Below are positions 1 to 64,000 of a DNA stretch of 64,000 nt, one piece after another (position 1 is the stretch's first letter; each line of letters starts with the position of its first letter). The DNA is taken from positions 1-64,000 of the forward strand of contig NZ_POTW01000016.1 in assembly GCF_003236295.1 (NCBI RefSeq), read 5' to 3'. The notes under the pieces were generated by a model. That model searched no databases, was not told the origin of the DNA, and was given only the letters and a program-made list of their open reading frames with translations. The position numbers and the translations under genes were made by a program. This stretch comes from Jiangella anatolica (GTDB lineage Bacteria; Actinomycetota; Actinomycetes; Jiangellales; Jiangellaceae).

Positions 1-96
1 CTGGTCGGCGGCGAGGACACCGGCACGGCGACGTCCGCGCCGACGTCCGCACCGACCGACGGCGCCTCCGCGACGCCGTCGGCCACCGCGCCCTAG
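1..96 (+). CDS. C-terminal fragment of a second copy of the lipoprotein (partial)
   Basis: The plus strand reads 31 codons and a TAG stop at 94-96 in a frame open from the first base. The peptide is identical to the C terminus of the lipoprotein encoded on the minus strand at 230-988. It is rich in Thr, Ala, Ser and Pro, as expected for a disordered tail. The start and any signal peptide lie outside the window. Whether a full second gene exists cannot be judged here; if the inverted repeat is an artefact this gene is not real. Confidence 0.45.
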   Translation: MVGGEDTGTATSAPTSAPTDGASATPSATAP

Positions 97-325
97 CGTT
101 CGCGCGCCCGCCAGCGGGGGGCGTGAACGCCAAGGGGCGACGGGTGAAGGGGTTGCACAACTGCGCCACCGCCGGACGCGGAGCCAAGCAACGGCGGGTG
201 AAGGGGGCCGCCTGCCGGGCGCGCGAACGCTAGGGCGCGGTGGCCGACGGCGTCGCGGAGGCGCCGTCGGTCGGTGCGGACGTCGGCGCGGACGTCGCCG
301 TGCCGGTGTCCTCGCCGCCGACCAG
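1..325. repeat. Perfect 110-bp inverted repeat with 105-bp spacer
   Basis: Bases 1-110 are the exact reverse complement of 216-325. The left arm begins at the window edge, so the repeat may be longer. Each arm carries the last 31 codons and stop of the same lipoprotein gene plus 14 bp downstream, so the two gene tails point at each other. The 105-bp spacer (111-215) holds no gene; the 12-mer cgggtgaagggg occurs in it twice in direct orientation (141 and 195). It could be a genuine inverted duplication, kept identical by gene conversion, or an assembly fold-back. Confidence 0.93.
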
Positions 326-988
326 GTGCGTGGCCAGGGCGACCAGCACGACCGGCTCCGCGGCCGCCGTCACCACGCCGTGCCGCAGCGTGATCACGTA
401 GGTGCGCACGTCGGCGGCCACGACGAACGAGACGTCCTCGGCGTCGGACAGCAGGAAGCCGTCGTGGCCGGCCACCGGCTGCGCCGTCACCACGGAGCCC
501 GCGGCCTGCGCGTCGTCGACCGTGGACTCGATGCGGCCGGCGGCGGTCTCGGCGTCGGTGTAGCCGCTGACGGCGATCTCCAGCGGCACCGGCGGCGGCG
601 TGGGCGGCGGCGTCTGCCCCTCCGGCACCTCGGGAACGCCGTAGCTGCAGGTCAGCCGCCCGGTGCGACCGGAATCGGGGAGGAACTCGTCGTTGTAGAC
701 GCGGACCGTCTCGCCCTGCATGGGCACCTGCAGGATCTGCGCGACGTCGCCGGCGGAGGCGAGGTCGCCGCAGAGCTCGGGGACGCCGGTCGTCGAGGTC
801 GGCGACGCCGTCGGATCGCCGGCCGCCTCGGTGCCGTCGCCCTCCGTCGGCTCGCCCGAGGTCGGCACCACCGGCACCTCGGGCTCGTCGCCGTTCGAGC
901 AGCCGGGCAGCACCAGGAGCAGCGGCAGGAACAGGGTCGCCGCCGTGGCCGGCCCGGTCGGCCGGCGGTCTCTGCTCGTCACGAGCAC
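230..988 (-). CDS. Putative secreted lipoprotein of unknown function
   Basis: About 252 residues. A hydrophobic signal segment ends in a lipobox (LPGC), predicting Sec export, lipidation and anchoring on the outer face of the membrane. The start is taken as GTG at 988 because a GGAGG lies 7 nt upstream; GTG 982 is an alternative. A Thr/Glu/Pro-rich linker follows the lipobox, then a compact domain with two cysteines (in PELCGDL and LTCSYG), then a disordered Thr/Ser/Pro tail. The pattern resembles the small actinobacterial DUF3558-type lipoproteins, but I cannot assign the family firmly. It lies downstream of rpsA beyond a strong terminator, so it is probably transcribed separately. Its 3' end forms one arm of the inverted repeat. 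Confidence 0.75.
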   Translation of the reverse strand: MLVTSRDRRPTGPATAATLFLPLLLVLPGCSNGDEPEVPVVPTSGEPTEGDGTEAAGDPTASPTSTTGVPELCGDLASAGDVAQILQVPMQGETVRVYNDEFLPDSGRTGRLTCSYGVPEVPEGQTPPPTPPPVPLEIAVSGYTDAETAAGRIESTVDDAQAAGSVVTAQPVAGHDGFLLSDAEDVSFVVAADVRTYVITLRHGVVTAAAEPVVLVALATHLVGGEDTGTATSAPTSAPTDGASATPSATAP

Positions 989-1042
989 ACCGTAACCTCC
1001 CGCGCCGCCGCGGGCACGCAGGCGACGCGCCGGGAACATGCG

Positions 1043-1077
1043 ACGAGCCCCGCACCCGGGATGGGTGCGGGGCTCGT
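1043..1077 (-). terminator. Rho-independent-type terminator of rpsA
   Basis: A perfect 15-bp GC-rich stem (1043-1057 with 1063-1077) closes a 5-nt loop, 15 bp beyond the rpsA stop codon. There is no long U tract, which is usual for actinobacterial hairpin terminators. It separates rpsA from the lipoprotein gene on the same strand. Confidence 0.8.
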
Positions 1078-1091
1078 GCGATGCGGTCGGC

Positions 1092-2573
1092 TCAGTTGCC
1101 GGTGAGCTTCTCGCGCAGCGCCTGCAGCGCCTCGTCGGACGCCAGCGTGCCGGCGCCTTCCTCGGCCTCGCCCGAAGTGTAGGTGGACGGGTTGTCGGCC
1201 TTCGCCTCGGCGTCGGCCTCCTGCGCGCTCTCGATCTGGGTCTTGTGCGCCTCCCAGCGAGCGTGCGCCTCGGCGTACTGCCGCTCCCACTCCTCCCGCT
1301 GCTTCTCGTAGCCCTCGAGCCAGTCGTTGGTCTCGGGGTCGAAGCCCTCGGGGTACTTGTAGTTGCCCTGGTCGTCGTAGTCGGCGGCCATGCCGTACAG
1401 CGTCGGGTCGAAGTGCTCGCTGACGTGCGCGGCGGTGTCGCCCTCGTTGGCCTGCTTCAGCGACAGCGAGATGCGGCGACGCTCGAGGTCGATGTCGATG
1501 ACCTTGACCATGACGTCCTTGCCGACCGTCACGACCTGCTCGGGCACCTCGACGTGGCGCTCGGCCAGCTCGGAGATGTGCACGAGGCCCTCGATGCCGT
1601 CCTCGACACGCACGAATGCGCCGAACGGGACGAGCTTGGTGACCTTGCCGGGCACGATCTGGCCGATCTGGTGGATCCGGGCGAACTGCTGCCACGGGTC
1701 CTCGAGGGTGGCCTTGAGCGAGAGCGAGACGCGCTCGCGGTCCATGTCGACGTCGAGCACCTCGACGGTGACCTCCTGGCCGACCTCGACCACCTCGGAC
1801 GGGTGATCGATGTGCTTCCAGGAGAGCTCCGAGACGTGCACCAGGCCGTCAACGCCGCCGAGGTCGACGAACGCGCCGAAGTTGACGATCGAGGAGACCA
1901 CGCCGGAGCGGATCTGCCCCTTCTGCAGCGTCTGCAGGAAGGTCGACCGGACCTCGGACTGGGTCTGCTCGAGCCACGCCCGGCGGGACAGGACCACGTT
2001 GTTGCGGTTCTTGTCCAGCTCGATGATCTTGGCCTCGATCTCCTTGCCGACGTACGGCTGGAGGTCGCGGACCCGGCGCATCTCGACCAGCGAAGCCGGC
2101 AGGAAGCCGCGCAGACCGATGTCGAGGATGAGGCCGCCCTTGACGACCTCGATGACGGTGCCGGAAACGACGCCGTCGGCCTCCTTGATCTCTTCGATCT
2201 TGCCCCACGCACGCTCGTACTGCGCGCGCTTCTTGGACAGGATCAGGCGGCCTTCCTTGTCCTCCTTCTGCAGGACGAGGGCCTCGACATCGTCGCCGAC
2301 GGCGACAACCTCGGAGGGATCGACGTCGTGCTTGATGGACAGCTCACGCGAGGGGATGACGCCCTCGGTCTTGTAGCCGATGTCGAGCAGGACTTCGTCC
2401 CGGTCGACCTTGACGACGGTACCGGAAACGATATCGCCGTCATTGAAGTACTTGATGGTCTCGTCGATCGCGGCGAGGAAGGCTTCCTCGGACCCGATGT
2501 CGTTGACCGCGACCTGCGTGGTCGTCCTGGGGGCCGTCGAGGTAGGCGTCTCGGCCTCGATGCTGCTCGTCAT
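1092..2573 (-). CDS. rpsA: 30S ribosomal protein S1
   Basis: About 493 residues from the ATG at 2573 (an in-frame start 7 codons upstream is possible). S1 binds mRNA on the 30S subunit and helps initiation. Four S1 RNA-binding repeats are visible, beginning near residues 45, 130, 220 and 305; repeats 3 and 4 show the typical FGAFVDL / FGAFVRV and GLVHVSEL / GLVHISEL motifs. An acidic, unstructured C terminus of about 110 residues follows. Four-domain S1 is normal for actinobacteria. In the core gene order known from Streptomyces rpsA lies near polA; here they are about 19.5 kb apart with envelope genes between. Confidence 0.98.
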   Translation of the reverse strand: MTSSIEAETPTSTAPRTTTQVAVNDIGSEEAFLAAIDETIKYFNDGDIVSGTVVKVDRDEVLLDIGYKTEGVIPSRELSIKHDVDPSEVVAVGDDVEALVLQKEDKEGRLILSKKRAQYERAWGKIEEIKEADGVVSGTVIEVVKGGLILDIGLRGFLPASLVEMRRVRDLQPYVGKEIEAKIIELDKNRNNVVLSRRAWLEQTQSEVRSTFLQTLQKGQIRSGVVSSIVNFGAFVDLGGVDGLVHVSELSWKHIDHPSEVVEVGQEVTVEVLDVDMDRERVSLSLKATLEDPWQQFARIHQIGQIVPGKVTKLVPFGAFVRVEDGIEGLVHISELAERHVEVPEQVVTVGKDVMVKVIDIDLERRRISLSLKQANEGDTAAHVSEHFDPTLYGMAADYDDQGNYKYPEGFDPETNDWLEGYEKQREEWERQYAEAHARWEAHKTQIESAQEADAEAKADNPSTYTSGEAEEGAGTLASDEALQALREKLTGN

Positions 2574-2740
2574 GTGGAAGGGGACTCCGGACAAGGTTCG
2601 GTGGTGTGTAGTTCGCGCCAGGACCCTTGGATCGCTGTGCCATCACCGACCAGGTCCTACGTACCCCTGTGCCGCCAACCGACAATAACGAGCGCGAGCC
2701 TGCTCCGTCCGAGGTTCGCGCAGGCCCACAGCGCATGCAT

Positions 2741-2770
2741 AGATTACCTGTACGCGACGACCAGGGTCAA
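2741..2770 (-). promoter_or_regulatory. Predicted sigma70-type promoter of rpsA
   Basis: On the minus strand TTGACC (2770-2765) is followed after 18 nt by TAATCT (2746-2741), a good match to a housekeeping promoter. Transcription would start near 2734 and leave a leader of about 160 nt. The 352-bp gap 2574-2925 between rpsA and the DUF3068 gene holds no other gene that I can support. Confidence 0.5.
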
Positions 2771-2925
2771 TCGGCGCAGGGTCGCGAGTTGATCACGGCA
2801 ACGGATTCAGCTATGGCCTCACCTGACGTCGGGCCCCCGTTCGCTCGGCTCGGACCAGGATACTCCCGTCCGGCCGGATCGGCTGGAACGTATCGATGCT
2901 GGCCGGGACGGGTGCGCGGCCGTGG

Positions 2926-5193
2926 TCAGTAGCGGTGCAGGCTGCCGGCGGACTGGCCGTCCTCGTCGAACTCGTCGAACAGGCCGTCGTCGTCGCGGAC
3001 CCGGCGCCGGCCCTGGGTGGGCGTGGCGGGGCGGCTGGTGTCGGACTCCGGCGCCGCGTGCTGGGGCCGCGGGGACGCCGGGCCGGTGGACTCGGCGGCG
3101 GGCTCGGACGCGGTGCCGGCGGTGCCGGCCTCGCCGGTGAGCGGCTCCGGGCGGGACGGCTCGGCCTCCTCCGGGCCGGCGGCCTCGGTGCGCCCGGGCT
3201 CGGTGCCGCCGGGCTCGATGCCGCCGGGCTCGGCGCGGCCGGCCTCCGTGCGGCCGGCCCCGGCCAGGTCGGGGTGCTCCTGCGCGAATCGGGCCAGCTC
3301 GGCACGGGCCTTCTCGAGCCGGGCGAGGTCGAGCTGGGCAGGCCCGGTCGACGGGTCGCCGGTCGCGGGGCTCGGTGGCTGGTCGGGCGGCGACTGACTC
3401 AGCAGCGAGTGTCCCGGCTGCGCCTGCAGCTGCGCCCGCCCCACCGGCGGACGGACGGCGGACGACTGCGGGAGGCGGCGGGGCAGTGGCTGCGCGGTGC
3501 GCTCCTCCAGCGGCCGCTCCCCCGGCGTCTCGGCGAGGGACTCGGCAGCCGACGACGCGCGTGCGGCATGGGTCGTCCGGTCGGCCGCGGCGGTGTCGGC
3601 CCAGCGGGCATCCTCGGCCCAGCCGGCGTCCTCGACCCAGCCCGCGCCCTCAGCCGAGGCCGGCGACGCAGCCGGCGACGCGTGGGCGGCCGGCGATCCG
3701 TGGGCATCCGGCGATCCGTGGCCGGTGCGGGTCACCTGGTCGAGACCGGCGTCGTCCGCCCAGCCGAGCTCCTCGGCGGGACCGGCGGACGAGGCGTCGT
3801 CGGCCCACCCGGCCCCGTCCGCCGCAGCCTGGGCGGCCCGGTCGGACACGCTGTCGTCGGCCCAGACGGCCGCTCCCGCCGGAGCGTGGGCGGTCGGGGC
3901 CGGCGCGCCCTCGGCGGACCAGACGGCCTCGTCGGCGCGGGCGGCCTGATCCGCGCGGGCGGCGTCGATCCGTGCGGCACGCGTGACCCTGGCCGGTCGG
4001 ACGGTCTCGGTGTGCGGGCGCGGCGCCTCGGCGTAGGGGGCGGCCGCAGCATCGTCGACGGGGGTGTCGTAGCGGGAGCCCCGGAGGTCCGCGGCGGCGC
4101 TGACAGTCGGCGCCACGTACGGGACCGGTGTCACGGCACGTGGCCGCACCGGCTCCTCCTCCGTCCGCGCGAAGACGCCGGAACCGCCTGGCCCACCGGG
4201 GCCGAGGTCGTCGTCCGGCAGCGGCGCCCGCCGCTTGCCGGTGTACGCGCCGCGCCGGGCCAGCAGCAGCCCGAACACCACGAACACCAGCCCACCCGCC
4301 GCGGCCGCCACCGGGATCGTGTCGCGCACCAGCGCCAGCCGGTCGGCGGTGGAGGAGAACTCGTCGACGTTGGCGCTGACCTGGTCGCGGGTGTACTCGA
4401 TGGTGCCCTGGACGATCGTCGGGCCGCGGGTGCCCTCGAAGTCGAGGTAGGAGTCCTGCTGCTCCTCGCCCTTGATGATCGCGCCGGTGCGCGGCTCGAC
4501 CCAGATGGTGCGGGTGTTGCTGTACATCCGGTCCGCGACGATGGAGCCGGGCTGGCCGAACAGCGCTCCGGGGATCTCCAGGGCCGACACCGGCGTCGGC
4601 TCGATGACCTGCTCGAACACGTAGACGGGCAGGCCTTCGAGGGTGGTCTCGCTCTGGAACTCCATCGGCCGGGTCTCCTGGATGGTGGAGTCCCAGAACG
4701 GGTACGAGCGCTGCTCGGTGCCGAACGGCAGCTTGAAGTAGTAGCCCTCGTGGTCGACCTCGACGCGGTCGGCGCGCTCGCCGGTGGGCGTGTAGTACTG
4801 GTCGAAGCCGTCGACGGCGTCGCCGCCGCGGCGGTCGAAGGCGACCCGCTCCTCGAAGTAGGAGAGGACGTTCTCCTCCGGTGTCGCGCCGGCGCCCTGC
4901 TCGTCGAACGTGGTGACGCTGGTGTCCCAGACAGCGGTGTCGTCGGTGCTGTCGCCCTGGTCGGGGATGATCCGGCGGACGGTGCGGACGTCGGTGACGC
5001 GCTCGACCTCGGCGTCCTGACGCACGACGGCGCCGAGGTCGAGGACGGTGACGCCGGCGCCCGTCGAGACCCGTTCGGCGACGTCGTTGGGCACGACCGC
5101 GAGGCGCGGATAGGCGTACCAGCGGGACAGCGGCGCGAGCACCAACATCAACACACCCAGTCCCACCAGGACCAGGCCGATACTGCGCCGCAT
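2926..5193 (-). CDS. DUF3068 (PorA-family) membrane protein with long disordered tail
   Basis: 755 residues from ATG 5193, which has GGAAGG 8 nt upstream. Residues about 4-22 form an N-terminal membrane anchor. An extracellular domain of about 270 residues (DUF3068, sometimes called porin PorA family) follows, then a second membrane helix near 293-313 and a basic stop-transfer segment. Residues about 314-755 are a low-complexity Ala/Glu/Pro/Thr-rich cytoplasmic tail with recurring Trp-Ala-Asp-Asp units (GWADDA, ELGWADDA, DARWAD). Family members usually end soon after the second helix, so the 440-residue tail is unusual. I recall a mycobacterial DUF3068 protein (Rv0227c) sitting beside homologues of the methyltransferase and glycosyltransferase found 6-8 kb further on, which suggests a shared envelope role. 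Confidence 0.85.
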   Translation of the reverse strand: MRRSIGLVLVGLGVLMLVLAPLSRWYAYPRLAVVPNDVAERVSTGAGVTVLDLGAVVRQDAEVERVTDVRTVRRIIPDQGDSTDDTAVWDTSVTTFDEQGAGATPEENVLSYFEERVAFDRRGGDAVDGFDQYYTPTGERADRVEVDHEGYYFKLPFGTEQRSYPFWDSTIQETRPMEFQSETTLEGLPVYVFEQVIEPTPVSALEIPGALFGQPGSIVADRMYSNTRTIWVEPRTGAIIKGEEQQDSYLDFEGTRGPTIVQGTIEYTRDQVSANVDEFSSTADRLALVRDTIPVAAAAGGLVFVVFGLLLARRGAYTGKRRAPLPDDDLGPGGPGGSGVFARTEEEPVRPRAVTPVPYVAPTVSAAADLRGSRYDTPVDDAAAAPYAEAPRPHTETVRPARVTRAARIDAARADQAARADEAVWSAEGAPAPTAHAPAGAAVWADDSVSDRAAQAAADGAGWADDASSAGPAEELGWADDAGLDQVTRTGHGSPDAHGSPAAHASPAASPASAEGAGWVEDAGWAEDARWADTAAADRTTHAARASSAAESLAETPGERPLEERTAQPLPRRLPQSSAVRPPVGRAQLQAQPGHSLLSQSPPDQPPSPATGDPSTGPAQLDLARLEKARAELARFAQEHPDLAGAGRTEAGRAEPGGIEPGGTEPGRTEAAGPEEAEPSRPEPLTGEAGTAGTASEPAAESTGPASPRPQHAAPESDTSRPATPTQGRRRVRDDDGLFDEFDEDGQSAGSLHRY

Positions 5194-5367
5194 GGGCAAA
5201 GCCTTCCGGATCGGGGTCTCCGCGCGGCCCGTGTGTCACCACCGCCGGGCGCGGCCCCGGGGCGGCACAGGGGCTCCCCGTGAACCTACCCTCCGAGCCG
5301 AGCCCGTGCATGCCACTCGGCAAGATCGCCCCCGATCAGAGCCCCGGACCGGCCCGGACGAGACCGG

Positions 5368-6354
5368 TCAGCCGCCCCGCAGCGCGGGCAGCACCCGCTC
5401 GCCGTAGACGTCGAGCGCCGCCACCGGATCCGCGCCGGACGCGTTCTGCAGGCACACCACGGTCGCGCCGAGCTTCTCGACCTCGCGGATCCGCTCGACG
5501 TGGACGTCCGGGTCCGCCGACAGGGCGTAGCCGGCCGCGAGCTGCTCGTCGGAGACGGTCTCCTCGCCGTGCCGGTACATGGCGGCGGGGTCGTGCCAGT
5601 CGTCGGAATAGTGGTCCGGCGGCTGGGCGCCCTTCCAGACCCGGGCGGCCTCGAACGCCGCCGAGTCGTCCGGCGCCCAGGAGAACCCGGCCTGCAGGAT
5701 GATCTCGCCCGGCTCCTTGCCGAGGTCGTCGCAGGCCGACCGGTACGCGTCGATGATCGACGGGGCCTGGTCCGGCTTCGCCAGCGTCCAGAGGCCGTCG
5801 CCGAAGCGGGCGGCCAGCCCGGCCGCCTGGTCGCCGAACGCGGAGACGTAGACGGGCACCCGCCGCCGCGGCATGGAGTGCAGCCGGGCGGCGACCGTGC
5901 GGAACCACTGCCCGTCGAAGTCGACCGCCGAGCCGTCCAGCAGCCCGGTGATGATCTCCAGCGCCTCGGCCATGCGGTCCAGCTGCTCGTCCGGCGGCGG
6001 CCAGTTCATCCCGCACGGGGTCTCGTTGAGGCTCTCCCCCGAGCCGATGCCCAGGAACGCCCGCCCCGGCGCGAGCAGCTCGAGCGTCGCGAACGCCTGC
6101 GCCACGACCGCCGGGTTGTACCGGTACACCGGTGCGGTGACGCCGGTGCCCAGCGGGACCCGGGACGTCGCGTGCGCGATCGCGCCGAGCACCACCCAGG
6201 CCTGCGGCGACTCCCCCGGCTCCCACCACGGCTGGTAGTGGTCGCTGAGGTTGACGGCGTCGAAGCCGGCCCGCTCCGCCGCCACCGCCTGGTCGACGAG
6301 CGACGACGGGCCGAACTGCTCCGTGGCGAGCTGGACCCAGTACCGCGCGGTCAC
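5368..6354 (-). CDS. LLM-class (F420-dependent) oxidoreductase, G6PDH-like
   Basis: 328 residues; a bacterial luciferase-like TIM barrel. The N terminus (RYWVQLATEQFG), the LSDHYQPWWEPGESPQAW block near residue 40 and GIGSGESLNE near 110 match the F420-dependent glucose-6-phosphate dehydrogenase-like subfamily, which transfers hydride between a substrate and deazaflavin F420. The substrate cannot be read from the sequence. GTG 6354 is the start: it overlaps the stop of the upstream PfpI gene by 4 bp (GTGA), so the two are translationally coupled. Cytoplasmic; no signal peptide. Confidence 0.9.
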   Translation of the reverse strand: MTARYWVQLATEQFGPSSLVDQAVAAERAGFDAVNLSDHYQPWWEPGESPQAWVVLGAIAHATSRVPLGTGVTAPVYRYNPAVVAQAFATLELLAPGRAFLGIGSGESLNETPCGMNWPPPDEQLDRMAEALEIITGLLDGSAVDFDGQWFRTVAARLHSMPRRRVPVYVSAFGDQAAGLAARFGDGLWTLAKPDQAPSIIDAYRSACDDLGKEPGEIILQAGFSWAPDDSAAFEAARVWKGAQPPDHYSDDWHDPAAMYRHGEETVSDEQLAAGYALSADPDVHVERIREVEKLGATVVCLQNASGADPVAALDVYGERVLPALRGG

Positions 6355-6926
6355 GGCGCGGACGAGGTCTGGGCCGGGTGCCGGCCCTCGGCGAACTCCT
6401 CGACCATCTTCGCGCAGAAGGCCGGGAGGTCGTCGGGCTTGCGGCTGGTGACGAGCCCGTGGTCGGTGCAGACCTCCTCGTCGACCCAGGTGGCGCCGGC
6501 GTTGCGGAGGTCCGTCTGAAGGCTGGGCCAGGACGTCAGCGTGCGGCCGCGCACGACGTCGGCCTCGACCAGCGTCCACGGGGCGTGGCAGATCGCGGCG
6601 ACCGGCTTGCCGGCCGCGAACATCGCGCGCACGAACTCGACCGCGTCGGGCGACATCCGCAGCTGGTCCGGGTTCACGACCCCGCCGGGCAGCATGAGCG
6701 CGTCGTAGTCGTCCGGGCTCGCCTCGCCGACGCCGCGGTCGACCTGGAACGTGTCGCCCTTGTCCAGGTGGTTGAAGGCCTGCACCTCGCCGGGCTGCGG
6801 GGCGATCAGCGACGGCCGCCCGCCGGCGTTCTCGATCGCCTTCCATGGCTCGGTCAGCTCGACCTGCTCGACCCCCTCGTTCGCGACGAGGACCGCGACC
6901 CTCGTGCCGTCGATTCGCTCAGCCAT
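6351..6926 (-). CDS. DJ-1/PfpI family protein (type 1 glutamine amidotransferase-like)
   Basis: 191 residues. It has the PfpI/YhbO architecture: a central nucleophile-elbow cysteine in AICHAPW (residues about 116-122), an upstream glutamate in the VELTEP segment and the LMLPGGVVNPDQLR block. Members act as protein/nucleotide deglycases, chaperones or proteases in carbonyl and oxidative stress. ATG 6926 has a strong GGGAGGG about 7 nt upstream. Its start lies 73 bp inside the 3' end of the upstream arabinosyltransferase gene, in another frame, and its stop overlaps the start of the oxidoreductase gene. Confidence 0.92.
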   Translation of the reverse strand: MAERIDGTRVAVLVANEGVEQVELTEPWKAIENAGGRPSLIAPQPGEVQAFNHLDKGDTFQVDRGVGEASPDDYDALMLPGGVVNPDQLRMSPDAVEFVRAMFAAGKPVAAICHAPWTLVEADVVRGRTLTSWPSLQTDLRNAGATWVDEEVCTDHGLVTSRKPDDLPAFCAKMVEEFAEGRHPAQTSSAP

Positions 6927-9900
6927 GTCGATTCCCTCCCGTTCTCGGGTTCGGTCGTCCTTACGGGCGTCCCGTACCCAGCCACGGGGTCGAGCATGGC
7001 GTCGATCCGGACGTACTCGTCGTCCTCGGGGACCGAACCGGGTCGCTGCCAGGCGACCGAGCCGACGACGGCGAGCGCGATCGCGACCAGGACCAGCCCC
7101 TGCGCCAGCGCCGAGTGCGCGCCGGGATCGGGGCCCGGCCACGGCCGCAGCGCGACCACGATGCCTGCGAGGAGAACGCAACCCGCGGCCAGCGCCGGCG
7201 CAAGCCGGGTCAGCCAGGGCCGCCGCGGACCGGCGAGGAGGACGACGGCGCCGACGGCGGCCGCGGCCAGCCCGGCCGCGCCGCCGAGCAGCACCAGCAC
7301 CCCTGCCCCGAGCAGGATGACCGGCGCGGCCCGCTGCCGGCGGTGCCGCGCGGTGACCGGCGCCCGATGCGGCCCCGACGGCGCCAGCGGCACGGTCCGC
7401 CGGGCCCGCCGCCCCGCCGGAGCCGACGCGTCCAGCGGGAGCCGCTGCGCCGGTACCGCCGACGGCGTCAGCGGAACCCGGGTGCCCCGCCACGCCAGCA
7501 CGCCCACGACCAGCACGAACCCGATCCCGGCCAGCAGCGCCCACCGGTACGGCGCGTCCGGCCCGTACGTCAGCTCCACGACGCCGGCCGCGCCGACCGG
7601 CAGCACGAACCCCTGCGACCAGCCGTCCAGCCGGACCGGCTCCAGCGACTCGCCGTTCAGCGTCGCCGACCAGCCGCTGTTGAGGTTCTCCGCGACGGCG
7701 AGGACGGCGGGCCGGTCGCGGGCCGGCACGACGACCTCCCGCTCGGCCGCGCCCCAGGTCTGCACCGTGATGTCGAGCGGCGCCGGCGCCTCCGGCAGCT
7801 CACCGGCCGGGCGCAGTGTCAGCGACTCCGGCCGCACCGCGCCGGCCGACGCGACGGCGACGGTGTGCGACCCCGCCGCCAGCGGCACCGGGCCGGCGCC
7901 GTCGCCGCAGGGCCGGACGTCCAGCCGCCGCCCGTGCAGCAGGTCGCCGACGGTCGTCTCCACCCGCGTCGAGACCGACGTCCCGTCGACGACCAGCGCC
8001 GGCCCGTCGCCGCATGCGATCGAGACCGGCCGCGCCTCGTCCACCGGCAGGCGCAGGTCGTCGGCGCCGAGCACGACCACCTCGGACACGCCCGCCGGCA
8101 GCACCGAGCGCAGCCCGAACGCCGGGTCGCGGTCCTCCACCTCGGCGACCTCGACGATCTCGATGGTCAGCTCGTCGGTGCGGACCGGCTCCGGGAACGT
8201 CACCGTGCCGTCATCGTCGACGCCCGCCTGGAACCGCGCGTCGCCGGCGCGCACCTCGACCAGGCTGGGCCGCGACGCCGCCAGCCACGGCTGGACCTGC
8301 AGCCGCAGCCCCTCGACGGTGCGCCGCGGCCCCCAGGTCAGCGTGAGCGCCGGCGCCTCGTCGCCGGGCGCGGCCACCCAGCCGGTGCCGGGGTCGCGGT
8401 CGACGGCGGCCTGCGGACGGCCCAGCGGGTCGGAGACGGCGCGCGAGCCGGCCGTCGCGACGATCGCGTCCGGGTCCTCCGGCGCGAGCAACGCCTCCAG
8501 CGACCGGCCCGGCCGCGGCCGCCCGGTCAGTTCCGCCGAGTACTCCGCGGCGGCGGACAGCTCGACGGCGCGGCGCAGCTCCCGGTTCTCCTCGCCTGGC
8601 CGGGCCAGCTGCCGGGCGCACCGGGCGACGTCGGTCTCGCCGGACCGGGTCGCGACGCACTCGCCGCGGCGCCCGTCCGCGACGGCGAACACGAGCGTCG
8701 CCGGGGCCACGTCGCCGGATGCCGCGCCGCCGAGATCGGCCTCCGTCACCTCCGGAACGTCCAGCGTCCGCGTCACCGTCAGGTCCGGGACGGTCAGCTC
8801 GCGGATCCCGACGCCGCTGACGGTGCCCTCTCCGAGGCCGACGACGGTCACCCGCAGCGTGCGGGTCTCGCCGGACGGGACCGCGAGCACCTGCGGCTCG
8901 TCGCCCGGCTGCAGGTCGCTCTCCAGGACGCCGGTGTCGGTCTGGACGGCGACGCGCTGCAGCGGCGCGCTGACCGGCCCGCCGACCAGCGGCGTCAGCT
9001 CCACCGACGGCACCCGCCGCGGCTCGTCGAACTCCAGCTCCAGCCACTGGCCGACGGCGCTGCCGTACTCCCCCGACACCCAGCTGGTCGCGTTGTCGCC
9101 GTCGACCGCGGCCCACGGTGAGTTCTCCGCGCCGCGCGCCATCGTCGCCCGCGGGTCGGACCCGGACGACGACGCCGTCACGTCGGCGACCCCGGACACG
9201 ACGGCCACGGTCTCCCGGGAGACCGAGTCGACGGGTAAGAAATCGCGCACCACTCGCCCCAGCCCGCCGGACTCGTCCGCCGCCAGCACCTCGGTCGTGT
9301 TGTCCCGGCTGACGCCGAACCAGACGGCCCGGCGGCGCAACCCGTCGGTGACGACGGGGACCGGCGCGGGGTCGGCCACCCCGGCGCCGTCGCCGGCCAC
9401 GAACGCCGCCCGCCCGTCCAGCAGCCCGGCGTCGCCCGCCGTCAGCAGCGACTCCGGCCCGCCGGACAGCCGGAGCGTCCCCTCCAGCGGATACGCGGCG
9501 ACGCGGTGCTCCTCGACGCCGGGGTCGGCGATCGCGAAGACCTCGACCGCGGGGTACTGGACGTCCAGCCGCGAGTCCGACGCGGCCGCCGGGTCGTCCG
9601 TCGCGCCGGTCTTCGGGCCGAACGTCGCGACCCGCTCCGCGCCAGGCAGGTCGGCGATGGCCTGGTGGACGAGCGCGGCCCGCGGCGCGTCGGTCCGGGC
9701 CCGGTCCAGGTCGTTGCGGACGACCAGGTGCGTGACGCCCGCGCGGCGCAGCGCGTCGACGACGCCCGCGCCGCCCTCGCCGGCGGCCAGCCGGGTCTCG
9801 ACGGCGTCCAGCAGCCGGATGTTGCCCGCCGACGAGAGCGGGACGGAGTCGCGCACCGCCCACGCCGTGTCACCGAGCGCCTGCAGCGGCTCGTCGCGCG

Positions 9901-11299
9901 GCCCGCCCCACGTGTACTCGGCGAACGACGTGCCCGGCACCAGCAGCGCCCGCCCGGTGCCGGCGTTCTCGTCCAGCCAGTCCGACGCCTCGTGCCAGTA
10001 GTCCGGGATCGCCTCGTAGGACCCGGCCTGCGGCAGCCGTCCGGCCAGCGCGGGCGTCGCCACCCCGGCGATCACAACGACCGCGAGGCCGACGACGAGC
10101 ACCCGGAACCGGCGCACCGAGATGGCCGGCACCCGCAGCATCGCCAGCGCGTGCGCCAGCCCCAGCGCCAGCGGCAGCCGCAGCACGACGTCGAACTTGT
10201 GCACGTTCCGGAACGGCGCCAGCGGCCCGTCCAGCAGCTCGCGCACGGTCGACGCCAGCGGGCCGGCGGCGGCGCCGACGTACCCGGCGGAGACCAGCGC
10301 CAGGCCGAGCACGGCCGAGGTCAGCAGCACCCGCCGCCCGGGCAGGTCGCGCCGTGCCAGCCCGCCCAGCCCGATCGCCGCGATCAGCACCGTGTGCAGG
10401 ATCAGCACCGGCTCGCTGGCCAGCAGCCAGCCGGCCGGCCACTGCGGCCCGCCGGCGACGGAGAGATAGGACAGCCAGTGGTCGTTGCCGCGCAGCACCT
10501 CGATCAGCGACGTGTGCTGGGTGGTGTTGCCGGCCGTCTCGATCCAGTCCAGGAACGGCGGGCTGTGCGATCCCAGGAGCAGCAGCGGCACCCACCACCA
10601 CACCGTCACGGCCGCGCAGCAGCCCACCCACCACGCCGCGAACCGCCACCGCCCGGGCCAGTGCGGCGCCAGCAGCAGCCACAGCCCGGCCGGCACGACG
10701 GCGGCGGCGGTCGCGGCCGCGTTGACCCCGCCCATGCAGAGGACGGCCAGCGCGGACAGCGCCGCGTTCCGCACGACCGGACCGCCGCGCCAGGCCCGGA
10801 CCAGCGGGATCAGCGCCCACGGCGCCAGCGCCGTCGGCCACGCCTCGACCGACACCGCGCCCAGCGACACCAGGATCCGTGGCGCCAGCGCGTACACCAG
10901 CCCGCCGAGCAGCCGGGTCCATGTCCGCCCGATGCCCAGCTCGCCGGCCAGCTTCACCACGCCGAGGAACGCCGCGACCAGGATCAGCGACCACCACAGC
11001 CGCTGCACCATCCACGCCGGCAGCCCGGCCAGCTCGCCGGCCAGGTGCGCCGGCCCCATCGGCCACAGGTAGCCGTAGGCCTGGTTCTGCAGCTGCCCGA
11101 ATGCGGCGGCCGGCTCCCACAGGTGCAGCGCGCGCTCCAGGAACCCGCCCGGGTCGGCGGTGAGGTCGACCTTGGTGTCCGGCACGATCAGCCCGGGCGC
11201 CTGCCGGAACGCCAGCGCGACCAACCCCAGGCAGCAGACGGCGAGCTGGACCCGCCACGCCGGCAGCCGGCGGCGCGGCGCGCTTCGATGTGCGGTCAT
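6854..11299 (-). CDS. Alpha-(1->3)-arabinofuranosyltransferase, AftD-like (DUF3367)
   Basis: 1481 residues. The N-terminal half (about residues 20-480) is a GT-C type glycosyltransferase with roughly ten membrane helices and the DTKVDL motif in its first loop, where GT-C enzymes keep catalytic acids. The C-terminal half is extracytoplasmic with at least two discoidin-like carbohydrate-binding modules (AAVDGDNATSW near residue 725; AAVDRDPGTGW near 965), then a final membrane helix near 1250. AftD transfers arabinofuranose from decaprenyl-phosphate arabinose to cell-wall arabinan in mycobacteria. ATG 11299 overlaps the methyltransferase stop by 4 bp (ATGA). The frame stays open to 6854, overlapping the PfpI gene by 73 bp; the last 40 residues look non-conserved. 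Confidence 0.9.
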   Translation of the reverse strand: MTAHRSAPRRRLPAWRVQLAVCCLGLVALAFRQAPGLIVPDTKVDLTADPGGFLERALHLWEPAAAFGQLQNQAYGYLWPMGPAHLAGELAGLPAWMVQRLWWSLILVAAFLGVVKLAGELGIGRTWTRLLGGLVYALAPRILVSLGAVSVEAWPTALAPWALIPLVRAWRGGPVVRNAALSALAVLCMGGVNAAATAAAVVPAGLWLLLAPHWPGRWRFAAWWVGCCAAVTVWWWVPLLLLGSHSPPFLDWIETAGNTTQHTSLIEVLRGNDHWLSYLSVAGGPQWPAGWLLASEPVLILHTVLIAAIGLGGLARRDLPGRRVLLTSAVLGLALVSAGYVGAAAGPLASTVRELLDGPLAPFRNVHKFDVVLRLPLALGLAHALAMLRVPAISVRRFRVLVVGLAVVVIAGVATPALAGRLPQAGSYEAIPDYWHEASDWLDENAGTGRALLVPGTSFAEYTWGGPRDEPLQALGDTAWAVRDSVPLSSAGNIRLLDAVETRLAAGEGGAGVVDALRRAGVTHLVVRNDLDRARTDAPRAALVHQAIADLPGAERVATFGPKTGATDDPAAASDSRLDVQYPAVEVFAIADPGVEEHRVAAYPLEGTLRLSGGPESLLTAGDAGLLDGRAAFVAGDGAGVADPAPVPVVTDGLRRRAVWFGVSRDNTTEVLAADESGGLGRVVRDFLPVDSVSRETVAVVSGVADVTASSSGSDPRATMARGAENSPWAAVDGDNATSWVSGEYGSAVGQWLELEFDEPRRVPSVELTPLVGGPVSAPLQRVAVQTDTGVLESDLQPGDEPQVLAVPSGETRTLRVTVVGLGEGTVSGVGIRELTVPDLTVTRTLDVPEVTEADLGGAASGDVAPATLVFAVADGRRGECVATRSGETDVARCARQLARPGEENRELRRAVELSAAAEYSAELTGRPRPGRSLEALLAPEDPDAIVATAGSRAVSDPLGRPQAAVDRDPGTGWVAAPGDEAPALTLTWGPRRTVEGLRLQVQPWLAASRPSLVEVRAGDARFQAGVDDDGTVTFPEPVRTDELTIEIVEVAEVEDRDPAFGLRSVLPAGVSEVVVLGADDLRLPVDEARPVSIACGDGPALVVDGTSVSTRVETTVGDLLHGRRLDVRPCGDGAGPVPLAAGSHTVAVASAGAVRPESLTLRPAGELPEAPAPLDITVQTWGAAEREVVVPARDRPAVLAVAENLNSGWSATLNGESLEPVRLDGWSQGFVLPVGAAGVVELTYGPDAPYRWALLAGIGFVLVVGVLAWRGTRVPLTPSAVPAQRLPLDASAPAGRRARRTVPLAPSGPHRAPVTARHRRQRAAPVILLGAGVLVLLGGAAGLAAAAVGAVVLLAGPRRPWLTRLAPALAAGCVLLAGIVVALRPWPGPDPGAHSALAQGLVLVAIALAVVGSVAWQRPGSVPEDDEYVRIDAMLDPVAGYGTPVRTTEPENGRESTWLSESTARGSRSSSRTRGSSRSS

Positions 11300-12039
11300 C
11301 GGCGGCGCAGCACCACCGCGAGGTTCCACGTCGCGAGCTCGCGCAGCCCCGGCACCCGGACGACGGCGCGCGCCCAGCGCGGGTGGTAGCGCGGGAACGC
11401 GTCCAGCAGCTGCCCATGCGGCGTGTGCCGGGCCCACAGCAGCGCGTCGGCGACGGAGACCGGGAACAGGCTGGTCCCGTACCGGTTCTTGGGCTCGTGG
11501 CCGTGCTTGCGGACGTAGCGACGGACGGCCGCCTCGCCGCCGAGGTAGTGCCACGGCGCGGTCTCGTGCCCACCCCACGGCGACAGCCAGACGGTGAAGG
11601 AGAGGAACACGACGCCGCCGGGGCGGGTCACCCGCAGCATCTCCTCGGCCATCGCCCACGGGTCCGGCACGTGCTCCAGGACGTTCGACGAGTAGGTGAC
11701 GTCGGCGGCGCCGTCGCGGATCGGCAGCGCCATCCCGCTGCCCATGACGCTGCCGGGCTCGGGCCGGCCGCGGGCCGACAGCTCGCCCAGGTCGCTGTCG
11801 ACGGAGACGTACCGGGCGCCGGCCCGGCCGAACGCGGCCCGGAAATAGCCCGGCCCGCCGCCGACGTCGAGAACCAGCGCTTCGCGCAAATCGGCATAAT
11901 CGGACAATTGCGCGACCGAGTCAGCGGCGAGCACGCCATAGAAATGGTCCGGGTCACGCTGTTCGGAGAGGAATGCCCGGAATAGCCGCACCGAACGGCT
12001 GAGGGTCGCACTACGGCCCGGGGAATCGGTGAGGAGCAC
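11296..12039 (-). CDS. Class I SAM-dependent methyltransferase
   Basis: 247 residues, Methyltransf_11 type. The SAM-binding motif I is LVLDVGGGPGYF near residues 56-67, followed by an acidic residue in YVSVDSD and by SNVLEHVPDP and RPGGVVFLS in the expected order. The acceptor is unknown. It sits between the GT4 gene (9 bp away) and the AftD gene (4-bp ATGA overlap), so it probably modifies a glycan or lipid precursor in the same pathway; mycobacteria have a comparable methyltransferase/glycosyltransferase pair (Rv0224c/Rv0225, from memory). GTG 12039 is chosen; no clear ribosome-binding site is seen. Confidence 0.88.
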   Translation of the reverse strand: MLLTDSPGRSATLSRSVRLFRAFLSEQRDPDHFYGVLAADSVAQLSDYADLREALVLDVGGGPGYFRAAFGRAGARYVSVDSDLGELSARGRPEPGSVMGSGMALPIRDGAADVTYSSNVLEHVPDPWAMAEEMLRVTRPGGVVFLSFTVWLSPWGGHETAPWHYLGGEAAVRRYVRKHGHEPKNRYGTSLFPVSVADALLWARHTPHGQLLDAFPRYHPRWARAVVRVPGLRELATWNLAVVLRRR

Positions 12040-12048
12040 GTCGGCACA

Positions 12049-13224
12049 TTACGTCAGTTGACGGTGCAGTTGGGCCGATTCGTCACGACTGGCGGAAAAC
12101 ACGGTGCGCCGCAGCAGCGCGTCCCACGAGCGGACGGTCTGGTCCCAGGTGAACGTGGCCGCGCGGGCGGCGGCGGCCCGGCCCAGCGCCTGCCGGTAGA
12201 CGCCGTCGGCCAGCAGCTCGTCGGTAGCCGCGGTGAGCCCGTCCAGGTCGTCGGCGAGCAGCCCGGTGACGCCGTCGACGATCGACTCGGCCAGCCCTCC
12301 GGCGGAGCGGTAGCCGATGGTCGGGACCTGGTGCTGGGCCGCCTCGACGACGGTGAGCCCCCAGCCCTCCTTGACCGACGGCGCCAGCATGACCCAGCTG
12401 CGGGCCAGCTCCTCGTGCTTGGCGCGCTCGTCGACGAAGCCGAGGAAGTCGGTGATGTCGTCGACGCCGAGCTCGGCGGCGGCCCGGCGCAGCCGCGGCT
12501 CCCACCAGCCGTCGCCGATGACGCTGACCCGCAGGCCGGGCCGGCTCGCGCGGAGCCGGGCCGCGACCTGCAGGGCGTGTTCGACCCGCTTGTGCGGCAC
12601 GAGTCGGCCCAGGACGCAGATGCGGGGGGTGTCCGCGCGCTGCGACGTCGTGGCCGGTGCCGGTGCGGTGCCGTTGTGGACGACGTCCACTCGCCCGGGA
12701 CCGACCCCGAGCGTGACGAGCTCCGTCCGGGTGATCTCCGAGACGGTGACGTACTGGGAGCGCCGGTACACGCGCGGCGCCAGGCGAGACTCCAGCCACC
12801 AGCCCAGCCGGGCGGCGGGCGGGCCGTAGACGACCCCCCACTGCTCGCGGTGGACGTGGTGGACGAGGACGACCACGGGGCACCGGACGGCCAGGCGGCT
12901 CCAGAACGGGATCCCGTTCTGCACATCGACGATCACGTCGGGCCGTCCGAGTGCCCCGCTGGCCAGCATCCGGATCGCGTGCGCATAGACGGTGAACTTG
13001 CCACCGCGCCGCACGATCCGGTAGCCGTCGCGCCGCTCCACCTTCGGCGCGCCCGGATGGGCCGCACAGAAGAACGTCACGTCGTGCCCGGCGGCGGCCA
13101 GGCCCGCGGCGACGTTCTCCACGTAGCGTTCCGAGCCGCCACCCTCCGGGTGGGTGGTGTCGCGCCAGTTGAGCAGCACGACGCGCAATGGGCGCGGCTC
13201 GACCAGGGTCTCGGGGGAATGCAC
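12049..13224 (-). CDS. Glycosyltransferase family 4 (GT-B fold)
   Basis: 391 residues. The N-terminal Rossmann half contains the acceptor-side glycine loop GGGSERYVENVA (residues about 28-39). The C-terminal half has the nucleotide-sugar binding block GRLVPHKRVEHAL and the retaining GT4 signature EGWGLTVVEAAQ. It should transfer a sugar from a nucleotide-sugar donor at the cytoplasmic face. Neighbours (methyltransferase, AftD) suggest an envelope polysaccharide or lipid-linked glycan. The start is GTG 13224; the next gene upstream ends 16 bp away. Confidence 0.92.
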   Translation of the reverse strand: MHSPETLVEPRPLRVVLLNWRDTTHPEGGGSERYVENVAAGLAAAGHDVTFFCAAHPGAPKVERRDGYRIVRRGGKFTVYAHAIRMLASGALGRPDVIVDVQNGIPFWSRLAVRCPVVVLVHHVHREQWGVVYGPPAARLGWWLESRLAPRVYRRSQYVTVSEITRTELVTLGVGPGRVDVVHNGTAPAPATTSQRADTPRICVLGRLVPHKRVEHALQVAARLRASRPGLRVSVIGDGWWEPRLRRAAAELGVDDITDFLGFVDERAKHEELARSWVMLAPSVKEGWGLTVVEAAQHQVPTIGYRSAGGLAESIVDGVTGLLADDLDGLTAATDELLADGVYRQALGRAAAARAATFTWDQTVRSWDALLRRTVFSASRDESAQLHRQLT

Positions 13225-13240
13225 GGTTGTCGGGGGTGAG

Positions 13241-13384
13241 TCAGTTGTCGTCGTAGTTGATCAGCTCTTCGTGGCTGACCTCGCCGGCGTCGCTCGGCTG
13301 GCTCACGTTCACCGCGGTGACGACGGTCAGTCCGGCGAGCACCACGCCGACAATGGCGGCGACAACGCCTCCGAAATTGCCCAT
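13241..13384 (-). CDS. Small membrane protein, DUF2613-like
   Basis: 47 residues. One membrane helix (about residues 6-27, GVVAAIVGVVLAGLTVVTAV) is followed by a short acidic tail. ATG 13384 has a GAGGAG about 11 nt upstream. Small DUF2613 proteins (for example Rv0236A) lie beside aftD in mycobacteria, so position and topology support this call. It could be a subunit or stabiliser of the neighbouring membrane enzymes; that role is inference. Confidence 0.7.
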   Translation of the reverse strand: MGNFGGVVAAIVGVVLAGLTVVTAVNVSQPSDAGEVSHEELINYDDN

Positions 13385-13415
13385 GAACGAAAGCACTCCT
13401 CGTGCGGTGTGGAAA

Positions 13416-15179
13416 TCACGACATGAGGGAGCGTAACGATCCGCGGCGACGAGAGAAGGCGTTACGGGCAAGATCGGCCGATGCGACGACGAGAATGACC
13501 GAAAAGACGATATCGGCGGCGATGACTGGCGGAGCGGGCGGAATTCTGGTCCATGTCCCGATGTCGCCGGAAACGCGATAGAGGTCGAGAGTCCCGTTGA
13601 TTTCGACCGATTCGAGCGATTCGAGCAGTCCGTCCGGGAGCTCGCCCGGGGTGTCCCGCTCGACGGCGACCCAGCCGACGCCGAGGGTCGCCAGCTCCTC
13701 GGCCGCGTCGCCGGTCTCGAGGGCGGCCGCGACGGCGGCGGCCCGGCGGTCCTCCCCCGGCACGACGGTGTCGCCGCCGACCGGCAGCGCGTCCGGGACG
13801 ACGGCCTCGACGCCGAGGTAGCGCGGCGCCGGATCGAGGACGGTCCGGTCGCCGGCCCACGGGAACCGGCGGAACGGCTGGTAGGGCAGGACGACGAGGT
13901 CGCCGCCGTCGCCGTCGATCGCCGTGCGGACGTCCGCCCAGGCCGCCGGGTAGCGGGACGGCTCCAGCCGGCCGGCCGCGCCCCAGGCGAGGTCGGGCAG
14001 GGCGGCGATGGGCGCCAGGGCGGCCGCCACCATGATCCCGGCGGCGACGCGGCGACGAGTGACCGCACGGGCCAGCCGGGCGGCGCCCGCGGCCGCCGCC
14101 AGCGCGACCGGCAGCGCGTACCAGGCGAGGAACTTCTGCCCGTCGCGGATCAGCCCGCCGCCGGGGACCTCGGACACGAGCCACTCCAGCACCGTGTCGC
14201 CGCCGGGCAGGGCGCTGCTCGCGGCGACGAGCAGCCCGGCCGCGGCGAGGACGCCCAGCACCGTCAGCTCCGTGCGGCCCAGGTGGCGACGCAGCTCCGT
14301 CACGCCGGCGGCCGCGAGCGCCAGCAGCAGCACCGTCAGCACGACGGCCGACGCCAGCTCCCTGCTGTCCGGCACCGCGCCGTCGTTCCAGATGCCGCCG
14401 AGCGTGAGCAGGCTGCCGAGCAGGCCGAGCGGCGAGTCCGCGGCGGCGGCGAACGCGGCGACGCCGGCCGGGTCGGAGACGGCCGGGTCGGGCCGCAGGA
14501 CCGACGGGACCACCCACGGCGCCTGCAGCAGCAGGACGGCGGCCGCCGCCACGACGCGCGTCCGCGTCGGCTGCCGGCCGCCGGGAGCGAGCACCAGCGC
14601 GCCGAACAGCGCCGCCGCGAGCAGCCCGCCGGTCGGGGTCAGCGACGACACGCCGACCAGGAGCACGGCCGGCGCCAGCGCCGTCGTCCGGCCGGCCCGG
14701 ACCCGGCGGCCGAGGATCAGCAGCCACGGCAGCGCCGCATACGCGATGAGCGTCGGCCAGTGCCCGATGACCAGCCGCTCGAACATGTAGGCGTTCCATC
14801 CGTAGGCCGACGCCGCGACCAGCCGGGTCCCCGTCCGCACGTCCGGCAACGCCCGCCCGGCGCCGAGCGCGGCGCCGAACACGATCGCGGCCAGCGCCAG
14901 CTTCTGCAGCACCTGCCCGGTGAGGACGTCGTCGAGGATCGCGACCGCGGCGTCCAGCGGGACGGCTCGCGGCATCGCGCTGCTCAGGCCCACCGACGAC
15001 GGCAGCAGCGCCTGGTCCGGCACCGCGACCATGTCGTAGGACAGCACGTAGCCCGGTCGCGCCAGCGGCCCCAGCATGGCGACCGTGAGCAGCGCGCACC
15101 AGGCCAGCAGCACCCGGTCGCCGCGACGCGCCCGCCGATGCCTGGCGACGGTCGGCGCAGCGCTCACCGGCGCGAGCAT
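13416..15179 (-). CDS. Polytopic membrane protein, possible GT-C glycosyltransferase
   Basis: About 587 residues from ATG 15179; GTG 15221 would add 14. Around ten membrane helices occupy residues 20-420, with an SYDMV motif in the first loop. A soluble C-terminal region (about 430-550) and one final helix follow. The layout recalls the uncharacterised membrane protein near mycobacterial Rv0224c-Rv0227c and GT-C enzymes in general, but I see no motif that proves catalysis. It follows the DUF2613-like gene on the same strand (31-bp gap) and ends an envelope cluster of five genes. Confidence 0.75.
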   Translation of the reverse strand: MLAPVSAAPTVARHRRARRGDRVLLAWCALLTVAMLGPLARPGYVLSYDMVAVPDQALLPSSVGLSSAMPRAVPLDAAVAILDDVLTGQVLQKLALAAIVFGAALGAGRALPDVRTGTRLVAASAYGWNAYMFERLVIGHWPTLIAYAALPWLLILGRRVRAGRTTALAPAVLLVGVSSLTPTGGLLAAALFGALVLAPGGRQPTRTRVVAAAAVLLLQAPWVVPSVLRPDPAVSDPAGVAAFAAAADSPLGLLGSLLTLGGIWNDGAVPDSRELASAVVLTVLLLALAAAGVTELRRHLGRTELTVLGVLAAAGLLVAASSALPGGDTVLEWLVSEVPGGGLIRDGQKFLAWYALPVALAAAAGAARLARAVTRRRVAAGIMVAAALAPIAALPDLAWGAAGRLEPSRYPAAWADVRTAIDGDGGDLVVLPYQPFRRFPWAGDRTVLDPAPRYLGVEAVVPDALPVGGDTVVPGEDRRAAAVAAALETGDAAEELATLGVGWVAVERDTPGELPDGLLESLESVEINGTLDLYRVSGDIGTWTRIPPAPPVIAADIVFSVILVVASADLARNAFSRRRGSLRSLMS

Positions 15180-15244
15180 AATCGCCGCCACCCCGGCCGC
15201 ACGCCCGAATCGTTCACACACCGCCGTCCGCTCACGGTGAGGGA

Positions 15245-15278
15245 CGGGGCGGCCGCCGGGGGGCTGGCGGCCGCCCCG
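15245..15278 (-). terminator. Terminator after the heptad-repeat protein gene
   Basis: A perfect 13-bp stem of almost only G and C (15245-15257 with 15266-15278) with an 8-nt loop starts 5 bp after the stop codon at 15283. It isolates the heptad-protein operon from the membrane protein gene downstream on the same strand. Confidence 0.8.
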
Positions 15279-15282
15279 GGTC

Positions 15283-18090
15283 TCAGGTGCGGCGGCTCCG
15301 GAGGAGCGTCGCCGCGGCGGCCGCGGCCGCGAACACGCCGAGCGCCACCACGCCGCGGGTGAGGTTGCGGCCGCCTTCGCCGCTGACCTCCGGGATCTCG
15401 AACATGAACGCCGTCTTCAGCGTGGCGCCGTCCGGCGCGCCGTTGACCAGCGGCTCGTTCTTCACCCGCTCGGCGCCGGCCTCCAGCATGGCGTACCGGG
15501 TGCCGAAGTCGGCGGCGGTCTCCTGACCGGCGTCGGCCAGTTGCGACGCGCCCTCGGTCGAGAGCCGCTGGGCGCCGTCGACGAGCTGCGGTGCGCCCTG
15601 GGCGGCCTGGAGCAGGCCGTCGTAGATCTGGACGGATCCGTCGGCGGCGGCTTCCAGTCCGGTGGCCAGCACACCGGCCCCGACGGCGGCCTCGTCGGCG
15701 CCGTCAGCCAGCTGACCGGCGCCGTCGGCGATCTGCCCCGCCCCGTCGGCCGCCGCGCCCGCGCCGTCGGCGAGCTGACCGGCGCCGTCCTCGATCTGAC
15801 CGGCTCCGTCGGCGGCGTCGCGGGCGCCGTCCTCCAGCTGCCCGGCCCCGTCGGCCAGCCGGCCCGCGCCGTCGGCGGCGGCCGCCGCGCCCGCGGCCAG
15901 CTCCCCGGCGCCGTCGGAGATCTGCAGGTTGCCGGCGTGCAACTGGTGCGCGCCGTCGGTGAGCTGCAGCAGCCCGGCCAGCAGCGCGTCGCCGCCGGCA
16001 ATGATCTGGTCGACGCCGTCGCTGAGGCCGTTCACGCCGCCACGCAGCGTCTCGTCGGCCGGGGTGTCGTCCGGTTCGCCGACGCCGCCCTGCACCGACT
16101 GCACGACGCCGCTGACCAGCTGCTCGATGCCGCCGTCGAGCAGGTCGAGGCCCTGCAGCAGGCCGGGCCGGTCCTGGTCGCAGATGCCGCGCTCGTTGGA
16201 CAGGCCGCACTGCAGCCGCACGAGCCCTGACAGAATGCCGTCGCCGCTGGTGATCGCGTGCGTCAGCGAGTTGAGCCCGCCGTAGAGCGTCTCGCGGTCG
16301 CCCGGGTCCTCCGGGTTGGCCAGCCCCGCCTGCCCGTCCTCGAGTTGCGTGATCAGCGACTCCAGCACGACGGTCCGGGTGACGACGTCCAGGCTGGCCG
16401 GGACGCCGACCCGGGCCGCCGTCAGTGCCGCCGCCTCGGCCGCGCCGTAGCAGACCGGGTCGAAGCCGCTGTTCGCCTGGTTCTGCAGGTCGGTCAGCAC
16501 CGTGATCGCACAGCCGAGGCGCTGGTAGGCGCCCATCTCGTCGCGGTTGTCAGACTCGTTGTAGACGCCCTCGGCCATCTGCTCCAGCGCCGGGACGGCC
16601 TGCTCCTCGAGGCCGAGCCGGATCGTCTCCAGGCCGCCGAGCAGCGTGCCCTCCTCGTCGACGTCGCCGATGCCGGCGCGCAGCCGGTCGATGCCGTCGG
16701 CCAGTGGCTGCGCCTGCGCGGGCAGCCCGCCGATGCCGTCGTAGAGCCGGGTCAGGCCGGCGTCGACGCGGTCCAGGCCGGACCCGACCTGCTGCAGGCC
16801 GCCGATCAGCTCCGGCGCCCGCTCGCCCGCGGTCTCCAGACCCTCGGCCAGCCGGCCCGCGCCGTCGGCCGCATCGGAGGCGCCGTCGGCCAGCTGCGAC
16901 GCGCCCGGCGCGAGCTGCCCCTGCAGCCCGGCGGCCAGCTCCTCGCCGCCGTCGGCCAGCTGGCCGGCGCCCGGCACCAGCCGCTCCGCCAGCCCGTCGG
17001 CCAGCACGCCGGCGCCGGCGGCCAACTGCCGTGCGCCCGGGGCCAGCTCGCCGTTGACGCCCTGGTAGAACTCCTGCGCCCCGGCGTTCAGCTGACGCGC
17101 TCCCGGCGCCAGCTGGTCGCCGAGCCCGTCGGCCAGCTCGCGGGCGCCCGGCGCGGCCTCGTCGGACAGGCCGGTGCTCAGCTCCTGCGCGCCGTTGCGC
17201 AGCTGGATCAGCCCGCCGAGCAGGTCCGCCGCGCCGTCGCGCAGCCGCAGCAGGTTCTCGTCGATGGTCATCGCGCCCTCGGTGAGCGCCGTGCCGGACT
17301 CGATGCCGCCCTGGTAGCCCGCGACGCCACTCGCGTAGGTGGGGCTGTCCAGCGGCGAGACCGGCAGCGCCGACAGCGTCGCCCGCGGGATCACGCCGTC
17401 CTCGATGACGGCGGTGTAGCCGAACTCCTGCTCGGCCGAGCCGATCGGCGGGAACAGCGTCAGCGCGTACGTCAGCCGGGTGCCGCCGCGGCCGTCGCCG
17501 CCCATGTTGGCCTCGTCGGAGCGGACGTCGGTGAACGACGACGGCAGCGTGGTGGTCATCGTCCCGACCATCGGGACGTACACCTCCTCCTCGGCGGTGA
17601 CGAGGTTGCCCGTGCCGTCGTCGTACTCGATCTCGCGCGACTCACCGGTCTCGTTGACGACCCGGTACCGGACCTCCAGCTCGCCGGACTCCCCAACCAC
17701 GTCACCGGCGTCGACGACCTCGCCGTTCAGCCGGTACTCGATGGACACGGACAGCGGCAGGTCGCCCTCGAAGTCGGACACCGTGCGCCGCCGCTGCTCC
17801 CCGTCGACGTCGGTCTCCAGGATCGCCTCGCCGTCCTCGGTGTCGGTGTCGCCGAAGCCGTCCAGGTTGCGCAGGCCATCGGTCGTGACGGGGTTGCGCA
17901 GCTCGACGCTGCCGGTGCCGGTGAGGTCGAGCTGGTCGTAGACGCGGGCCCGATCGACCCCGCCGTCGCTGTTCAGGTAGACCTGCACGGTCTCGGTGTT
18001 CGTGATGTCGACGTCGGCGGCGGCGGTCGGCGCGGCCACCAGCACGAGGGTGACGGCGCCGGCGGCCGCCGTCATGATCCGGCGGCTCAT
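15283..18090 (-). CDS. Secreted, membrane-anchored Leu-Gly heptad-repeat protein
   Basis: 935 residues. A signal peptide (about 1-25, ending APTAAA) precedes a beta-rich domain (about 26-265). From about residue 275 to 880 the protein is a long array of seven-residue units of the type xxxLxxG, for example ADGAGQLADGA, interrupted near 480-680 by less regular sequence with several cysteines. A C-terminal membrane helix with a basic end (about 908-935) anchors it. Such heptads are known from YhgE/Pip-like and MmpL/RND-associated surface proteins and form long coiled rods. A periplasm-spanning or surface stalk is the likely role. ATG 18090 overlaps the stop of the upstream gene (ATGA), so the two are coupled. 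Confidence 0.85.
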   Translation of the reverse strand: MSRRIMTAAAGAVTLVLVAAPTAAADVDITNTETVQVYLNSDGGVDRARVYDQLDLTGTGSVELRNPVTTDGLRNLDGFGDTDTEDGEAILETDVDGEQRRRTVSDFEGDLPLSVSIEYRLNGEVVDAGDVVGESGELEVRYRVVNETGESREIEYDDGTGNLVTAEEEVYVPMVGTMTTTLPSSFTDVRSDEANMGGDGRGGTRLTYALTLFPPIGSAEQEFGYTAVIEDGVIPRATLSALPVSPLDSPTYASGVAGYQGGIESGTALTEGAMTIDENLLRLRDGAADLLGGLIQLRNGAQELSTGLSDEAAPGARELADGLGDQLAPGARQLNAGAQEFYQGVNGELAPGARQLAAGAGVLADGLAERLVPGAGQLADGGEELAAGLQGQLAPGASQLADGASDAADGAGRLAEGLETAGERAPELIGGLQQVGSGLDRVDAGLTRLYDGIGGLPAQAQPLADGIDRLRAGIGDVDEEGTLLGGLETIRLGLEEQAVPALEQMAEGVYNESDNRDEMGAYQRLGCAITVLTDLQNQANSGFDPVCYGAAEAAALTAARVGVPASLDVVTRTVVLESLITQLEDGQAGLANPEDPGDRETLYGGLNSLTHAITSGDGILSGLVRLQCGLSNERGICDQDRPGLLQGLDLLDGGIEQLVSGVVQSVQGGVGEPDDTPADETLRGGVNGLSDGVDQIIAGGDALLAGLLQLTDGAHQLHAGNLQISDGAGELAAGAAAAADGAGRLADGAGQLEDGARDAADGAGQIEDGAGQLADGAGAAADGAGQIADGAGQLADGADEAAVGAGVLATGLEAAADGSVQIYDGLLQAAQGAPQLVDGAQRLSTEGASQLADAGQETAADFGTRYAMLEAGAERVKNEPLVNGAPDGATLKTAFMFEIPEVSGEGGRNLTRGVVALGVFAAAAAAATLLRSRRT

Positions 18091-18695
18091 CGAAGCGCCC
18101 TTTCCCAGAACGGGCCCCGTGCGGTCTCGCCGTCGGGCTCGGGTTCGGGCCGCACGGCGTCCGGCTCGTCGTCGGAGGCGTACCGGCCGCGCTCGCGGTC
18201 ACGCTCCTCCTCGATCGTGTTGCCGAGGAAGACGGTGGCGAGGAAGCCGAACGCGGCCGCCAGCAGCACCGTCGTCAGCGCCGTGGGCGAGGTCTCGACG
18301 AACTCCGGCGGAGCGGCCGTGTAGGCGACCTCGTACGCGCCGACGACCGCTGCCGCCCCGATCAGGAAGGACCACAGCGGCAGCCGGCCGGAGGTCAGGA
18401 ACGCGATGAGCAGGCACGCCAGCACGACCAGCATCGCGGCGACGCCGCGTCCGGCGGACGTGTCGGGAAGCCAGGCGGCCCGCAGCGCGTAGCCGAGCCA
18501 GGCCAGCAGCGCACCGGCCAGCAGGCCGGCCGCTCGCTCCCACGGCTGCCGATCCGGTACGACGCCGGTCGCGCCACCGAGCGCCGCCCCCAGCAGGGCG
18601 ACGTGCTCGAGTTCCAGCCCGAGCCAGTCGCCCCCGAAGACCAGTACGCCGGTCGCCACAGCCAAGAAGACCCCTGGCAGGAAATAGCCCCTCAT
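18087..18695 (-). CDS. Hypothetical membrane protein coupled to the heptad-repeat protein
   Basis: 202 residues from ATG 18695, with a GAGAGGAAG Shine-Dalgarno just upstream. I do not recognise the family. About six membrane helices span residues 3-160, and a charged Asp/Glu/Arg-rich cytoplasmic tail of 40 residues ends the protein. Its stop overlaps the start of the heptad-repeat protein by 4 bp, so the pair is very likely co-translated and may form one complex, with this protein as the membrane base. Confidence 0.7.
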   Translation of the reverse strand: MRGYFLPGVFLAVATGVLVFGGDWLGLELEHVALLGAALGGATGVVPDRQPWERAAGLLAGALLAWLGYALRAAWLPDTSAGRGVAAMLVVLACLLIAFLTSGRLPLWSFLIGAAAVVGAYEVAYTAAPPEFVETSPTALTTVLLAAAFGFLATVFLGNTIEEERDRERGRYASDDEPDAVRPEPEPDGETARGPFWERALR

Positions 18696-18742
18696 CGCTT
18701 CCTCTCCGGCGGACGTCCACGGCCACCGCGTCAATGAGGAGA

Positions 18743-18767
18743 CTTCTTACCAGCCAGTAACAAGAAG
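18743..18767. promoter_or_regulatory. Palindromic operator candidate upstream of the heptad-protein operon
   Basis: TTAC-N6-GTAA (18747-18760) is nested with CTTCTT-N13-AAGAAG (18743-18748 with 18762-18767), about 50 bp upstream of the start at 18695. TTAC-N6-GTAA dyads are typical of TetR-family operators; no TetR gene is in the window. Confidence 0.35.
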
Positions 18768-18789
18768 GTCCAGTACTTTCAGCAAGAAA

Positions 18790-19015
18790 CTTGGTCATGC
18801 AAGCACAACCGTGACATGAGGGACACAGCGAGCCGGAGGAGGCCAGCGCAGACGACCCCAGCAGAGTCGGTAGCCGACCCCGAGCGGACCAGAAGAGGCC
18901 AGCGAACCGGCAGAACAGCGAGGCCAGGAGCCAGGGCCCATCTTCCGGCGCCCCCGACACTGGAAGCAGCAGGGGGCAGGCCAACGTGGCAAACCCAACG
19001 AACGAGCGCCCGGCC
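18790..19015 (+). repeat. Strand-skewed intergenic element, copy A
   Basis: The 368-bp gap 18696-19063 holds no gene. From about 18790 the plus strand is purine/AC-rich and poor in T, built from degenerate GCGAGCC / GGCCAGCGAACC units. Two blocks, gagccagggccc near 18928 and aacgtggcaaacccaacg starting at 18983, recur with few changes in the reverse orientation at 42830-42851 and 42676-42707. The element ends just before the flippase gene. Confidence 0.7.
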
Positions 19016-19063
19016 AACGCAAGCCCGGCCACCGAAGCCCGCAAGCCTGGCACGATAGGGCGC

Positions 19064-20299
19064 GTGCCGCAGCTCGTCAGACGCCTGCTCGGCGCCGGTC
19101 GCAGCTCCGCGGGGCTGCTCGCTCTCGGCACGAGCGTCGGCAACCTGCTCGGATACGCCCTCACGGTCGCCGGCGCCCGCCGCCTCGGCCCGCACGAGTT
19201 CGGCGCCTTCAGCGCCCTCCTCGCCCTCATCATCGTCGGCAACGTCGCAGCGCTCGCGGTCCAGGCGACCACGGCCCGAGCAGCGGCGACCGGCCGTCCC
19301 GTTGCCCCGGCAGTCCGCTCCGGCCTCATCCTCGCCATCACGATCGGCATCGCGCTGACGGCGCTCAGCCCGGCCGCCGAGTCCGTGCTGCAGCTGCCGT
19401 CGCCGACGCCGGCAATCGCTGCCGCCGTCGCGATCGCGGCGCTCACCGCCACGGCGCCGTCGCTGGGGATCGTGCAGGGCCGGGAGCGGTTCGGACTGCT
19501 CGCGGCGCTGGTGACGATCCAGGCGGCGCTGCGCGTCGGCGGCGGGCTGGCCGGGATGGCGCTGGAGCCGACCGCGACCAGCGCGCTGATCGGCATCGCG
19601 GCCGGGTTCGCCGCCGCCGGCGTGGTCGCCTGGCTGGCCGCGCGGCCGGCGTCGCTGTTCTCGCGGCGCGGCGGGTTCGCGGTTCGCGCGACGCTGTCGT
19701 CGGGCGCGATGCTGCTGGGCTTTGTCGTGCTGACGAACATCGACGTGATCCTGGCCCGGCACGTGCTGTCGCCCGAGGTCAGCGGCCTCTATGCGGCCGG
19801 GTCGATCTTCACCAAGATCGCCTTCTGGCTGCCGCAATTCGTCCCGCTGCTGGCCTTCCCGGCGCTGGCCGACCCGCTGCGGCGGCGCTCCGCGGTGACG
19901 CTCGGGGTGACGGCGGTCGCGGTCAGCGGCGCCGCGCTGACGGCGCTGTGCTGGGCGTTCGCCGACCCCGCCGTCGACCTCGTCGCCGGACCGTCCTACG
20001 ACGACGTCGTGGCGTGGGTGCCCGGGTTCGCCGGGCTCGGCGCGCTCTACGCGCTGGCGCACCTGCTGGTCTACGCGCACCTGGCCCGACGCGACCGCTG
20101 GACGACCGGCGTGCTGTGGGTGGTGCTGGCGGCCTACGTGCTGACCGTCGAACTGTGGGCGACGACGCTGGCGGGCGTGCTGGTCCCGGGCCTGGTCGCG
20201 GCCGCCCTGATCGTGCTGTGGGGCCTGGCCCGCGAGCGGCTCGGCACCCCGTCCCCGGTTGAGGGAACGGAGAGCGCGGTCGCTCCGGCGACTACCTGA
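19064..20299 (+). CDS. Polysaccharide/lipid-linked oligosaccharide flippase (MOP superfamily)
   Basis: 411 residues from GTG 19064. It has about twelve membrane helices and the N-terminal pattern of Wzx-like transporters ([32 protein letters not shown]), which move lipid-linked glycans across the membrane. An in-frame GTG at 18986 would add 26 residues, but that stretch derives from the repeated intergenic element, whose second copy is not at a gene start; I therefore prefer 19064, preceded by AGGG. Only this gene of the block is on the plus strand. It converges with, and overlaps by 8 bp, the transglycosylase gene. Confidence 0.88.
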
Positions 20300-21950
20300 C
20301 CGGCCGGCCGAACCAGCGGCGGCGGCTGGTCGTCCGCGCCGCCGGGGTCGCGGTGTTCGGCGTCTCGGCCGCGGTCGGCTCCGGCGCGGACTCGGTCGGC
20401 GTGCTCTCGGCCGTCGGCGGCTCCGTGGACGGCTCCTCGGTCGGCGCCGGGCAGTCCGGGTCGGTCTCGGGGGTGCCCTCGGCCGGGCAGACGCCGTCCT
20501 CGGTCGGCGTCTCGGTGCCGTCCTCGGTCCCTGCGGCGTCGCCGGTCTCGGTGCCGCTGGCGTCGCCGGTCTCGGTGCCGCCGGTCTCCGTGCCCGTGTC
20601 GGTCCCGGTCTCGGTCCCCGTCTCGGTCCCGGTCTCGGTCCCCGTCTCGGTCCCGGTGTCGGTGCCCGTGTCCGTTCCGGTGTCGGTGCCCGTGTCCGTT
20701 CCGGTGTCGGTGCCGGTGTCCGTTCCGGTGTCCGTGCCCGTCTCGGCCCCGGTATCGGTGCCCGTGTCCGTCCCGACGTCGGTACCCGTATCGGTGCCGG
20801 TCTCCGTTCCGGTGTCGGTACCCGTATCGGTGCCCGTGTCCGTCCCGACGTCCGTGCCCGTTTCGCTACCGGATACGTCGCCACCACCGTCATCGTCACC
20901 GGGCGGCGTGGTCGGAGGCTTCGTGGGCGGCGGCGTGAAGACCGGCGGCGTCGTGGCCGGAGGCTTCGTCGGCGGCGGGGTGGTCCCCGGCGGCGTGGTG
21001 CCGGGCGGCGTCGTCGGCTCCGGGTCCGGCGGGGTGGTCCCCGGCGGGGTCGGCGACGGCGTGCCGGACGGGTTCGGCGCGTCGGTCGACGCCGGCGGCA
21101 GCGGCGGGCCGGCCGGGCCCGGGCCGGGCGTCTCGGTGATGTAGCCGTTGCCGTTGTCGTAGGCGCGGATCCACGACATCACGTTGTTCGCGTACGTGGT
21201 CGACGGGTTGTAGCGCATCAGCGCGGCCCGCAGCTGCGCCTCGTCGGCCAGGTTCCCGCCGCCGGCGCACAGGTACTTGGCGGCGGCGAGCGTGGCGTCG
21301 AAGACGTTGTGCGGGTCGACGGAGCTGTCGCCGTTGCCGTCGGCGCCGTAGGCCTTCCAGGTGCCGGGGATGAACTGCATCGGGCCGACCGCGCGGTCCC
21401 AGACCGTGTCGCCGTCCCACCGGCCGCCGTCGCTGTCGCCGATGGAGGCGAAGCCGTTCCCGTTCAGCGCCGGGCCGACGATGCGCGGCTGCACGTCGCC
21501 GTTGGCCGCGACCTGCCCGCCGTTCGCGTGCCCGGACTCGATCTTGCCGATGCCGGCGAGGATCTCCCAGCGGATGCCGCAGCCCGGGTTCTCCAGCGTC
21601 AGCTGGGCGGCGGCGTTCTGGTACGCCTCCAGGACCAGGCCCGGGATGCCCAGACCGCTGGCGAGGGTCTGTGTGACGACGCCCGGCGACGCGCCCGGGC
21701 CGAGCATGAACCCGCCCGCGATCGCGGCCGCGTTGTCGGCGACCACCGTGACCGAGGCCTGGCCGTCGGTGTGGTCGCTGGAGACGATGGCGTCGCCGCG
21801 ACCGTGGTAGATGTCATCGGACTCGCCGTCGGGATAGTCCGACGACGCCGAGACCAGCGAGGTCGGACCCGGAAGTCCCGCTGCTCCCCCAAGGCACAGG
21901 ACCCCCGAAGTCGCCACGACGGCTCCAGCGGCTCGCAACACAGGGCGCAA
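20292..21950 (-). CDS. Secreted lytic transglycosylase with Thr/Asp/Gly repeat tail
   Basis: 552 residues from TTG 21950, supported by CGGGAG 6 nt upstream. A signal-like segment (1-30) is followed by an SLT-type lysozyme domain (about 105-270): the catalytic Glu is E138 in GKIESGH, with [16 protein letters not shown] and the [10 protein letters not shown] / MRYNPS blocks downstream. Lytic transglycosylases cleave peptidoglycan between MurNAc and GlcNAc. After residue 275 comes a proline-threonine linker, then about 110 residues of GTDTG/GTETG repeats, an acidic segment and a basic end ([10 protein letters not shown]). The tail probably spans or grips the cell wall. Confidence 0.88.
20530..20880 (-). 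repeat. Codon-level tandem repeat encoding the GTDTG/GTETG tail
   Basis: Coding minisatellite inside the transglycosylase gene. Units of 6 or 12 bp encode Gly-Thr-Asp-Thr or Gly-Thr-Glu-Thr and are more than 80% alike in DNA. Longer identical stretches suggest recent slippage; copy number probably varies between strains. Confidence 0.85.
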
Positions 21951-22057
21951 TGCGGACTCCCGTTCTCACGACGTCCCCACGAGCCTCGCATGCGATCGTC
22001 CGTTCGGTCTACCCCACAGTGCAAACAGATGACCAACGTGTGGTTTACACGGAGGGA

Positions 22058-24748
22058 TCAGTGGCCCGCCTCGTGCCAGGTACGCCCGATTCCGACCGAA
22101 ACGTCCAGCGGCACCCGCAGCGGATAGGCATCGCCCATCTCGCGCCGGACCAGCTCCTCGACCTGCTCGCGCTCCCCCTCGGCCACCTCGAGCACCAGTT
22201 CGTCGTGCACCTGCAGCAGCATCCGCGAGGACAGCTTCTGCGCCGCCAGCGCCTGGTCGACCTTGAGCATCGCCACCTTGACGATGTCGGCCGCCGACCC
22301 CTGGATCGGCGCGTTCAGCGCCATCCGCTCGGCCATTTCGCGGCGCTGCCGGTTGTCGCTGGTGAGGTCGGGCAGGTAGCGGCGCCGGCCCAGCATGGTC
22401 TCGGTCCAGCCGACCATGCGGGCCCGCTCGACCACCTCGCTGAGGTAGTCGCGCACCCCGCCGAACGTCTCGAAGTACTCGTCCATGAGGCTCTGCGCCT
22501 CGGCCACCGCGATGTTGAGCTGCCGGGACAGCCCGTACGACGACAGGCCGTAGGCGAGGCCGTAGTTCATCGCCTTGATCTTGGCCCGCTGCGCCGGGCT
22601 GACCTCGTCGGCCGGCACGTCGAACACCCGCGACGCGGTGACGGAGTGGAAGTCCATGCCGGACGCGAACGCGTCGATCAGCGCCTGGTCGTCGGACAGG
22701 TGCGCCATGATGCGCATCTCGATCTGGCTGTAGTCGGCGCTGAGCAGCGCCTCGCACTCCGGGCCGACGACGAACGCCTCGCGGATGCGCCGCCCCTCGT
22801 CGGTGCGGATCGGGATGTTCTGCAGGTTCGGGTCGGTCGACGACAGCCGCCCGGTGGCGGCGATGGTCTGCACGAATGTGGTGTGGATGCGGCCGTCGTC
22901 GGAGACGGAGCTCAGCAGCCCCTCGACGGTGACCCGCAGCTTGGACGCGTCGCGGTGGCGCAACAGCGCGGCCAGGAACGGGTGCTCGGTCTTCGCGTAC
23001 AGCTCGGCCAGCGAATCCGCGTCGGTGGTGTAGCCGGTCTTGGTGCGCTTCGTCTTCGGCATGCCGAGGTCGTCGAAGAGGATCGCCTGCAACTGCTTCG
23101 GCGAGCCGAGGTTGACGTCGCGGCGGCCGATGGCGTCGTAGGCGTCGTCGGCGGCCTGGGCGACGTTGCCGGCGAACTCGGACTCCAGCGCCTGCAGGTG
23201 GTCGAGGTCGACGGCGATGCCGGCCCGCTCCATGCCGGCCAGCACGCCGACCAGCGGCAGCTCGACCTGCTCGAGCAGCGTGTGGCCGCCCTTCTTGTCC
23301 AGCTCGGCCTCCAGCGCCTCGGCGAGGTCGAGGACGGCCCGGGCCCGGACGGTCTCGTCGGCGCCCAGCTGCTCCTCGTCGCCGCCGTCGAGGGAGAGCT
23401 GGACGGCGCCGCCGGCGTCCTCGGCCCGCAGCTCGCGGTTGAGGAAGCGCAGCACGAGGTCGGCGAGGTTGTAGGACCGCTGGCCGGGCAGCGCGAGGAA
23501 CGCCGTCAGCTCGGTGTCGGCCGCGAGGCCCTGCAGCGGCCAGCCGCGGGCGGCCAGCGCGTGCATCGGCCCCTTGGCGTCGTGCATGACCTTGCCGCGG
23601 GCCGGGTCGGCCAGCCAGCCGGCGACGGCGGCGTCGTCCTCGGGCGTCAGGCCGGCGGGCTCGAACCAGCCGCCGGCGCCGTCGCCGGTCGCGATGGCCA
23701 CCTCGGTGATCTCGCCGGTACCGCGCGACCAGTGGCCGCGCACCGACAGCCCGGCCCGGCCCTCGCCCAGGTGCTCGGCGAGCCAGCCGGCCACCTCGCC
23801 GGGGTTGAGGTGCACCGCATCGATCTCGAAGCCCTCCTCGGCCTCCGGTGCGGTGTCGGGCTCGAGGTACTCGTAGAGGCGGTCGCGCAGCACCCGGAAC
23901 TGCAGGGTGTCGAAGAGCTGGTGGACGGCCTCGCGGTCCCACGTCTGCCGGATGAGGTCGTCGAGGCGGACGTCGAGCGGGACGTCGCGGACCAGCTCGG
24001 TGAGCTGCCGGTTGGTGAGCACCTGGCCGAGGTGGGCACGCAGCGCGTCGCCGGCCTTGCCCTTGACCTCGTCGACCCGCTCGACCAGCGACTCCAGGCC
24101 ACCGAACTCGACCACCCACTTGACCGCGGTCTTCTCACCCACGCCGGGGATGTTGGGGAGGTTGTCCGACGGGTCGCCGCGCAGCGCCGCGAAGTCGGGG
24201 TACTGCGCCGGGGTGAGTCCGTACTTCTCCAGCACCGACTCTGGCGTCATGCGGTTCAGGTCGGACACCCCGCGACGCGGGTAGAGCACCGTCACCCGGT
24301 CGGTGACCAGCTGGAAGGCGTCGCGGTCGCCGGTGCAGATGGAGACGTCGACGCCGTCCTTCTCGGCCATGCTGGCCAGCGTGGCGATGACGTCGTCGGC
24401 CTCGTACCCGTCCTTCTCCACGTACGGGATCTTGAGCGCGCCCAGCACCTCCTTGACGAGGTCGAGCTGGCCGCTGAACTCCTCCGGCGACTTGGTGCGG
24501 TTGGCCTTGTACTCCGGGAACGCCTCGCTGCGGAACGTCTTGCGGGACACGTCGAAGGCCACCGCGACGTGCGTCGGCGCCTCGTCGCGCAGCACGTTGA
24601 TGAGCATCGACGTGAAGCCGTACACGCCCTCGGTGTGCTGGCCGGTCGTCGTGACCAGGTTGGCGTCCTTCAGCGCGTAGAACGCGCGATAGGCCAGCGA
24701 GTGACCGTCGAGGAGCAGGAGGCGGGGAGTATCGGATGCGGCAACCAC
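22058..24748 (-). CDS. polA: DNA polymerase I
   Basis: 896 residues. Residues 1-180 are the 5'-3' exonuclease (LLLDGHSLAYRAFYAL; YEADDVIATLA; CTGDRDAFQLV; GVGEKTAVKW). The central region (about 300-480) has the 3'-5' exonuclease fold, but I do not see the DxE metal motif, so proofreading is probably absent, as in mycobacterial PolA. The polymerase domain shows motif A DYSQIEMRIMAHLS, motif B RAKIKAMNYGLAYGLS and motif C QVHDELVLEV. It fills gaps in repair and replaces RNA primers. GTG 24748 is the start. Core gene; the 108-bp gap to the transglycosylase start holds nothing evident. Confidence 0.98.
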   Translation of the reverse strand: MVAASDTPRLLLLDGHSLAYRAFYALKDANLVTTTGQHTEGVYGFTSMLINVLRDEAPTHVAVAFDVSRKTFRSEAFPEYKANRTKSPEEFSGQLDLVKEVLGALKIPYVEKDGYEADDVIATLASMAEKDGVDVSICTGDRDAFQLVTDRVTVLYPRRGVSDLNRMTPESVLEKYGLTPAQYPDFAALRGDPSDNLPNIPGVGEKTAVKWVVEFGGLESLVERVDEVKGKAGDALRAHLGQVLTNRQLTELVRDVPLDVRLDDLIRQTWDREAVHQLFDTLQFRVLRDRLYEYLEPDTAPEAEEGFEIDAVHLNPGEVAGWLAEHLGEGRAGLSVRGHWSRGTGEITEVAIATGDGAGGWFEPAGLTPEDDAAVAGWLADPARGKVMHDAKGPMHALAARGWPLQGLAADTELTAFLALPGQRSYNLADLVLRFLNRELRAEDAGGAVQLSLDGGDEEQLGADETVRARAVLDLAEALEAELDKKGGHTLLEQVELPLVGVLAGMERAGIAVDLDHLQALESEFAGNVAQAADDAYDAIGRRDVNLGSPKQLQAILFDDLGMPKTKRTKTGYTTDADSLAELYAKTEHPFLAALLRHRDASKLRVTVEGLLSSVSDDGRIHTTFVQTIAATGRLSSTDPNLQNIPIRTDEGRRIREAFVVGPECEALLSADYSQIEMRIMAHLSDDQALIDAFASGMDFHSVTASRVFDVPADEVSPAQRAKIKAMNYGLAYGLSSYGLSRQLNIAVAEAQSLMDEYFETFGGVRDYLSEVVERARMVGWTETMLGRRRYLPDLTSDNRQRREMAERMALNAPIQGSAADIVKVAMLKVDQALAAQKLSSRMLLQVHDELVLEVAEGEREQVEELVRREMGDAYPLRVPLDVSVGIGRTWHEAGH

Positions 24749-24810
24749 GCGGCAACAGTAGTAGCCGCCTCCGACAATGTCGCAGGGTCCGGGGAGATAT
24801 CGTCCGGGCC

Positions 24811-25233
24811 ATGACCGACTCCGTCGCCGCGTACAACCGGCAGCCCGGCCTGCCGTCCTCGTCGCTGGACTCGAGGATGGGCATCGAGTACCTCGAAACG
24901 AGCGCCGAGCGGGTCGTCGCCCGGATGCCGGTCGAGGGCAACACCCAGCCGTTCGGCCTGCTGCACGGCGGCGCGTCGGCGGTGCTGGCCGAGAGCGTGG
25001 GCTCGGTCGCGGCCAACCTGCACGGCGCGCCGGACCGCTACGCCGTCGGCGTCGACCTCAACGCCACCCACCACCGCGGCGTCCGGTCCGGTCACGTCAC
25101 CGCGGTCGCCACGCCGGCGCACCTGGGCCGCAGCTCGGCCAGCTACGAGGTCGTCATCACCGACGACGAGGACCGGCGGGTCTGCACCGCGCGGCTCACC
25201 TGCTTCCTGATCCCGATCGAGCCCGGCGACTGA
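24811..25233 (+). CDS. PaaI-family hotdog thioesterase
   Basis: 140 residues, a single hotdog fold. The catalytic-site block QPFGLLHGGASAVLAESVGS (residues about 49-68) is typical of 4-hydroxybenzoyl-CoA/PaaI-type thioesterases, and VGVDLNATHHRGV follows as expected. It hydrolyses an acyl-CoA; the natural substrate is unknown. The gene is divergent from polA and followed after 7 bp by the DUF554 gene. Confidence 0.92.
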   Translation: MTDSVAAYNRQPGLPSSSLDSRMGIEYLETSAERVVARMPVEGNTQPFGLLHGGASAVLAESVGSVAANLHGAPDRYAVGVDLNATHHRGVRSGHVTAVATPAHLGRSSASYEVVITDDEDRRVCTARLTCFLIPIEPGD

Positions 25234-25240
25234 CGGCGGC

Positions 25241-25990
25241 ATGTTCCCGGGGTTCGGCACCGTCCTCAACGTCGTCACCGTCGTCGCCGGCTCGGCCGCC
25301 GGCCTGCTCGTCGGCCACCGGCTGCCCCAGCGCACCCGAGACGTGGTCACCGACGCGCTCGGGCTGGTCACGCTGCTCATCGCGGCGCTGTCCGCGGCCG
25401 CCGTCCTCGACGCCGGGTTCGCCGAGTCCGTCGGCGACTCCGCGACCGTGCTGATCGTGCTGGGCGCGCTGCTGATCGGCGGCATCGCCGGCTCGCTGCT
25501 TCGGATCGAGGCCCGCATCGAGGACGTCGGCGCCGGCCTGCAGCGGCGGCTGTCCCGTGACGGCGACGGCGAGGCCCGGCGGCGCTTCATCGAAGGCTTC
25601 CTCACCACGTCGCTGCTGTTCTGCGTCGGTCCGCTGACGATCCTCGGCTCGCTCTCCGACGGCATGGGCCTGGGCTACGACCAGCTGGCGCTGAAGGCGA
25701 CGATGGACGGGTTCGCCGCGGTCGCGTTCGCGGCGTCGTTCGGCTGGGGCGTCATGGCCTCCGCGCTCGCCGTCCTCGTCGTCCAGGGGCTGCTGACGCT
25801 GGGCGGCGTGGCGGCCGGGAACCTGCTCGGCGACGCGTACGTGTCCGCCATCACAGCGACGGGCGGGCTGCTGCTCGTCGGCGTCGCGCTGCGGCTGCTG
25901 CGGATGAAGCCGCTTCCGGTCGGCGATCTGCTCCCCGCGCTGCTCGTGGCTCCGCTACTTGTCAGTATTGTTGCCGCGATTAGGTCCTGA
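25241..25990 (+). CDS. DUF554 family membrane protein
   Basis: 249 residues with six or seven membrane helices. The N terminus (FPGFGTVLNVVTVVAGSAAG), the GFLTTSLLFCVGPLTILGS block near residue 125 and the DGFAAVAFAASFGWGV block near 155 are DUF554 hallmarks (YdfK/YqgA family). The function is unknown; a small-molecule transport role has been suggested for relatives. ATG 25241 lies 7 bp after the thioesterase stop, so the two are probably co-transcribed. The 178-bp gap that follows (25991-26168) should hold the liv promoter. Confidence 0.92.
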   Translation: MFPGFGTVLNVVTVVAGSAAGLLVGHRLPQRTRDVVTDALGLVTLLIAALSAAAVLDAGFAESVGDSATVLIVLGALLIGGIAGSLLRIEARIEDVGAGLQRRLSRDGDGEARRRFIEGFLTTSLLFCVGPLTILGSLSDGMGLGYDQLALKATMDGFAAVAFAASFGWGVMASALAVLVVQGLLTLGGVAAGNLLGDAYVSAITATGGLLLVGVALRLLRMKPLPVGDLLPALLVAPLLVSIVAAIRS

Positions 25991-26168
25991 CGTGCGGGAA
26001 CGCGTTGACGTCACCATGTGGTATCGGTCCGGACTCGGGCCCCTCGTAGCCTCGGAGACGTCCCAGAAGCGAGTTATGCTCCGGCACGAACGTCTGACGA
26101 TCGGACGACCGATCTGACGTGTGGCTGCCACACGTGAGCCGGTCCTGGGAGCGGGAGGTACATCACAC

Positions 26169-27536
26169 GTGCAGAAGCTGGCCAGATGTCTGGGAGCGCT
26201 GCTCGCTGTCCTGGCCGCCGTCCTGCTCGCCGCGCCCACCGCGGCCGCCCAGGGCAGCGGCGAGACGATCCATGGCACGCTCACGTACCAGGACGCGCCG
26301 GTCGCCGGCGTCACCATCACCGTCTCCTCCGCCGACGGCGACGAGATCGGGACCGCGCAGACCGCGGCCGACGGCACCTGGGAGGTGCCGGTGCCCGGCC
26401 CGGGCGACTACACCGTCGTGCTCGACGCGGCCACGCTGCCGTCGACGGCGCCCGGCGTCGCCCGCGACACCATCGAGACCACCGTCAACCCGCAGCAACG
26501 CAAGGTCGTGCTGTTCCGCGTCGGCGCCCCCGAGGGCGGCGGCGATCAGCCGTCACCATCGGCGACCTCGCCGTCCGAGGGCGGCGAGGAGGAGGGCCAG
26601 GCGCCCGGCGAAGGCAGCGCGGAGGCCGAGGCCGGCGAGGACATCACCGCCACCGCCGGCAACAACCAGCTGCTGCAGCTGTTCGTCAGCGGCATCCGCT
26701 TCGGGCTGATCCTCGGCCTGGCCGGGCTGGGGCTGTCGCTGGTCTTCGGCACCACCGGTCTCACCAACTTCGCGCACGGCGAGCTGATCGTGTTCGGCGC
26801 GGTGGCGGCCTTGCTGATGAACCAGGCCGGCGTCCCGATCCTGCTGGCGGCGCTGCTGGCGACGCTGCTCAGCGCCGTGTTCGGCTGGGGCCAGGATCGC
26901 GGGTTCTGGCGGCCGCTGCGCAAGAAACCCACCGGCCTGATCGCGCTGATGATCATCTCGATCGGTGTGTCGCTGTTCCTGCGCTACCTGACGCAGTTCA
27001 TCATCGGCGGCGGCCGCGAGACCTACGACCAGTACACGTACCAGAGCCCGGTCTCGATCGGCCCGCTCAGCATCACCCCGCGCGACCTCATCATCATGGG
27101 CATCTGCGTGGTGCTGCTGGCCGCCGTCGCGCTGGCGCTGACCCGGACCCGCATCGGCAAGGCCACTCGCGCCGTCGCCGACAACCCGGCGCTCGCCGCC
27201 GCGTCCGGCATCAACGTCGACCGCGTCATCACCGTCGTGTGGACCGTCGGCACCGCGCTGGCCGGCCTCTCGGGCATCTTCTTCGGCATGATCCAGGGCG
27301 TCGACTACCTCATGGGCATGCGGATCCTGCTGCTGGTGTTCGCCGCGACGGTGCTCGGCGGGCTCGGCACCGCCTGGGGCGCCATGGTCGGCGCGCTGGT
27401 CGTGGGCGTGTTCATCGAGGTCTCCGCCTACGTCGTCCCATCGGAACTCAAGACGGCCGGTGTGCTGGTCGTGCTCATCCTGATCCTGCTGGTCCGGCCC
27501 CAGGGCATCCTGGGCCGCCGCGAGCGGGTCGGCTGA
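26169..27536 (+). CDS. livH: Branched-chain amino-acid ABC permease LivH with extra N-terminal domain
   Basis: 455 residues from GTG 26169 (GGGAGG about 10 nt upstream). LivH normally has about 290-310 residues; here the permease core starts near residue 165 (RFGLILGLAGLGLSLVFGTT) and has the usual 8-9 helices and the NFAHGE motif. Ahead of it are a signal peptide (1-28), a carboxypeptidase-regulatory or Ig-like beta domain (about 30-115, ITVSSADGDEIGTAQT) and an acidic Gly/Glu/Ser linker (about 118-160). The extra domain should sit outside the membrane and could meet the binding protein. First gene of livHMGF; livM begins 19 bp downstream. Confidence 0.93.
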   Translation: MQKLARCLGALLAVLAAVLLAAPTAAAQGSGETIHGTLTYQDAPVAGVTITVSSADGDEIGTAQTAADGTWEVPVPGPGDYTVVLDAATLPSTAPGVARDTIETTVNPQQRKVVLFRVGAPEGGGDQPSPSATSPSEGGEEEGQAPGEGSAEAEAGEDITATAGNNQLLQLFVSGIRFGLILGLAGLGLSLVFGTTGLTNFAHGELIVFGAVAALLMNQAGVPILLAALLATLLSAVFGWGQDRGFWRPLRKKPTGLIALMIISIGVSLFLRYLTQFIIGGGRETYDQYTYQSPVSIGPLSITPRDLIIMGICVVLLAAVALALTRTRIGKATRAVADNPALAAASGINVDRVITVVWTVGTALAGLSGIFFGMIQGVDYLMGMRILLLVFAATVLGGLGTAWGAMVGALVVGVFIEVSAYVVPSELKTAGVLVVLILILLVRPQGILGRRERVG

Positions 27537-27555
27537 GGCGGAAGGAGCAACGACC

Positions 27556-28545
27556 ATGGACTGGGGAAACATCCTCGAGCTGTCGCTGCGCGAGCTGGTC
27601 GGCGTCCAGGCGATCGTGTTCGCCCTCGCCGCCATCGGCATCAACGTGCAGTTCGGCTACACCGGCCTGCTCAACTTCGGCCAGGCCGCATTCGCCGCCG
27701 TCGGCGGGTACGGCGTCGCCGTCATCGTCACCACGTACGGCTGGTCGTTCTGGCTCGGCCTGGTGGTCGCCGTCGCGGCGGCGGTCGTGCTGGCCCTGCT
27801 GCTGGGCGTCCCGACGCTGCGGCTGCGCGCGGACTACCTCGCGATCGTCACCATCGCCGCGTCCGAGATCGTCCGGCTGGTCGGCAGATCGGCGTGGGGC
27901 CGCGACGTGTTCGGCGGCTCCGACGGCATCACCGGCTTCAGCAGCGCGTTCTACGACCTCAACCCGTTCACCGAACCACTGGAGCTCGGCCCGTTCGAGT
28001 TCCGCGAGCGGGTGCTGTGGGTGCTGGCGGTCGGCTGGGCGCTGGTGGCGATCTGCACGCTGGTCGTCTGGCTGCTGATGCGCAGCCCGTGGGGCCGCGT
28101 GCTCAAGGCCATCCGCGAGGACGAGGACGCCGTGCGCAGCCTCGGCAAGAACGTCTACGCCTACAAGATGCAGTCGCTGGTCATCGGCGGCGTCATGGGC
28201 GCGTTCGCCGGCATCGTCTACTCGCTGTTCCAGGGCGCGATGCAGCCGGACGTCTACGCCACCAACTTCACCTTCTTCGCCTACGCCATCCTGATCCTGG
28301 GCGGCGCGGCGACCGTGTTCGGCCCGGTGCTGGGCGCCGCGATCATCTGGTTCTCCTTCCAGTTCATCGACCTCGCGCTGCGAGGCGCCATCGGCGAGGG
28401 GTACATCCCTGACTGGCTGATGGATTCCAACGACACCGGCGCCGTACGATTCATGTTGACCGGCGTCGTCCTGGTGCTCCTGCTGGTGTTCCGCCCGCAG
28501 GGCATTCTCGGCGACCGGAGGGAGATCGCGCTCGATGCCCGCTGA
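27556..28545 (+). CDS. livM: Branched-chain amino-acid ABC transporter permease
   Basis: 329 residues, nine or so membrane helices. FGYTGLLNFGQAAFAAVGGYG (residues about 33-53) is the LivM counterpart of the NFAHGE motif, and RSPWGRVLKAIREDEDAVRSLG (about 175-196) is the coupling loop that docks on the ATPases. It forms the heterodimeric channel with LivH. ATG 27556 has AAGGAG upstream. The 3' end overlaps livG by 11 bp. Confidence 0.96.
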   Translation: MDWGNILELSLRELVGVQAIVFALAAIGINVQFGYTGLLNFGQAAFAAVGGYGVAVIVTTYGWSFWLGLVVAVAAAVVLALLLGVPTLRLRADYLAIVTIAASEIVRLVGRSAWGRDVFGGSDGITGFSSAFYDLNPFTEPLELGPFEFRERVLWVLAVGWALVAICTLVVWLLMRSPWGRVLKAIREDEDAVRSLGKNVYAYKMQSLVIGGVMGAFAGIVYSLFQGAMQPDVYATNFTFFAYAILILGGAATVFGPVLGAAIIWFSFQFIDLALRGAIGEGYIPDWLMDSNDTGAVRFMLTGVVLVLLLVFRPQGILGDRREIALDAR

Positions 28546-29484
28546 CGACCTGACGCCCTCGGCGTCTCTGACGGCCAAGCGCGAAGCCGCCGTGGCCGCA
28601 CTGGCCGACGTCCCCCGCGAGCCGGGGGCCAAGAAGCCCGACCCGATCCTCGTCGCCGACGACGTCAAGCGGCACTTCGGCGGCCTGCTGGCCGTCGACG
28701 TCGACCACGTCGAGATCCAGCGCGGCTCCATCACCGCCCTGATCGGCCCCAACGGGGCCGGCAAGACGACGTTCTTCAACCTGCTCACCGGCTTCGACCG
28801 GGCCAACTCCGGGTCGTGGTCGTTCAACGGGCGGTCGCTGCACGGCACGCCGCCGTTCAAGGTGGCCCGGGCCGGCATGGTGCGCACGTTCCAGCTGACC
28901 AAGGCGCTGTCGAAGCTGACGGTCATCCAGAACATGCGGCTGGGCGCCACCGGCCAGCGCGGCGAGTCGTTCTGGCGCGCCATGCTGCCGTTCACCTGGC
29001 GCGCCCAGGAGACCGCCATCACCGAGCGGGCCGAGGAACTGCTGGCCCGGTTCAAGCTCGACACCAAGCGCGACGACTTCGCCGGCTCGCTCTCCGGCGG
29101 CCAGCGCAAGCTGCTCGAGATGGCCCGCGCGCTCATGGTCGAGCCGGAGCTCGTCATGCTCGACGAGCCGATGGCCGGCGTCAACCCGGCGCTCACCCAG
29201 TCGCTGCTGCAGCACGTGTCCAACCTGCGCGAGCAGGGCATGACGGTGCTGTTCGTCGAGCACGACATGGACATGGTCCGCGACATCGCCGACTGGGTGG
29301 TCGTCATGGGACAGGGCAAGATCCTCGCCGAGGGCCCGCCGGAGACCGTCATGTCCGACCACAAGGTCATCGACGCCTACCTCGGCGCCCACCACGACCA
29401 GTCGCTGGCGGAGCTGGAACAGGAGCTCGAGGCGGGCACGCTGACCGAGGAAGAGCCGGCCGCGGCCGAGACGGGGGACGGACG

Positions 29485-29488
<4 letters not shown>
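28535..29488 (+). CDS. livG: Branched-chain amino-acid ABC transporter ATPase
   Basis: 317 residues. Walker A GPNGAGKTT (near residue 71), Q-loop in RTFQLTK, signature LSGGQRK, Walker B ELVMLDEP and the switch histidine in VEHDMD are all present, so it should hydrolyse ATP. The first 35 residues and the last 30 (acidic, Glu-rich) exceed the usual 255-residue LivG. It is embedded between livM (11-bp overlap) and livF (4-bp ATGA overlap). Confidence 0.96.
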
Positions 29489-30264
<776 letters not shown>

Positions 30265-30290
30265 CGGTCGTCCAACCGCAGCAACGAAAG

Positions 30291-30320
30291 AGGCCCCGCC
30301 GGGAGATCCCGGCGGGGCCT
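30291..30320. terminator. Bidirectional terminator between livF and livK
   Basis: A perfect 13-bp stem (30291-30303 with 30308-30320) and a 4-nt loop, flanked by A/T-containing arms (gaaag before, ttctcgtt after), lies between two convergent genes: 26 bp after livF and 15 bp before the end of the binding-protein gene. Confidence 0.85.
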
Positions 30321-30335
30321 TCTCGTTGGCTCAGT

Positions 30336-31622
30336 TCACTCCGACATGGTCCGCTCGACGAAGTCCAGCGGGGTCAGCGTGTTGTCCGGGCCGTACTGGT
30401 AGACGCCGATGGTGGCCGTCTCCGGGTCACCGGCCTCGGTGAACTCGATCGGGCCGGAGACACCGTTGTAGTCGATGTCCTCGCCGTCGGCGAGCAGGCC
30501 GGCGCACTCCTCGAACGTCGTGCACGCGGTGCCCTCGCGGGACACGTCGACCAGGTTGTCGGCGATGTCACGGCTCTCGACCGACTCGGCTGCGATGGAC
30601 GCCAGCGCCAGCAGGACCGTCGCGTCGTACGACTCCGGGCCGTAGTTGAAGTCCTGCAGCTCCGGGTCGATCTCGAGCATCTGGTTGCGGAAGTCGTCGC
30701 CGATCTCCGCGCCCGGCTGGGTGCCCTTGTTGCCGTCGAGCAGGCCGGCGGGCAGCTGGTCACCGTAGTTCGACAGGTTGCCGTCGACGAAGTACAGCGG
30801 GATCTGCTGCGGGCCGATGTTCTGGTTGACCAGCTCGGGGATGATCGTGACGGTCTCCTCGAAGCCGATCAGCGCGATCGCGTCAGGCGCGGCCGCGGCG
30901 ATCTGGCTGACCTCGGACGTGTAGTTCGAGGCCTGCGGGTCGTACACGATCTGCGCCGCGACGGTGCCGCCGCCGCTCTCGAGCGTCTCGGTGAGGTACT
31001 GCGCGAGGCCGTTGCCGTAGGCGTCGTCGAGGTTCATGATCGCGACGTTGGCGTGGCCGTCACCGAGGATCGTGTCGCCGAGCACCTGGCCCTGCAGCAC
31101 GTCGGACGGCGCGGTGCGGAAGTACAGCCCGTCGTCGTTGTACGTGGTGAAGTCGGGCGAGGTGTTGGCCGGCGAGAACATGATGGTCTCGTCCTGGACG
31201 ATGCGGTCGAGCACCGTGAACGACACACCCGACGAAGCGGCGCCGATGATGGCCGCGACACCCGCGTTGAGCAGCGAGTCCGTCGACTGCTGGGTGACGG
31301 CCGTGTTGCTGGCGTCGCTGGAGTCGGTGTGCGTGACCTCGACGTCGTGTCCGAGGACGCCACCGGCCTCGTTGATCTCCTGGATGGCCAGGTCGACGCC
31401 GGCGAACTCCGGCGGGCCGAGGAAGGCGAGGTTGCCGGTCTCGGGGAGCAGGGTGCCCAGGCGCAGCGGGTCCTCGCTGGTCGCCTGCTCACCACCGTCG
31501 CCGGTCGCGGCCGGCGACTCGTCGTCCGAACCGCCGTCGTCGTCGCCACCACAAGCAGCCAGCACGAGCGAGGCCGCTCCGGCGACGGCAAGAGACCGCC
31601 ACAGTCGCGATGTGCGGGTCAT
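30336..31622 (-). CDS. livK: Branched-chain amino-acid ABC transporter substrate-binding lipoprotein
   Basis: 428 residues. The signal peptide ends in a lipobox (LAAC at residue about 24), followed by an acidic Gly/Asp linker and a Peripla_BP_6 (type I, LivJ-like) domain beginning at LRLGTLLPETGNLAF. ATG 31622 has AAGGAGA 8 nt upstream. It captures the substrate outside the cell for LivHMGF, encoded convergently next door. The ligand is not certain: LivK relatives also bind urea, amides or aromatic acids. Confidence 0.93.
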   Translation of the reverse strand: MTRTSRLWRSLAVAGAASLVLAACGGDDDGGSDDESPAATGDGGEQATSEDPLRLGTLLPETGNLAFLGPPEFAGVDLAIQEINEAGGVLGHDVEVTHTDSSDASNTAVTQQSTDSLLNAGVAAIIGAASSGVSFTVLDRIVQDETIMFSPANTSPDFTTYNDDGLYFRTAPSDVLQGQVLGDTILGDGHANVAIMNLDDAYGNGLAQYLTETLESGGGTVAAQIVYDPQASNYTSEVSQIAAAAPDAIALIGFEETVTIIPELVNQNIGPQQIPLYFVDGNLSNYGDQLPAGLLDGNKGTQPGAEIGDDFRNQMLEIDPELQDFNYGPESYDATVLLALASIAAESVESRDIADNLVDVSREGTACTTFEECAGLLADGEDIDYNGVSGPIEFTEAGDPETATIGVYQYGPDNTLTPLDFVERTMSE

Positions 31623-31766
31623 GAGATTTCTCCTTCGCCGAGCCGGCGCCGTCCCCTGGCGCCGGTTGGGTCTGCGATGATTTCCGAAACCTATGCCCCG
31701 GAGGGGACAAACGCAGTAGTCGTGCGCAACCAGGATCATCTTGTTAGGACACTGTGACCTTGCACA

Positions 31767-32909
31767 TCATCCGTCGGCGGCGGCGGATTCCCACCTATCG
31801 TCCCGCAGGACGCTGAACCGGACGCTGCCCCCGCTGCGGTCGCCGTACTCGTCGAAGGACACCTCTCCGGTGGCGCCGGCGAAGTCCAGCTCGCTCAGCT
31901 CGCCCAGGCAGCCCTTCCGCGCCGACGACGCCGAGCTGGCCGGCGGCAGGCAGCGCGCCAGCACCGTGCCGACGGCCGTCGCGGCGTCGTAGGCGGCGGC
32001 GCCGAACTCGCCCAGCGCGACGCCGGTCTGCTCGGCCAGGCTGCCCGAGCGGATGCCCGCCGTCGCGTCCAGCTCAGCCGGCTCGGCCCGGACGGCGCCG
32101 TCCGGGCCCGTCTCCGCGAACTCGCCGCCGAACGCCGTGGCGCCGAGCAGGGTCGCCTCCAGCCGGGCGGTCCGCACCTGCTCGCTCACCTGGACCGCGA
32201 CCTCCGGGTCGCCGGCCACGAACACGGCGGTCGCGCCCTCGGTCTTCGCCTGCGCGACGACGGCGGCGACGTCGGCCCCGCTGGCCACGATCGCCCCGCC
32301 GGCCGCGTCGACGGCGTCGGTGAACGCCCGCACCTCGGCCGGGTCGCCCCCGTCGATCACCGCGACGGTGTCGGCGCCCAAGCCGCTGACGGCGTAGCGG
32401 GCCAGCGCCGCGGCCGGCGGCTCGGCGCCCACCGCCGTCCGGTAGTAGGAGCGGTACGGACGCAGCGGCGCGGCCGGGTCGGCGCCCAGCGTGTGCGCCG
32501 GCACCACGTCGGCGGGCGACACGAACAGCACGTCTTCGTCGTCGAGGATCGGCTGCGCGGCCCGCACCCCCGGCGTCGTCAGCCCGCCGATCACCGCGAC
32601 CGCGTCGCCGTCGGCCAGTTCCGTCACCGCCTCCGCGGCGGCGTCGCCCTTCTCGCCCTCGTCGACCGCGACGACCTCGACCGTCCAGCCGCCGATGTCG
32701 CCGGCCCGCTCCTCGATCGCGGTGCGCACCGCGGCCACGACGCCCTCGCCGTCGGCCTGCTGCCAGCCGCTCTGCGGCACGAGCACGCCGACGGTCGCCG
32801 TCTGTGCCCCGGCGTCCTCGTCCCCGAGGGCGCCGACCATCCCGCAGGACGGGAGCAGTGCGGCGGCCGCCGTCAGCGCGGCCCACCCCGCGCCACGACG
32901 CAACGACAT
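31767..32909 (-). CDS. Second LivK-like periplasmic-binding lipoprotein
   Basis: 380 residues. Lipobox LPSC near residue 22, then a type I periplasmic-binding fold starting TATVGVLVPQSGWQQADG. It is only about 15-20% like the livK product by eye, so it is a divergent paralogue. It lies 1 bp after the stop of the ANTAR response regulator gene (TGA C ATG), so the two are co-translated. That linkage suggests a role in sensing an extracellular ligand rather than, or besides, feeding the Liv transporter; this is inference. Confidence 0.85.
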   Translation of the reverse strand: MSLRRGAGWAALTAAAALLPSCGMVGALGDEDAGAQTATVGVLVPQSGWQQADGEGVVAAVRTAIEERAGDIGGWTVEVVAVDEGEKGDAAAEAVTELADGDAVAVIGGLTTPGVRAAQPILDDEDVLFVSPADVVPAHTLGADPAAPLRPYRSYYRTAVGAEPPAAALARYAVSGLGADTVAVIDGGDPAEVRAFTDAVDAAGGAIVASGADVAAVVAQAKTEGATAVFVAGDPEVAVQVSEQVRTARLEATLLGATAFGGEFAETGPDGAVRAEPAELDATAGIRSGSLAEQTGVALGEFGAAAYDAATAVGTVLARCLPPASSASSARKGCLGELSELDFAGATGEVSFDEYGDRSGGSVRFSVLRDDRWESAAADG

Positions 32910-32910
32910 G

Positions 32911-33522
32911 TCAGCTCTTCGGCTCGCCCTCGGACTCGGACAGGACGACCTTCGCCACCTCGCGCATGGACGTGCGCTTGTCCATGGCGGCCTTCTGGAT
33001 CCACCGGAAGGCGTCGGGCTCGCTCAACCCGTAGCGGGTCTGCAGCAGGCCCTTCGCCCGGTCGACCAGCTTGCGCGTCTCGAGCCGCTCGTTGAGGTCG
33101 ACGACCTCGTTCTCGAGCTGGGTGAGCTCCTCGTGCCGGGACAGCGCCATCTCGATGGCCGGCACCAGGTCGGCCTTGCTGAACGGCTTCACCAGGTACG
33201 CCATCGCGCCGGCGTCCCTGGCCCGTTCGACGAGGTCGCGCTGGGAGAAGGCGGTCAGGATCAGCACCGGTGCGATGCGCTGCTCGACGATGCGGGCCGC
33301 GGCGGAGATGCCGTCGAGCACCGGCATCTTCACGTCCATGACGACGAGGTCGGGGCGGTGCTCCTCGGCCAGCCGGACGGCGCTCGCGCCGTCCGCGGCC
33401 TCCCCCACCACCTCGTAGCCCTCTTCACCCAGCATCTCGATCAGGTCGAGGCGGATGAGCGACTCGTCCTCGGCCACGAGAACACGTCGGGCGGGCGCGG
33501 CTGGCGTAGGCGTTTCGGTCAC
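32911..33522 (-). CDS. ANTAR-domain response regulator (PdtaR-like)
   Basis: 203 residues. Residues 12-125 are a receiver domain: acidic pair in VAEDES, phospho-acceptor Asp in VVMDVKMP (about 62), Thr in LILTAFS and Lys in LVKPFS. A coiled linker (about 130-150) leads to the ANTAR RNA-binding domain (150-195; AKGLLQTRYGLSEPDAFRWIQ). ANTAR proteins bind paired hexaloop hairpins in mRNA leaders and block termination; the mycobacterial homologue PdtaR pairs with kinase PdtaS. GTG 33522 is the start. Core gene, normally near polA and pyk. Confidence 0.95.
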   Translation of the reverse strand: MTETPTPAAPARRVLVAEDESLIRLDLIEMLGEEGYEVVGEAADGASAVRLAEEHRPDLVVMDVKMPVLDGISAAARIVEQRIAPVLILTAFSQRDLVERARDAGAMAYLVKPFSKADLVPAIEMALSRHEELTQLENEVVDLNERLETRKLVDRAKGLLQTRYGLSEPDAFRWIQKAAMDKRTSMREVAKVVLSESEGEPKS

Positions 33523-33589
33523 CCGGGAAGCCTACTCGGCGCATGTTACGGAGAAAGGTAGGCTAGGCCCCTGTCGTGGCCGAGAGCCC

Positions 33590-33663
33590 GGCCCGGTAGG
33601 CAAATTGGCAAAGCCGGCGCACTCAAAATGCGTTGTTTGCGGGTTCGAGTCCCGCCCGGGCTA
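33590..33663 (+). tRNA. tRNA-Leu, anticodon CAA, with a short variable loop
   Basis: 74 nt folding as a standard cloverleaf. Acceptor 33590-33596 with 33656-33662 (one G-U at the end), D arm with GGC/GCC stem and TTGG loop, anticodon stem 33617-33621/33629-33633 with loop CTCAAAA (anticodon 33624-33626, CAA), T arm 33639-33655 with TTCGAGT loop and discriminator A33663. No CCA is encoded. The variable loop is only five nucleotides (33634-33638), although bacterial leucine tRNAs normally carry a long variable arm. It lies 67 bp from the divergently transcribed ANTAR gene. Confidence 0.93.
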
Positions 33664-34094
33664 CCCCTTCTCCTCCCGCAGTCACCGGCTCATCCGGCCG
33701 ACGGGACGGCGCGCTCAACCGAAGCTCGGGTGGTGCGGTCGGCATGCGGCTGAGCAGAACCGCAACGTCTCCTACGGCGCCGAGCTCGAAGACCCACGCG
33801 TCCTGGCGTTCGTCGAAGTGCTCGCTCGAATCCCGCACTCCGCGACTCAGCACGGCCGAGGCAGCGTCCAACTCGAGCTGATCCCGCAACCTCTCGCCCC
33901 GCAGCATGCGCCTGTCGTACGCAGCACACTCTCGCCGGGTCGCCCTTCCTCATTGCTGCCGCGGAAGCCCGGCAGAGGTGGGAGGCGTGGATCGTCGGCG
34001 CACGAGTCGAGTCCCCCGGCAGAGCAAGATCGGCTCGGGGTTGCGCAAGAAGGCGGCCCACAGGCGGCCCGGCCGTCGCCGAGCATTCGTCAGT
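33664..34094. other. 431-bp gap after the tRNA, no gene supported
   Basis: The gap lies directly downstream of the tRNA 3' end. A 94-codon minus-strand reading frame (33623-33907) runs through the antisense of the tRNA and is not convincing, although its first 55 codons look protein-like. No integrase, no second copy of the tRNA 3' end and no inverted repeat were found. It may hold remnants of an integrated element and the promoter of the next gene. Confidence 0.4.
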
Positions 34095-36107
34095 ATGGGT
34101 ATTCGTCGCGTTCCGGCCGCGGTGGCGGCCATCCTGCTCGGCATGACGACGCTGGCCGGGCCGGGCCAGCAAGAGGCGGTGGCGCTCGGGCCGATCGAGG
34201 ACCTCGGCACGCCGGTCACCGACTACAGCGTGCTCGACGTCGAGGTCGGGACCGACAGCCTGGGGAACCCCCGGCTGTACGGCAGCACGTACGCGATCGG
34301 CGCCAGCCCCGGCGTCGTCTTCTTCGGCGTCGACCCCGCCACCGGCACCGTCACCACACAGAAGTCGATGGCCGGCTCCTACGGCGGCTACCACGTCGCC
34401 CGGCGGGCCAGCGACGGCTCGATCTTCCTGCCGACGATCTCCTCGGACTCGATCGGCCGGCTGTGGCGCTACGACCCGGCGGCCGACGCTGTCTCCGTCG
34501 CCGCGTACCAGCAGGAGCCGGCCTACTCGTTCTTCTTCGGCATCACGGCGACGTCATGGAACAGCATGTACGTGGGCGGGTATCCGTCGGGGCACCTGAA
34601 CGAGTTCACGACGGCAGGCAACCTGGTCGACAAGGGGCTGGTGTCCAGCGGATCGACGTACCCGAAGGGCATCGCCGAGGTGTCGTCGAGTCCGAAGACG
34701 GTGCTCGTCGGCGGCGGATCGCCGGCCAAGGTCACCGTCGTCAACCTCGACACCGGCACCCGCGCCGAGGTGCTCCCCTCCGCCTACGCCGGCTACTCCT
34801 TCGCCTACAACGCCTACCGCGCCGGCTCGGACATCCTGGTGCAGCTGGTGACGCCGGACACCAAGATCCTGCGCTACACCGTCGGCGGCAGCACTGTGAC
34901 GTTCGCCGGCGAGCTGCCAGGACTGACGAACGCCTGGACGCTGCCGATCACCGGCAGCCAGGTCTACGGCCAGGGCAGCTGCGGCGGCAGCACCGGCCTG
35001 ATCCGCTACGACCTCGTCACCCAGACGTGCACGTTCCAGGTCGCCGGCGGCCAGTGGCTGGGCAGCCGGATGCACTACGTGACGATCGGCGGCCAGCAGT
35101 GGATCGCCAGCGTCGGCGCCAAGGGCATGTTCGGCCGCTGGAACCCGGTCACCGGCCAGGTCGTCACGAACCAGCTCAGCCTGCCCGGCCACCCGACCGC
35201 CATCACCGCGCTCGCGCAGGGCCCGGACGGCAAGCTCTACGGCGGCACCTACGAGACGAACGCGCTGTTCCGCTACGACACGACGACGACGGTGCTCGGC
35301 AAGGTCCCCGGTGGTGGCGGCGAGATCCTGTCGATGGCCAGCGCGAACGGCAAGCTGTTCATCGGCGCCTACACCGGCGCGGCGATGAACGTCTACGACC
35401 CGGCGCTGCCGTGGAACCCCGGCTCGTCCGCCGGCAGCAACCCACGCTTCACCGGCGCGATCGGCAGCCAGCAGGGCCGCCCCTGGGACATGACGGTCGG
35501 CAGCGACGGTCGCATCTGGACCGCGACCGGCGCCGAGTACGGCCAGCTCTCCGGCGCCATCACCGCGACGAACACGACGTCGCCGTTCGCGAGCCAGTCC
35601 TGGCGCGGCGTCTTCGGCGACCACAACATCTTCTCGATCGCCTCCGGCGGCGGGAAGGTCTTCGTGGGCACCACCAAACACGGTGACGGCGTCAACGCGA
35701 CCGGCTACGAGCAGTTCGGGGTCTGGGACATCGCGACACAGACGCTGCAGTTCAGCGCCGCCATCGACTTCGTGTCGGACTACTTCTACGCGCTGTGCTA
35801 CGCGTCCAACGGCATCCTGTACGGCTCGACCGACAGCGGCCAGCTGTTCCGCTACGACCCGGCGACGAACACGATCTTGTCGTCGGTGAGCTTCTCGTAC
35901 GGTCCGGTGCTCGGCATGATCAACGGGCCGGACGGGAAGGTCTACGGCCACACCGGCAGCACGATCTTCTCCATCGACCCGGTGACGAACACGACGACGG
36001 TGCTCGCCACCACGCCGACCAGCTACTACCGGACCCTGGCCTTCGACGCCAACGGGTACCTGTACTGGGCGAACGGCCCTCGGCTGATGCGGATGGACGT
36101 GCTGTAG
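34095..36107 (+). CDS. Secreted beta-propeller protein of unknown function
   Basis: 670 residues. ATG 34095 opens a signal peptide (MGIRRVPAAVAAILLGMTTL, cleavage near residue 30). The rest is a series of about 45-residue units with the pattern (G)KLYGGTYETNALFRYDTTT, RLWRYDPAADAV, GQLFRYDPATNTI, GKVYGHTGSTIFSIDPVT, i.e. blades of one or two propellers of the Kelch/PQQ/YncE kind. No catalytic residues or cell-wall sorting signal are seen. Such proteins often accompany sugar-polymer degradation or act as binding scaffolds. Codons further upstream are in frame to 33906 but are low-quality sequence. Confidence 0.8.
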   Translation: MGIRRVPAAVAAILLGMTTLAGPGQQEAVALGPIEDLGTPVTDYSVLDVEVGTDSLGNPRLYGSTYAIGASPGVVFFGVDPATGTVTTQKSMAGSYGGYHVARRASDGSIFLPTISSDSIGRLWRYDPAADAVSVAAYQQEPAYSFFFGITATSWNSMYVGGYPSGHLNEFTTAGNLVDKGLVSSGSTYPKGIAEVSSSPKTVLVGGGSPAKVTVVNLDTGTRAEVLPSAYAGYSFAYNAYRAGSDILVQLVTPDTKILRYTVGGSTVTFAGELPGLTNAWTLPITGSQVYGQGSCGGSTGLIRYDLVTQTCTFQVAGGQWLGSRMHYVTIGGQQWIASVGAKGMFGRWNPVTGQVVTNQLSLPGHPTAITALAQGPDGKLYGGTYETNALFRYDTTTTVLGKVPGGGGEILSMASANGKLFIGAYTGAAMNVYDPALPWNPGSSAGSNPRFTGAIGSQQGRPWDMTVGSDGRIWTATGAEYGQLSGAITATNTTSPFASQSWRGVFGDHNIFSIASGGGKVFVGTTKHGDGVNATGYEQFGVWDIATQTLQFSAAIDFVSDYFYALCYASNGILYGSTDSGQLFRYDPATNTILSSVSFSYGPVLGMINGPDGKVYGHTGSTIFSIDPVTNTTTVLATTPTSYYRTLAFDANGYLYWANGPRLMRMDVL

Positions 36108-36163
36108 GGGGCTCAGGCCGGCCGGCAGGCGCCGGTCTTGCGCGCACTCCGCGGTGTAGCTAA

Positions 36164-36182
36164 GGTACCCCTACCGGGTATC
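36164..36182. promoter_or_regulatory. Palindrome upstream of the GNAT gene
   Basis: GGTACCC-N5-GGGTATC (one mismatch in the dyad) lies 18 bp before the GNAT start codon, overlapping the likely promoter. It may be an operator; the cognate regulator is unknown. Confidence 0.3.
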
Positions 36183-36200
36183 TGTACCAGAGGAGCCGAC

Positions 36201-36671
36201 ATGAGCACGCAGCAGGTGGACATCGCGCCGGCGACGATCGCGGAGACCGACGCGCTGACCACGATGGTCCGCACCTCCGCCGCCTACTCCGGCGAGTACC
36301 GGACGATGGTCGCGAACCAGACAATCGACGCCGCGTACATCGAGCGGCACGTCGTCCGGGTCGCGCACGGCCCGGACGGCGAGCTGCTCGGGTTCGCGAC
36401 GCTCCAGGTCCCGGGGCGCGGCGGGCCCGGCGAGGGCGAGGTCGACTTCATGTTCGTCGCCGACGGGCTGCAGGGCCGCGGCATCGGCCGGCTGCTCGTC
36501 GACGACCTGCGGCGCGAGGCGGCGAAGCTCGGCCTGGTCCGGCTGCACGCCGTCTCGCACCCGCCGTCGGCCGGGTTCTACCGCAGCTGCGGCTTCCGCG
36601 ACGTCGGCGTCATCGAGCCGTACGGGCGGATCGGCTGGAGCCGACCGCACCTGATCCTGACGCTGGACTGA
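36201..36671 (+). CDS. GNAT family N-acetyltransferase
   Basis: 156 residues. The acetyl-CoA pyrophosphate-binding motif is VADGLQGRGIGRLLVDDL (residues about 90-107; Q/RxxGxG/A form), followed by LHAVSHPPSAGFYRSCGFRDVG, the usual motif B. It acetylates an amine on a small molecule or protein; the substrate is unknown. ATG 36201 has GAGGAG 6 nt upstream. Single-gene unit. Confidence 0.92.
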   Translation: MSTQQVDIAPATIAETDALTTMVRTSAAYSGEYRTMVANQTIDAAYIERHVVRVAHGPDGELLGFATLQVPGRGGPGEGEVDFMFVADGLQGRGIGRLLVDDLRREAAKLGLVRLHAVSHPPSAGFYRSCGFRDVGVIEPYGRIGWSRPHLILTLD

Positions 36672-36686
36672 CGGCGACGGTCTGAG

Positions 36687-37280
36687 TCAACGAGCCCGCA
36701 GCGCCTTGCGCAGTTGCCGGCGACGACGCCAGCCCGGCCGCCGGGCGCTGACCGAGCCCATGCTCGCCACGCCTGTGACCTGTACGACCGCACGCGGACC
36801 GGCCGGCGGCGGCACCCTGACGTCGACGGCGGAGAACCGGCTCTCGACGTCGACCTCGATCGCGACATCCTCGGGCACCACCAGCTGCAGCGACGAAGCG
36901 GACAGGTCCACCTCGATGTGGCAGCCGCGGCCGGCGAACTCGGCCTCGGTGAAGTCGAGCACGACCGCCGACATCGACGCGGTGACGGTGAGCCGCTCCG
37001 GCGCCACCCAGTGGCCGGTGCGCTGCCCGGGCGACCCCTGGGCGCGGATCGCCACCGGCTCCCCCGCCGGGCGCGCCGCCACGCCGTCGTCCAGATCGGC
37101 GATGACGGCGTCCAGCTCGCCGCGGGTGCGCGCGGCCAGCGCCGAGCCGAGCCGTTCGTCCAGCTCGTCCAGGCCCAGCCGCCCATCGGCGGCCGCCGCC
37201 CGGACCCGCTCGGCGACCTGCTCCCGCTCGGCGTCGGAGACCCGCTGCAGCGCGCGCCGGGCGGCGTCGTCATCGGCCAT
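36687..37280 (-). CDS. DUF1707 (SHOCT-like) and LiaF-type domain protein
   Basis: 197 residues. Residues 10-60 (VSDAEREQVAERVRAAAADGRLGLDELDERLG) are the DUF1707 SHOCT-like helical domain. The C-terminal half (about 100-175) is a beta-rich domain like that in LiaF / cell-wall-active antibiotic response proteins. No membrane segment; the end is very basic (RRPGWRRRRQLRKALRAR). Envelope-stress function is inferred from the family. Starts at ATG 37280; convergent with the GNAT gene. Confidence 0.85.
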   Translation of the reverse strand: MADDDAARRALQRVSDAEREQVAERVRAAAADGRLGLDELDERLGSALAARTRGELDAVIADLDDGVAARPAGEPVAIRAQGSPGQRTGHWVAPERLTVTASMSAVVLDFTEAEFAGRGCHIEVDLSASSLQLVVPEDVAIEVDVESRFSAVDVRVPPPAGPRAVVQVTGVASMGSVSARRPGWRRRRQLRKALRAR

Positions 37281-37318
37281 GGCGCGATCCTATGACCCGC
37301 CGCCCGGCGCACAGAGGG

Positions 37319-37483
37319 TCAGCGCTCCTCGCGGAACTCCACGTGCCGCTGCGCGACCGGGTCGTACTTGCGCAGCACCAGCCGGTCGGGGTCGTTGCGG
37401 CGGTTCTTCCGGGTGACGTAGGTGTACCCGGTGCCGGCCGTCGAGCGGAGCTTCACGACGGGGCGCAGTTCGGTGCGAGCCAT
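37319..37483 (-). CDS. rpmG: 50S ribosomal protein L33, zinc-free paralogue
   Basis: 54 residues ([20 protein letters not shown]...). It aligns with L33 but has no cysteines, so the CxxC zinc knuckles of the standard copy are missing. Such C- paralogues replace the zinc form when zinc is scarce and so free zinc. ATG 37483 has AAAGGA about 6 nt upstream. It lies 30 bp after the rpmJ paralogue, downstream of the Zur-type box. Confidence 0.95.
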
Positions 37484-37513
37484 GGGTGTCCTTTCAGGTG
37501 GTTCGGACGGCGG

Positions 37514-37636
37514 TCAGCCCTGCCGGGCCTTCAGCCGCGGGTTCTGCTTGTTGACGACGAACAACCGGCCACGCCTGCGCACGACCTGCGAGCCCGGCTG
37601 GTTCTTCACCGACCGGAGCGAATTGCGGACCTTCAT
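37514..37636 (-). CDS. rpmJ: 50S ribosomal protein L36, zinc-free paralogue
   Basis: 40 residues ([20 protein letters not shown]...). Homologous to L36 but without the Cys/His zinc ligands; the extra length relative to the 37-residue zinc form is typical for the C- type. ATG 37636 has GGAAGG 8 nt upstream. First gene of an rpmJ-rpmG pair under the Zur-type palindrome 16 bp upstream. Confidence 0.95.
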
Positions 37637-37652
37637 GACGACACCTTCCTTC

Positions 37653-37667
37653 TGAGAACGCTTCTCA
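37653..37667. promoter_or_regulatory. Zur-box-like palindrome
   Basis: TGAGAACGCTTCTCA is a perfect 6-bp dyad around a 3-bp centre, 17 bp upstream of rpmJ. It agrees with the actinobacterial Zur consensus TGA-A-N-TT-T-CA form, and zinc-free L33/L36 genes are established Zur targets (for example in Streptomyces). The gap 37637-37818 contains no other recognisable signal. Confidence 0.75.
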
Positions 37668-37818
37668 TAACACCCTCAGTGCCGCCGCTGTTCCCCACCT
37701 CGACTCAGCGCGGTTTGACCCCTCCGCCGAGCGGCCGGTAACGTTCCCCACCCCTGAGCGACGCCTCTGTCGACTGGCGGGTGGGGCACTGCCCGCCCGA
37801 CTCGACGGAGGCTTCTTC

Positions 37819-39063
37819 GTGTCCACCGCTTCCCCACTCCGGCAGCGCGACTTCCGCCTGCTTCTGCTCGGCCAGACGACGAGCCAGTTCGGCGCTCAGG
37901 TCAGCGGCATCGCGATCCCGCTGCTCGCCGTCCTCACGCTCGACGCGTCGGCCCTCGAGGCCGGGCTGCTGGCCGCGGCGTCGACGCTCGCGTTCGCCGT
38001 CATCGGCCTGCCCGCCGGCGCCTGGATCGACCGCGCCCGCCGCCGCCCCATCCTGATCGCCGCCGACGCCGCCCGCGCCGCGTTGCTCGCCACGGTCCCG
38101 CTCGCCGCCGTGCTGGGCGTGCTGACGATGACCCAGCTGATCGTGGTCGCGCTGCTGACCGGCGTCGCCCGGGTGTTCTTCGACATCGGCTACCAGAGCT
38201 ACCTGCCGGTCGTGATCGGCCGCGACCGGGTGCTGGCCGGCAACTCCGCCATGGAGACCGTCCGCGCGTCGGGTCAGTTCGCCGGCCCGGGCCTGGGCGG
38301 CTGGCTGACCGGCCTGCTCGGCGGCGCGGCCGTCGTGCTGGTCCAGGCCGTGACGTTCGTCGTGTCGGCGATCGCGCTGGCCGCCATCCGCACCCCCGAG
38401 CCGGCCCCGTCACGGACCGCGCGCACCCACCTGCGCGCCGAGATCCGCGCCGGGCTCGCCTTCGTCCGGCACACGCCCGCCCTCCGTGCCACGGCCCTGA
38501 CCAGCGCCGTCGCCAACTTCGGCTTCGCCGTGGCCGCCGCGGTCTCGATGATCTTCATGACCCGGACGCTGCAGTTGCCCCCGTCGGCGATCGGCCTCGT
38601 CGTTGCCGCCGGGTCCGCGACAGTCATGGCCGCGGCGGCGGTGACGCCGTGGCTGTCGCGGAGGGTGGGGTCGGCCCGGATCGCCTGGCTGTGCCTCGTC
38701 GTCACCGGCCCGGCCGGCCTGCTGGTGCCGCTGGCCGAGCCCGGCTGGACGGCGATCGCGTTCCTCGTCGTGGGGATCGGCGCGGGCGAGGCCGGCCAGG
38801 TCGTCTACGCGATCGCCAGCGTGAGCCTGCGCCAGCGGATCACCCCCGACGCGCTGCTCGGCCGGGTCAACGCCACCATGCGGGTGCTGATCATGGGCGC
38901 GTTCCCGCTCGGCGGCCTGGCCGGCGGTGTGCTGGGCGAGCTGGCCGGGGCGCGGGCGACGCTCTGGGTGTGCGGCGTCCTGACGCTGCTCACGCCACTG
39001 CCGCTGTGGTGGACGCTGCGCCGTGTCCGCGACGTCGACGACCTCACCGCGGCCGCCTCGTGA
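37819..39063 (+). CDS. Major facilitator superfamily exporter
   Basis: 414 residues, twelve predicted helices, MFS_3/EntS-like subfamily. The loop 2-3 motif appears as GAWIDRARRRPILI (residues about 69-82) and the repeat as LGRVNATMRVLIMGAFPLGGLAGG near 350. It probably exports a drug or siderophore-like compound by proton antiport. GTG 37819 has GGAGG upstream. It is next to the Zur-type pair but on the opposite strand; no shared operator is evident. Confidence 0.9.
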   Translation: MSTASPLRQRDFRLLLLGQTTSQFGAQVSGIAIPLLAVLTLDASALEAGLLAAASTLAFAVIGLPAGAWIDRARRRPILIAADAARAALLATVPLAAVLGVLTMTQLIVVALLTGVARVFFDIGYQSYLPVVIGRDRVLAGNSAMETVRASGQFAGPGLGGWLTGLLGGAAVVLVQAVTFVVSAIALAAIRTPEPAPSRTARTHLRAEIRAGLAFVRHTPALRATALTSAVANFGFAVAAAVSMIFMTRTLQLPPSAIGLVVAAGSATVMAAAAVTPWLSRRVGSARIAWLCLVVTGPAGLLVPLAEPGWTAIAFLVVGIGAGEAGQVVYAIASVSLRQRITPDALLGRVNATMRVLIMGAFPLGGLAGGVLGELAGARATLWVCGVLTLLTPLPLWWTLRRVRDVDDLTAAAS

Positions 39064-39066
39064 GCA

Positions 39067-39636
39067 TCATGCGACGGTCGCGGCGCGCAGCGGTGCCAGC
39101 GCGCCGGCCCAGGTGACCAGTTCGTCGAGCATCGTCGCGGCGAGCGCGGCCTGCCGCTCGCGCGGCGCCGGGCGGACGAAGTCGGCGAAGTCGTCGTAGA
39201 GGGAGAGGGCGACCTGAGCGCGGACGTCGGCGACGAGGAGCATGCCCATGACGCCGCGGAGGTGCTCGACCGCGCGGATGCCGCCGTCGGCGCCGTAACC
39301 GACGAAGCCGGCGGCCTTGTGGCGCCACTCGGCGTAGACGAGGTCGATCGCGGTCTTCAGCACGCCCGGGTAGGAGTGGTTGTACTCCGGCGTCACGAAG
39401 ACGAACCCGTCGAACGCCGCGACCGTCTCAGCCAGCCGCAACGTGTGCGGACGGGAGTACTGGCCGGTCGACGCGGGCAGCGGCTCGTCCAGGTGCGGGA
39501 GGTCGAAGTCGGCGAGGTCGACCAGCTCGTACTCGGCGTCGCCGCGCTGTTTGGCCAGGTCGAGGAGCCACTGGGCGACGGCCGGGCCGACGCGGTCGGG
39601 CCGGGTGCTGCCGATGATGATCGCGATGCGTGTCAT
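39067..39636 (-). CDS. NADPH-dependent FMN reductase family protein
   Basis: 189 residues, flavodoxin-like fold. The FMN phosphate loop is IIGSTRPDRVGPAVA (residues 7-21), and PEYNHSYPGVLKTAIDLVYAEW (about 84-105) is the isoalloxazine-contact block of YieF/ChrR-like quinone or chromate reductases. It is divergent from the AraC-type regulator gene, with a perfect palindrome between them, so that regulator probably controls it. Confidence 0.92.
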   Translation of the reverse strand: MTRIAIIIGSTRPDRVGPAVAQWLLDLAKQRGDAEYELVDLADFDLPHLDEPLPASTGQYSRPHTLRLAETVAAFDGFVFVTPEYNHSYPGVLKTAIDLVYAEWRHKAAGFVGYGADGGIRAVEHLRGVMGMLLVADVRAQVALSLYDDFADFVRPAPRERQAALAATMLDELVTWAGALAPLRAATVA

Positions 39637-39696
39637 GTCCTCGACGCTAGGAACGAAACCCGGCCGGGGGTATGGGCGCGCGTCTCGCCGTCCTGC

Positions 39697-39735
39697 GCGA
39701 TCGTCTCGCGGCCGGCGGCGAGGCGAGACGATCGC
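39697..39735. promoter_or_regulatory. 13-bp perfect inverted repeat in the reductase/AraC intergenic region
   Basis: GCGATCGTCTCGC (39697-39709) and its exact complement (39723-39735) are separated by 13 bp, 15 bp before the AraC-type gene and 60 bp before the divergent reductase gene. A related half-site, cgcgtctcgcc, lies at 39679. Candidate operator for the AraC-type regulator. Confidence 0.5.
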
Positions 39736-39750
39736 CGTACGCTGGACGGC

Positions 39751-40674
39751 GTGGACCCCTTGAGCCAGGTCGTCGCCGTCATGCGGACCGGACGGCCGCA
39801 CTCGCTCCGGCTGCAGGCGGCCGGCACGTGGGGCTGGCGGTACCCGGAGGTGCGCGGCGCGGCCTTCCACGTCGTGCTGCAGGGATCGGGCTGGCTGCGC
39901 CCGGACTCCGGCGACCCGGTCCGGCTCAGCGCCGGCGACGTCGTCCTGTTCCCGCACGGCACCGGGCACGGGCTGTCCTCCGGCCCGTCGACGCCGCTGA
40001 CCGAGCTGTGCGAGGGCGATTCCGGGCACCGGGTCCTCGCCGCCGGGACGCAGGCGGACGCGCCCGAGCTCGTGGTGCTGTGCGGGCAGTACCTGCTCGA
40101 CCGCGACCGCCCGCACCCGATGCTGGCCGCGCTCCCCGACGTCGTGCTGCTGCCGAACCGGCTCGGCCGGCACCCGTCGCTGCACGCCGCGGTCGAGCTG
40201 CTCGGCCGCGAGGTCGAGGCGCCGGAGGCCGGGTCCGACCTCGTCGTGCCGGCCCTGCTCGACGTGCTGCTGCTGTACGTGCTGCGGGCCTGGTTCAGCG
40301 GGACGGACTGCGCGGGGACGCACACGGCCGGCTGGGGCGCGGCACTGAGCGACGACGCCGTGGCCGCCGCGCTCGCCGTCATCCATGCGAGCCCGGAGCG
40401 GCCGTGGACGGTGGAGTCGCTGGGCGCGGTGGCGGGACTGTCGCGGGCGGCGTTCGCGCGCCGGTTCAGCGCGCTCGTCGGCACCGCGCCGCTGGCCTAT
40501 CTGACCTGGTGGCGGATGACGACGGCGGCGCGGCTGCTGGCCGAGACCGACCTGCCGGTCGGCGCCGTCGCCCGCCGTGTCGGCTACGCCTCGGAGTTCG
40601 CGTTCGCAGCCGCGTTCAAGCGTGAGTACGCCCGGCCGCCGGGCCGGTATCGCAGCGAGCGGACGGCCGCCTGA
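39751..40674 (+). CDS. AraC-family transcriptional regulator with cupin sensor domain
   Basis: 307 residues from GTG 39751. Residues about 10-190 form a cupin-type ligand domain (RLSAGDVVLFPHGTGHGLSS). Residues about 205-305 hold two helix-turn-helix motifs of the AraC family: WTVESLGAVAGLSRAAFARRF and LPVGAVARRVGYASEFAFAAAF, ending in PPGRYR. Members of this cupin subfamily often control adjacent reductase or dehydrogenase genes. Its 3' end overlaps the convergent FMN reductase gene by 59 bp. Confidence 0.93.
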   Translation: MDPLSQVVAVMRTGRPHSLRLQAAGTWGWRYPEVRGAAFHVVLQGSGWLRPDSGDPVRLSAGDVVLFPHGTGHGLSSGPSTPLTELCEGDSGHRVLAAGTQADAPELVVLCGQYLLDRDRPHPMLAALPDVVLLPNRLGRHPSLHAAVELLGREVEAPEAGSDLVVPALLDVLLLYVLRAWFSGTDCAGTHTAGWGAALSDDAVAAALAVIHASPERPWTVESLGAVAGLSRAAFARRFSALVGTAPLAYLTWWRMTTAARLLAETDLPVGAVARRVGYASEFAFAAAFKREYARPPGRYRSERTAA

Positions 40675-41197
40675 GCTCGGTGACGGCGGCAGCCAGCAGG
40701 CCCGCGTGCCGCACCGCCCACGCGTCGGCGAGCACCGCGACGTCGGCCAGCTCACCCTCGTCGACGACGAACGACGCGACCGGCAGGGCCGCGCCAAGGC
40801 TGTCCAGGACGGGGCGCAGCTGCAGGTCGGCGGCTCGGCGCTCCGACGGCGTGCGCGAGAGCGTCACCGGGACGACGACCGTGCCGCCGAGCGCGGCGTC
40901 GGGCAGCCGGTCGAGGAACAGCTTGAGGACGCCGGTGTACGACGCCCGGCTGACCGGCGTCGCCAGCACGACGACATCGGCGCCGATCACCGTGTCGACC
41001 AGCTGCGCGACGCCCGCGGACGGGACGCCGACGAGGTCGGGCACGTACGCCGTCAGGTCGACGACGTCGCGCCAGACCGGCGGCTGCGGCAGCCGGCCGG
41101 CCAGCTCGACCGCGAACGCCGCCGCGACCGCCCGGATCCGCGACGACGGCGCCGTCCCGGCCGTCAGCACCACCAGGTCGACGGGGCGATCGGGCAT
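40616..41197 (-). CDS. NADPH-dependent FMN reductase (SsuE/MsuE-like)
   Basis: 193 residues, flavodoxin-like. LTAGTAPSSRIRAVA replaces the usual GSxRxxS phosphate loop; VVLATPVSRASYTGVLKLFLDRL (about 75-97) is the conserved flavin-contact block of SsuE/MsuE-like reductases that supply FMNH2 to alkanesulfonate monooxygenases. No monooxygenase is in the window. ATG 41197 has GAGGAG 6 nt upstream. The last 59 bp overlap the convergent AraC gene. A palindrome lies 34 bp upstream. Confidence 0.88.
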   Translation of the reverse strand: MPDRPVDLVVLTAGTAPSSRIRAVAAAFAVELAGRLPQPPVWRDVVDLTAYVPDLVGVPSAGVAQLVDTVIGADVVVLATPVSRASYTGVLKLFLDRLPDAALGGTVVVPVTLSRTPSERRAADLQLRPVLDSLGAALPVASFVVDEGELADVAVLADAWAVRHAGLLAAAVTELRRPSARCDTGPAAGRTHA

Positions 41198-41230
41198 GAC
41201 GGCTCCTCGGTCGGGCGGCGGCGAGGCTTT

Positions 41231-41251
41231 ATCCTATCAACTCAGTAGGAT
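41231..41251. promoter_or_regulatory. Palindrome ATCCTA-N9-TAGGAT upstream of the SsuE-like gene
   Basis: A perfect 6-bp dyad with 9-bp spacer lies 34-54 bp upstream of the reductase start, where an operator over a promoter is expected. It is one of few AT-containing stretches in this gap. A sulfur-starvation regulator would fit the gene product, but I cannot name it. Confidence 0.4.
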
Positions 41252-41310
41252 TTAGCGGGACGCGAAAACTCGCGCGCGAGCCGCGGCCGCCGGATGTTAC
41301 CGTCGGCCGC

Positions 41311-41361
41311 ATGCAGCGCGCTGACGTGACGACGACGCCGGAGACGGTCCCGGCGCGCTGA
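41311..41361 (+). CDS. Threonine-rich leader peptide of the short ThrRS gene
   Basis: A 16-codon reading frame encodes MQRADVTTTPETVPAR with four ACG threonine codons (7, 8, 9 and 12), 83 bp before the synthetase gene. A GC-rich hairpin follows after 14 bp. Threonine-codon runs ahead of a hairpin are the hallmark of ribosome-mediated attenuation: slow decoding when charged tRNA-Thr is low would favour an antiterminator. Such leaders are known for amino-acid genes in actinobacteria. No strong ribosome-binding site is seen, and GTG 41326 is an alternative start that keeps all four threonines. Confidence 0.65.
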   Translation: MQRADVTTTPETVPAR

Positions 41362-41375
41362 TTCCTGTCCACCGA

Positions 41376-41400
41376 CGCCCGGGGCGAGTGCCCCGGAGCG
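41376..41400 (+). terminator. Attenuator hairpin upstream of the short ThrRS gene
   Basis: Stem CCGGGGC/GCCCCGG (41379-41385 with 41390-41396, loop GAGT) extends by three pairs past a bulged A. No U tract follows. Bases 41351-41356 (CGGCGC, inside the leader ORF) can pair with 41398-41403 (GCGCCG), a possible competing antiterminator. Confidence 0.5.
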
Positions 41401-41443
41401 CCGCCGCGTGGTCCACTCGCCTCGAACACCTGAGGAGACCACG

Positions 41444-42655
41444 ATGCACGACCATCGCAAGCTCGGCCGCGAGCTGGAGCTGTTCGGCTCCGACCCGCTG
41501 ATCGGCGCCGGCCTGCCGTACTGGCTGCCGGCCGGCGCTGCCGTCCGCCACGCGCTGGAGGAGTACGTCCACGCCGTCGAGCGACGGGCCGGCTACCAGC
41601 ACGTCCACTCCCCCGTCCTGGCCAAGCGCGAGCTGTACGAGCTGTCCGGCCACTGGTCGCACTACCGCGACGACATGTTCGCGCCGATGCCAGCCGGCGG
41701 CGAGGAGCTCGTGCTGCGGCCGAGCCTCTGCCCGCACCACGCGCTGATCTACCGCTCCCGCGGCCGCTCGTACCGCGAGCTGCCGCTGCGGATCGCCGAG
41801 CTCGGCGGCATGTACCGCGCCGAGGCGTCCGGCGTGCTCGGCGGGCTGACCAGGGTGCGGGCCATCCAGCTCAACGACGCGCACATCTTCTGCCCGGTCG
41901 ACGCCGCCGCGCAGGAGGCGGCCGCCGCGCTCGCGCTGATCCGCGACGCCTACGCGGCGATGGGCATCGAGCCGGCCCGGGTCCGGCTGTCGCTGCCCGG
42001 CCCCGGCGGCAAGTACGCGGGCTCGTCCGCGGCGTGGGAGCGCTCGGCCGAGCTGCTGGTCGAGGCGCTGGCCGTGTCGGGCCTCTCGTACGAGGCGGAG
42101 GAGGGCGAGGCGGCGTTCTACGGTCCCAAGATCGACGTGCAGATCGTCGACGCGGCCGGCCGCGAGTCGACCCTGTCCACCGTCCAGATCGACTTCCACC
42201 TGCCGGAGCGGTTCGGCCTGGAGTACGTCGGCGCCGACGGCGAACGGCACCGGCCGGTGATCGTGCACCGCAGCATCGTCGGCAGCCTGGAGCGGGCGGT
42301 CGCGCAGCTGATCGAGGTGCACGGCGGCGCGTTCCCGGCCTGGCTGGCGCCGGTGCAGGTGGCGATCGTGCCGGTCGCTGCCGGGCAGTCCGCCGCGGCC
42401 GAGGCTGTGCTGGCGCGCTGCCTCGACGCCGGACTGCGGGCGGAGATCTCCGGGGCGGACGACGGCAGCGTCGGCGCCCGCGTGCACGCCGCCAGGCTGG
42501 CGCCGTACGTCGCCGTCGTCGGCCCGCGGGAGGCGGCGGATGACGAGGTCGCGCTCCGGCTGCGTGACGGCGGGCGGCTCGAACCGCTGGCTGTTGTAGA
42601 GGCGGTGGCGCGGATCGCCGCGCGGGTCGGTGGCCGGTCGGCGGAGCTCTGGTGA
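41444..42655 (+). CDS. Short threonyl-tRNA synthetase paralogue lacking TGS and editing domains
   Basis: 403 residues, against about 640-690 for a standard ThrRS. It begins directly at the class II catalytic core: motif 2 region LRPSLCPHH..YRELPLRIAELGGMYRAE, and motif 3 HRSIVGSLERAV. The three zinc ligands that recognise threonine are kept (C96, H147, H275, equivalent to E. coli C334, H385, H511), so it should be active. The anticodon-binding domain (about 300-395) is present. The N-terminal TGS and the Ser-tRNA editing domain are absent. ATG 41444 has GAGGAG 6 nt upstream. The threonine leader and hairpin upstream imply induction by threonyl-tRNA shortage. It might be a resistant back-up enzyme. 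Confidence 0.92.
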   Translation: MHDHRKLGRELELFGSDPLIGAGLPYWLPAGAAVRHALEEYVHAVERRAGYQHVHSPVLAKRELYELSGHWSHYRDDMFAPMPAGGEELVLRPSLCPHHALIYRSRGRSYRELPLRIAELGGMYRAEASGVLGGLTRVRAIQLNDAHIFCPVDAAAQEAAAALALIRDAYAAMGIEPARVRLSLPGPGGKYAGSSAAWERSAELLVEALAVSGLSYEAEEGEAAFYGPKIDVQIVDAAGRESTLSTVQIDFHLPERFGLEYVGADGERHRPVIVHRSIVGSLERAVAQLIEVHGGAFPAWLAPVQVAIVPVAAGQSAAAEAVLARCLDAGLRAEISGADDGSVGARVHAARLAPYVAVVGPREAADDEVALRLRDGGRLEPLAVVEAVARIAARVGGRSAELW

Positions 42656-42659
42656 CGAT

Positions 42660-42975
42660 GCCGGGGTTCTCGTGCGCCGGGCTCTCGTTGGTTGGGTTCG
42701 CCACGTTCGGGTGCCCCCCTCGCTTGCCCATTGTCCGGTCTCGGGACCACGCCTCAAGTCCGCGCGCCCTGGCGGCGCTTGGACTTGACCCGTGATCCCG
42801 AGACCGGGGGCAAGACTCGGAGGGGGCCACCCGGAGAAGGGGCCCTGGCTCTCGGGCTCGCTGGGCTTTTGGTTCGTTGGCCGCTTGCGGTTCGCTTGTG
42901 GGCTTTCTTTTGTTGGCTACCGGCTTCGCTGTCCTCTGTGTTCGCTGGCCGCTGTCTGGTCGCTTGCTGTGCTCT
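42660..42975 (-). repeat. Strand-skewed intergenic element, copy B
   Basis: The gap between the ThrRS and sigma genes (42656-42916) holds no gene. Read on the minus strand, it shows the same order of blocks as the element at 18.8-19.0 kb: AGCGA/GGCCAGCGAAC units, GTAGCCAAC, GAGCCAGGGCCCC (42851-42830) and AACGTGGCGAACCCAACC (from 42707 down to 42676). It carries an extra hairpin (42735-42807) and runs into the last 20 codons of the sigma factor gene. Confidence 0.7.
42735..42807. terminator. Large imperfect hairpin within copy B
   Basis: Outer arms CCGGTCTCGGGA (42735-42746) and its complement (42796-42807) are perfect over 12 bp; inner arms CAAGTCC (42755-42761) and GGACTTG (42781-42787) stack inside. 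It lies 80 bp beyond the ThrRS stop and may terminate both flanking genes, or be a structured part of the element. Confidence 0.55.
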
Positions 42976-43750
42976 GTTCCAGGGTGTCGATCTTCTTCTT
43001 CAGGCGGCGGAGGATGCGGATGATGAGCCGCGAGACCTGCATCTGGGTGACGCCGAGCTCATCGCCGATCTCTTGCTGGGTGCAGCCGCGGAAGTAGCGC
43101 AGGTAGAGGATGCGGCGCTCGCGCTCGGTGAGCGTGCGGCAGGCGGCGGCCATGGTCAGCACGGCCTCGACGCGGAGGTAGGCGGGGTCGGAGACGCCGA
43201 GGAGGTCGCCGAGGGTGGCGCCGTCGCCGTCGGAGTCGAGGGCGGGGTGATCCAGGGAGACCGTGGCGTAGCAGTCGGCGGCGCGGGTGGCCTCGAGGAC
43301 GTCCGTGAGGTCGGCGCCGAGGTGGGCCGCGAGCTCGGCGGGGCTCGGGAGGGTCCCGCGGGTCTGCGAGATCTCCTCCGCCGCCGCGCTCATCGCCGAG
43401 CGGAGCTCCTGGACCCGCCGGGGTGGACGGACCGACCACGCGTGGTCGCGAAAGTAGCGTTTCACCTCGCCGACGATGGTCGGGACGGCGAACGAGACGA
43501 AGTCGTCGCCGCGGTCGGCGTCGAAGCGCTGGGCGGCGGCGACCAGCCCGGCGCTGGCCACCTGGGTGAGGTCCTCCGCGTCGACGCCTCGACCCAGGTA
43601 GCGCCGGCTGATCGCCTCAGCCAGCCCCAGGTTGCGGACGACGACGTCCTGGATGGCCCGTTGACGGTCGGGACCGGACAGCCGGGCGGCCCGGCGGAGC
43701 AGATCGTTGGTGAGCTCGTCGTGCTCGCGGCGCTCTTGCAGAGTCGGCAT
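42917..43750 (-). CDS. RNA polymerase sigma factor, SigB/SigF/SigG type
   Basis: 277 residues from ATG 43750, preceded by AAGGGG. Region 2 (about 45-110) has RNLGLAEAISRRYLGRGVDAEDLTQVASAGLVAAAQRFD and the -10 recognition segment VPTIVGEVKRYFRDHAWSVRPPRR. Region 3 spans 115-185 and region 4 (about 205-260) has LTERERRILYLRYFRGCTQQEIGDELGVTQMQVSRL. This matches Gram-positive stress/sporulation sigma factors, which partner-switching anti-sigma factors usually control; none is nearby. The last 20 residues (STASDQTAASEHRGQRSR) are encoded by the repeated intergenic element and are not part of the conserved protein. Confidence 0.93.
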   Translation of the reverse strand: MPTLQERREHDELTNDLLRRAARLSGPDRQRAIQDVVVRNLGLAEAISRRYLGRGVDAEDLTQVASAGLVAAAQRFDADRGDDFVSFAVPTIVGEVKRYFRDHAWSVRPPRRVQELRSAMSAAAEEISQTRGTLPSPAELAAHLGADLTDVLEATRAADCYATVSLDHPALDSDGDGATLGDLLGVSDPAYLRVEAVLTMAAACRTLTERERRILYLRYFRGCTQQEIGDELGVTQMQVSRLIIRILRRLKKKIDTLEQSTASDQTAASEHRGQRSR

Positions 43751-43903
43751 ACGCACACCCCTTCGCATCCGAAGCAGGTGGCACGCTGTCTGACCACGGG
43801 CTCCAGGCCAGGGATGTCATGGTCATCCCGAGCCTTGTGAGAATTCAATCCACTCGCATTTCCGGCCCGATGTCAACCGATACGGCCACATCCGTCCGGC
43901 CGC

Positions 43904-45859
43904 TCACGACGACGCGACGAGCTCGGCCACCACCACCCCGAACGACGGCAGCGTCACCTTCGTGGTGAGGTCGGCCCGGTCCAGGACGCTGGTCAGCCGG
44001 TGGCCCGCGGGCACCCGGCACCCGGCCGTGACCTCGTCGGCCGAGAGGTTGACCAGCCAGACGTAACGGCGGCCGCTCTCGTGGGTGAGACCGTCGACGA
44101 CCACGCGGGCATCGTCGACGGTGACGGCGGGAGCGGCGCCGGCCGCGTGGGCGAGGGCCCGGTACAGCCGGTGCACGACGTCGTCACGGTGGGCGTCGGG
44201 CCGAGCGGAGCCGAAGTACTCGACCGGGTACGTGCCGACGTAGACCGCGCCGTCGCCGACCGTGCGGCGCAGCAGCGCCGGGCGGCCGCGCTGGTCCCGG
44301 GCCAGCACGACGGTGCCGGCGTCGGGCGACGGCTCGGCCAGCGGCAGCATCGCCCGCGCCTGGTCGGTCCCGGCGAACGGAAAGGCGAGCGTCGTCCCCG
44401 CCGCCAGGTCGCCGAGGCCGGCCTCGAACCGCCACTCGACGACGTCGTCGACCTCCTCGCGCAGGCCGTAGCGCAGCGTGTGCCGTGCTCCGGTGACGCC
44501 GTCGACGTCGGGCCACCAGGAGCCGCGGTGCGCGCCGCTCACGCCGGCGAACCAGGACAGGTACACATGGCTGCCGGCCCGGGCCCAGTCCTCCAGCAGG
44601 TCGAACGCCGGCGCCGTCAGCAGCTTGTTCGACGGGACCAGCACCAGCCGCGGCCGCTCCCCCGGGTCCAGCGACTCCTCCCGCACCACCGCCGGTGCGA
44701 GATCCGCGACCTTCGCCGCGAGATAGGCATGCTCGGTGATCGGCGTGATGCAGCGCCGGTCGGCGTCCGGGATGCGCGGATGCAGATCGAGGTACGACGG
44801 GAGCACGATGGCCGTCGCCGTGTCGGTGCGCCGGCAGCCCGCCACGTCGACCGCGTCGAGCACCGACCGGAACGCCGCCAGCTCACGCAGCGGCGCCTTC
44901 GGCGTGCCGTCCGGCAGCGTCAGCCCGAAGCCCAGCTCGAACGGGTGATGCCGGTACGGGTCCTGCGCGGTCAGGTCGAAGTCGGTGTTGTTCCAGGCGA
45001 TCCAGCCGGTCGCGCCGGCCAGCAGCGACGAGTGCAGCGCCTGCCGGTAGAAGTGTGCGGCGTTGGCCTCGGAGCTGAGCGCGTTCGGCACACCGAACTC
45101 CTCCAGCACGACCGGCGGGCCGAAGTGCGACAGCTCGCAGGCCAGCGCCGCCGCCCAGTGCACCCGGGCCTGGTCGTTGCCCATCGGGTAGCTGTGCGGG
45201 CCGGCGAAGTCGACGAGGTCGAGCTGGCGGCGCAGCCGGAACCCGTTGTCGGTCCCGTACAGCTCCTTCGTCCACGCGCCGTCACCCAGCGACACCGGCA
45301 GCGACGACCCGCCGGCCCGGACGGCCTGCGTGCACACGATCGCCCACGCCCGCACGTCGTCCGGCTCGGCCGTGCCGGCGTAGTTGGTGAACTCGTTCGA
45401 GATCAGCCACCCGGCGATCGCCGGCGACGAGCCGAACCGGCGCACCGTCTCGGCGATGAAGAACGCCTGCTGGCCGAGCATGAACCCGTCGGTGTAGAGG
45501 TCGCGCCCGTGCCGCCATGCGACGTCCCAGTCCTCGCCGGACATGTGCCCGACGAGGAACGTCGGGATGGTCCGCACGCCTTCGTCGGCGCAGGTGTCGA
45601 GGAAGCGCTGGTAGCGCCCGCAGAACGCGTCGTCGACGACGTCGGGCGCGGGCTGGAAGTCCGGCCAGAACAGGAACGACCGGGTCAGCTCCAGGCCGTG
45701 CTCGCGCAGCACCCGCAGCTCGCGGCGCACGACGGCGTCGTCGTAGTCGCGCCACATGAACGGCCCGCCGGCCGCGGACCAGTAGTTCGCGCCCAGCCAG
45801 GTGGCGCCGGCCAGGCGCGGGCTCGGCCGCGCGATCGTGCCGGGATCAGGCGTGCTCAA
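43904..45859 (-). CDS. Cytoplasmic TIM-barrel glycoside hydrolase, clan GH-A-like
   Basis: 651 residues from TTG 45859, supported by GGAGGG about 9 nt upstream; the start lies 14 bp inside the end of the preceding gene. Residues about 15-340 form a (beta/alpha)8 barrel (NYWSAAGGPFMWRDYD near the start). The acid/base is probably E156 in LISNEFTNYAG and the nucleophile E253 or E254 in VVLEEFGVPN, the clan GH-A spacing. Residues about 360-560 resemble the glutamine-amidotransferase-like trimerisation domain of GH42 beta-galactosidases. No signal peptide, so it acts on imported oligosaccharide. Last gene of the minus-strand sugar operon; the specificity is unknown (beta-mannosidase or beta-galactosidase are candidates). 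Confidence 0.82.
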   Translation of the reverse strand: MSTPDPGTIARPSPRLAGATWLGANYWSAAGGPFMWRDYDDAVVRRELRVLREHGLELTRSFLFWPDFQPAPDVVDDAFCGRYQRFLDTCADEGVRTIPTFLVGHMSGEDWDVAWRHGRDLYTDGFMLGQQAFFIAETVRRFGSSPAIAGWLISNEFTNYAGTAEPDDVRAWAIVCTQAVRAGGSSLPVSLGDGAWTKELYGTDNGFRLRRQLDLVDFAGPHSYPMGNDQARVHWAAALACELSHFGPPVVLEEFGVPNALSSEANAAHFYRQALHSSLLAGATGWIAWNNTDFDLTAQDPYRHHPFELGFGLTLPDGTPKAPLRELAAFRSVLDAVDVAGCRRTDTATAIVLPSYLDLHPRIPDADRRCITPITEHAYLAAKVADLAPAVVREESLDPGERPRLVLVPSNKLLTAPAFDLLEDWARAGSHVYLSWFAGVSGAHRGSWWPDVDGVTGARHTLRYGLREEVDDVVEWRFEAGLGDLAAGTTLAFPFAGTDQARAMLPLAEPSPDAGTVVLARDQRGRPALLRRTVGDGAVYVGTYPVEYFGSARPDAHRDDVVHRLYRALAHAAGAAPAVTVDDARVVVDGLTHESGRRYVWLVNLSADEVTAGCRVPAGHRLTSVLDRADLTTKVTLPSFGVVVAELVASS

Positions 45860-47918
45860 CGATCCAGCCCTCCAGTCCGGCGTCCAGGCCGGGATCGGTC
45901 GAGGTGAGGTCCAGGACGCCGTCGGCCCAGCTCGGGTCGACGGCGGCGGCGCGGCCCTCGCGCCACTGCGAGACGGCCACGGGCGGACGGGCACAGGGCA
46001 GCCGCAGCGTCCCGGCGCCGATCGGAACGACGGCGACCCGGCCGGCCGCCGGCGCGCTCAGATCCACGTCGTCCAGCGCGACGACCGCCCAGCGGCCGGT
46101 GTACTCGACGCCGGCCGGCGCGGCGCCGTCACGCAGGCACAGCGCCGTCAGCACGCCGTCCTCCAGCCGGCCCCAGGAGCGCACGTCCGGTTCGGCGGCG
46201 AGCGACCCGACGGACGAGCTCAGCCACAGCGGCCGCCACGACGCGGTGCGACGGTGCCAGCGGTTCAGCGCCCGCCGCCGGGCCAGCGCCCGCACGTCGC
46301 TGGAGGACGGCAGCACCGCGCCCGGCACCCCCAGCACCGCCGTGTCCAGCAGCACCTCGTCGTCCTGTGCCCAGTCGTAGCCGCTGGACCCGTTGACGGT
46401 GACGCCGACGCCGCCGGCCAGCGCCGCCCACACGCTCCAGTGCCGGTGCCCGGCGCCCTCGTGCGCCGCGCCGTGGTCGCCCATGTCGTCCATCGCGACG
46501 ACGTCGGCCAGCGCGAGGTGCAGCGGGTGCAGCCCGTAGACCAGGATCGCGACGTCCGGGTCGGCGCGCCGGGCCGCCTCGGCGACGATGCGGTGCAGCT
46601 CCTGGCTCAGCCGCTCGCCGCGCAGGGCCGGGTCGGCCGGCACGGCGACGTCCGGGCCGGGCAGGCCGTAGCCGAAGTCCAGCTTGAGGATCGCCGGGCG
46701 CTGGTCGCGCACCAGCGCCTCGGTCCGCTGGGCCAGGAACGCCCGCGTCCGCGGTGAGCTGGGGTCCAGGCACCAGTGCTGCGCCGGGTCGCGTGGGTCC
46801 TGCGCCCAGTTGGCCCGGCGCGGCCGGCCGTCGGCGCCGCGCAGCAGGTCGTCGTCGGTGAGGCCGACGGCGGCCGGGTCGTCGATCCAGCCGACCGACT
46901 GCCAGAACCCGACCGCGAGCCCGTCGGCGCGGGCCGCGTCGAGGTCGGCGGCGAAGTCCGGGAACCGGCCCAGGTGCGGCACGCCGCTGGACACCATGGT
47001 CTCCCACTGGTCGTCCAGGACGAGCGCCTCGCACTCCAGGTCGCGGGCGACGCGCGCCGCCCCCGGCAGGTCGTGCGTCCCGGACCGGAAGTCACCCCAC
47101 GTGTTCCAGACGCTCAGCGCGGCCCGTGGCGACCGCGTCCGGTCGGGCCGCGGGAACGAGGCGAAGTACCGATCGTAGGCATCCCACGCGGTGTCACCCC
47201 AGGTCAGGCGCAGCGGCGCGGTCCACGTCCGGACGCCGCCGGGAGCGCCCCACAGGTCCTCGCGGTACGACCAGCGCAGCCCGAAGTTCGCCGACCGCGC
47301 CTCCAGCGTCAGCGCCGCGTCCGGGACAGAGCCCGCGCCGGCCAGTAGCCAGCCGCGGTCGTCGCCGAACGCCGCCGCGTAGAGCGGCCGCGGGAACGCC
47401 GCCGCGTACGGGGCTCCGACGGCCGGGCCGAACGCCCCCAGCGGCACGGTCGCCTGGCCGAGGTCCCAGCTGCGGAAGAAGCTGGCCGCCGGTGCCGGCC
47501 GGCCGCTCGGCACGCACACGCCGCCGGCCCGCCAGTCCGGCCAGTACGGGACGTCCGCGGGCGCCGCCGCCCGCTGCTCGGGCGCCAGCGGCGACGCGCC
47601 GAACCACAGGTCGACGATCCGCACGCCGTCGGCCAGGTCCAGCGACAGCGACAGCGACGCGAGGTCGAGACCCGACTCGGTCTCGGTCCACTCGGCCTCG
47701 CCGGAGCCGGCCGCACCCAGCGACAGCGTCACGCGGCCACCGTCCACCGACGTCCCGTGCGCAGAGAGGAACGTGTGGGAACCGTCCGGCAGCACCGCCC
47801 ACAGCGACGGGTACAGCGTCCCGGACCACACCTCCCCGAGCTGCGCGAACCCGGTCGACAGGTCGACGGACAGGACGTGGCCATGCCGGGCCACCGCGAG
47901 CGAGTGCTCCACCCTCAT
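45846..47918 (-). CDS. GH36-like alpha-galactosidase (melibiase) family hydrolase
   Basis: 690 residues. An N-terminal beta-sandwich (1-260) precedes a TIM barrel: SVWNTWGDF, LVLDDQWET, VGFWQSVGW, WCLDPSSP and AILKLDFGYGLPG, where D414 is the expected nucleophile; MDDMGDHG may hold the acid/base. No signal peptide. ATG 47918 overlaps the permease stop by 4 bp (ATGA). The family cleaves alpha-linked galactose or related sugars; the sequence is divergent enough that the substrate could differ. Confidence 0.82.
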   Translation of the reverse strand: MRVEHSLAVARHGHVLSVDLSTGFAQLGEVWSGTLYPSLWAVLPDGSHTFLSAHGTSVDGGRVTLSLGAAGSGEAEWTETESGLDLASLSLSLDLADGVRIVDLWFGASPLAPEQRAAAPADVPYWPDWRAGGVCVPSGRPAPAASFFRSWDLGQATVPLGAFGPAVGAPYAAAFPRPLYAAAFGDDRGWLLAGAGSVPDAALTLEARSANFGLRWSYREDLWGAPGGVRTWTAPLRLTWGDTAWDAYDRYFASFPRPDRTRSPRAALSVWNTWGDFRSGTHDLPGAARVARDLECEALVLDDQWETMVSSGVPHLGRFPDFAADLDAARADGLAVGFWQSVGWIDDPAAVGLTDDDLLRGADGRPRRANWAQDPRDPAQHWCLDPSSPRTRAFLAQRTEALVRDQRPAILKLDFGYGLPGPDVAVPADPALRGERLSQELHRIVAEAARRADPDVAILVYGLHPLHLALADVVAMDDMGDHGAAHEGAGHRHWSVWAALAGGVGVTVNGSSGYDWAQDDEVLLDTAVLGVPGAVLPSSSDVRALARRRALNRWHRRTASWRPLWLSSSVGSLAAEPDVRSWGRLEDGVLTALCLRDGAAPAGVEYTGRWAVVALDDVDLSAPAAGRVAVVPIGAGTLRLPCARPPVAVSQWREGRAAAVDPSWADGVLDLTSTDPGLDAGLEGWIVEHA

Positions 47919-48739
47919 CCCTTCATGGCCCCTGTCACCAGCGCGTTCTCCATCCGGCGGCGCAGCAGCAGGTAGGCGGCGTAGATCGGCAGCAGCGTGA
48001 TCACGGTGCCGGCCGTCAGCAGGCCGTATTCGGCCGACACGTTCGTCACCAGCGTCGGCAGCGCGACCTGCGCCGTCCGCACGTCGGTCGACGGGCCGGC
48101 CACGACCAGCGCGATCAGGTACTCGTTCCAGATGTTGATGAAGGTCAGCAGCATCACGGTCGCGACGGCCGGCATCGCCAGCGGCGCGTAGATGCGCAGC
48201 AGCACCTGCAGCCGGTTGGCGCCGTCGAGCCGGGCGCTCTCCTCCAGCTCGCGCGGGATCGTGCGCATGTACTGGGTGATCAGCACGACCGACAGCGGCA
48301 CCGACGTCCCGACGTAGTAGAGCACCAGGAACGTGCGGGTCTGGTAGAGGTCCAGCCAGATCGCCAGCAGCACCGTCGGCACCAGCGCGGCGAACCCGGG
48401 GATCAGGAAGCCCAGCGCCAGCGACCGCTCGACGAGCTTCCCGAGCCGGCCGGAGTTCGTCGCCAGCGCGTACGCGGCCGGGACGACGACCACCAGCGCC
48501 AGCGCGATCGCGGCCACCGTCACCAGCGCCGAGTTCGTCAGCCCCTTGCCCAGCGAGACGTACTCCCAGGCCAGCCGGTAGTTCTCGAACGACCAGCTCT
48601 CGGGCAGGCCGAACGCGTTGGTGAAGATCTCGGTGTTGTCCTTGAACGACGACATCAGCAGGTAGTAGAGCGGCAGCGCGAGCAGCAGCGCGTACACCCA
48701 GACGAGGACGTGGCTGACCAGCAGCCCGGGGCGCCTCAT
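47915..48739 (-). CDS. Carbohydrate ABC transporter permease (MalG type)
   Basis: 274 residues, six helices. The EAA loop is RTIPRELEESARLDGANRLQVLLRIYAPLAMPA (residues about 162-194), with the E-A/S-A--DG---G pattern that contacts the ATPase. It forms the membrane channel with the upstream MalF-type permease, to which it is coupled by a 4-bp ATGA overlap. As in many actinobacterial sugar importers, no ATPase gene is nearby; a shared MsiK-like ATPase elsewhere is likely. Confidence 0.94.
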   Translation of the reverse strand: MRRPGLLVSHVLVWVYALLLALPLYYLLMSSFKDNTEIFTNAFGLPESWSFENYRLAWEYVSLGKGLTNSALVTVAAIALALVVVVPAAYALATNSGRLGKLVERSLALGFLIPGFAALVPTVLLAIWLDLYQTRTFLVLYYVGTSVPLSVVLITQYMRTIPRELEESARLDGANRLQVLLRIYAPLAMPAVATVMLLTFINIWNEYLIALVVAGPSTDVRTAQVALPTLVTNVSAEYGLLTAGTVITLLPIYAAYLLLRRRMENALVTGAMKG

Positions 48740-49662
48740 ACCCGGCTCCGCAGCGCCGAGCGGATGGCGACGGCTCCGGCCAGCCCGAGCACGAACAGCA
48801 CCACGCCGACCGCCTGGCTGTAGCCGATGTCGGACTGCTGGAACGCCTTGCTGTACACGAGGTACGACAGCGTCACCGAACTGGTGCCCGGCCCGCCCGA
48901 CGTCAGCAGCAGCACCGTCGCCGCGGACAGGAACAGCGTCCACAGGTACTGCAGCATCGCCACGATCCCGACGAAGCCGCGGATCATCCCGTACGCGACG
49001 TGCCACATCGACCTCCAGTGGCCGCACCCGTCGATGCGGGAGGCCTCGATGACGTCGGCCGGCAGCGCGGTGAGCTGCGCGCCGAACAGGACGGCCAGGA
49101 AGCCGACCCCGGACCACAGGTCGACGGCCATGATCACCGGCAGCGTGGTGGCCGGGTCGGCCAGCCAGTTGCGCGCCAGCGTCTCCAGCCCGATCGTCTC
49201 CAGACCCTGGTTGACCAGGCCGTCCGGGGCGAGGATCGCGTAGAACACCATCGCCTTGGTGGCCACCGACAGCAGCGCGGAGGTGAAGAACAGGATCCGC
49301 AGCAGCCCGGCCAGCGGCGGCCGCAGGAACAGGTAGTAGCCGAGCATGAACCCGAGCACCACCATGACCGGCACCACCACGCCGACCTGGACGGCGGTGT
49401 TGCGCACCGCCATCCAGAACACGTCGTCGCCGAACATCGTCCGGAAGTTCTCCAGGCCGACGAACTCGCGCGGCGCGATCAGTGTGGTCGCGTTGGTGAG
49501 GCTGACGACGAAGACGCTGGCCAGCGGGCCGACCAGGAACACCAGGTACCAGAGGAACGCCGGCATCGCGAAGATCATCGGGGTGTCCCGGTGACGCGAT
49601 CTGCGCTCGGCCCGCCGGGCCGGCCCCGGTGCGCCCGGCGGCGCCTGTACCAGCGTGGTCAC
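48736..49662 (-). CDS. Carbohydrate ABC transporter permease (MalF type)
   Basis: 308 residues from GTG 49662, with GGGAG 8 nt upstream. Six helices after a cytoplasmic N terminus of about 30 residues. The EAA loop is ALPADVIEASRIDGCGHWRSMWHVAYGMIRG (about 200-230). Starts 2 bp after the binding-protein stop and overlaps the MalG-type gene by 4 bp. Confidence 0.94.
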   Translation of the reverse strand: MTTLVQAPPGAPGPARRAERRSRHRDTPMIFAMPAFLWYLVFLVGPLASVFVVSLTNATTLIAPREFVGLENFRTMFGDDVFWMAVRNTAVQVGVVVPVMVVLGFMLGYYLFLRPPLAGLLRILFFTSALLSVATKAMVFYAILAPDGLVNQGLETIGLETLARNWLADPATTLPVIMAVDLWSGVGFLAVLFGAQLTALPADVIEASRIDGCGHWRSMWHVAYGMIRGFVGIVAMLQYLWTLFLSAATVLLLTSGGPGTSSVTLSYLVYSKAFQQSDIGYSQAVGVVLFVLGLAGAVAIRSALRSRV

Positions 49663-49664
49663 GC

Positions 49665-50951
49665 TCAGCTCCCGTAGGTCGTGTCCAGCGCGGCGCAGAT
49701 GTCGTCCGCTGAGGTGCCGTCGGTGAACGCGACCGCGGTCTCGCGGATGACGCTCTGGCTGATCGCACCCGGGATCCAGCGGTCCGGCAGCACCGCGTAG
49801 TCGACGATCTCCGGAAGCTCGGCCTGCGCCTGGGTGAGCAGCGGCTGGACGTCGCCGAGGTCGGCGTCGCCGGCGCTGACGGCGGTGATCATGTCGGCGT
49901 CGCGGACGAAGGTCGCCACGGTCTCCGGCCGGTACATGTACTCGATGAACTCGCGGACGGCGTCGAGCTTCTCCGCGCCGTTCTTGCTGACCCAGAAGCC
50001 GTTCGAGGTGCCCTCGTACGCGGTCGGACGGTCGTACGCGCCGCCGTCGGGCACCGGCAGGCCACCCAGCGCGATGCTGTCGGTCAGCTCCGGCGGGACC
50101 TGCGCGAACTCCCAGGAGCCGGCCGTCATGATGGCCGCCTCGCCGGACATGAACTGGGCCACCATGCTCTGCGCCTCGTAGCCCTCGGCGTCGTCGACGA
50201 ACACGCCGGCGTCGCGAAGCTCGGTGAACAGCTCGACGCCCTGCATGGTCTCGGGGCTGGCGCACCAGCCGCCGTTGGTGAAGATCTCGCGGGCGGCGTC
50301 GGGCTCCAGGTAGGACTGGGCCAGCTGGAAGAACAGCTTCTGCCCGCTCCAGTCGTTGCCGCCGATCGCGAACGGCTGGATGCCGGCGGCCCGTAGCGCG
50401 TCGGCCGCGGCGATCAGGTCGTCGGTCGTCTCCGGCAGCTCGGTGATCCCGGCCTGCTCCAGCAGCGCGGTGTTGTACCAGACCGGCCACTGGTAGCCCT
50501 CGAACGGAAAGCCCTGGACCTGGCCGTCGGCGCGGGTCCACTCCTCGATCGCGCCGGGCGAGAGCCGCTCGCGCAGGCCCCACTCGTCGAGGTAGTCGCC
50601 CACCGGCACGACCACGTCGTTGTCGATCCAGGTCAGCGGCTTGTCGACGGGATTGATGTGGACGATGTCGGCCTGCTGGCCGGCCGCCACGGAGGTCTCG
50701 AACACCGTCGGCAGGTCCTCGCCGGCCACCTCGACCTGCACCTCGATGCCGGTCTCCTCGGTGAACTGCTCGATCACGTCGCGCAGCACCTGGCCACCCG
50801 GCGAGCTGGGCGCGGCCGGCGTCAGCAGCGTGAGGCTGTCCGCGCTCTCGGCCTGGTCGTCCCCCTCGCCGTCTCCGCCGGAACACGCGGCGGTCGTCAG
50901 CAGGACCGCGCTCGCGATCAGCCCGGAAGCCCACTTCGTCGTGCGACTCAT
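49665..50951 (-). CDS. Extracellular sugar-binding lipoprotein (ABC importer)
   Basis: 428 residues. Lipobox TAAC near residue 23, an acidic linker, then a type II (MalE/SBP_bac_1) binding fold: LLTPAAPSSPGGQVLRDVIEQFTEETGI at the start of the mature domain and GFPFEGYQWPVWYNTALLEQAG near residue 150. It delivers the sugar to the two permeases downstream. ATG 50951 overlaps the oxidoreductase stop by 4 bp (ATGA), so the operon order is oxidoreductase, binding protein, permeases, hydrolases. Confidence 0.94.
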   Translation of the reverse strand: MSRTTKWASGLIASAVLLTTAACSGGDGEGDDQAESADSLTLLTPAAPSSPGGQVLRDVIEQFTEETGIEVQVEVAGEDLPTVFETSVAAGQQADIVHINPVDKPLTWIDNDVVVPVGDYLDEWGLRERLSPGAIEEWTRADGQVQGFPFEGYQWPVWYNTALLEQAGITELPETTDDLIAAADALRAAGIQPFAIGGNDWSGQKLFFQLAQSYLEPDAAREIFTNGGWCASPETMQGVELFTELRDAGVFVDDAEGYEAQSMVAQFMSGEAAIMTAGSWEFAQVPPELTDSIALGGLPVPDGGAYDRPTAYEGTSNGFWVSKNGAEKLDAVREFIEYMYRPETVATFVRDADMITAVSAGDADLGDVQPLLTQAQAELPEIVDYAVLPDRWIPGAISQSVIRETAVAFTDGTSADDICAALDTTYGS

Positions 50952-52306
50952 CTCCAACTCCGTTCGTAGGAAAGGTTGTGGTCCACGGCGACCGCGGCGT
51001 CTGGGTCGACGATCGCACCCTGGTCGCGGAGCCGGCCGCGCAGCCACGCCGCGTCGACCTTCCGGACCTCGCCGTGGTCGCGGGCGGCGGCCGCCGCCTC
51101 GCCCGCCGCCTGCCCCATCGCCATGCACTGCGCCATCGAGCGGACGGCGGCATGCGCGCCGTGCGTCGCGGAGAAGCAGCGCCCGGCGACGAGGACGTTG
51201 ACGGCGTCCCGGGGAACGAGCGTCCGGACGGGGATGCCGACGACTCCGCCGTCCGGGATGTGCTGCCACGCGGTGTCGGCGCCGTCGTGGTGGTCCTCGA
51301 TCGGCGCCCCGCACAGGCCGATCTGGTCGTCGAACTGGGTGGCCGCGAGGACGTCGGCCTGGTCGAGCCGGTAGTCGCCGTAGACCCGGCGGGTCTCGCG
51401 GACGCCGATCTGGCTGCTGAACGAGGCCAGCTCGGCCCGCTCGTAGCCGGGGACGCGGTCGCGCAGGAACCGGACGTACTCCAGCGCCTGCTCCCGGCCC
51501 TGCCGCTCCCGTTCGGAGAGCAGCTCGGGGTCGGTCGCGGTGACGACGGCGCCGGCCCGCTCCTCGGCGGACGGCAGCCGCGTCATGATGGTCGCGGTCA
51601 TGCCCTCGACCGCGGCGCGGTGGTCGCTGCCCTCCAGGCGGGGCAGCGCGTACTCGCCGGTCGCGGCCGCCGCCCGCATCAGCGCCTCGAGCTCGGGGCG
51701 GCCGACGGTGGCGCGGCGGGCGAGATCGACGTTGACCATCTTGAACGTGGTGGTGAGCGTCTGCGCGGGACTGTCGACGCCGGCCAGCTCGTAGCCGAGG
51801 CCGGCGAAGTGGCACAGGTCGGCGTCGCCGGACGCGTCGACGAAGATGCTGCCGCGCACCCGCCACAGCCCCTGCTTGGTCGCGACGGTGACGGCGGTGA
51901 CGACCCCGTCGCCGTCGGTCTCGGCCTCGACGAGGCGCGAGTGCAGCAGGATCCGCGCGCCCGCCTCGGCGACGAGACGTTCCCAGACGACCTTGAGGTA
52001 CTCCGGGTGGTAGGTGACGCCGGTGCCGGCGCCGAACGAGTTCGGCCGGTGGATCGTCCGGCTGACGGCGGCCAGCCCGGCCAGCACGTCGTCGCCGATG
52101 CCGCCGACCACCTTCCGCGGGGTCTGGCCGGGCGTGAAGAAGCCGTAGAACGTGTCGAGGACGGCCGCACCGGTGCCGCCGAGGAAGCCGTTGGCGTCGA
52201 TCAGCAGCACGTCCGCTCCGGCCCGTGCCGCCGCCGTCGCGGCCGTGGCGCCGGCCGATCCGCCGCCGACGACCACCACCCCGGCGGTCAGTTCCCGATC
52301 CGTCAT
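50948..52306 (-). CDS. FAD-dependent oxidoreductase (FAD_oxidored family)
   Basis: 452 residues from ATG 52306, with GAGGGTGG upstream. The dinucleotide-binding motif is VVVVGGGSAGATAATAAARAGADVLLID (residues 9-36, GxGxxG form with the terminal acid). IFVDASGDADLCHFAGLGYE (about 155-174) and VAGRCFSATHGAHAAVRSMAQCMAMGQAAG (about 395-424) are typical of the FAD_oxidored family. Cytoplasmic. These enzymes often lie in sugar or polyol loci, but few have known substrates; oxidation of a sugar or sugar alcohol is inferred from context. First gene of the minus-strand arm. Confidence 0.9.
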   Translation of the reverse strand: MTDRELTAGVVVVGGGSAGATAATAAARAGADVLLIDANGFLGGTGAAVLDTFYGFFTPGQTPRKVVGGIGDDVLAGLAAVSRTIHRPNSFGAGTGVTYHPEYLKVVWERLVAEAGARILLHSRLVEAETDGDGVVTAVTVATKQGLWRVRGSIFVDASGDADLCHFAGLGYELAGVDSPAQTLTTTFKMVNVDLARRATVGRPELEALMRAAAATGEYALPRLEGSDHRAAVEGMTATIMTRLPSAEERAGAVVTATDPELLSERERQGREQALEYVRFLRDRVPGYERAELASFSSQIGVRETRRVYGDYRLDQADVLAATQFDDQIGLCGAPIEDHHDGADTAWQHIPDGGVVGIPVRTLVPRDAVNVLVAGRCFSATHGAHAAVRSMAQCMAMGQAAGEAAAAARDHGEVRKVDAAWLRGRLRDQGAIVDPDAAVAVDHNLSYERSWR

Positions 52307-52509
52307 CGCCACCCTCAAATTGGTTGCGCTTTGGTTGAATTGGTTGTGGCGGCGACTGTACGCGGCACCACATTGACGGTCAAGCGATGACGACCGAACC
52401 GTTACATCCAGGTATCGTCCCAGCTCAGTTGGTTCAGTCTTGACGTGCCGCGCTCCACAGGCGTAGCGTTCGCGGCCAGACAATTGGTCTACTCGGAAGG
52501 GTGTGAGGC
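52307..52509. promoter_or_regulatory. Divergent promoter/operator region of the sugar locus
   Basis: This 203-bp region separates the two arms and contains no gene. ATTGGTTG occurs at 52319 and 52339, TTGGTTGA at 52331 and GTTGGTTC at 52428; AATTGGTCTACTC at 52482 resembles the half-site of HutC-type GntR operators such as the DasR site (TGGTCTAxACC). The GntR regulator encoded at 52510 probably binds here and controls both arms. Confidence 0.5.
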
Positions 52510-53238
52510 GTGCTGACCCGGCTGGCGCAACAACTCGCGGCCACACTGGAGGCACAGATCCTCGACGGCCGCTGGAAGGTCGGCGACCGGCTGCCGCCGG
52601 AACGGGAGCTGGCCGGTCAGCACGAGGTCAGCCGGACGGTGGTCCGCGAAGCCCTGGAAGACCTGGAACGATCCGGGCTCATCCTGCGCCACCAAGGCCG
52701 CGGCACCTTCGTCGCCCCACGCCGCCTGGAGCAGTCGCTGCTCGGCCACTTCTCCATCGTCGAATCACTACGCGCCTCCGGACAGGCGGTGTCCACCCGG
52801 CTGCTGGACGAACGCGTCGTCCCCGCCACCCGGACGATGGCCCGCGAGCTCGACGTCGACCCCGGCGCCCACGTCCTGCACATCGAACGGCTGCGGCTGG
52901 CCGACCGCGTCCCCTTCATGGTCGAACGCACCTGGCTCCCCCTGAGCCGGCTGCCCGGCCTGGACACCCTCGACCTCACCCAACGCAGCCTCTACGAGGC
53001 ACTGCGTACCGAGTACGGCGTCGTCCTGGAGCGCGCGGTCGAGTCGTTCGAGCCGGTGCTGCTCACCGCGTACGAGGCCGACGCGCTGGACCGGCCGGCC
53101 GGGTCACCGGCGCTGCTGCTGCTGCGCACCACGTTCGACGCCCGCGACGTCCCCGCCGAAGCAGCCCGCGCCGTACTCCGCGCCGACATCGTCCGGCCCC
53201 TGGTCGAACGCAAGGTCCACGAGCCGGTCCGGTTCTGA
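52510..53238 (+). CDS. GntR-family transcriptional regulator (HutC/UTRA subfamily)
   Basis: 242 residues from GTG 52510. Winged helix-turn-helix at residues 1-70 (GDRLPPERELAGQHEVSRTVVREALEDLERSGLILRHQGRGTFVA), then a UTRA ligand-binding domain (about 85-235; HIERLRLADRVPFMVERTWLP). UTRA domains sense phosphorylated sugars or other small metabolites. It probably represses both arms of the locus until the effector, perhaps the product of the FGGY kinase, appears. Confidence 0.94.
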   Translation: MLTRLAQQLAATLEAQILDGRWKVGDRLPPERELAGQHEVSRTVVREALEDLERSGLILRHQGRGTFVAPRRLEQSLLGHFSIVESLRASGQAVSTRLLDERVVPATRTMARELDVDPGAHVLHIERLRLADRVPFMVERTWLPLSRLPGLDTLDLTQRSLYEALRTEYGVVLERAVESFEPVLLTAYEADALDRPAGSPALLLLRTTFDARDVPAEAARAVLRADIVRPLVERKVHEPVRF

Positions 53239-53255
53239 GGCATGGAGAGTTCGAG

Positions 53256-54218
53256 TTGATCGTCACCGTCCTGGGCGAGATCGCGCCCGCCGAGCTGGGC
53301 CCGGCCGACTGTCACGAGCACCTGCTGATCCGCGGCGGGCTGCCCATCGTGCTGGAGCCGGACTTCGCGCTGGACTCCGTCGACGCCGCGGTCGCCGAGG
53401 TGGGCGAGTTCGTCGCCGCCGGCGGGCGCGCGCTGGTCGACTGCATGCCGCTGGGGGTCGGCCGCGACGCGCGTGGGCTGGTCGAGGTCGCGGAGCGGTC
53501 CGGCGCGCACGTCATCGCGACGACCGGTTTCCACAAGGACCGCTACTACGCCGCCGACCACTGGGTGCACACGTACTCCGTCGAGGCGATCGTCGAGCTG
53601 CTGGTCGCGGAGTTCACCGAGGGCCTGGAGGTGTCCGGGTACGGCGGGCCACTCGTGTCGCGGCTGACCGCGCGGGCCGGCGCGATCAAGGTCGCGACCA
53701 GCGGGCCGATCCCGACGGCGACCGAGTTGCGGCTCGTCGAGGCGGCCGGGCACGCGCAGGTGCGCACCGGGCTGCCGGTGCTCACGCACACCGACGACGC
53801 CGGCTCGGCCGACGTCCAGCTGTCCGTCCTGACCGCGTGCGGTGTGGCGCCGTCGTCGATCGTGTTCGGGCACATGGACCGGCACGCGTCGGTCGCGGCC
53901 CTGGCGGCGATCTGCTCGACCGGCGCGTCGGTCTGCCTGGACTGGATGGGCCGGCACGACCGCCGTCCGGACTCCTACATCGCCGACCTCGTCGCCGCGC
54001 TCGCCTCGGCGGGGTATCTGGAGCACGTCGTGCTCGGCCAGGATCTCGCCCGCCGCGCCTACTGGCACGCCTACGGCGGCGGACCGGGGCTGGCGAATCT
54101 GATGGAATCCTTCCCGGCGTTGCTGCACAAGGCCGGGCTGAGCGACGACCAGATCGATCAGGTGCTGGTCGGCAACCCACGTCGTGTACTGAACCGGACG
54201 GAGACACCACTCGCATGA
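53256..54218 (+). CDS. Phosphotriesterase-family metal hydrolase, probable sugar lactonase
   Basis: 320 residues from TTG 53256 (GGAGAG 7 nt upstream). The binuclear metal site of the family is complete: H20 and H22 in CHEHL, carbamylated lysine K145 in AGAIKVATSG, then LTHTDD, VFGHMDRH and VVLGQD. Bacterial relatives include phospho-furanose lactonases that work with sugar dehydrogenases and FGGY kinases, as well as organophosphate hydrolases. Given its neighbours, opening of a sugar (phospho)lactone is the best guess. It overlaps the SIS gene by 4 bp (ATGA). Confidence 0.88.
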   Translation: MIVTVLGEIAPAELGPADCHEHLLIRGGLPIVLEPDFALDSVDAAVAEVGEFVAAGGRALVDCMPLGVGRDARGLVEVAERSGAHVIATTGFHKDRYYAADHWVHTYSVEAIVELLVAEFTEGLEVSGYGGPLVSRLTARAGAIKVATSGPIPTATELRLVEAAGHAQVRTGLPVLTHTDDAGSADVQLSVLTACGVAPSSIVFGHMDRHASVAALAAICSTGASVCLDWMGRHDRRPDSYIADLVAALASAGYLEHVVLGQDLARRAYWHAYGGGPGLANLMESFPALLHKAGLSDDQIDQVLVGNPRRVLNRTETPLA

Positions 54219-54982
54219 GCCTTCGCTACGCCGCCGTCGCCCGCGAGATCATCGACCGGATCGAGCAGACGCAGGAGGAGCCGATCCGCGCGGCCGCGGA
54301 CCTGTTCGCGTCCTGCATCGCCGACGGCGGGCTGGTGCACCTGTTCGGCGCCGGGCACTCCCGGATGGGCGTGGAGGAGATCTTCCCGCGCATCGGGTCG
54401 ATCGTCGGCTACCACCCGATCGTGGAGATGTCGCTGTCGTACTACACGAACGTCGTCGGCACGATGGGGCTGGCGCAGTCGCTGTTCCTGGAGCGGGTGG
54501 ACGGCTTCGGCGAGGTGCTGCTGGACAACTACGTGTTCGACCCGGCCCGCGACGCCGCACTCGTCATCTCGTCGACCGGGATCAACAACGTGCCGGTGGA
54601 GGTGGCGCTGGGGCTGCGTTCCCGCGGGCTGAAGGTCGTCGCGATCACCAGCGTCGGGCACTCGTCGTCGGTGCCGTCGCGGCACCCGTCCGGGCAGCAC
54701 CTGTACGAGGTGGCCGACATCGTCATCGACAACTGCACACCGCCCGGCGACGCGTCGATCCAGGTGGAGGGCGCGGACTTCCCGGTGTCGCCCACGTCGA
54801 CGCTGGCCACGACCACGATCGTGCACAACCTCAACTACCTGGTGGCCGAGGGCATCGTGGCGCGCGGGCAGAAGCCGCTGGTACTGGGCAGCCCGCACTT
54901 CACCGACCAGGAGGCGGCCCGGGCGAACCTGCGCGAGTACTACGCCGAGTTCCGCCGCCGCACCGCCCGGCCAGGGGTCTGA
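54215..54982 (+). CDS. SIS (sugar isomerase) domain protein
   Basis: 255 residues, UPF0309-like. The phosphosugar-binding fold shows HLFGAGHSRMGVEEIFPRIG (residues about 42-61) and ALVISSTGINNVPVEVALGLRSRGLKVVAIT (about 110-140). SIS domains bind or isomerise phosphosugars. ATG 54215 lies in a 4-bp overlap with the lactonase-like gene, and the kinase gene begins 6 bp after its stop. Confidence 0.9.
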   Translation: MSLRYAAVAREIIDRIEQTQEEPIRAAADLFASCIADGGLVHLFGAGHSRMGVEEIFPRIGSIVGYHPIVEMSLSYYTNVVGTMGLAQSLFLERVDGFGEVLLDNYVFDPARDAALVISSTGINNVPVEVALGLRSRGLKVVAITSVGHSSSVPSRHPSGQHLYEVADIVIDNCTPPGDASIQVEGADFPVSPTSTLATTTIVHNLNYLVAEGIVARGQKPLVLGSPHFTDQEAARANLREYYAEFRRRTARPGV

Positions 54983-54988
54983 CCCGGC

Positions 54989-56413
54989 ATGCGGACCGGC
55001 CCGGTCGTCGGCGTCGACCTCGGCACCAGCTCGGCGAAGGTGGTGGTCTTCGCCGCGTCCGACGGCGTGCTGGGCGAGGGCTCGGCCGAGCATCCGACCC
55101 GGGTGCCGCGGGCCGGCTGGGCCGAGCAGGACCCGGCGTCGTGGTGGGAGTCCGTGGGTGGCGCCGTGCGGGCGGCGCTGACCTCCGCCGGGGTGGCGGG
55201 CAGAGACGTGACGGCGCTCGCGGTCAGCGGGCAGGGCGCGGCGCTCGTCGCGCTGGACGAGGCCGGTGCGGCGGTGCATCCGGCGCTGATCCACCAGGAC
55301 CAGCGCTCGCCTGCGCTCTCGTCGGCGTGGCGGCGCGACGCGGCGCACGGGCCGTGGAACGTGGCGGCGAAGCTGTCGTGGCTGCGGTCGGAGTCGCCCG
55401 CGGCGTTCGCACGGGCGGCCGTGTTCACGTCGGCGTCGGGCTACCTGCTGCGCCGGCTGACCGGGACGGCGTGGCAGTCGCACTCCGACGCCGGCATCTC
55501 CGACCTGTATGACGCGTCATCGCGGGGGTGGTCGGCGGCTGGGCTGGCGGCGGTCGGGGTGGGTGTGGAGCGGCTGCCGCGGCTGGCCGTGTCGACGGCT
55601 GTCGTCGGGTCGTTGCGGCCGGAACCGGCGGCGGAGCTGGGGCTGACGCCGTCGTGCTGGGTGCTGGCCGGCGGCGAGGACACGTCGAGCGCGGCGCTGG
55701 CGGCCGGGGTGACCGGGCCGACAGAGGGCTTCGTCAGCCTCGGGTCGGCCGCGGTACTGGGGGTGGCGGTCGCGGCCGCGGCGGACGGTCCGGCGCCGGT
55801 CCTGCGGTTCCCGCACGTGCTGGCCGGGCTGGACCTGCTGTCCGGGTCGACGGCGACGTTCGGTGCGGCGCTGCGCTGGCTGTCCGGGCTGCTGGGGCAG
55901 CCGGTGGAGGAGCTGCTCACGCTGGCCGGCGGCGCGCCGGCCGGTGCCGACGGCGTCGACTTCCTGCCCTACCTGGCCGGCGAGCTGCACCCCGTCGCCG
56001 ATCCGTCGGCGCGTGGCGTGTTCGCCGGGCTGTCGCTGGCGTCCGGGCCGGGCGCGCTGGCCCGTGCCGTCGTCGAGGGGACGGCCGCGGCGATCGCGCA
56101 CAACCTGGCCGCCTGCCGGTCGGCCGGCGCGGCACCGGACGCGCTGGTCGCCGTCGGCGGGCCGGCCCGGTCGGCGCTGTGGTGCCAGGCGATCGCCGAC
56201 GCGTGCGGGCTGCCGGTGCGGGTCGCGTCCGGCGCCGGCGCGGCGGCCGGCGATGCGATGCTGGCGGCGAGTGAGGACGACGACGAGGCCCGCGCGCTCG
56301 TCGCGGCGCACCTGCGGACAGGACGGCGGTATGACCCCGACCCGATCGAGCACGAGCGAGCCGGCGAGCGGCTCGAACGACTCCAGCGGCTCTACGCGGC
56401 CACCCGTGGCTGA
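54989..56413 (+). CDS. FGGY-family carbohydrate kinase
   Basis: 474 residues, xylulokinase-like. The phosphate loop GVDLGTSSAKVVVF (residues 8-21), ALAVSGQGAALVAL, the catalytic Asp in SDAGISDLYD, and GGEDTSSAALAAGV / VAVGGPARSALWCQAIADACGLPV cover both ATP-grasping halves. It phosphorylates a sugar, polyol or aldonate. Overlaps the dehydrogenase gene by 8 bp. The substrate is not predictable from sequence alone. Confidence 0.93.
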   Translation: MRTGPVVGVDLGTSSAKVVVFAASDGVLGEGSAEHPTRVPRAGWAEQDPASWWESVGGAVRAALTSAGVAGRDVTALAVSGQGAALVALDEAGAAVHPALIHQDQRSPALSSAWRRDAAHGPWNVAAKLSWLRSESPAAFARAAVFTSASGYLLRRLTGTAWQSHSDAGISDLYDASSRGWSAAGLAAVGVGVERLPRLAVSTAVVGSLRPEPAAELGLTPSCWVLAGGEDTSSAALAAGVTGPTEGFVSLGSAAVLGVAVAAAADGPAPVLRFPHVLAGLDLLSGSTATFGAALRWLSGLLGQPVEELLTLAGGAPAGADGVDFLPYLAGELHPVADPSARGVFAGLSLASGPGALARAVVEGTAAAIAHNLAACRSAGAAPDALVAVGGPARSALWCQAIADACGLPVRVASGAGAAAGDAMLAASEDDDEARALVAAHLRTGRRYDPDPIEHERAGERLERLQRLYAATRG

Positions 56414-57152
56414 GGGCGGCGTTGCTGGCGCGGCTGGCCGCCACGCACTCGTCACCGGCGGCGCGTCCGGGATCGGCGCGGCGGCGTGCACGGCGCTGCT
56501 GGCCGACGGCTGGACGGTCACCAGTCTCGACCTGCGCCCGTCGCCGCTGGCCGGCGTCGCGTCGGTCGTCGGGGACGTGACGGACGAGGCCGGGCTGCGT
56601 GCCGCCGTCGCCTCGACCGGTCCCCTGCACGCGCTGGTCTGCTCGGCCGGCGTGTCCGGCAGCTCCGTCGGCGACGGCCCGGTGTGGTCCGCCGACGCGG
56701 CCGCCTTCGACGCCGTCCTGGCCGTGAACCTGCGTGGCGCGTTCCTGGCCGCCGGCGCCGCGTGGCCGGCGCTGGTGGCGCAGCCGGGTGCGGCGATCGT
56801 GACGGTGTCGAGCGTGCTGGGCTTGACCGGCGGCGGCGGGCCGTTCCGGTCGCACGCCTACATCGCGGCAAAGGGTGGGCTGGTGTCGCTGACGAAGGCG
56901 CTGGCCGCGGCCGGTGCGGAGCACGGGCTGCGCGCCAACTGCGTCGCGCCCGGGCTGGTGCGCACGCCGCTGGCCGGCCGGGTCAGCTCCGATCCGGCCC
57001 TGTCGGAGTGGGTGGCCGCGAAGCAGCCCCTGCTCGGCGACCTCCTCGACCCCGCCGACGTCGGCGGGCTGATCGCCTTCCTCTGCGGTGACGCCGCCCG
57101 CGCCGTCACCGCCCAGACCATCGCCGTCGACGCCGGCTGGCAGCTGGACTGA
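56406..57152 (+). CDS. Short-chain dehydrogenase/reductase
   Basis: 248 residues from GTG 56406. NAD(P)-binding TGGASGIGAA (residues about 18-27), Asp after the second strand (SLDLRP, favouring NAD), CSAGVSG, catalytic Ser in VTVSSVLGL and the Y-x3-K in YIAAKGG. The C-terminal VTAQTIAVDAGWQLD is typical of classical SDRs. It should oxidise or reduce a sugar or sugar-acid hydroxyl in the pathway. Last gene of the plus-strand arm; it nearly abuts the convergent vapC gene. Confidence 0.93.
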   Translation: MAEGGVAGAAGRHALVTGGASGIGAAACTALLADGWTVTSLDLRPSPLAGVASVVGDVTDEAGLRAAVASTGPLHALVCSAGVSGSSVGDGPVWSADAAAFDAVLAVNLRGAFLAAGAAWPALVAQPGAAIVTVSSVLGLTGGGGPFRSHAYIAAKGGLVSLTKALAAAGAEHGLRANCVAPGLVRTPLAGRVSSDPALSEWVAAKQPLLGDLLDPADVGGLIAFLCGDAARAVTAQTIAVDAGWQLD

Positions 57153-57153
57153 C

Positions 57154-57543
57154 TCACACCACCTCGACGCGCGCGCTGTGGCCGGCGGAGCGGCCGAGCC
57201 GGGCGTCGCGGGTGACCAGGGGGCAGTCCAGCGCCTCCGCCAGCGCGACATACGCGGCGTCGTAGGCCGAGAGGTTGTGGCCGAGCTGCAGGGTCCGTCG
57301 GCGCAGCGCGTCGGATGCCTCCCACCGCTGGATCGGCAGATCCTCGAAGTCCGTCAGCGCGTCGCTGGCCCGTGCCGCGCCGAGATGGCCGCCGAGCACC
57401 AGGCCGCGCAGCGCCGACACGACCTCGTAGTCGAGCAGGTGCGGGGCGTGCAACTCCTCGATGGCAAGGCGGTCCCGGAGTGGCTGGGCTCCGGCCTTGA
57501 CCGTCAGCGCGTCCACCACGGCCGCGCAGTCGACGACGATCAC
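57154..57543 (-). CDS. vapC: PIN-domain toxin (VapC)
   Basis: 129 residues from GTG 57543. The PIN acidic residues are present: D5 in VVDCAAVVDAL, E in YEVVSALRG, D in SAYDAAYVALAEALD and D in LVTRDARLG. VapC toxins are Mg-dependent ribonucleases, often cutting tRNA or rRNA. The start overlaps the antitoxin stop by 4 bp (GTGA), the standard vapBC arrangement. Confidence 0.93.
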   Translation of the reverse strand: MIVVDCAAVVDALTVKAGAQPLRDRLAIEELHAPHLLDYEVVSALRGLVLGGHLGAARASDALTDFEDLPIQRWEASDALRRRTLQLGHNLSAYDAAYVALAEALDCPLVTRDARLGRSAGHSARVEVV

Positions 57544-57788
57544 CGCGTGGGGTACTCGCGCTCGCGCTCGGCGCGCGCCTCCGCCAAGACGTCGACCGCC
57601 GACGCCGTCGACGACTCGGCCCGGGCAGCCGCCCGCTCGAAGACCTCCGCCGCCGTCGGACGCGAGACCTCACGCTCGATGAGGTCCAGGAGGTAGGAGT
57701 TCAGCGACTTGCCGGCCTGCGCCGCGCGCGTCTTCAGCGTGCGGCGGGCCTGCTCCGGGACGTTCCGGATCTGCAGCAACGCGCTCAT
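57540..57788 (-). CDS. vapB: VapB/FitA-like antitoxin
   Basis: 82 residues from ATG 57788. Residues 1-45 (LLQIRNVPEQARRTLKTRAAQAGKSLNSYLLDLIERE) form a ribbon-helix-helix DNA-binding domain; the Arg/Glu/Ala-rich C terminus should wrap the toxin. It neutralises VapC and represses its own promoter in the AT-rich stretch just upstream (57789-57834). Confidence 0.92.
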   Translation of the reverse strand: MSALLQIRNVPEQARRTLKTRAAQAGKSLNSYLLDLIEREVSRPTAAEVFERAAARAESSTASAVDVLAEARAEREREYPTR

Positions 57789-57834
57789 GAGATTGATTGT
57801 ACATTTATATAGATGCAAACTGCATGCAGCCCAC

Positions 57835-58121
57835 CTACCGGCGCCATGCCTCGGGGTGCCGGGCGGTGTGGATGACGCGCAGCACCTCGAGCGACTCGCC
57901 GAGCTCATAGAACACCGCGTAGGGGAACCGACGCAGGACCGCCCGGCGGACGCCCGCGTAGCCAGCCACGGCCGGAGCACTGCGGGGAACGTCTGCACGC
58001 GCTGGCGTAGACGATCGACGTCGTCGATCAGGTCGTCGCCGAGACCCGGCTTCGCGTCGTCGTAGTACTCGAGTGCCGACCGCAGGTCGGCGACGGCGGC
58101 CGGCCGGAAGGCGATCTTCAT
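57835..58121 (-). pseudogene. Frameshifted ParE/RelE-family toxin
   Basis: From ATG 58121 one frame reads a ParE N-terminal half (MKIAFRPAAVADLRSALEYY...RQRVQTFPAVLR). The conserved second half (GVRRAVLRRFPYAVFYELGE...VLRVIHTARHPEAWRR, stop 57835) continues in another frame. The break lies near 57966-57984, where a shift of one base restores the family pattern FPxVxxGVRRAxLRRFPYAVFY. Unless it is a sequencing error or a programmed shift, no full toxin is made. The start overlaps the antitoxin stop (ATGA). Confidence 0.8.
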
Positions 58122-58264
58122 CGGCGCGACCGCAGCTCCTCCTGCACGTCGTCCCAGGATCGACTCGAGCCGGGGTCACGTCGAAGGTCGTCGAGCGCCT
58201 CGTCGATCATGCGGCGCTCCTCGTCGGTCGGAGTGTAGACCGGCTCATCACCGCTCCTTGGCAT
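58118..58264 (-). CDS. Small antitoxin of the ParE-like module
   Basis: 48 residues (MPRSGDEPVYTPTDEERRMI...), acidic, with the signature of short addiction-module antitoxins (PSWDDV-like SWDDVQEELRSRR end). ATG 58264 has GAGG 8 nt upstream. It overlaps the damaged toxin gene by 4 bp. It lies 10 bp after the convergent-strand end of xthA. Confidence 0.75.
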   Translation of the reverse strand: MPRSGDEPVYTPTDEERRMIDEALDDLRRDPGSSRSWDDVQEELRSRR

Positions 58265-58274
58265 GATCAGTACC

Positions 58275-59138
58275 TCACTTCGACTGCGGCAGCTTGACCG
58301 AGCCGCGGCGCGGGGCGGCCGCGGAGGGCGGGGGCACGACCGGGCCGATGTCGCCGTCAGGTGCCTCGTCGAGGTCGACGATGACGGGGGCGTGGTCGCT
58401 GGGGCCGGTGCCCTTGCGCGCGTGGCGGTCGACCCAGGCGGCGGCGACGCGCTCGGCGACCGGGGCGCCGGCCAGCACGAGGTCGATGCGCATGCCGAGG
58501 TCCTTGTGGAACATGCCGGCCCGGTAGTCCCAGTAGGTGAACACCCGCTCCGTGGGCCACCGGTCCCGCACGACGTCGTGCAAGCCGGCCGACTGGAGGT
58601 CGGCGAGGGCGGCCCGCTCGGGCGCGGTGACGTGCGTCTGCCCGACGTAGGCCACGGGGTCGAAGACGTCGGCGTCGGCAGGGGCGATGTTCATGTCGCC
58701 GCAGACCATGACGGTGTCCGGGCCGGCCTCGACCTGGGCGCGCAGCGCCGCCAGCCACTCCAGCTTGTACGCGTAGTGATCGGAGTCAGGCACCCGGCCG
58801 TTCGGCACGTAGACCGAGTGCACCCGCACTCCCCCGCAGGTCGCCGACACGGCGCGGGCCTCCTGGTGCGGGAAGCCCGGCCCGCCCGGCAGCCCCGTCA
58901 CGACGTCGTCCAGACCCACCTTCGAGAACAGCGCGACGCCGTTCCAGCGCGCCTCGCCGTGGTAGGCGGCCTGGTAGCCGCGCTGCTCGAGCTCGGCGTC
59001 GAGCAGCTCCCCGATCTGGTCGTCGGCGAGCTTGGTCTCCTGCAGGCAGACGACGTCGGGCCGGCGCTGGTCCAGCCAGGGCAGCAGCCGCGGCAGCCGC
59101 TGCTTGACGGAGTTGACGTTCCAGGTGGCGACTCTCAC
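58275..59138 (-). CDS. xthA: Exodeoxyribonuclease III
   Basis: 287 residues from GTG 59138. The Mg-dependent EEP fold is intact: ATWNVNSVKQRLPRLLPWL, LQETKLADDQI (metal Glu), HSVYVPNGR, VCGDMNIAPADADVFDP, MRIDLVLAG and the catalytic GPSDHAPVIVDLD. It cleaves abasic sites and 3' blocks in base-excision repair. A 30-residue Pro/Ala tail follows the catalytic domain. Confidence 0.96.
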   Translation of the reverse strand: MRVATWNVNSVKQRLPRLLPWLDQRRPDVVCLQETKLADDQIGELLDAELEQRGYQAAYHGEARWNGVALFSKVGLDDVVTGLPGGPGFPHQEARAVSATCGGVRVHSVYVPNGRVPDSDHYAYKLEWLAALRAQVEAGPDTVMVCGDMNIAPADADVFDPVAYVGQTHVTAPERAALADLQSAGLHDVVRDRWPTERVFTYWDYRAGMFHKDLGMRIDLVLAGAPVAERVAAAWVDRHARKGTGPSDHAPVIVDLDEAPDGDIGPVVPPPSAAAPRRGSVKLPQSK

Positions 59139-59168
59139 CGGACCAACCGTAGTCGTCTCCGCCGACAG

Positions 59169-59429
59169 CTAAGGCAGGGCCGCCGCGAGCCGTGCGGCGA
59201 ACGCGCGGACGTCGTCGGCGCGCGCCGGGTCACAGTCGAACGCGGAACTGGAGTGGATCGCGGTGATGACGACGCGGGTCGAGCGCTTGCGCTCGATCAC
59301 CTCGATCTTGGGGCGTTGCAGGACGAGGTGGAACCGCCGCCCGTCGACGCGCCCGAAGATCTCCAGGACGTGACCGTCGTTGCACAGCACGGTGCTGTCG
59401 TCGGCCCAGACCTCGTCGCACGTCGTCAT
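59169..59429 (-). CDS. Hypothetical protein
   Basis: 86 residues from ATG 59429. I do not recognise it. A beta-rich pattern (VLEIFGRVDGRRFHLVLQRPKIEVIERKRSTRVVITAIHS) ends in an Ala-rich helix; two cysteines lie near the N terminus. No signal peptide or membrane segment. It lies 30 bp downstream (same strand) of nothing conserved and 21 bp after the LysE stop, so it may be transcribed with lysE. Confidence 0.6.
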   Translation of the reverse strand: MTTCDEVWADDSTVLCNDGHVLEIFGRVDGRRFHLVLQRPKIEVIERKRSTRVVITAIHSSSAFDCDPARADDVRAFAARLAAALP

Positions 59430-59450
59430 GGCGCGAGTGTAGAGGCAGCG

Positions 59451-60083
59451 TCAGCGGTGCTGCAGCGCCAGCCGCAGGCCGAACCCGACCAGCACCACAC
59501 CGGTGACGCGGTCGGCGATCCGGGCGAACCGGGACCGCCCCAGCGAACGCGCCATGAATCCGGCGCCGCCGATGACGACGGCGAACCAGAGCATTCCGAT
59601 GACGTTGTGCACGACCGCGAGCAGAATTCCCATCAGCAGCGGCGAGGTGCCGTCGGGAATGAACTGCGGAATGGTCGCGACGTAGAACACGCCGATCTTC
59701 GGATTCAGGATGTTCGTCCCGAGTCCGGTCAGCCACGACACCCACAACGAGCCCGGCGCCGGCGCCACCTCCGGCAACTCGGCACCGGTCCGGCGGAAAC
59801 TCGACCACAGCAACGAGGCGCCGAGCCCGACGAGATAGACGGCGCCGGCCAGGGTCAGCACGCGGTACGCCGCCTCCGACGCGACCAGCAGCGCCGACGC
59901 CCCGACCGCGGCGGCGACGCCCCAGGCCAGGCAGCCGGCGCCGATGCCGAGGGCGGCCGCGACGGCGTGCGCGCGGCCCCGGCTGATCGCCGCGCGCAGC
60001 ACCAGCGCGGTGTCGAGCCCGGGAATGACGGTGAGGAGGGCGGCCACGAGGGAGAACGACGCCACAGCCTGTCCGATGGTCAC
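59451..60083 (-). CDS. LysE/RhtB-family exporter
   Basis: 210 residues, six helices. The N terminus (LLTVIPGLDTALVLRAAISRGRAHAVAAALGIGAGC) is the LysE family signature with the PG(P/L)D motif, and LNPKIGVFYVATIPQF near residue 125 is the second hallmark. Such proteins export amino acids or related metabolites. GTG 60083 is the start; divergent from the small Cys-rich protein gene. Confidence 0.93.
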   Translation of the reverse strand: MTIGQAVASFSLVAALLTVIPGLDTALVLRAAISRGRAHAVAAALGIGAGCLAWGVAAAVGASALLVASEAAYRVLTLAGAVYLVGLGASLLWSSFRRTGAELPEVAPAPGSLWVSWLTGLGTNILNPKIGVFYVATIPQFIPDGTSPLLMGILLAVVHNVIGMLWFAVVIGGAGFMARSLGRSRFARIADRVTGVVLVGFGLRLALQHR

Positions 60084-60242
60084 GGATCACCCTAACCCGG
60101 GACGAACTCGGGCGGAATCGGCGTCATGACCTCGCGTGATTTTACTGTCATCCGTAACAGCGAACAAGACTGTTCATGATCGACGGTTTCGGTTACGTTC
60201 CAAATCGGAGTTGCTCTCCGAGCGGAAGAAACGAGGCCGCCC

Positions 60243-60458
60243 ATGGACCGTCTCCAGCACATCGCGACGTTCTGCGGCAACTGCGATTGCGGTTGCCCGG
60301 AGTTGTTCCTCGACCAGAACGCGCCGCCTGAGCGCCGGGTCGTCATCACCGACGACTTCGGCCAGCGCGTGCAGATGAGCCTGGCGCAGTTCCGGCTCAT
60401 CGTCGAGTCGGCCAAGGAGGGCCAGCTCGACGAAGTGCTGCAGCCGGCCAACGCCTGA
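60243..60458 (+). CDS. Small Cys-rich protein, possibly DUF397-like
   Basis: 71 residues. Four cysteines are clustered at C11, C14, C16 and C18 (CGNCDCGCPE), a possible metal or Fe-S/Zn site. The C-terminal half (VVITDDFGQRVQMSLAQFR..AKEGQLDE) has the layout of the actinobacterial DUF397 fold (charged strand, hydrophobic strand, then K/A-x-GxxD helix). I cannot assign a function. The 159-bp upstream gap is divergent with lysE and contains GAACA-N4-TGTTC at 60162-60175. It could also be a RiPP-type precursor, but no modifying enzyme is nearby. Confidence 0.7.
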   Translation: MDRLQHIATFCGNCDCGCPELFLDQNAPPERRVVITDDFGQRVQMSLAQFRLIVESAKEGQLDEVLQPANA

Positions 60459-60487
60459 ACGACGCCGGCCGGCCGCAACGAGGCCGG

Positions 60488-61939
60488 TCAGTGGTAGGCC
60501 GGCGCGACCTTGCCCACGGCGTCGCCGATGCGGTGCACCCGCATGGCGTTGGTCGAGCCGGGGATCCCGGGCGGGGACCCGGCGACGATGATGACGAGGT
60601 CGCCGCGCCGGCACCGCTCCTGCTCGAGCAGCATGCGGTCGACCTGCTTGACCATCTCGTCGGTGTGGTCGACGTGCTCGGCGGTGAACGCCTCGATCCC
60701 CCACGACAACGCCAGCTGGTGCCGCGTCGCGCTCAGCGGGCTGAACGCCAGCAGCGGGATGCCGGGGCGCAGCCGGGCCATCCGCCGCGCGGAGTCACCG
60801 CTCTGCGTGAACGCGACCAGGTACTTCGCGCCCAGCAGGACGCCGGTCTCGACCGCGGCCTTGGTGATGGCGCCGCCCTTGGTGCGCGGCTGGGTGCCCA
60901 GCGGCGGGATGCGCTCGAGACCGTGCTCCTCGACGGTCTCGACGATCTTCGCCATGGTCCGGACGGTCTCGATCGGATAGGCGCCGACGCTGGTCTCGCC
61001 GGACAGCATGACGGCGTCGGCGCCGTCGAGCACCGCGTTGGCGACGTCGGAGGTCTCGGCCCGGGTCGGCCGCGGGTTGGTGATCATCGAGTCGAGCATC
61101 TGCGTGGCGACGATGACCGGCTTGGCCCGGCGCCGGCACAGCTCGACGGCGGTCTTCTGCACCAGCGGGACGTCCCACAGCGGCAGCTCGACGCCGAGGT
61201 CGCCGCGGGCGACCATGACGCCGTCGAACGCGTCGACGATCTCGGCGAGGTTCTCGACCGCCTGCGGCTTCTCGACCTTCGCGATGACCGGCAGCCGCAC
61301 GCCCTCCTCGGCCATGATGCGGTGCACGTCGTCGACGTCGGAGGCGGACCGGACGAACGACAGCGCGATCATGTCCGCGCCGATGCGCAGCCCCCAGCGC
61401 AGGTCCTCGATGTCCTTCTCCGACAGCGCCGGCACGCTGACGGCGGTGCCGGGCAGGTTCAGGCCCTTGTGGTTGGAGACCTTGCCGCCGATGACGACCG
61501 TGGTGACGACGTCGGTGTCGGTGACGTCGGTGACCTCCAGCGCGAGCCGGCCGTCGTCGATGAGCACGGTGTCGCCGGCGCTCACGTCGCCGGGCAGCCC
61601 CTTGTACGTCGTCGAGGCCCGCTCCGCTGTGCCGTCGACGTCCTCGACGGTGATGGTGAAGGTCTGGCCGACCTCGAGCTCGGCCGATCCGCCGGCGAAC
61701 TCGCCGAGGCGGATCTTCGGGCCCTGGAGGTCGACGAGGACGCCGACGTTGCGCTCGGCCTCGGTGGCCGCCTTGCGCACCCGTAGATACCGTTCCTCGT
61801 GCTCCGCGTGGCTGCCGTGGCTGAGGTTGAACCGCGCGACGTCCATGCCGACGTCGATCAACTCCCGCAGCCGCTCCGGCGAGTCGGTCGCTGGACCAAG
61901 GGTGCAAACAATCTTCGCTCTACGCACGTCCGCCAACAC
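60488..61939 (-). CDS. pyk: Pyruvate kinase
   Basis: 483 residues. It makes pyruvate and ATP from phosphoenolpyruvate and ADP. MRRAKIVCTLGPATDSP-type N terminus, RFNLSHGSHAEHE, VDLQGPKIRLG, the catalytic-site signature VIAKVEKPQAVENL (Lys about 215) and MVARGDLGVELP are all present; the C-terminal regulatory domain is complete. GTG 61939 is supported by GAGAAG; GTG 61927 is the alternative. It follows gltD by 15 bp. Core gene, found near the ANTAR regulator in related genomes but 27 kb away here. Confidence 0.97.
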   Translation of the reverse strand: MLADVRRAKIVCTLGPATDSPERLRELIDVGMDVARFNLSHGSHAEHEERYLRVRKAATEAERNVGVLVDLQGPKIRLGEFAGGSAELEVGQTFTITVEDVDGTAERASTTYKGLPGDVSAGDTVLIDDGRLALEVTDVTDTDVVTTVVIGGKVSNHKGLNLPGTAVSVPALSEKDIEDLRWGLRIGADMIALSFVRSASDVDDVHRIMAEEGVRLPVIAKVEKPQAVENLAEIVDAFDGVMVARGDLGVELPLWDVPLVQKTAVELCRRRAKPVIVATQMLDSMITNPRPTRAETSDVANAVLDGADAVMLSGETSVGAYPIETVRTMAKIVETVEEHGLERIPPLGTQPRTKGGAITKAAVETGVLLGAKYLVAFTQSGDSARRMARLRPGIPLLAFSPLSATRHQLALSWGIEAFTAEHVDHTDEMVKQVDRMLLEQERCRRGDLVIIVAGSPPGIPGSTNAMRVHRIGDAVGKVAPAYH

Positions 61940-61954
61940 TAGTCTTCTCGGGGC

Positions 61955-63413
<1,459 letters not shown>

Positions 63414-63421
<8 letters not shown>

Positions 63422-64000
63422 GCGCCGCCTCCATGATCGCGACGTCGACATCGCGTCCATCGCGCTCGGCGGCGGCCTTGGCGGCGAGCACTCGCTTGTA
63501 GTCCGTGGGCATGATGAGCGAGAACCGGGCCTGGGCGAGCGCCCAGTCGGCCAGCAGCCGCTCGGCGACGGGCGAGCCGGTCTCGTCGCGGTATTTCTGG
63601 ATGACGGCGTGCAGCCGGGTCAGCTCGCCGGCGTCGGGCGTCTCGACCTCGACCATCTCAGGATTCACCAGGCTGGTGTCGAGGTCGAGCACGAACGCCG
63701 TCCCGCCGGACATGCCGGCGGCGATGTTGCGCCCGGTGCGGCCGAGGATGACGACGGTGCCGCCGGTCATGTACTCCAGGGCGTGGTCGCCGACGCCCTC
63801 GACGACGGCCGTGACGCCGGAGTTGCGCACGCAGAACCGCTCACCCACCAAGCCGCGGACGAACAGCTCGCCGCCGGTGGCGCCGTAGGCGGCGACGTTG
63901 CCGGCGATGATGTTCTCCTCGGCGGCGAACGGCGCGGCGGCGTCGGGCCGGACGATCACGCGCCCGCCCGACAGCCCCTTGGCCAGGTAGTCGTTGACGT
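63414..64000 (-). CDS. gltB: Glutamate synthase, large (alpha) subunit, 3' end (partial)
   Basis: The last 195 codons; the rest lies beyond the window. The visible part is the C-terminal right-handed beta-helix (GXGXG) domain: [47 protein letters not shown] and [17 protein letters not shown]. This domain structurally supports the glutaminase and synthase sites. Translationally coupled to gltD. Confidence 0.97.

Follow-up and report, generated by a model that had tools for sequence, protein, structure and literature searches.

Leucine tRNAs are expected to carry a long variable arm, and a passage of a 2023 review states that tRNA-Leu keeps this arm except in animal mitochondria (PMC9976931). 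In the same source, the leucine determinants of E. coli are given as the discriminator A73, the A15-U48 pair, G18G19, and A20a, while A14 appears alongside A73 as a mitochondrial determinant, "as for E. coli" (PMC9976931). As that part of the review reports, leucylation in E. coli is uncorrelated with the sequence and folding of the long arm, and armless variants stay active (PMC9976931), so that the dependence of LeuRS on the long arm, assumed in the initial annotation of the locus described here, does not hold for that organism. Short-loop tRNA-Leu is already known from mycobacteria, where it is mentioned in passing in portions of two papers (PMC6582537, PMC11541572); in one of these, tRNA-Leu-2, 3 and 5 of M. 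tuberculosis are named as long-looped, which implies short loops in that species (PMC11541572). A section of the tRNAscan-SE 2.0 paper counts the missing arm of a human tRNA-Leu-CAA gene towards a conflict of isotype calls, and its reasoning, like that of the review, regards a long arm as the typical state of tRNA-Leu outside animal mitochondria (PMC8450103). Among the open-licence papers searched, which cannot prove absence, we found no description of a class I tRNA-Leu as sole decoder in actinobacteria.

A class I tRNA-Leu(CAA) gene beside an ANTAR regulator

The window, the whole 64-kb stretch of Jiangella anatolica DNA analysed here, contains a single tRNA, read by ARAGORN as tRNA-Leu(caa) at 33590-33665. 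The same gene gives the only Rfam match above the gathering threshold in the 64 kb (RF00005 at 33590-33663, scoring 63.5 bits where the gathering score is 29, with an E-value of 1.9e-11). The gene and its surroundings comprise the following features.

32911..33522, minus strand: response regulator with Response_reg and ANTAR domains (Pfam), the divergent neighbour, 67 bases from the tRNA gene and syntenic in many actinobacteria
33529..33534: AGCCTA, a mirrored element towards the ANTAR gene, kept together with TAGGCT in Jiangella and Haloactinopolyspora
33559..33564, plus strand: TAGGCT, a -10-like element upstream of the tRNA gene, present in 14 of 17 Jiangellaceae loci
33590..33663, plus strand: tRNA-Leu(CAA), class I, 74 nt without CCA (ARAGORN and Rfam)
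33603..33610, plus strand: D-loop leucine determinants A14 (33603), A15 (33604), G18G19 (33607-33608), and A20a (33610), from the parse to standard positions, with the determinant list from part of a review (PMC9976931)
33624..33626, plus strand: anticodon CAA (ARAGORN, position 35 of the gene)
33634..33638, plus strand: variable loop UGUUU, 5 nt, with U48 at 33638 expected to pair with A15 as a trans-Levitt pair (parse)
33663, plus strand: discriminator A73 (parse)

Structurally, the stems of the window tRNA are complete, with 7/7 acceptor pairs, 5/5 anticodon-stem pairs, and 5/5 T-stem pairs, and the 3'-CCA is not encoded in the gene. With a canonical cloverleaf and a variable loop of 5 nt, the tRNA falls into class I (4-5 nt) and not into class II, which is defined by a long variable arm of at least 10 nt. 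ARAGORN and Rfam thereby confirm the well-formed 74-nt tRNA with CAA anticodon, discriminator A, and 5-nt variable loop that had initially been described. An allo-tRNA was ruled out: such tRNAs have a 12-bp acceptor/T branch split 8/4 or 9/3, and the window tRNA has 7 acceptor and 5 T-stem pairs. A single-strand energy fold was not diagnostic for this tRNA (z -1.0), the minimum-energy structure not being a cloverleaf. The covariance-model match, together with the presence of the gene in 12/12 Jiangella genomes searched, confirms that the gene is real. In all 12, J. anatolica included, the CAA gene is class I, and in four of the other genomes it is 100% identical to the window tRNA.

The whole genome (completeness 100, 256 contigs) yields 47 tRNA matches with Rfam, all of which were typed with ARAGORN and 46 of which could be placed on standard positions. 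Exactly one of them, the window gene, carries a CAA anticodon; no second, class II CAA tRNA, for which the initial annotation had suggested a search, is present among the 47 matches (Rfam and ARAGORN). The tRNA-Leu(UAA) at C21:9206-9279 is likewise class I, with a variable loop of 5 nt, whereas the leucine tRNAs with UAG, GAG, and CAG anticodons are class II, with variable regions of 13, 16, and 15 nt, respectively. The readers of UUR codons are thus class I and the readers of CUN codons class II. Compared to 45 tRNAs of its own genome, the window tRNA reaches an identity of at most 0.69, which makes a recent anticodon shift unlikely. Two further matches are unusual in their own right. A Ser-like class II tRNA at C179:34122-34203 is called with a GAA (Phe) anticodon and forms 5/7 acceptor pairs; it is probably a pseudogene, and otherwise a potential misreader. 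The one unparsed match, at C154:72164-72234, is tRNA-like, with the ARAGORN call Pro/Pro, no three-letter anticodon, and an apparently altered anticodon loop.

The neighbouring regulator, which we take to be of the pdtaR type, accompanies the tRNA gene well beyond this genome. The AGCCTA/TAGGCT pair between the two genes looks like two divergent -10 elements; a consensus scan found no sigma-70-type promoter upstream of the window tRNA. The ANTAR gene was found in 20/22 Jiangellaceae genomes. In 19 of these, no more than about 1 kb separates it from tRNA-Leu(CAA); in genome G017, where the CAA gene is class II, the distance is 5.5 kb. At one and the same position, the CAA gene is class II in genomes G012 and G015 and class I in G016, G018-G021, and Jiangella. 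An ANTAR homologue is present in the DNA examined around 61 of 118 named class I loci among the matches listed, which indicates that the pairing of ANTAR gene and tRNA-Leu(CAA) is far older than the Jiangellaceae. In a set of 90 rows with tRNA-Leu(CAA) at most 2.5 kb from an ANTAR gene, some of them near-duplicates of one genome, 81 pairs are divergent and the median distance is 114.5 bases; 65 rows are class I, part of them chosen by the class I pattern, and 25 are class II. On the ANTAR tree, the class changes at least six times, or twice if starred branches alone count. At the ANTAR locus, the CAA gene has repeatedly changed class between II and I. The tRNA-Leu(CAA) gene, whose conservation beside the regulator the initial annotation had proposed to check, often adjoins the ANTAR gene, as class I or class II by lineage.

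Leucine identity and the reading of UUG

The full E. coli-type LeuRS set (A14, A15-U48, G18G19, A20a, and A73) is present in 5/5 leucine tRNAs of the genome, from both classes, and in 0/41 others, nine of which have the A15-U48 pair. For a test without bias in the D-loop, 40 stretches were picked by TCAAAA or TTAAAA plus T-loop patterns at class I spacing, with the D-loop unconstrained. Short-loop tRNA-Leu accounts for 39 of these, with a loop of 5 nt in 36, 6 nt in two, and 7 nt in one; the remaining stretch (L348) holds no tRNA. A14, A15, U48, and A73 are found in 39/39 and the full set in 36/39, the other three deviating at 20a or having an extra D-loop base. This test takes the place of a previous determinant count (86/87 distinct class I sequences from chromosomes), which we do not use as evidence because the selecting pattern itself demanded A14, A15, and A20a, and the other loci came from similarity searches.

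A single LeuRS frame of the genome (950 aa; 890 bits joined) lies above the family cut-off. The long arm would be unneeded for this enzyme because LeuRS reads A73, A15-U48, G18G19/A20a, and A14, all of which occur both in the window tRNA and in the genome's three class II leucine tRNAs. We infer with high confidence that the window tRNA is charged with leucine by the cell's LeuRS and, as the product of the sole CAA gene, would serve the reading of UUG. Judged by its sequence, its identity elements are those of a standard leucine tRNA, whereas its shape is non-standard, though common in Actinomycetes.

UUG is rare in the window, as the initial annotation had stated: aligned frames, one of them a shadow frame, contain 30 sites with UUG and 2 with UUA, compared to 935 with CUG and 467 with CUC, and UUG makes up about 2% of the leucine sites. 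The meaning of UUG was examined by aligning the window proteins with eight relatives, with UUG and UUA masked so as not to steer the alignment. A UUG site was counted as informative where a relative has another codon, and only frames with a GC3 of at least 0.88 were used, a limit set after the site list had been seen, which removes three frames (27477-29376, 36690-37413, and 60214-60481). At 18 of the 22 informative sites, UUG aligns with leucine only (76 pairs, 74 CUG and 2 CUC, counted by hand). The other four, at 21950, 21938, 32903, and 59777 (10 pairs), align with V, F, R/V, or D, and the first three lie near the N-terminal ends of frames. In the reverse direction and over all frames, UUG codons of the relatives meet leucine in 158/194 pairs, followed by serine with 9; the comparison codon UUC, also one C-to-U step from a leucine codon, meets leucine in 35/1071 pairs. 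The count of 18 in 22 sites supersedes earlier ones (leucine in 77/99 pairs and at 17/26 sites), which were low because of the shadow frame 27477-29376 on the minus strand, with a GC3 of 0.79.

Two other readings of the short loop have to be weighed against these data. It might be the sign of a tRNA that receives an amino acid other than leucine, from MetRS or another enzyme, which would render UUG ambiguous. Such charging would fit the 3' half of the window tRNA, which is 0.82 identical to one of the genome's own tRNA-Met(CAT) and to tRNA-Glu(CTC), as well as the four sites with non-leucine alignment. Yet the resemblance does not extend to the body, with a whole-body identity to the genome's own tRNA-Met of at most 0.66 and 5' halves of the best two at 0.53 and 0.47; the D-loop is of Leu type, the full LeuRS set is present here and in none of the 41 non-Leu tRNAs, and UUG aligns with leucine alone at most informative sites. 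The unusual charging that the initial annotation had raised as one option is not supported by the LeuRS determinants, the single LeuRS, and the alignment of UUG mostly with leucine, and we consider it very unlikely. Marginally less credible still is a decaying or array-type spare tRNA that is little used. The low share of UUG among leucine sites and the frequency of class I leucine tRNAs in tRNA arrays and phages would be in keeping with a spare, but this gene is the only one for its anticodon, stands alone at a conserved locus, and combines full stems and all determinants with perfect identity across several Jiangella genomes.

Distribution and origin of the class I gene

The spread of class I tRNA-Leu was surveyed with patterns that span the anticodon loop to the T-loop, the class being read from the length. 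Among 168 Actinomycetes genomes, the CAA pattern matched in 73, at class I length only in 38, at class II length only in 34, and at both in one; the UAA pattern matched in 96, with 78 class I, 17 class II, and one with both. The patterns are blind to other loop letters, such as a UAA loop with a different end letter, and the unmatched genomes (95/168 for CAA and 72/168 for UAA) are uninformative. The exact 30-nt CAA form occurs in 37 of the 168 genomes, odd lengths (29, 32, and 35) look like chance, and the survey pattern read backwards matched in 5/168 and 3/168 genomes. Matches of 46 nt to the TCAAAA pattern, which from their sequence we take to be tRNA-Sec (anticodon UCA), were left out of the later survey. 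In 179 genomes of the phylum outside Actinomycetes, CAA matched in 115, of which 114 have a class II-length match (hand count); the short-loop fold is thus not the normal one for the whole phylum, contrary to the refuting case that the initial annotation had named. The one CAA-matched genome outside the class with a class I match alone, G466, was confirmed as class I on checking. Three further genomes show a class I-length CAA match beside a class II one, and the one fetched (G359) has no tRNA there. UAA matched in 122/179 of these genomes, 28 of them at class I length (by length alone; hand count). From these survey counts, class I UAA appears to be scattered in patches across the whole phylum, and class I CAA to be almost restricted to Actinomycetes. 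Among the matches listed, which were selected by the class I pattern, the genera with class I CAA include Corynebacterium, Dietzia, Actinomyces, Gordonia, Bifidobacterium, Pseudonocardia, Micromonospora, and Georgenia. The conserved actinobacterial variant first proposed for the window is therefore supported and exceeded, as UAA is class I too and many families have tRNAs of the class I form.

Other short-loop leucine tRNAs were met along the way. At one actinobacterial locus (L105, G034:C143), a tRNA-Leu of the CUN type (anticodon UAG) is class I. Several class I tRNA-Leu with differing anticodons occur in tRNA arrays (L138, L143, L248, L187, L199, L254, and L228) from records titled Cyanobacteria, Deinococcota, Acidobacteriota, and Myxococcales. 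An array in a record titled uncultured Microscilla (Bacteroidota; L249) mixes tRNA-Leu of both classes, with two UAG tRNAs that differ in class.

The class I bodies fell into two main kinds, the common one having D-arms such as UAGCCCAAYUGGCAGAGGC. With the exception of genome G020, the class I body of the Jiangellaceae has the D-arm UAGGCAAAYUGGCAAAGCC, found elsewhere, among the sequence sets compared, only in mycobacteriophages and ten viral contigs. Over 67 columns, which exclude the anticodon and variable region, the identity of the window tRNA is 0.881 with the CAA gene of phage I3 and 0.806 with the best other chromosomal gene; the values for the family's UAA and class II CAA genes are 0.776 and 0.731. 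A tree of these 67 columns groups eight Jiangellaceae rows with 12 phage rows, five of the latter from viral contigs pre-picked by a pattern of this type, at an SH-aLRT of 91, below the starred level of 95. The CAA tRNA of phage ArcherS7 (L260) lies outside this group, and G020 has a divergent class I gene (0.791) that is unexplained by a phage story alone. In phages, the window-type body or one related to it comes with CAA and GAG anticodons and, in more diverged form, with CAG, whereas in the Jiangellaceae, as far as seen, it comes with CAA alone, which would favour phages as the source. The phages, in turn, could have taken the tRNA gene from bacteria. In phage Kashi_SSH1 (L262), positions 301-377 are annotated as tRNA-Ala and read by ARAGORN as a short-loop tRNA-Leu(CAA).

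Within the family, the genome of Haloactinopolyspora alba (G018) has a phage integrase beside its tRNA-Leu(CAA) gene, whose 48-bp 3' half is repeated 54 kb away.

L268 5911-7329 and L269 5957-6004: repeat-bounded stretch of G018, with the 48-bp repeat flanking 54 kb

This 54-kb stretch looks like an integrated element. According to part of a published account, tRNA-Leu-CAA of M. smegmatis is the integration site of phages Omega and Gaia, and Gaia brings its own tRNA-Leu-CAA, compensating for the broken host copy (PMC10865867). A class I gene had been expected in Gaia and was not found, its tRNA-Leu(CAA) being class II. Integration into tRNA-Leu(CAA), apparent in G018 and reported for Omega and Gaia, means that a route for replacement exists.

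The shared position of class I and class II genes beside the ANTAR gene could also arise in place, if the class II tRNA-Leu(CAA) native to the family lost its long arm by deletion and foreign genes played no part; this accounts for the common position without transfer. A simple recent deletion would, however, keep the body alike, and the identity of the class I body, anticodon and variable region excluded, does not exceed 0.731 with any class II CAA gene of the family, compared to 0.881 with the phage gene. Furthermore, these class II CAA genes fall among other class II genes in the tree. We regard in-place loss as rather unlikely, though far from negligible. With moderate confidence, we infer instead a phage-type displacement of a class II host gene in the Jiangellaceae, in direction as well as in route: a phage-type class I gene would have replaced the class II gene at the ANTAR locus, with integration of an element into the tRNA-Leu(CAA) gene itself as a possible route. 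As a whole, the data favour, with a probability of roughly 0.85, a reading in which the sole tRNA-Leu(CAA) of Jiangella is leucylated by the single LeuRS and reads UUG, its class I form is common in Actinomycetes, and the gene most likely stems from phage-type replacement of a class II gene.

We postulate further, at about even odds, that the CAA gene beside the ANTAR regulator is an exchange site at which integrating phages or elements repeatedly swapped class II for class I genes, and perhaps back. Sole and presumably essential leucine decoders would then be of viral descent, and the long arm would be dispensable in living bacteria. The textbook long-arm rule for tRNA-Leu needs an exception, and the locus suggests that phage-type tRNA genes can take the place of sole host ones. 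Natural bacteria in which a single LeuRS serves leucine tRNAs of both classes would bear out in vivo the suggestion of truncation studies in E. coli. Since one locus holds either form, class I in Jiangella and class II in a sister genus, the purpose of the long arm becomes directly testable.

Comparison with known leucine tRNAs

Compared to the bacterial class II tRNA-Leu of the E. coli type, the window tRNA shares the leucine anticodon, A73, A14, A15-U48, G18G19, and A20a, and differs in its 5-nt loop, where the three class II leucine tRNAs encoded beside it in the genome have 13-16 nt. The class I tRNA-Leu(UAA/CAA) of other actinobacteria, with D-arms such as GUAGCCCAAYUGGCAGAGGC, resemble it in the short loop, in the leucine determinants, and in being the only CAA match found in their genomes. 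They differ from it in D-arm and body, the best identities being 0.806 for CAA and 0.791 for UAA.

Animal mitochondrial tRNA-Leu(UUR) is likewise armless, with identity through A73 and A14, as a passage of the review states (PMC9976931). That tRNA is mitochondrial and represents a separate loss, whereas the window tRNA belongs to a free-living bacterium and stands beside class II leucine tRNAs. In print, a tRNA-Leu(TAG) in a tRNA cluster of the Mycobacterium mucogenicum clade has a short variable loop like the window tRNA; in the relevant part of that paper, it is an extra cluster copy with a normal one elsewhere in the genome (PMC6582537), while the window gene is the sole one for its anticodon.

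Further counterparts are the tRNA-Leu(CAA) genes of the mycobacteriophages I3, ScoobyDoobyDoo, and LeBron, which are class I or nearly so and 0.82-0.88 identical to the window tRNA over 67 positions. The D-arm of the LeBron gene is identical to that of the window tRNA (GUAGGCAAAUUGGCAAAGCC), and those of I3 and ScoobyDoobyDoo are similar. In contrast to the window gene, these genes are phage-borne and adjoin other tRNA genes, and I3 and ScoobyDoobyDoo also carry short-loop CAG and GAG genes.
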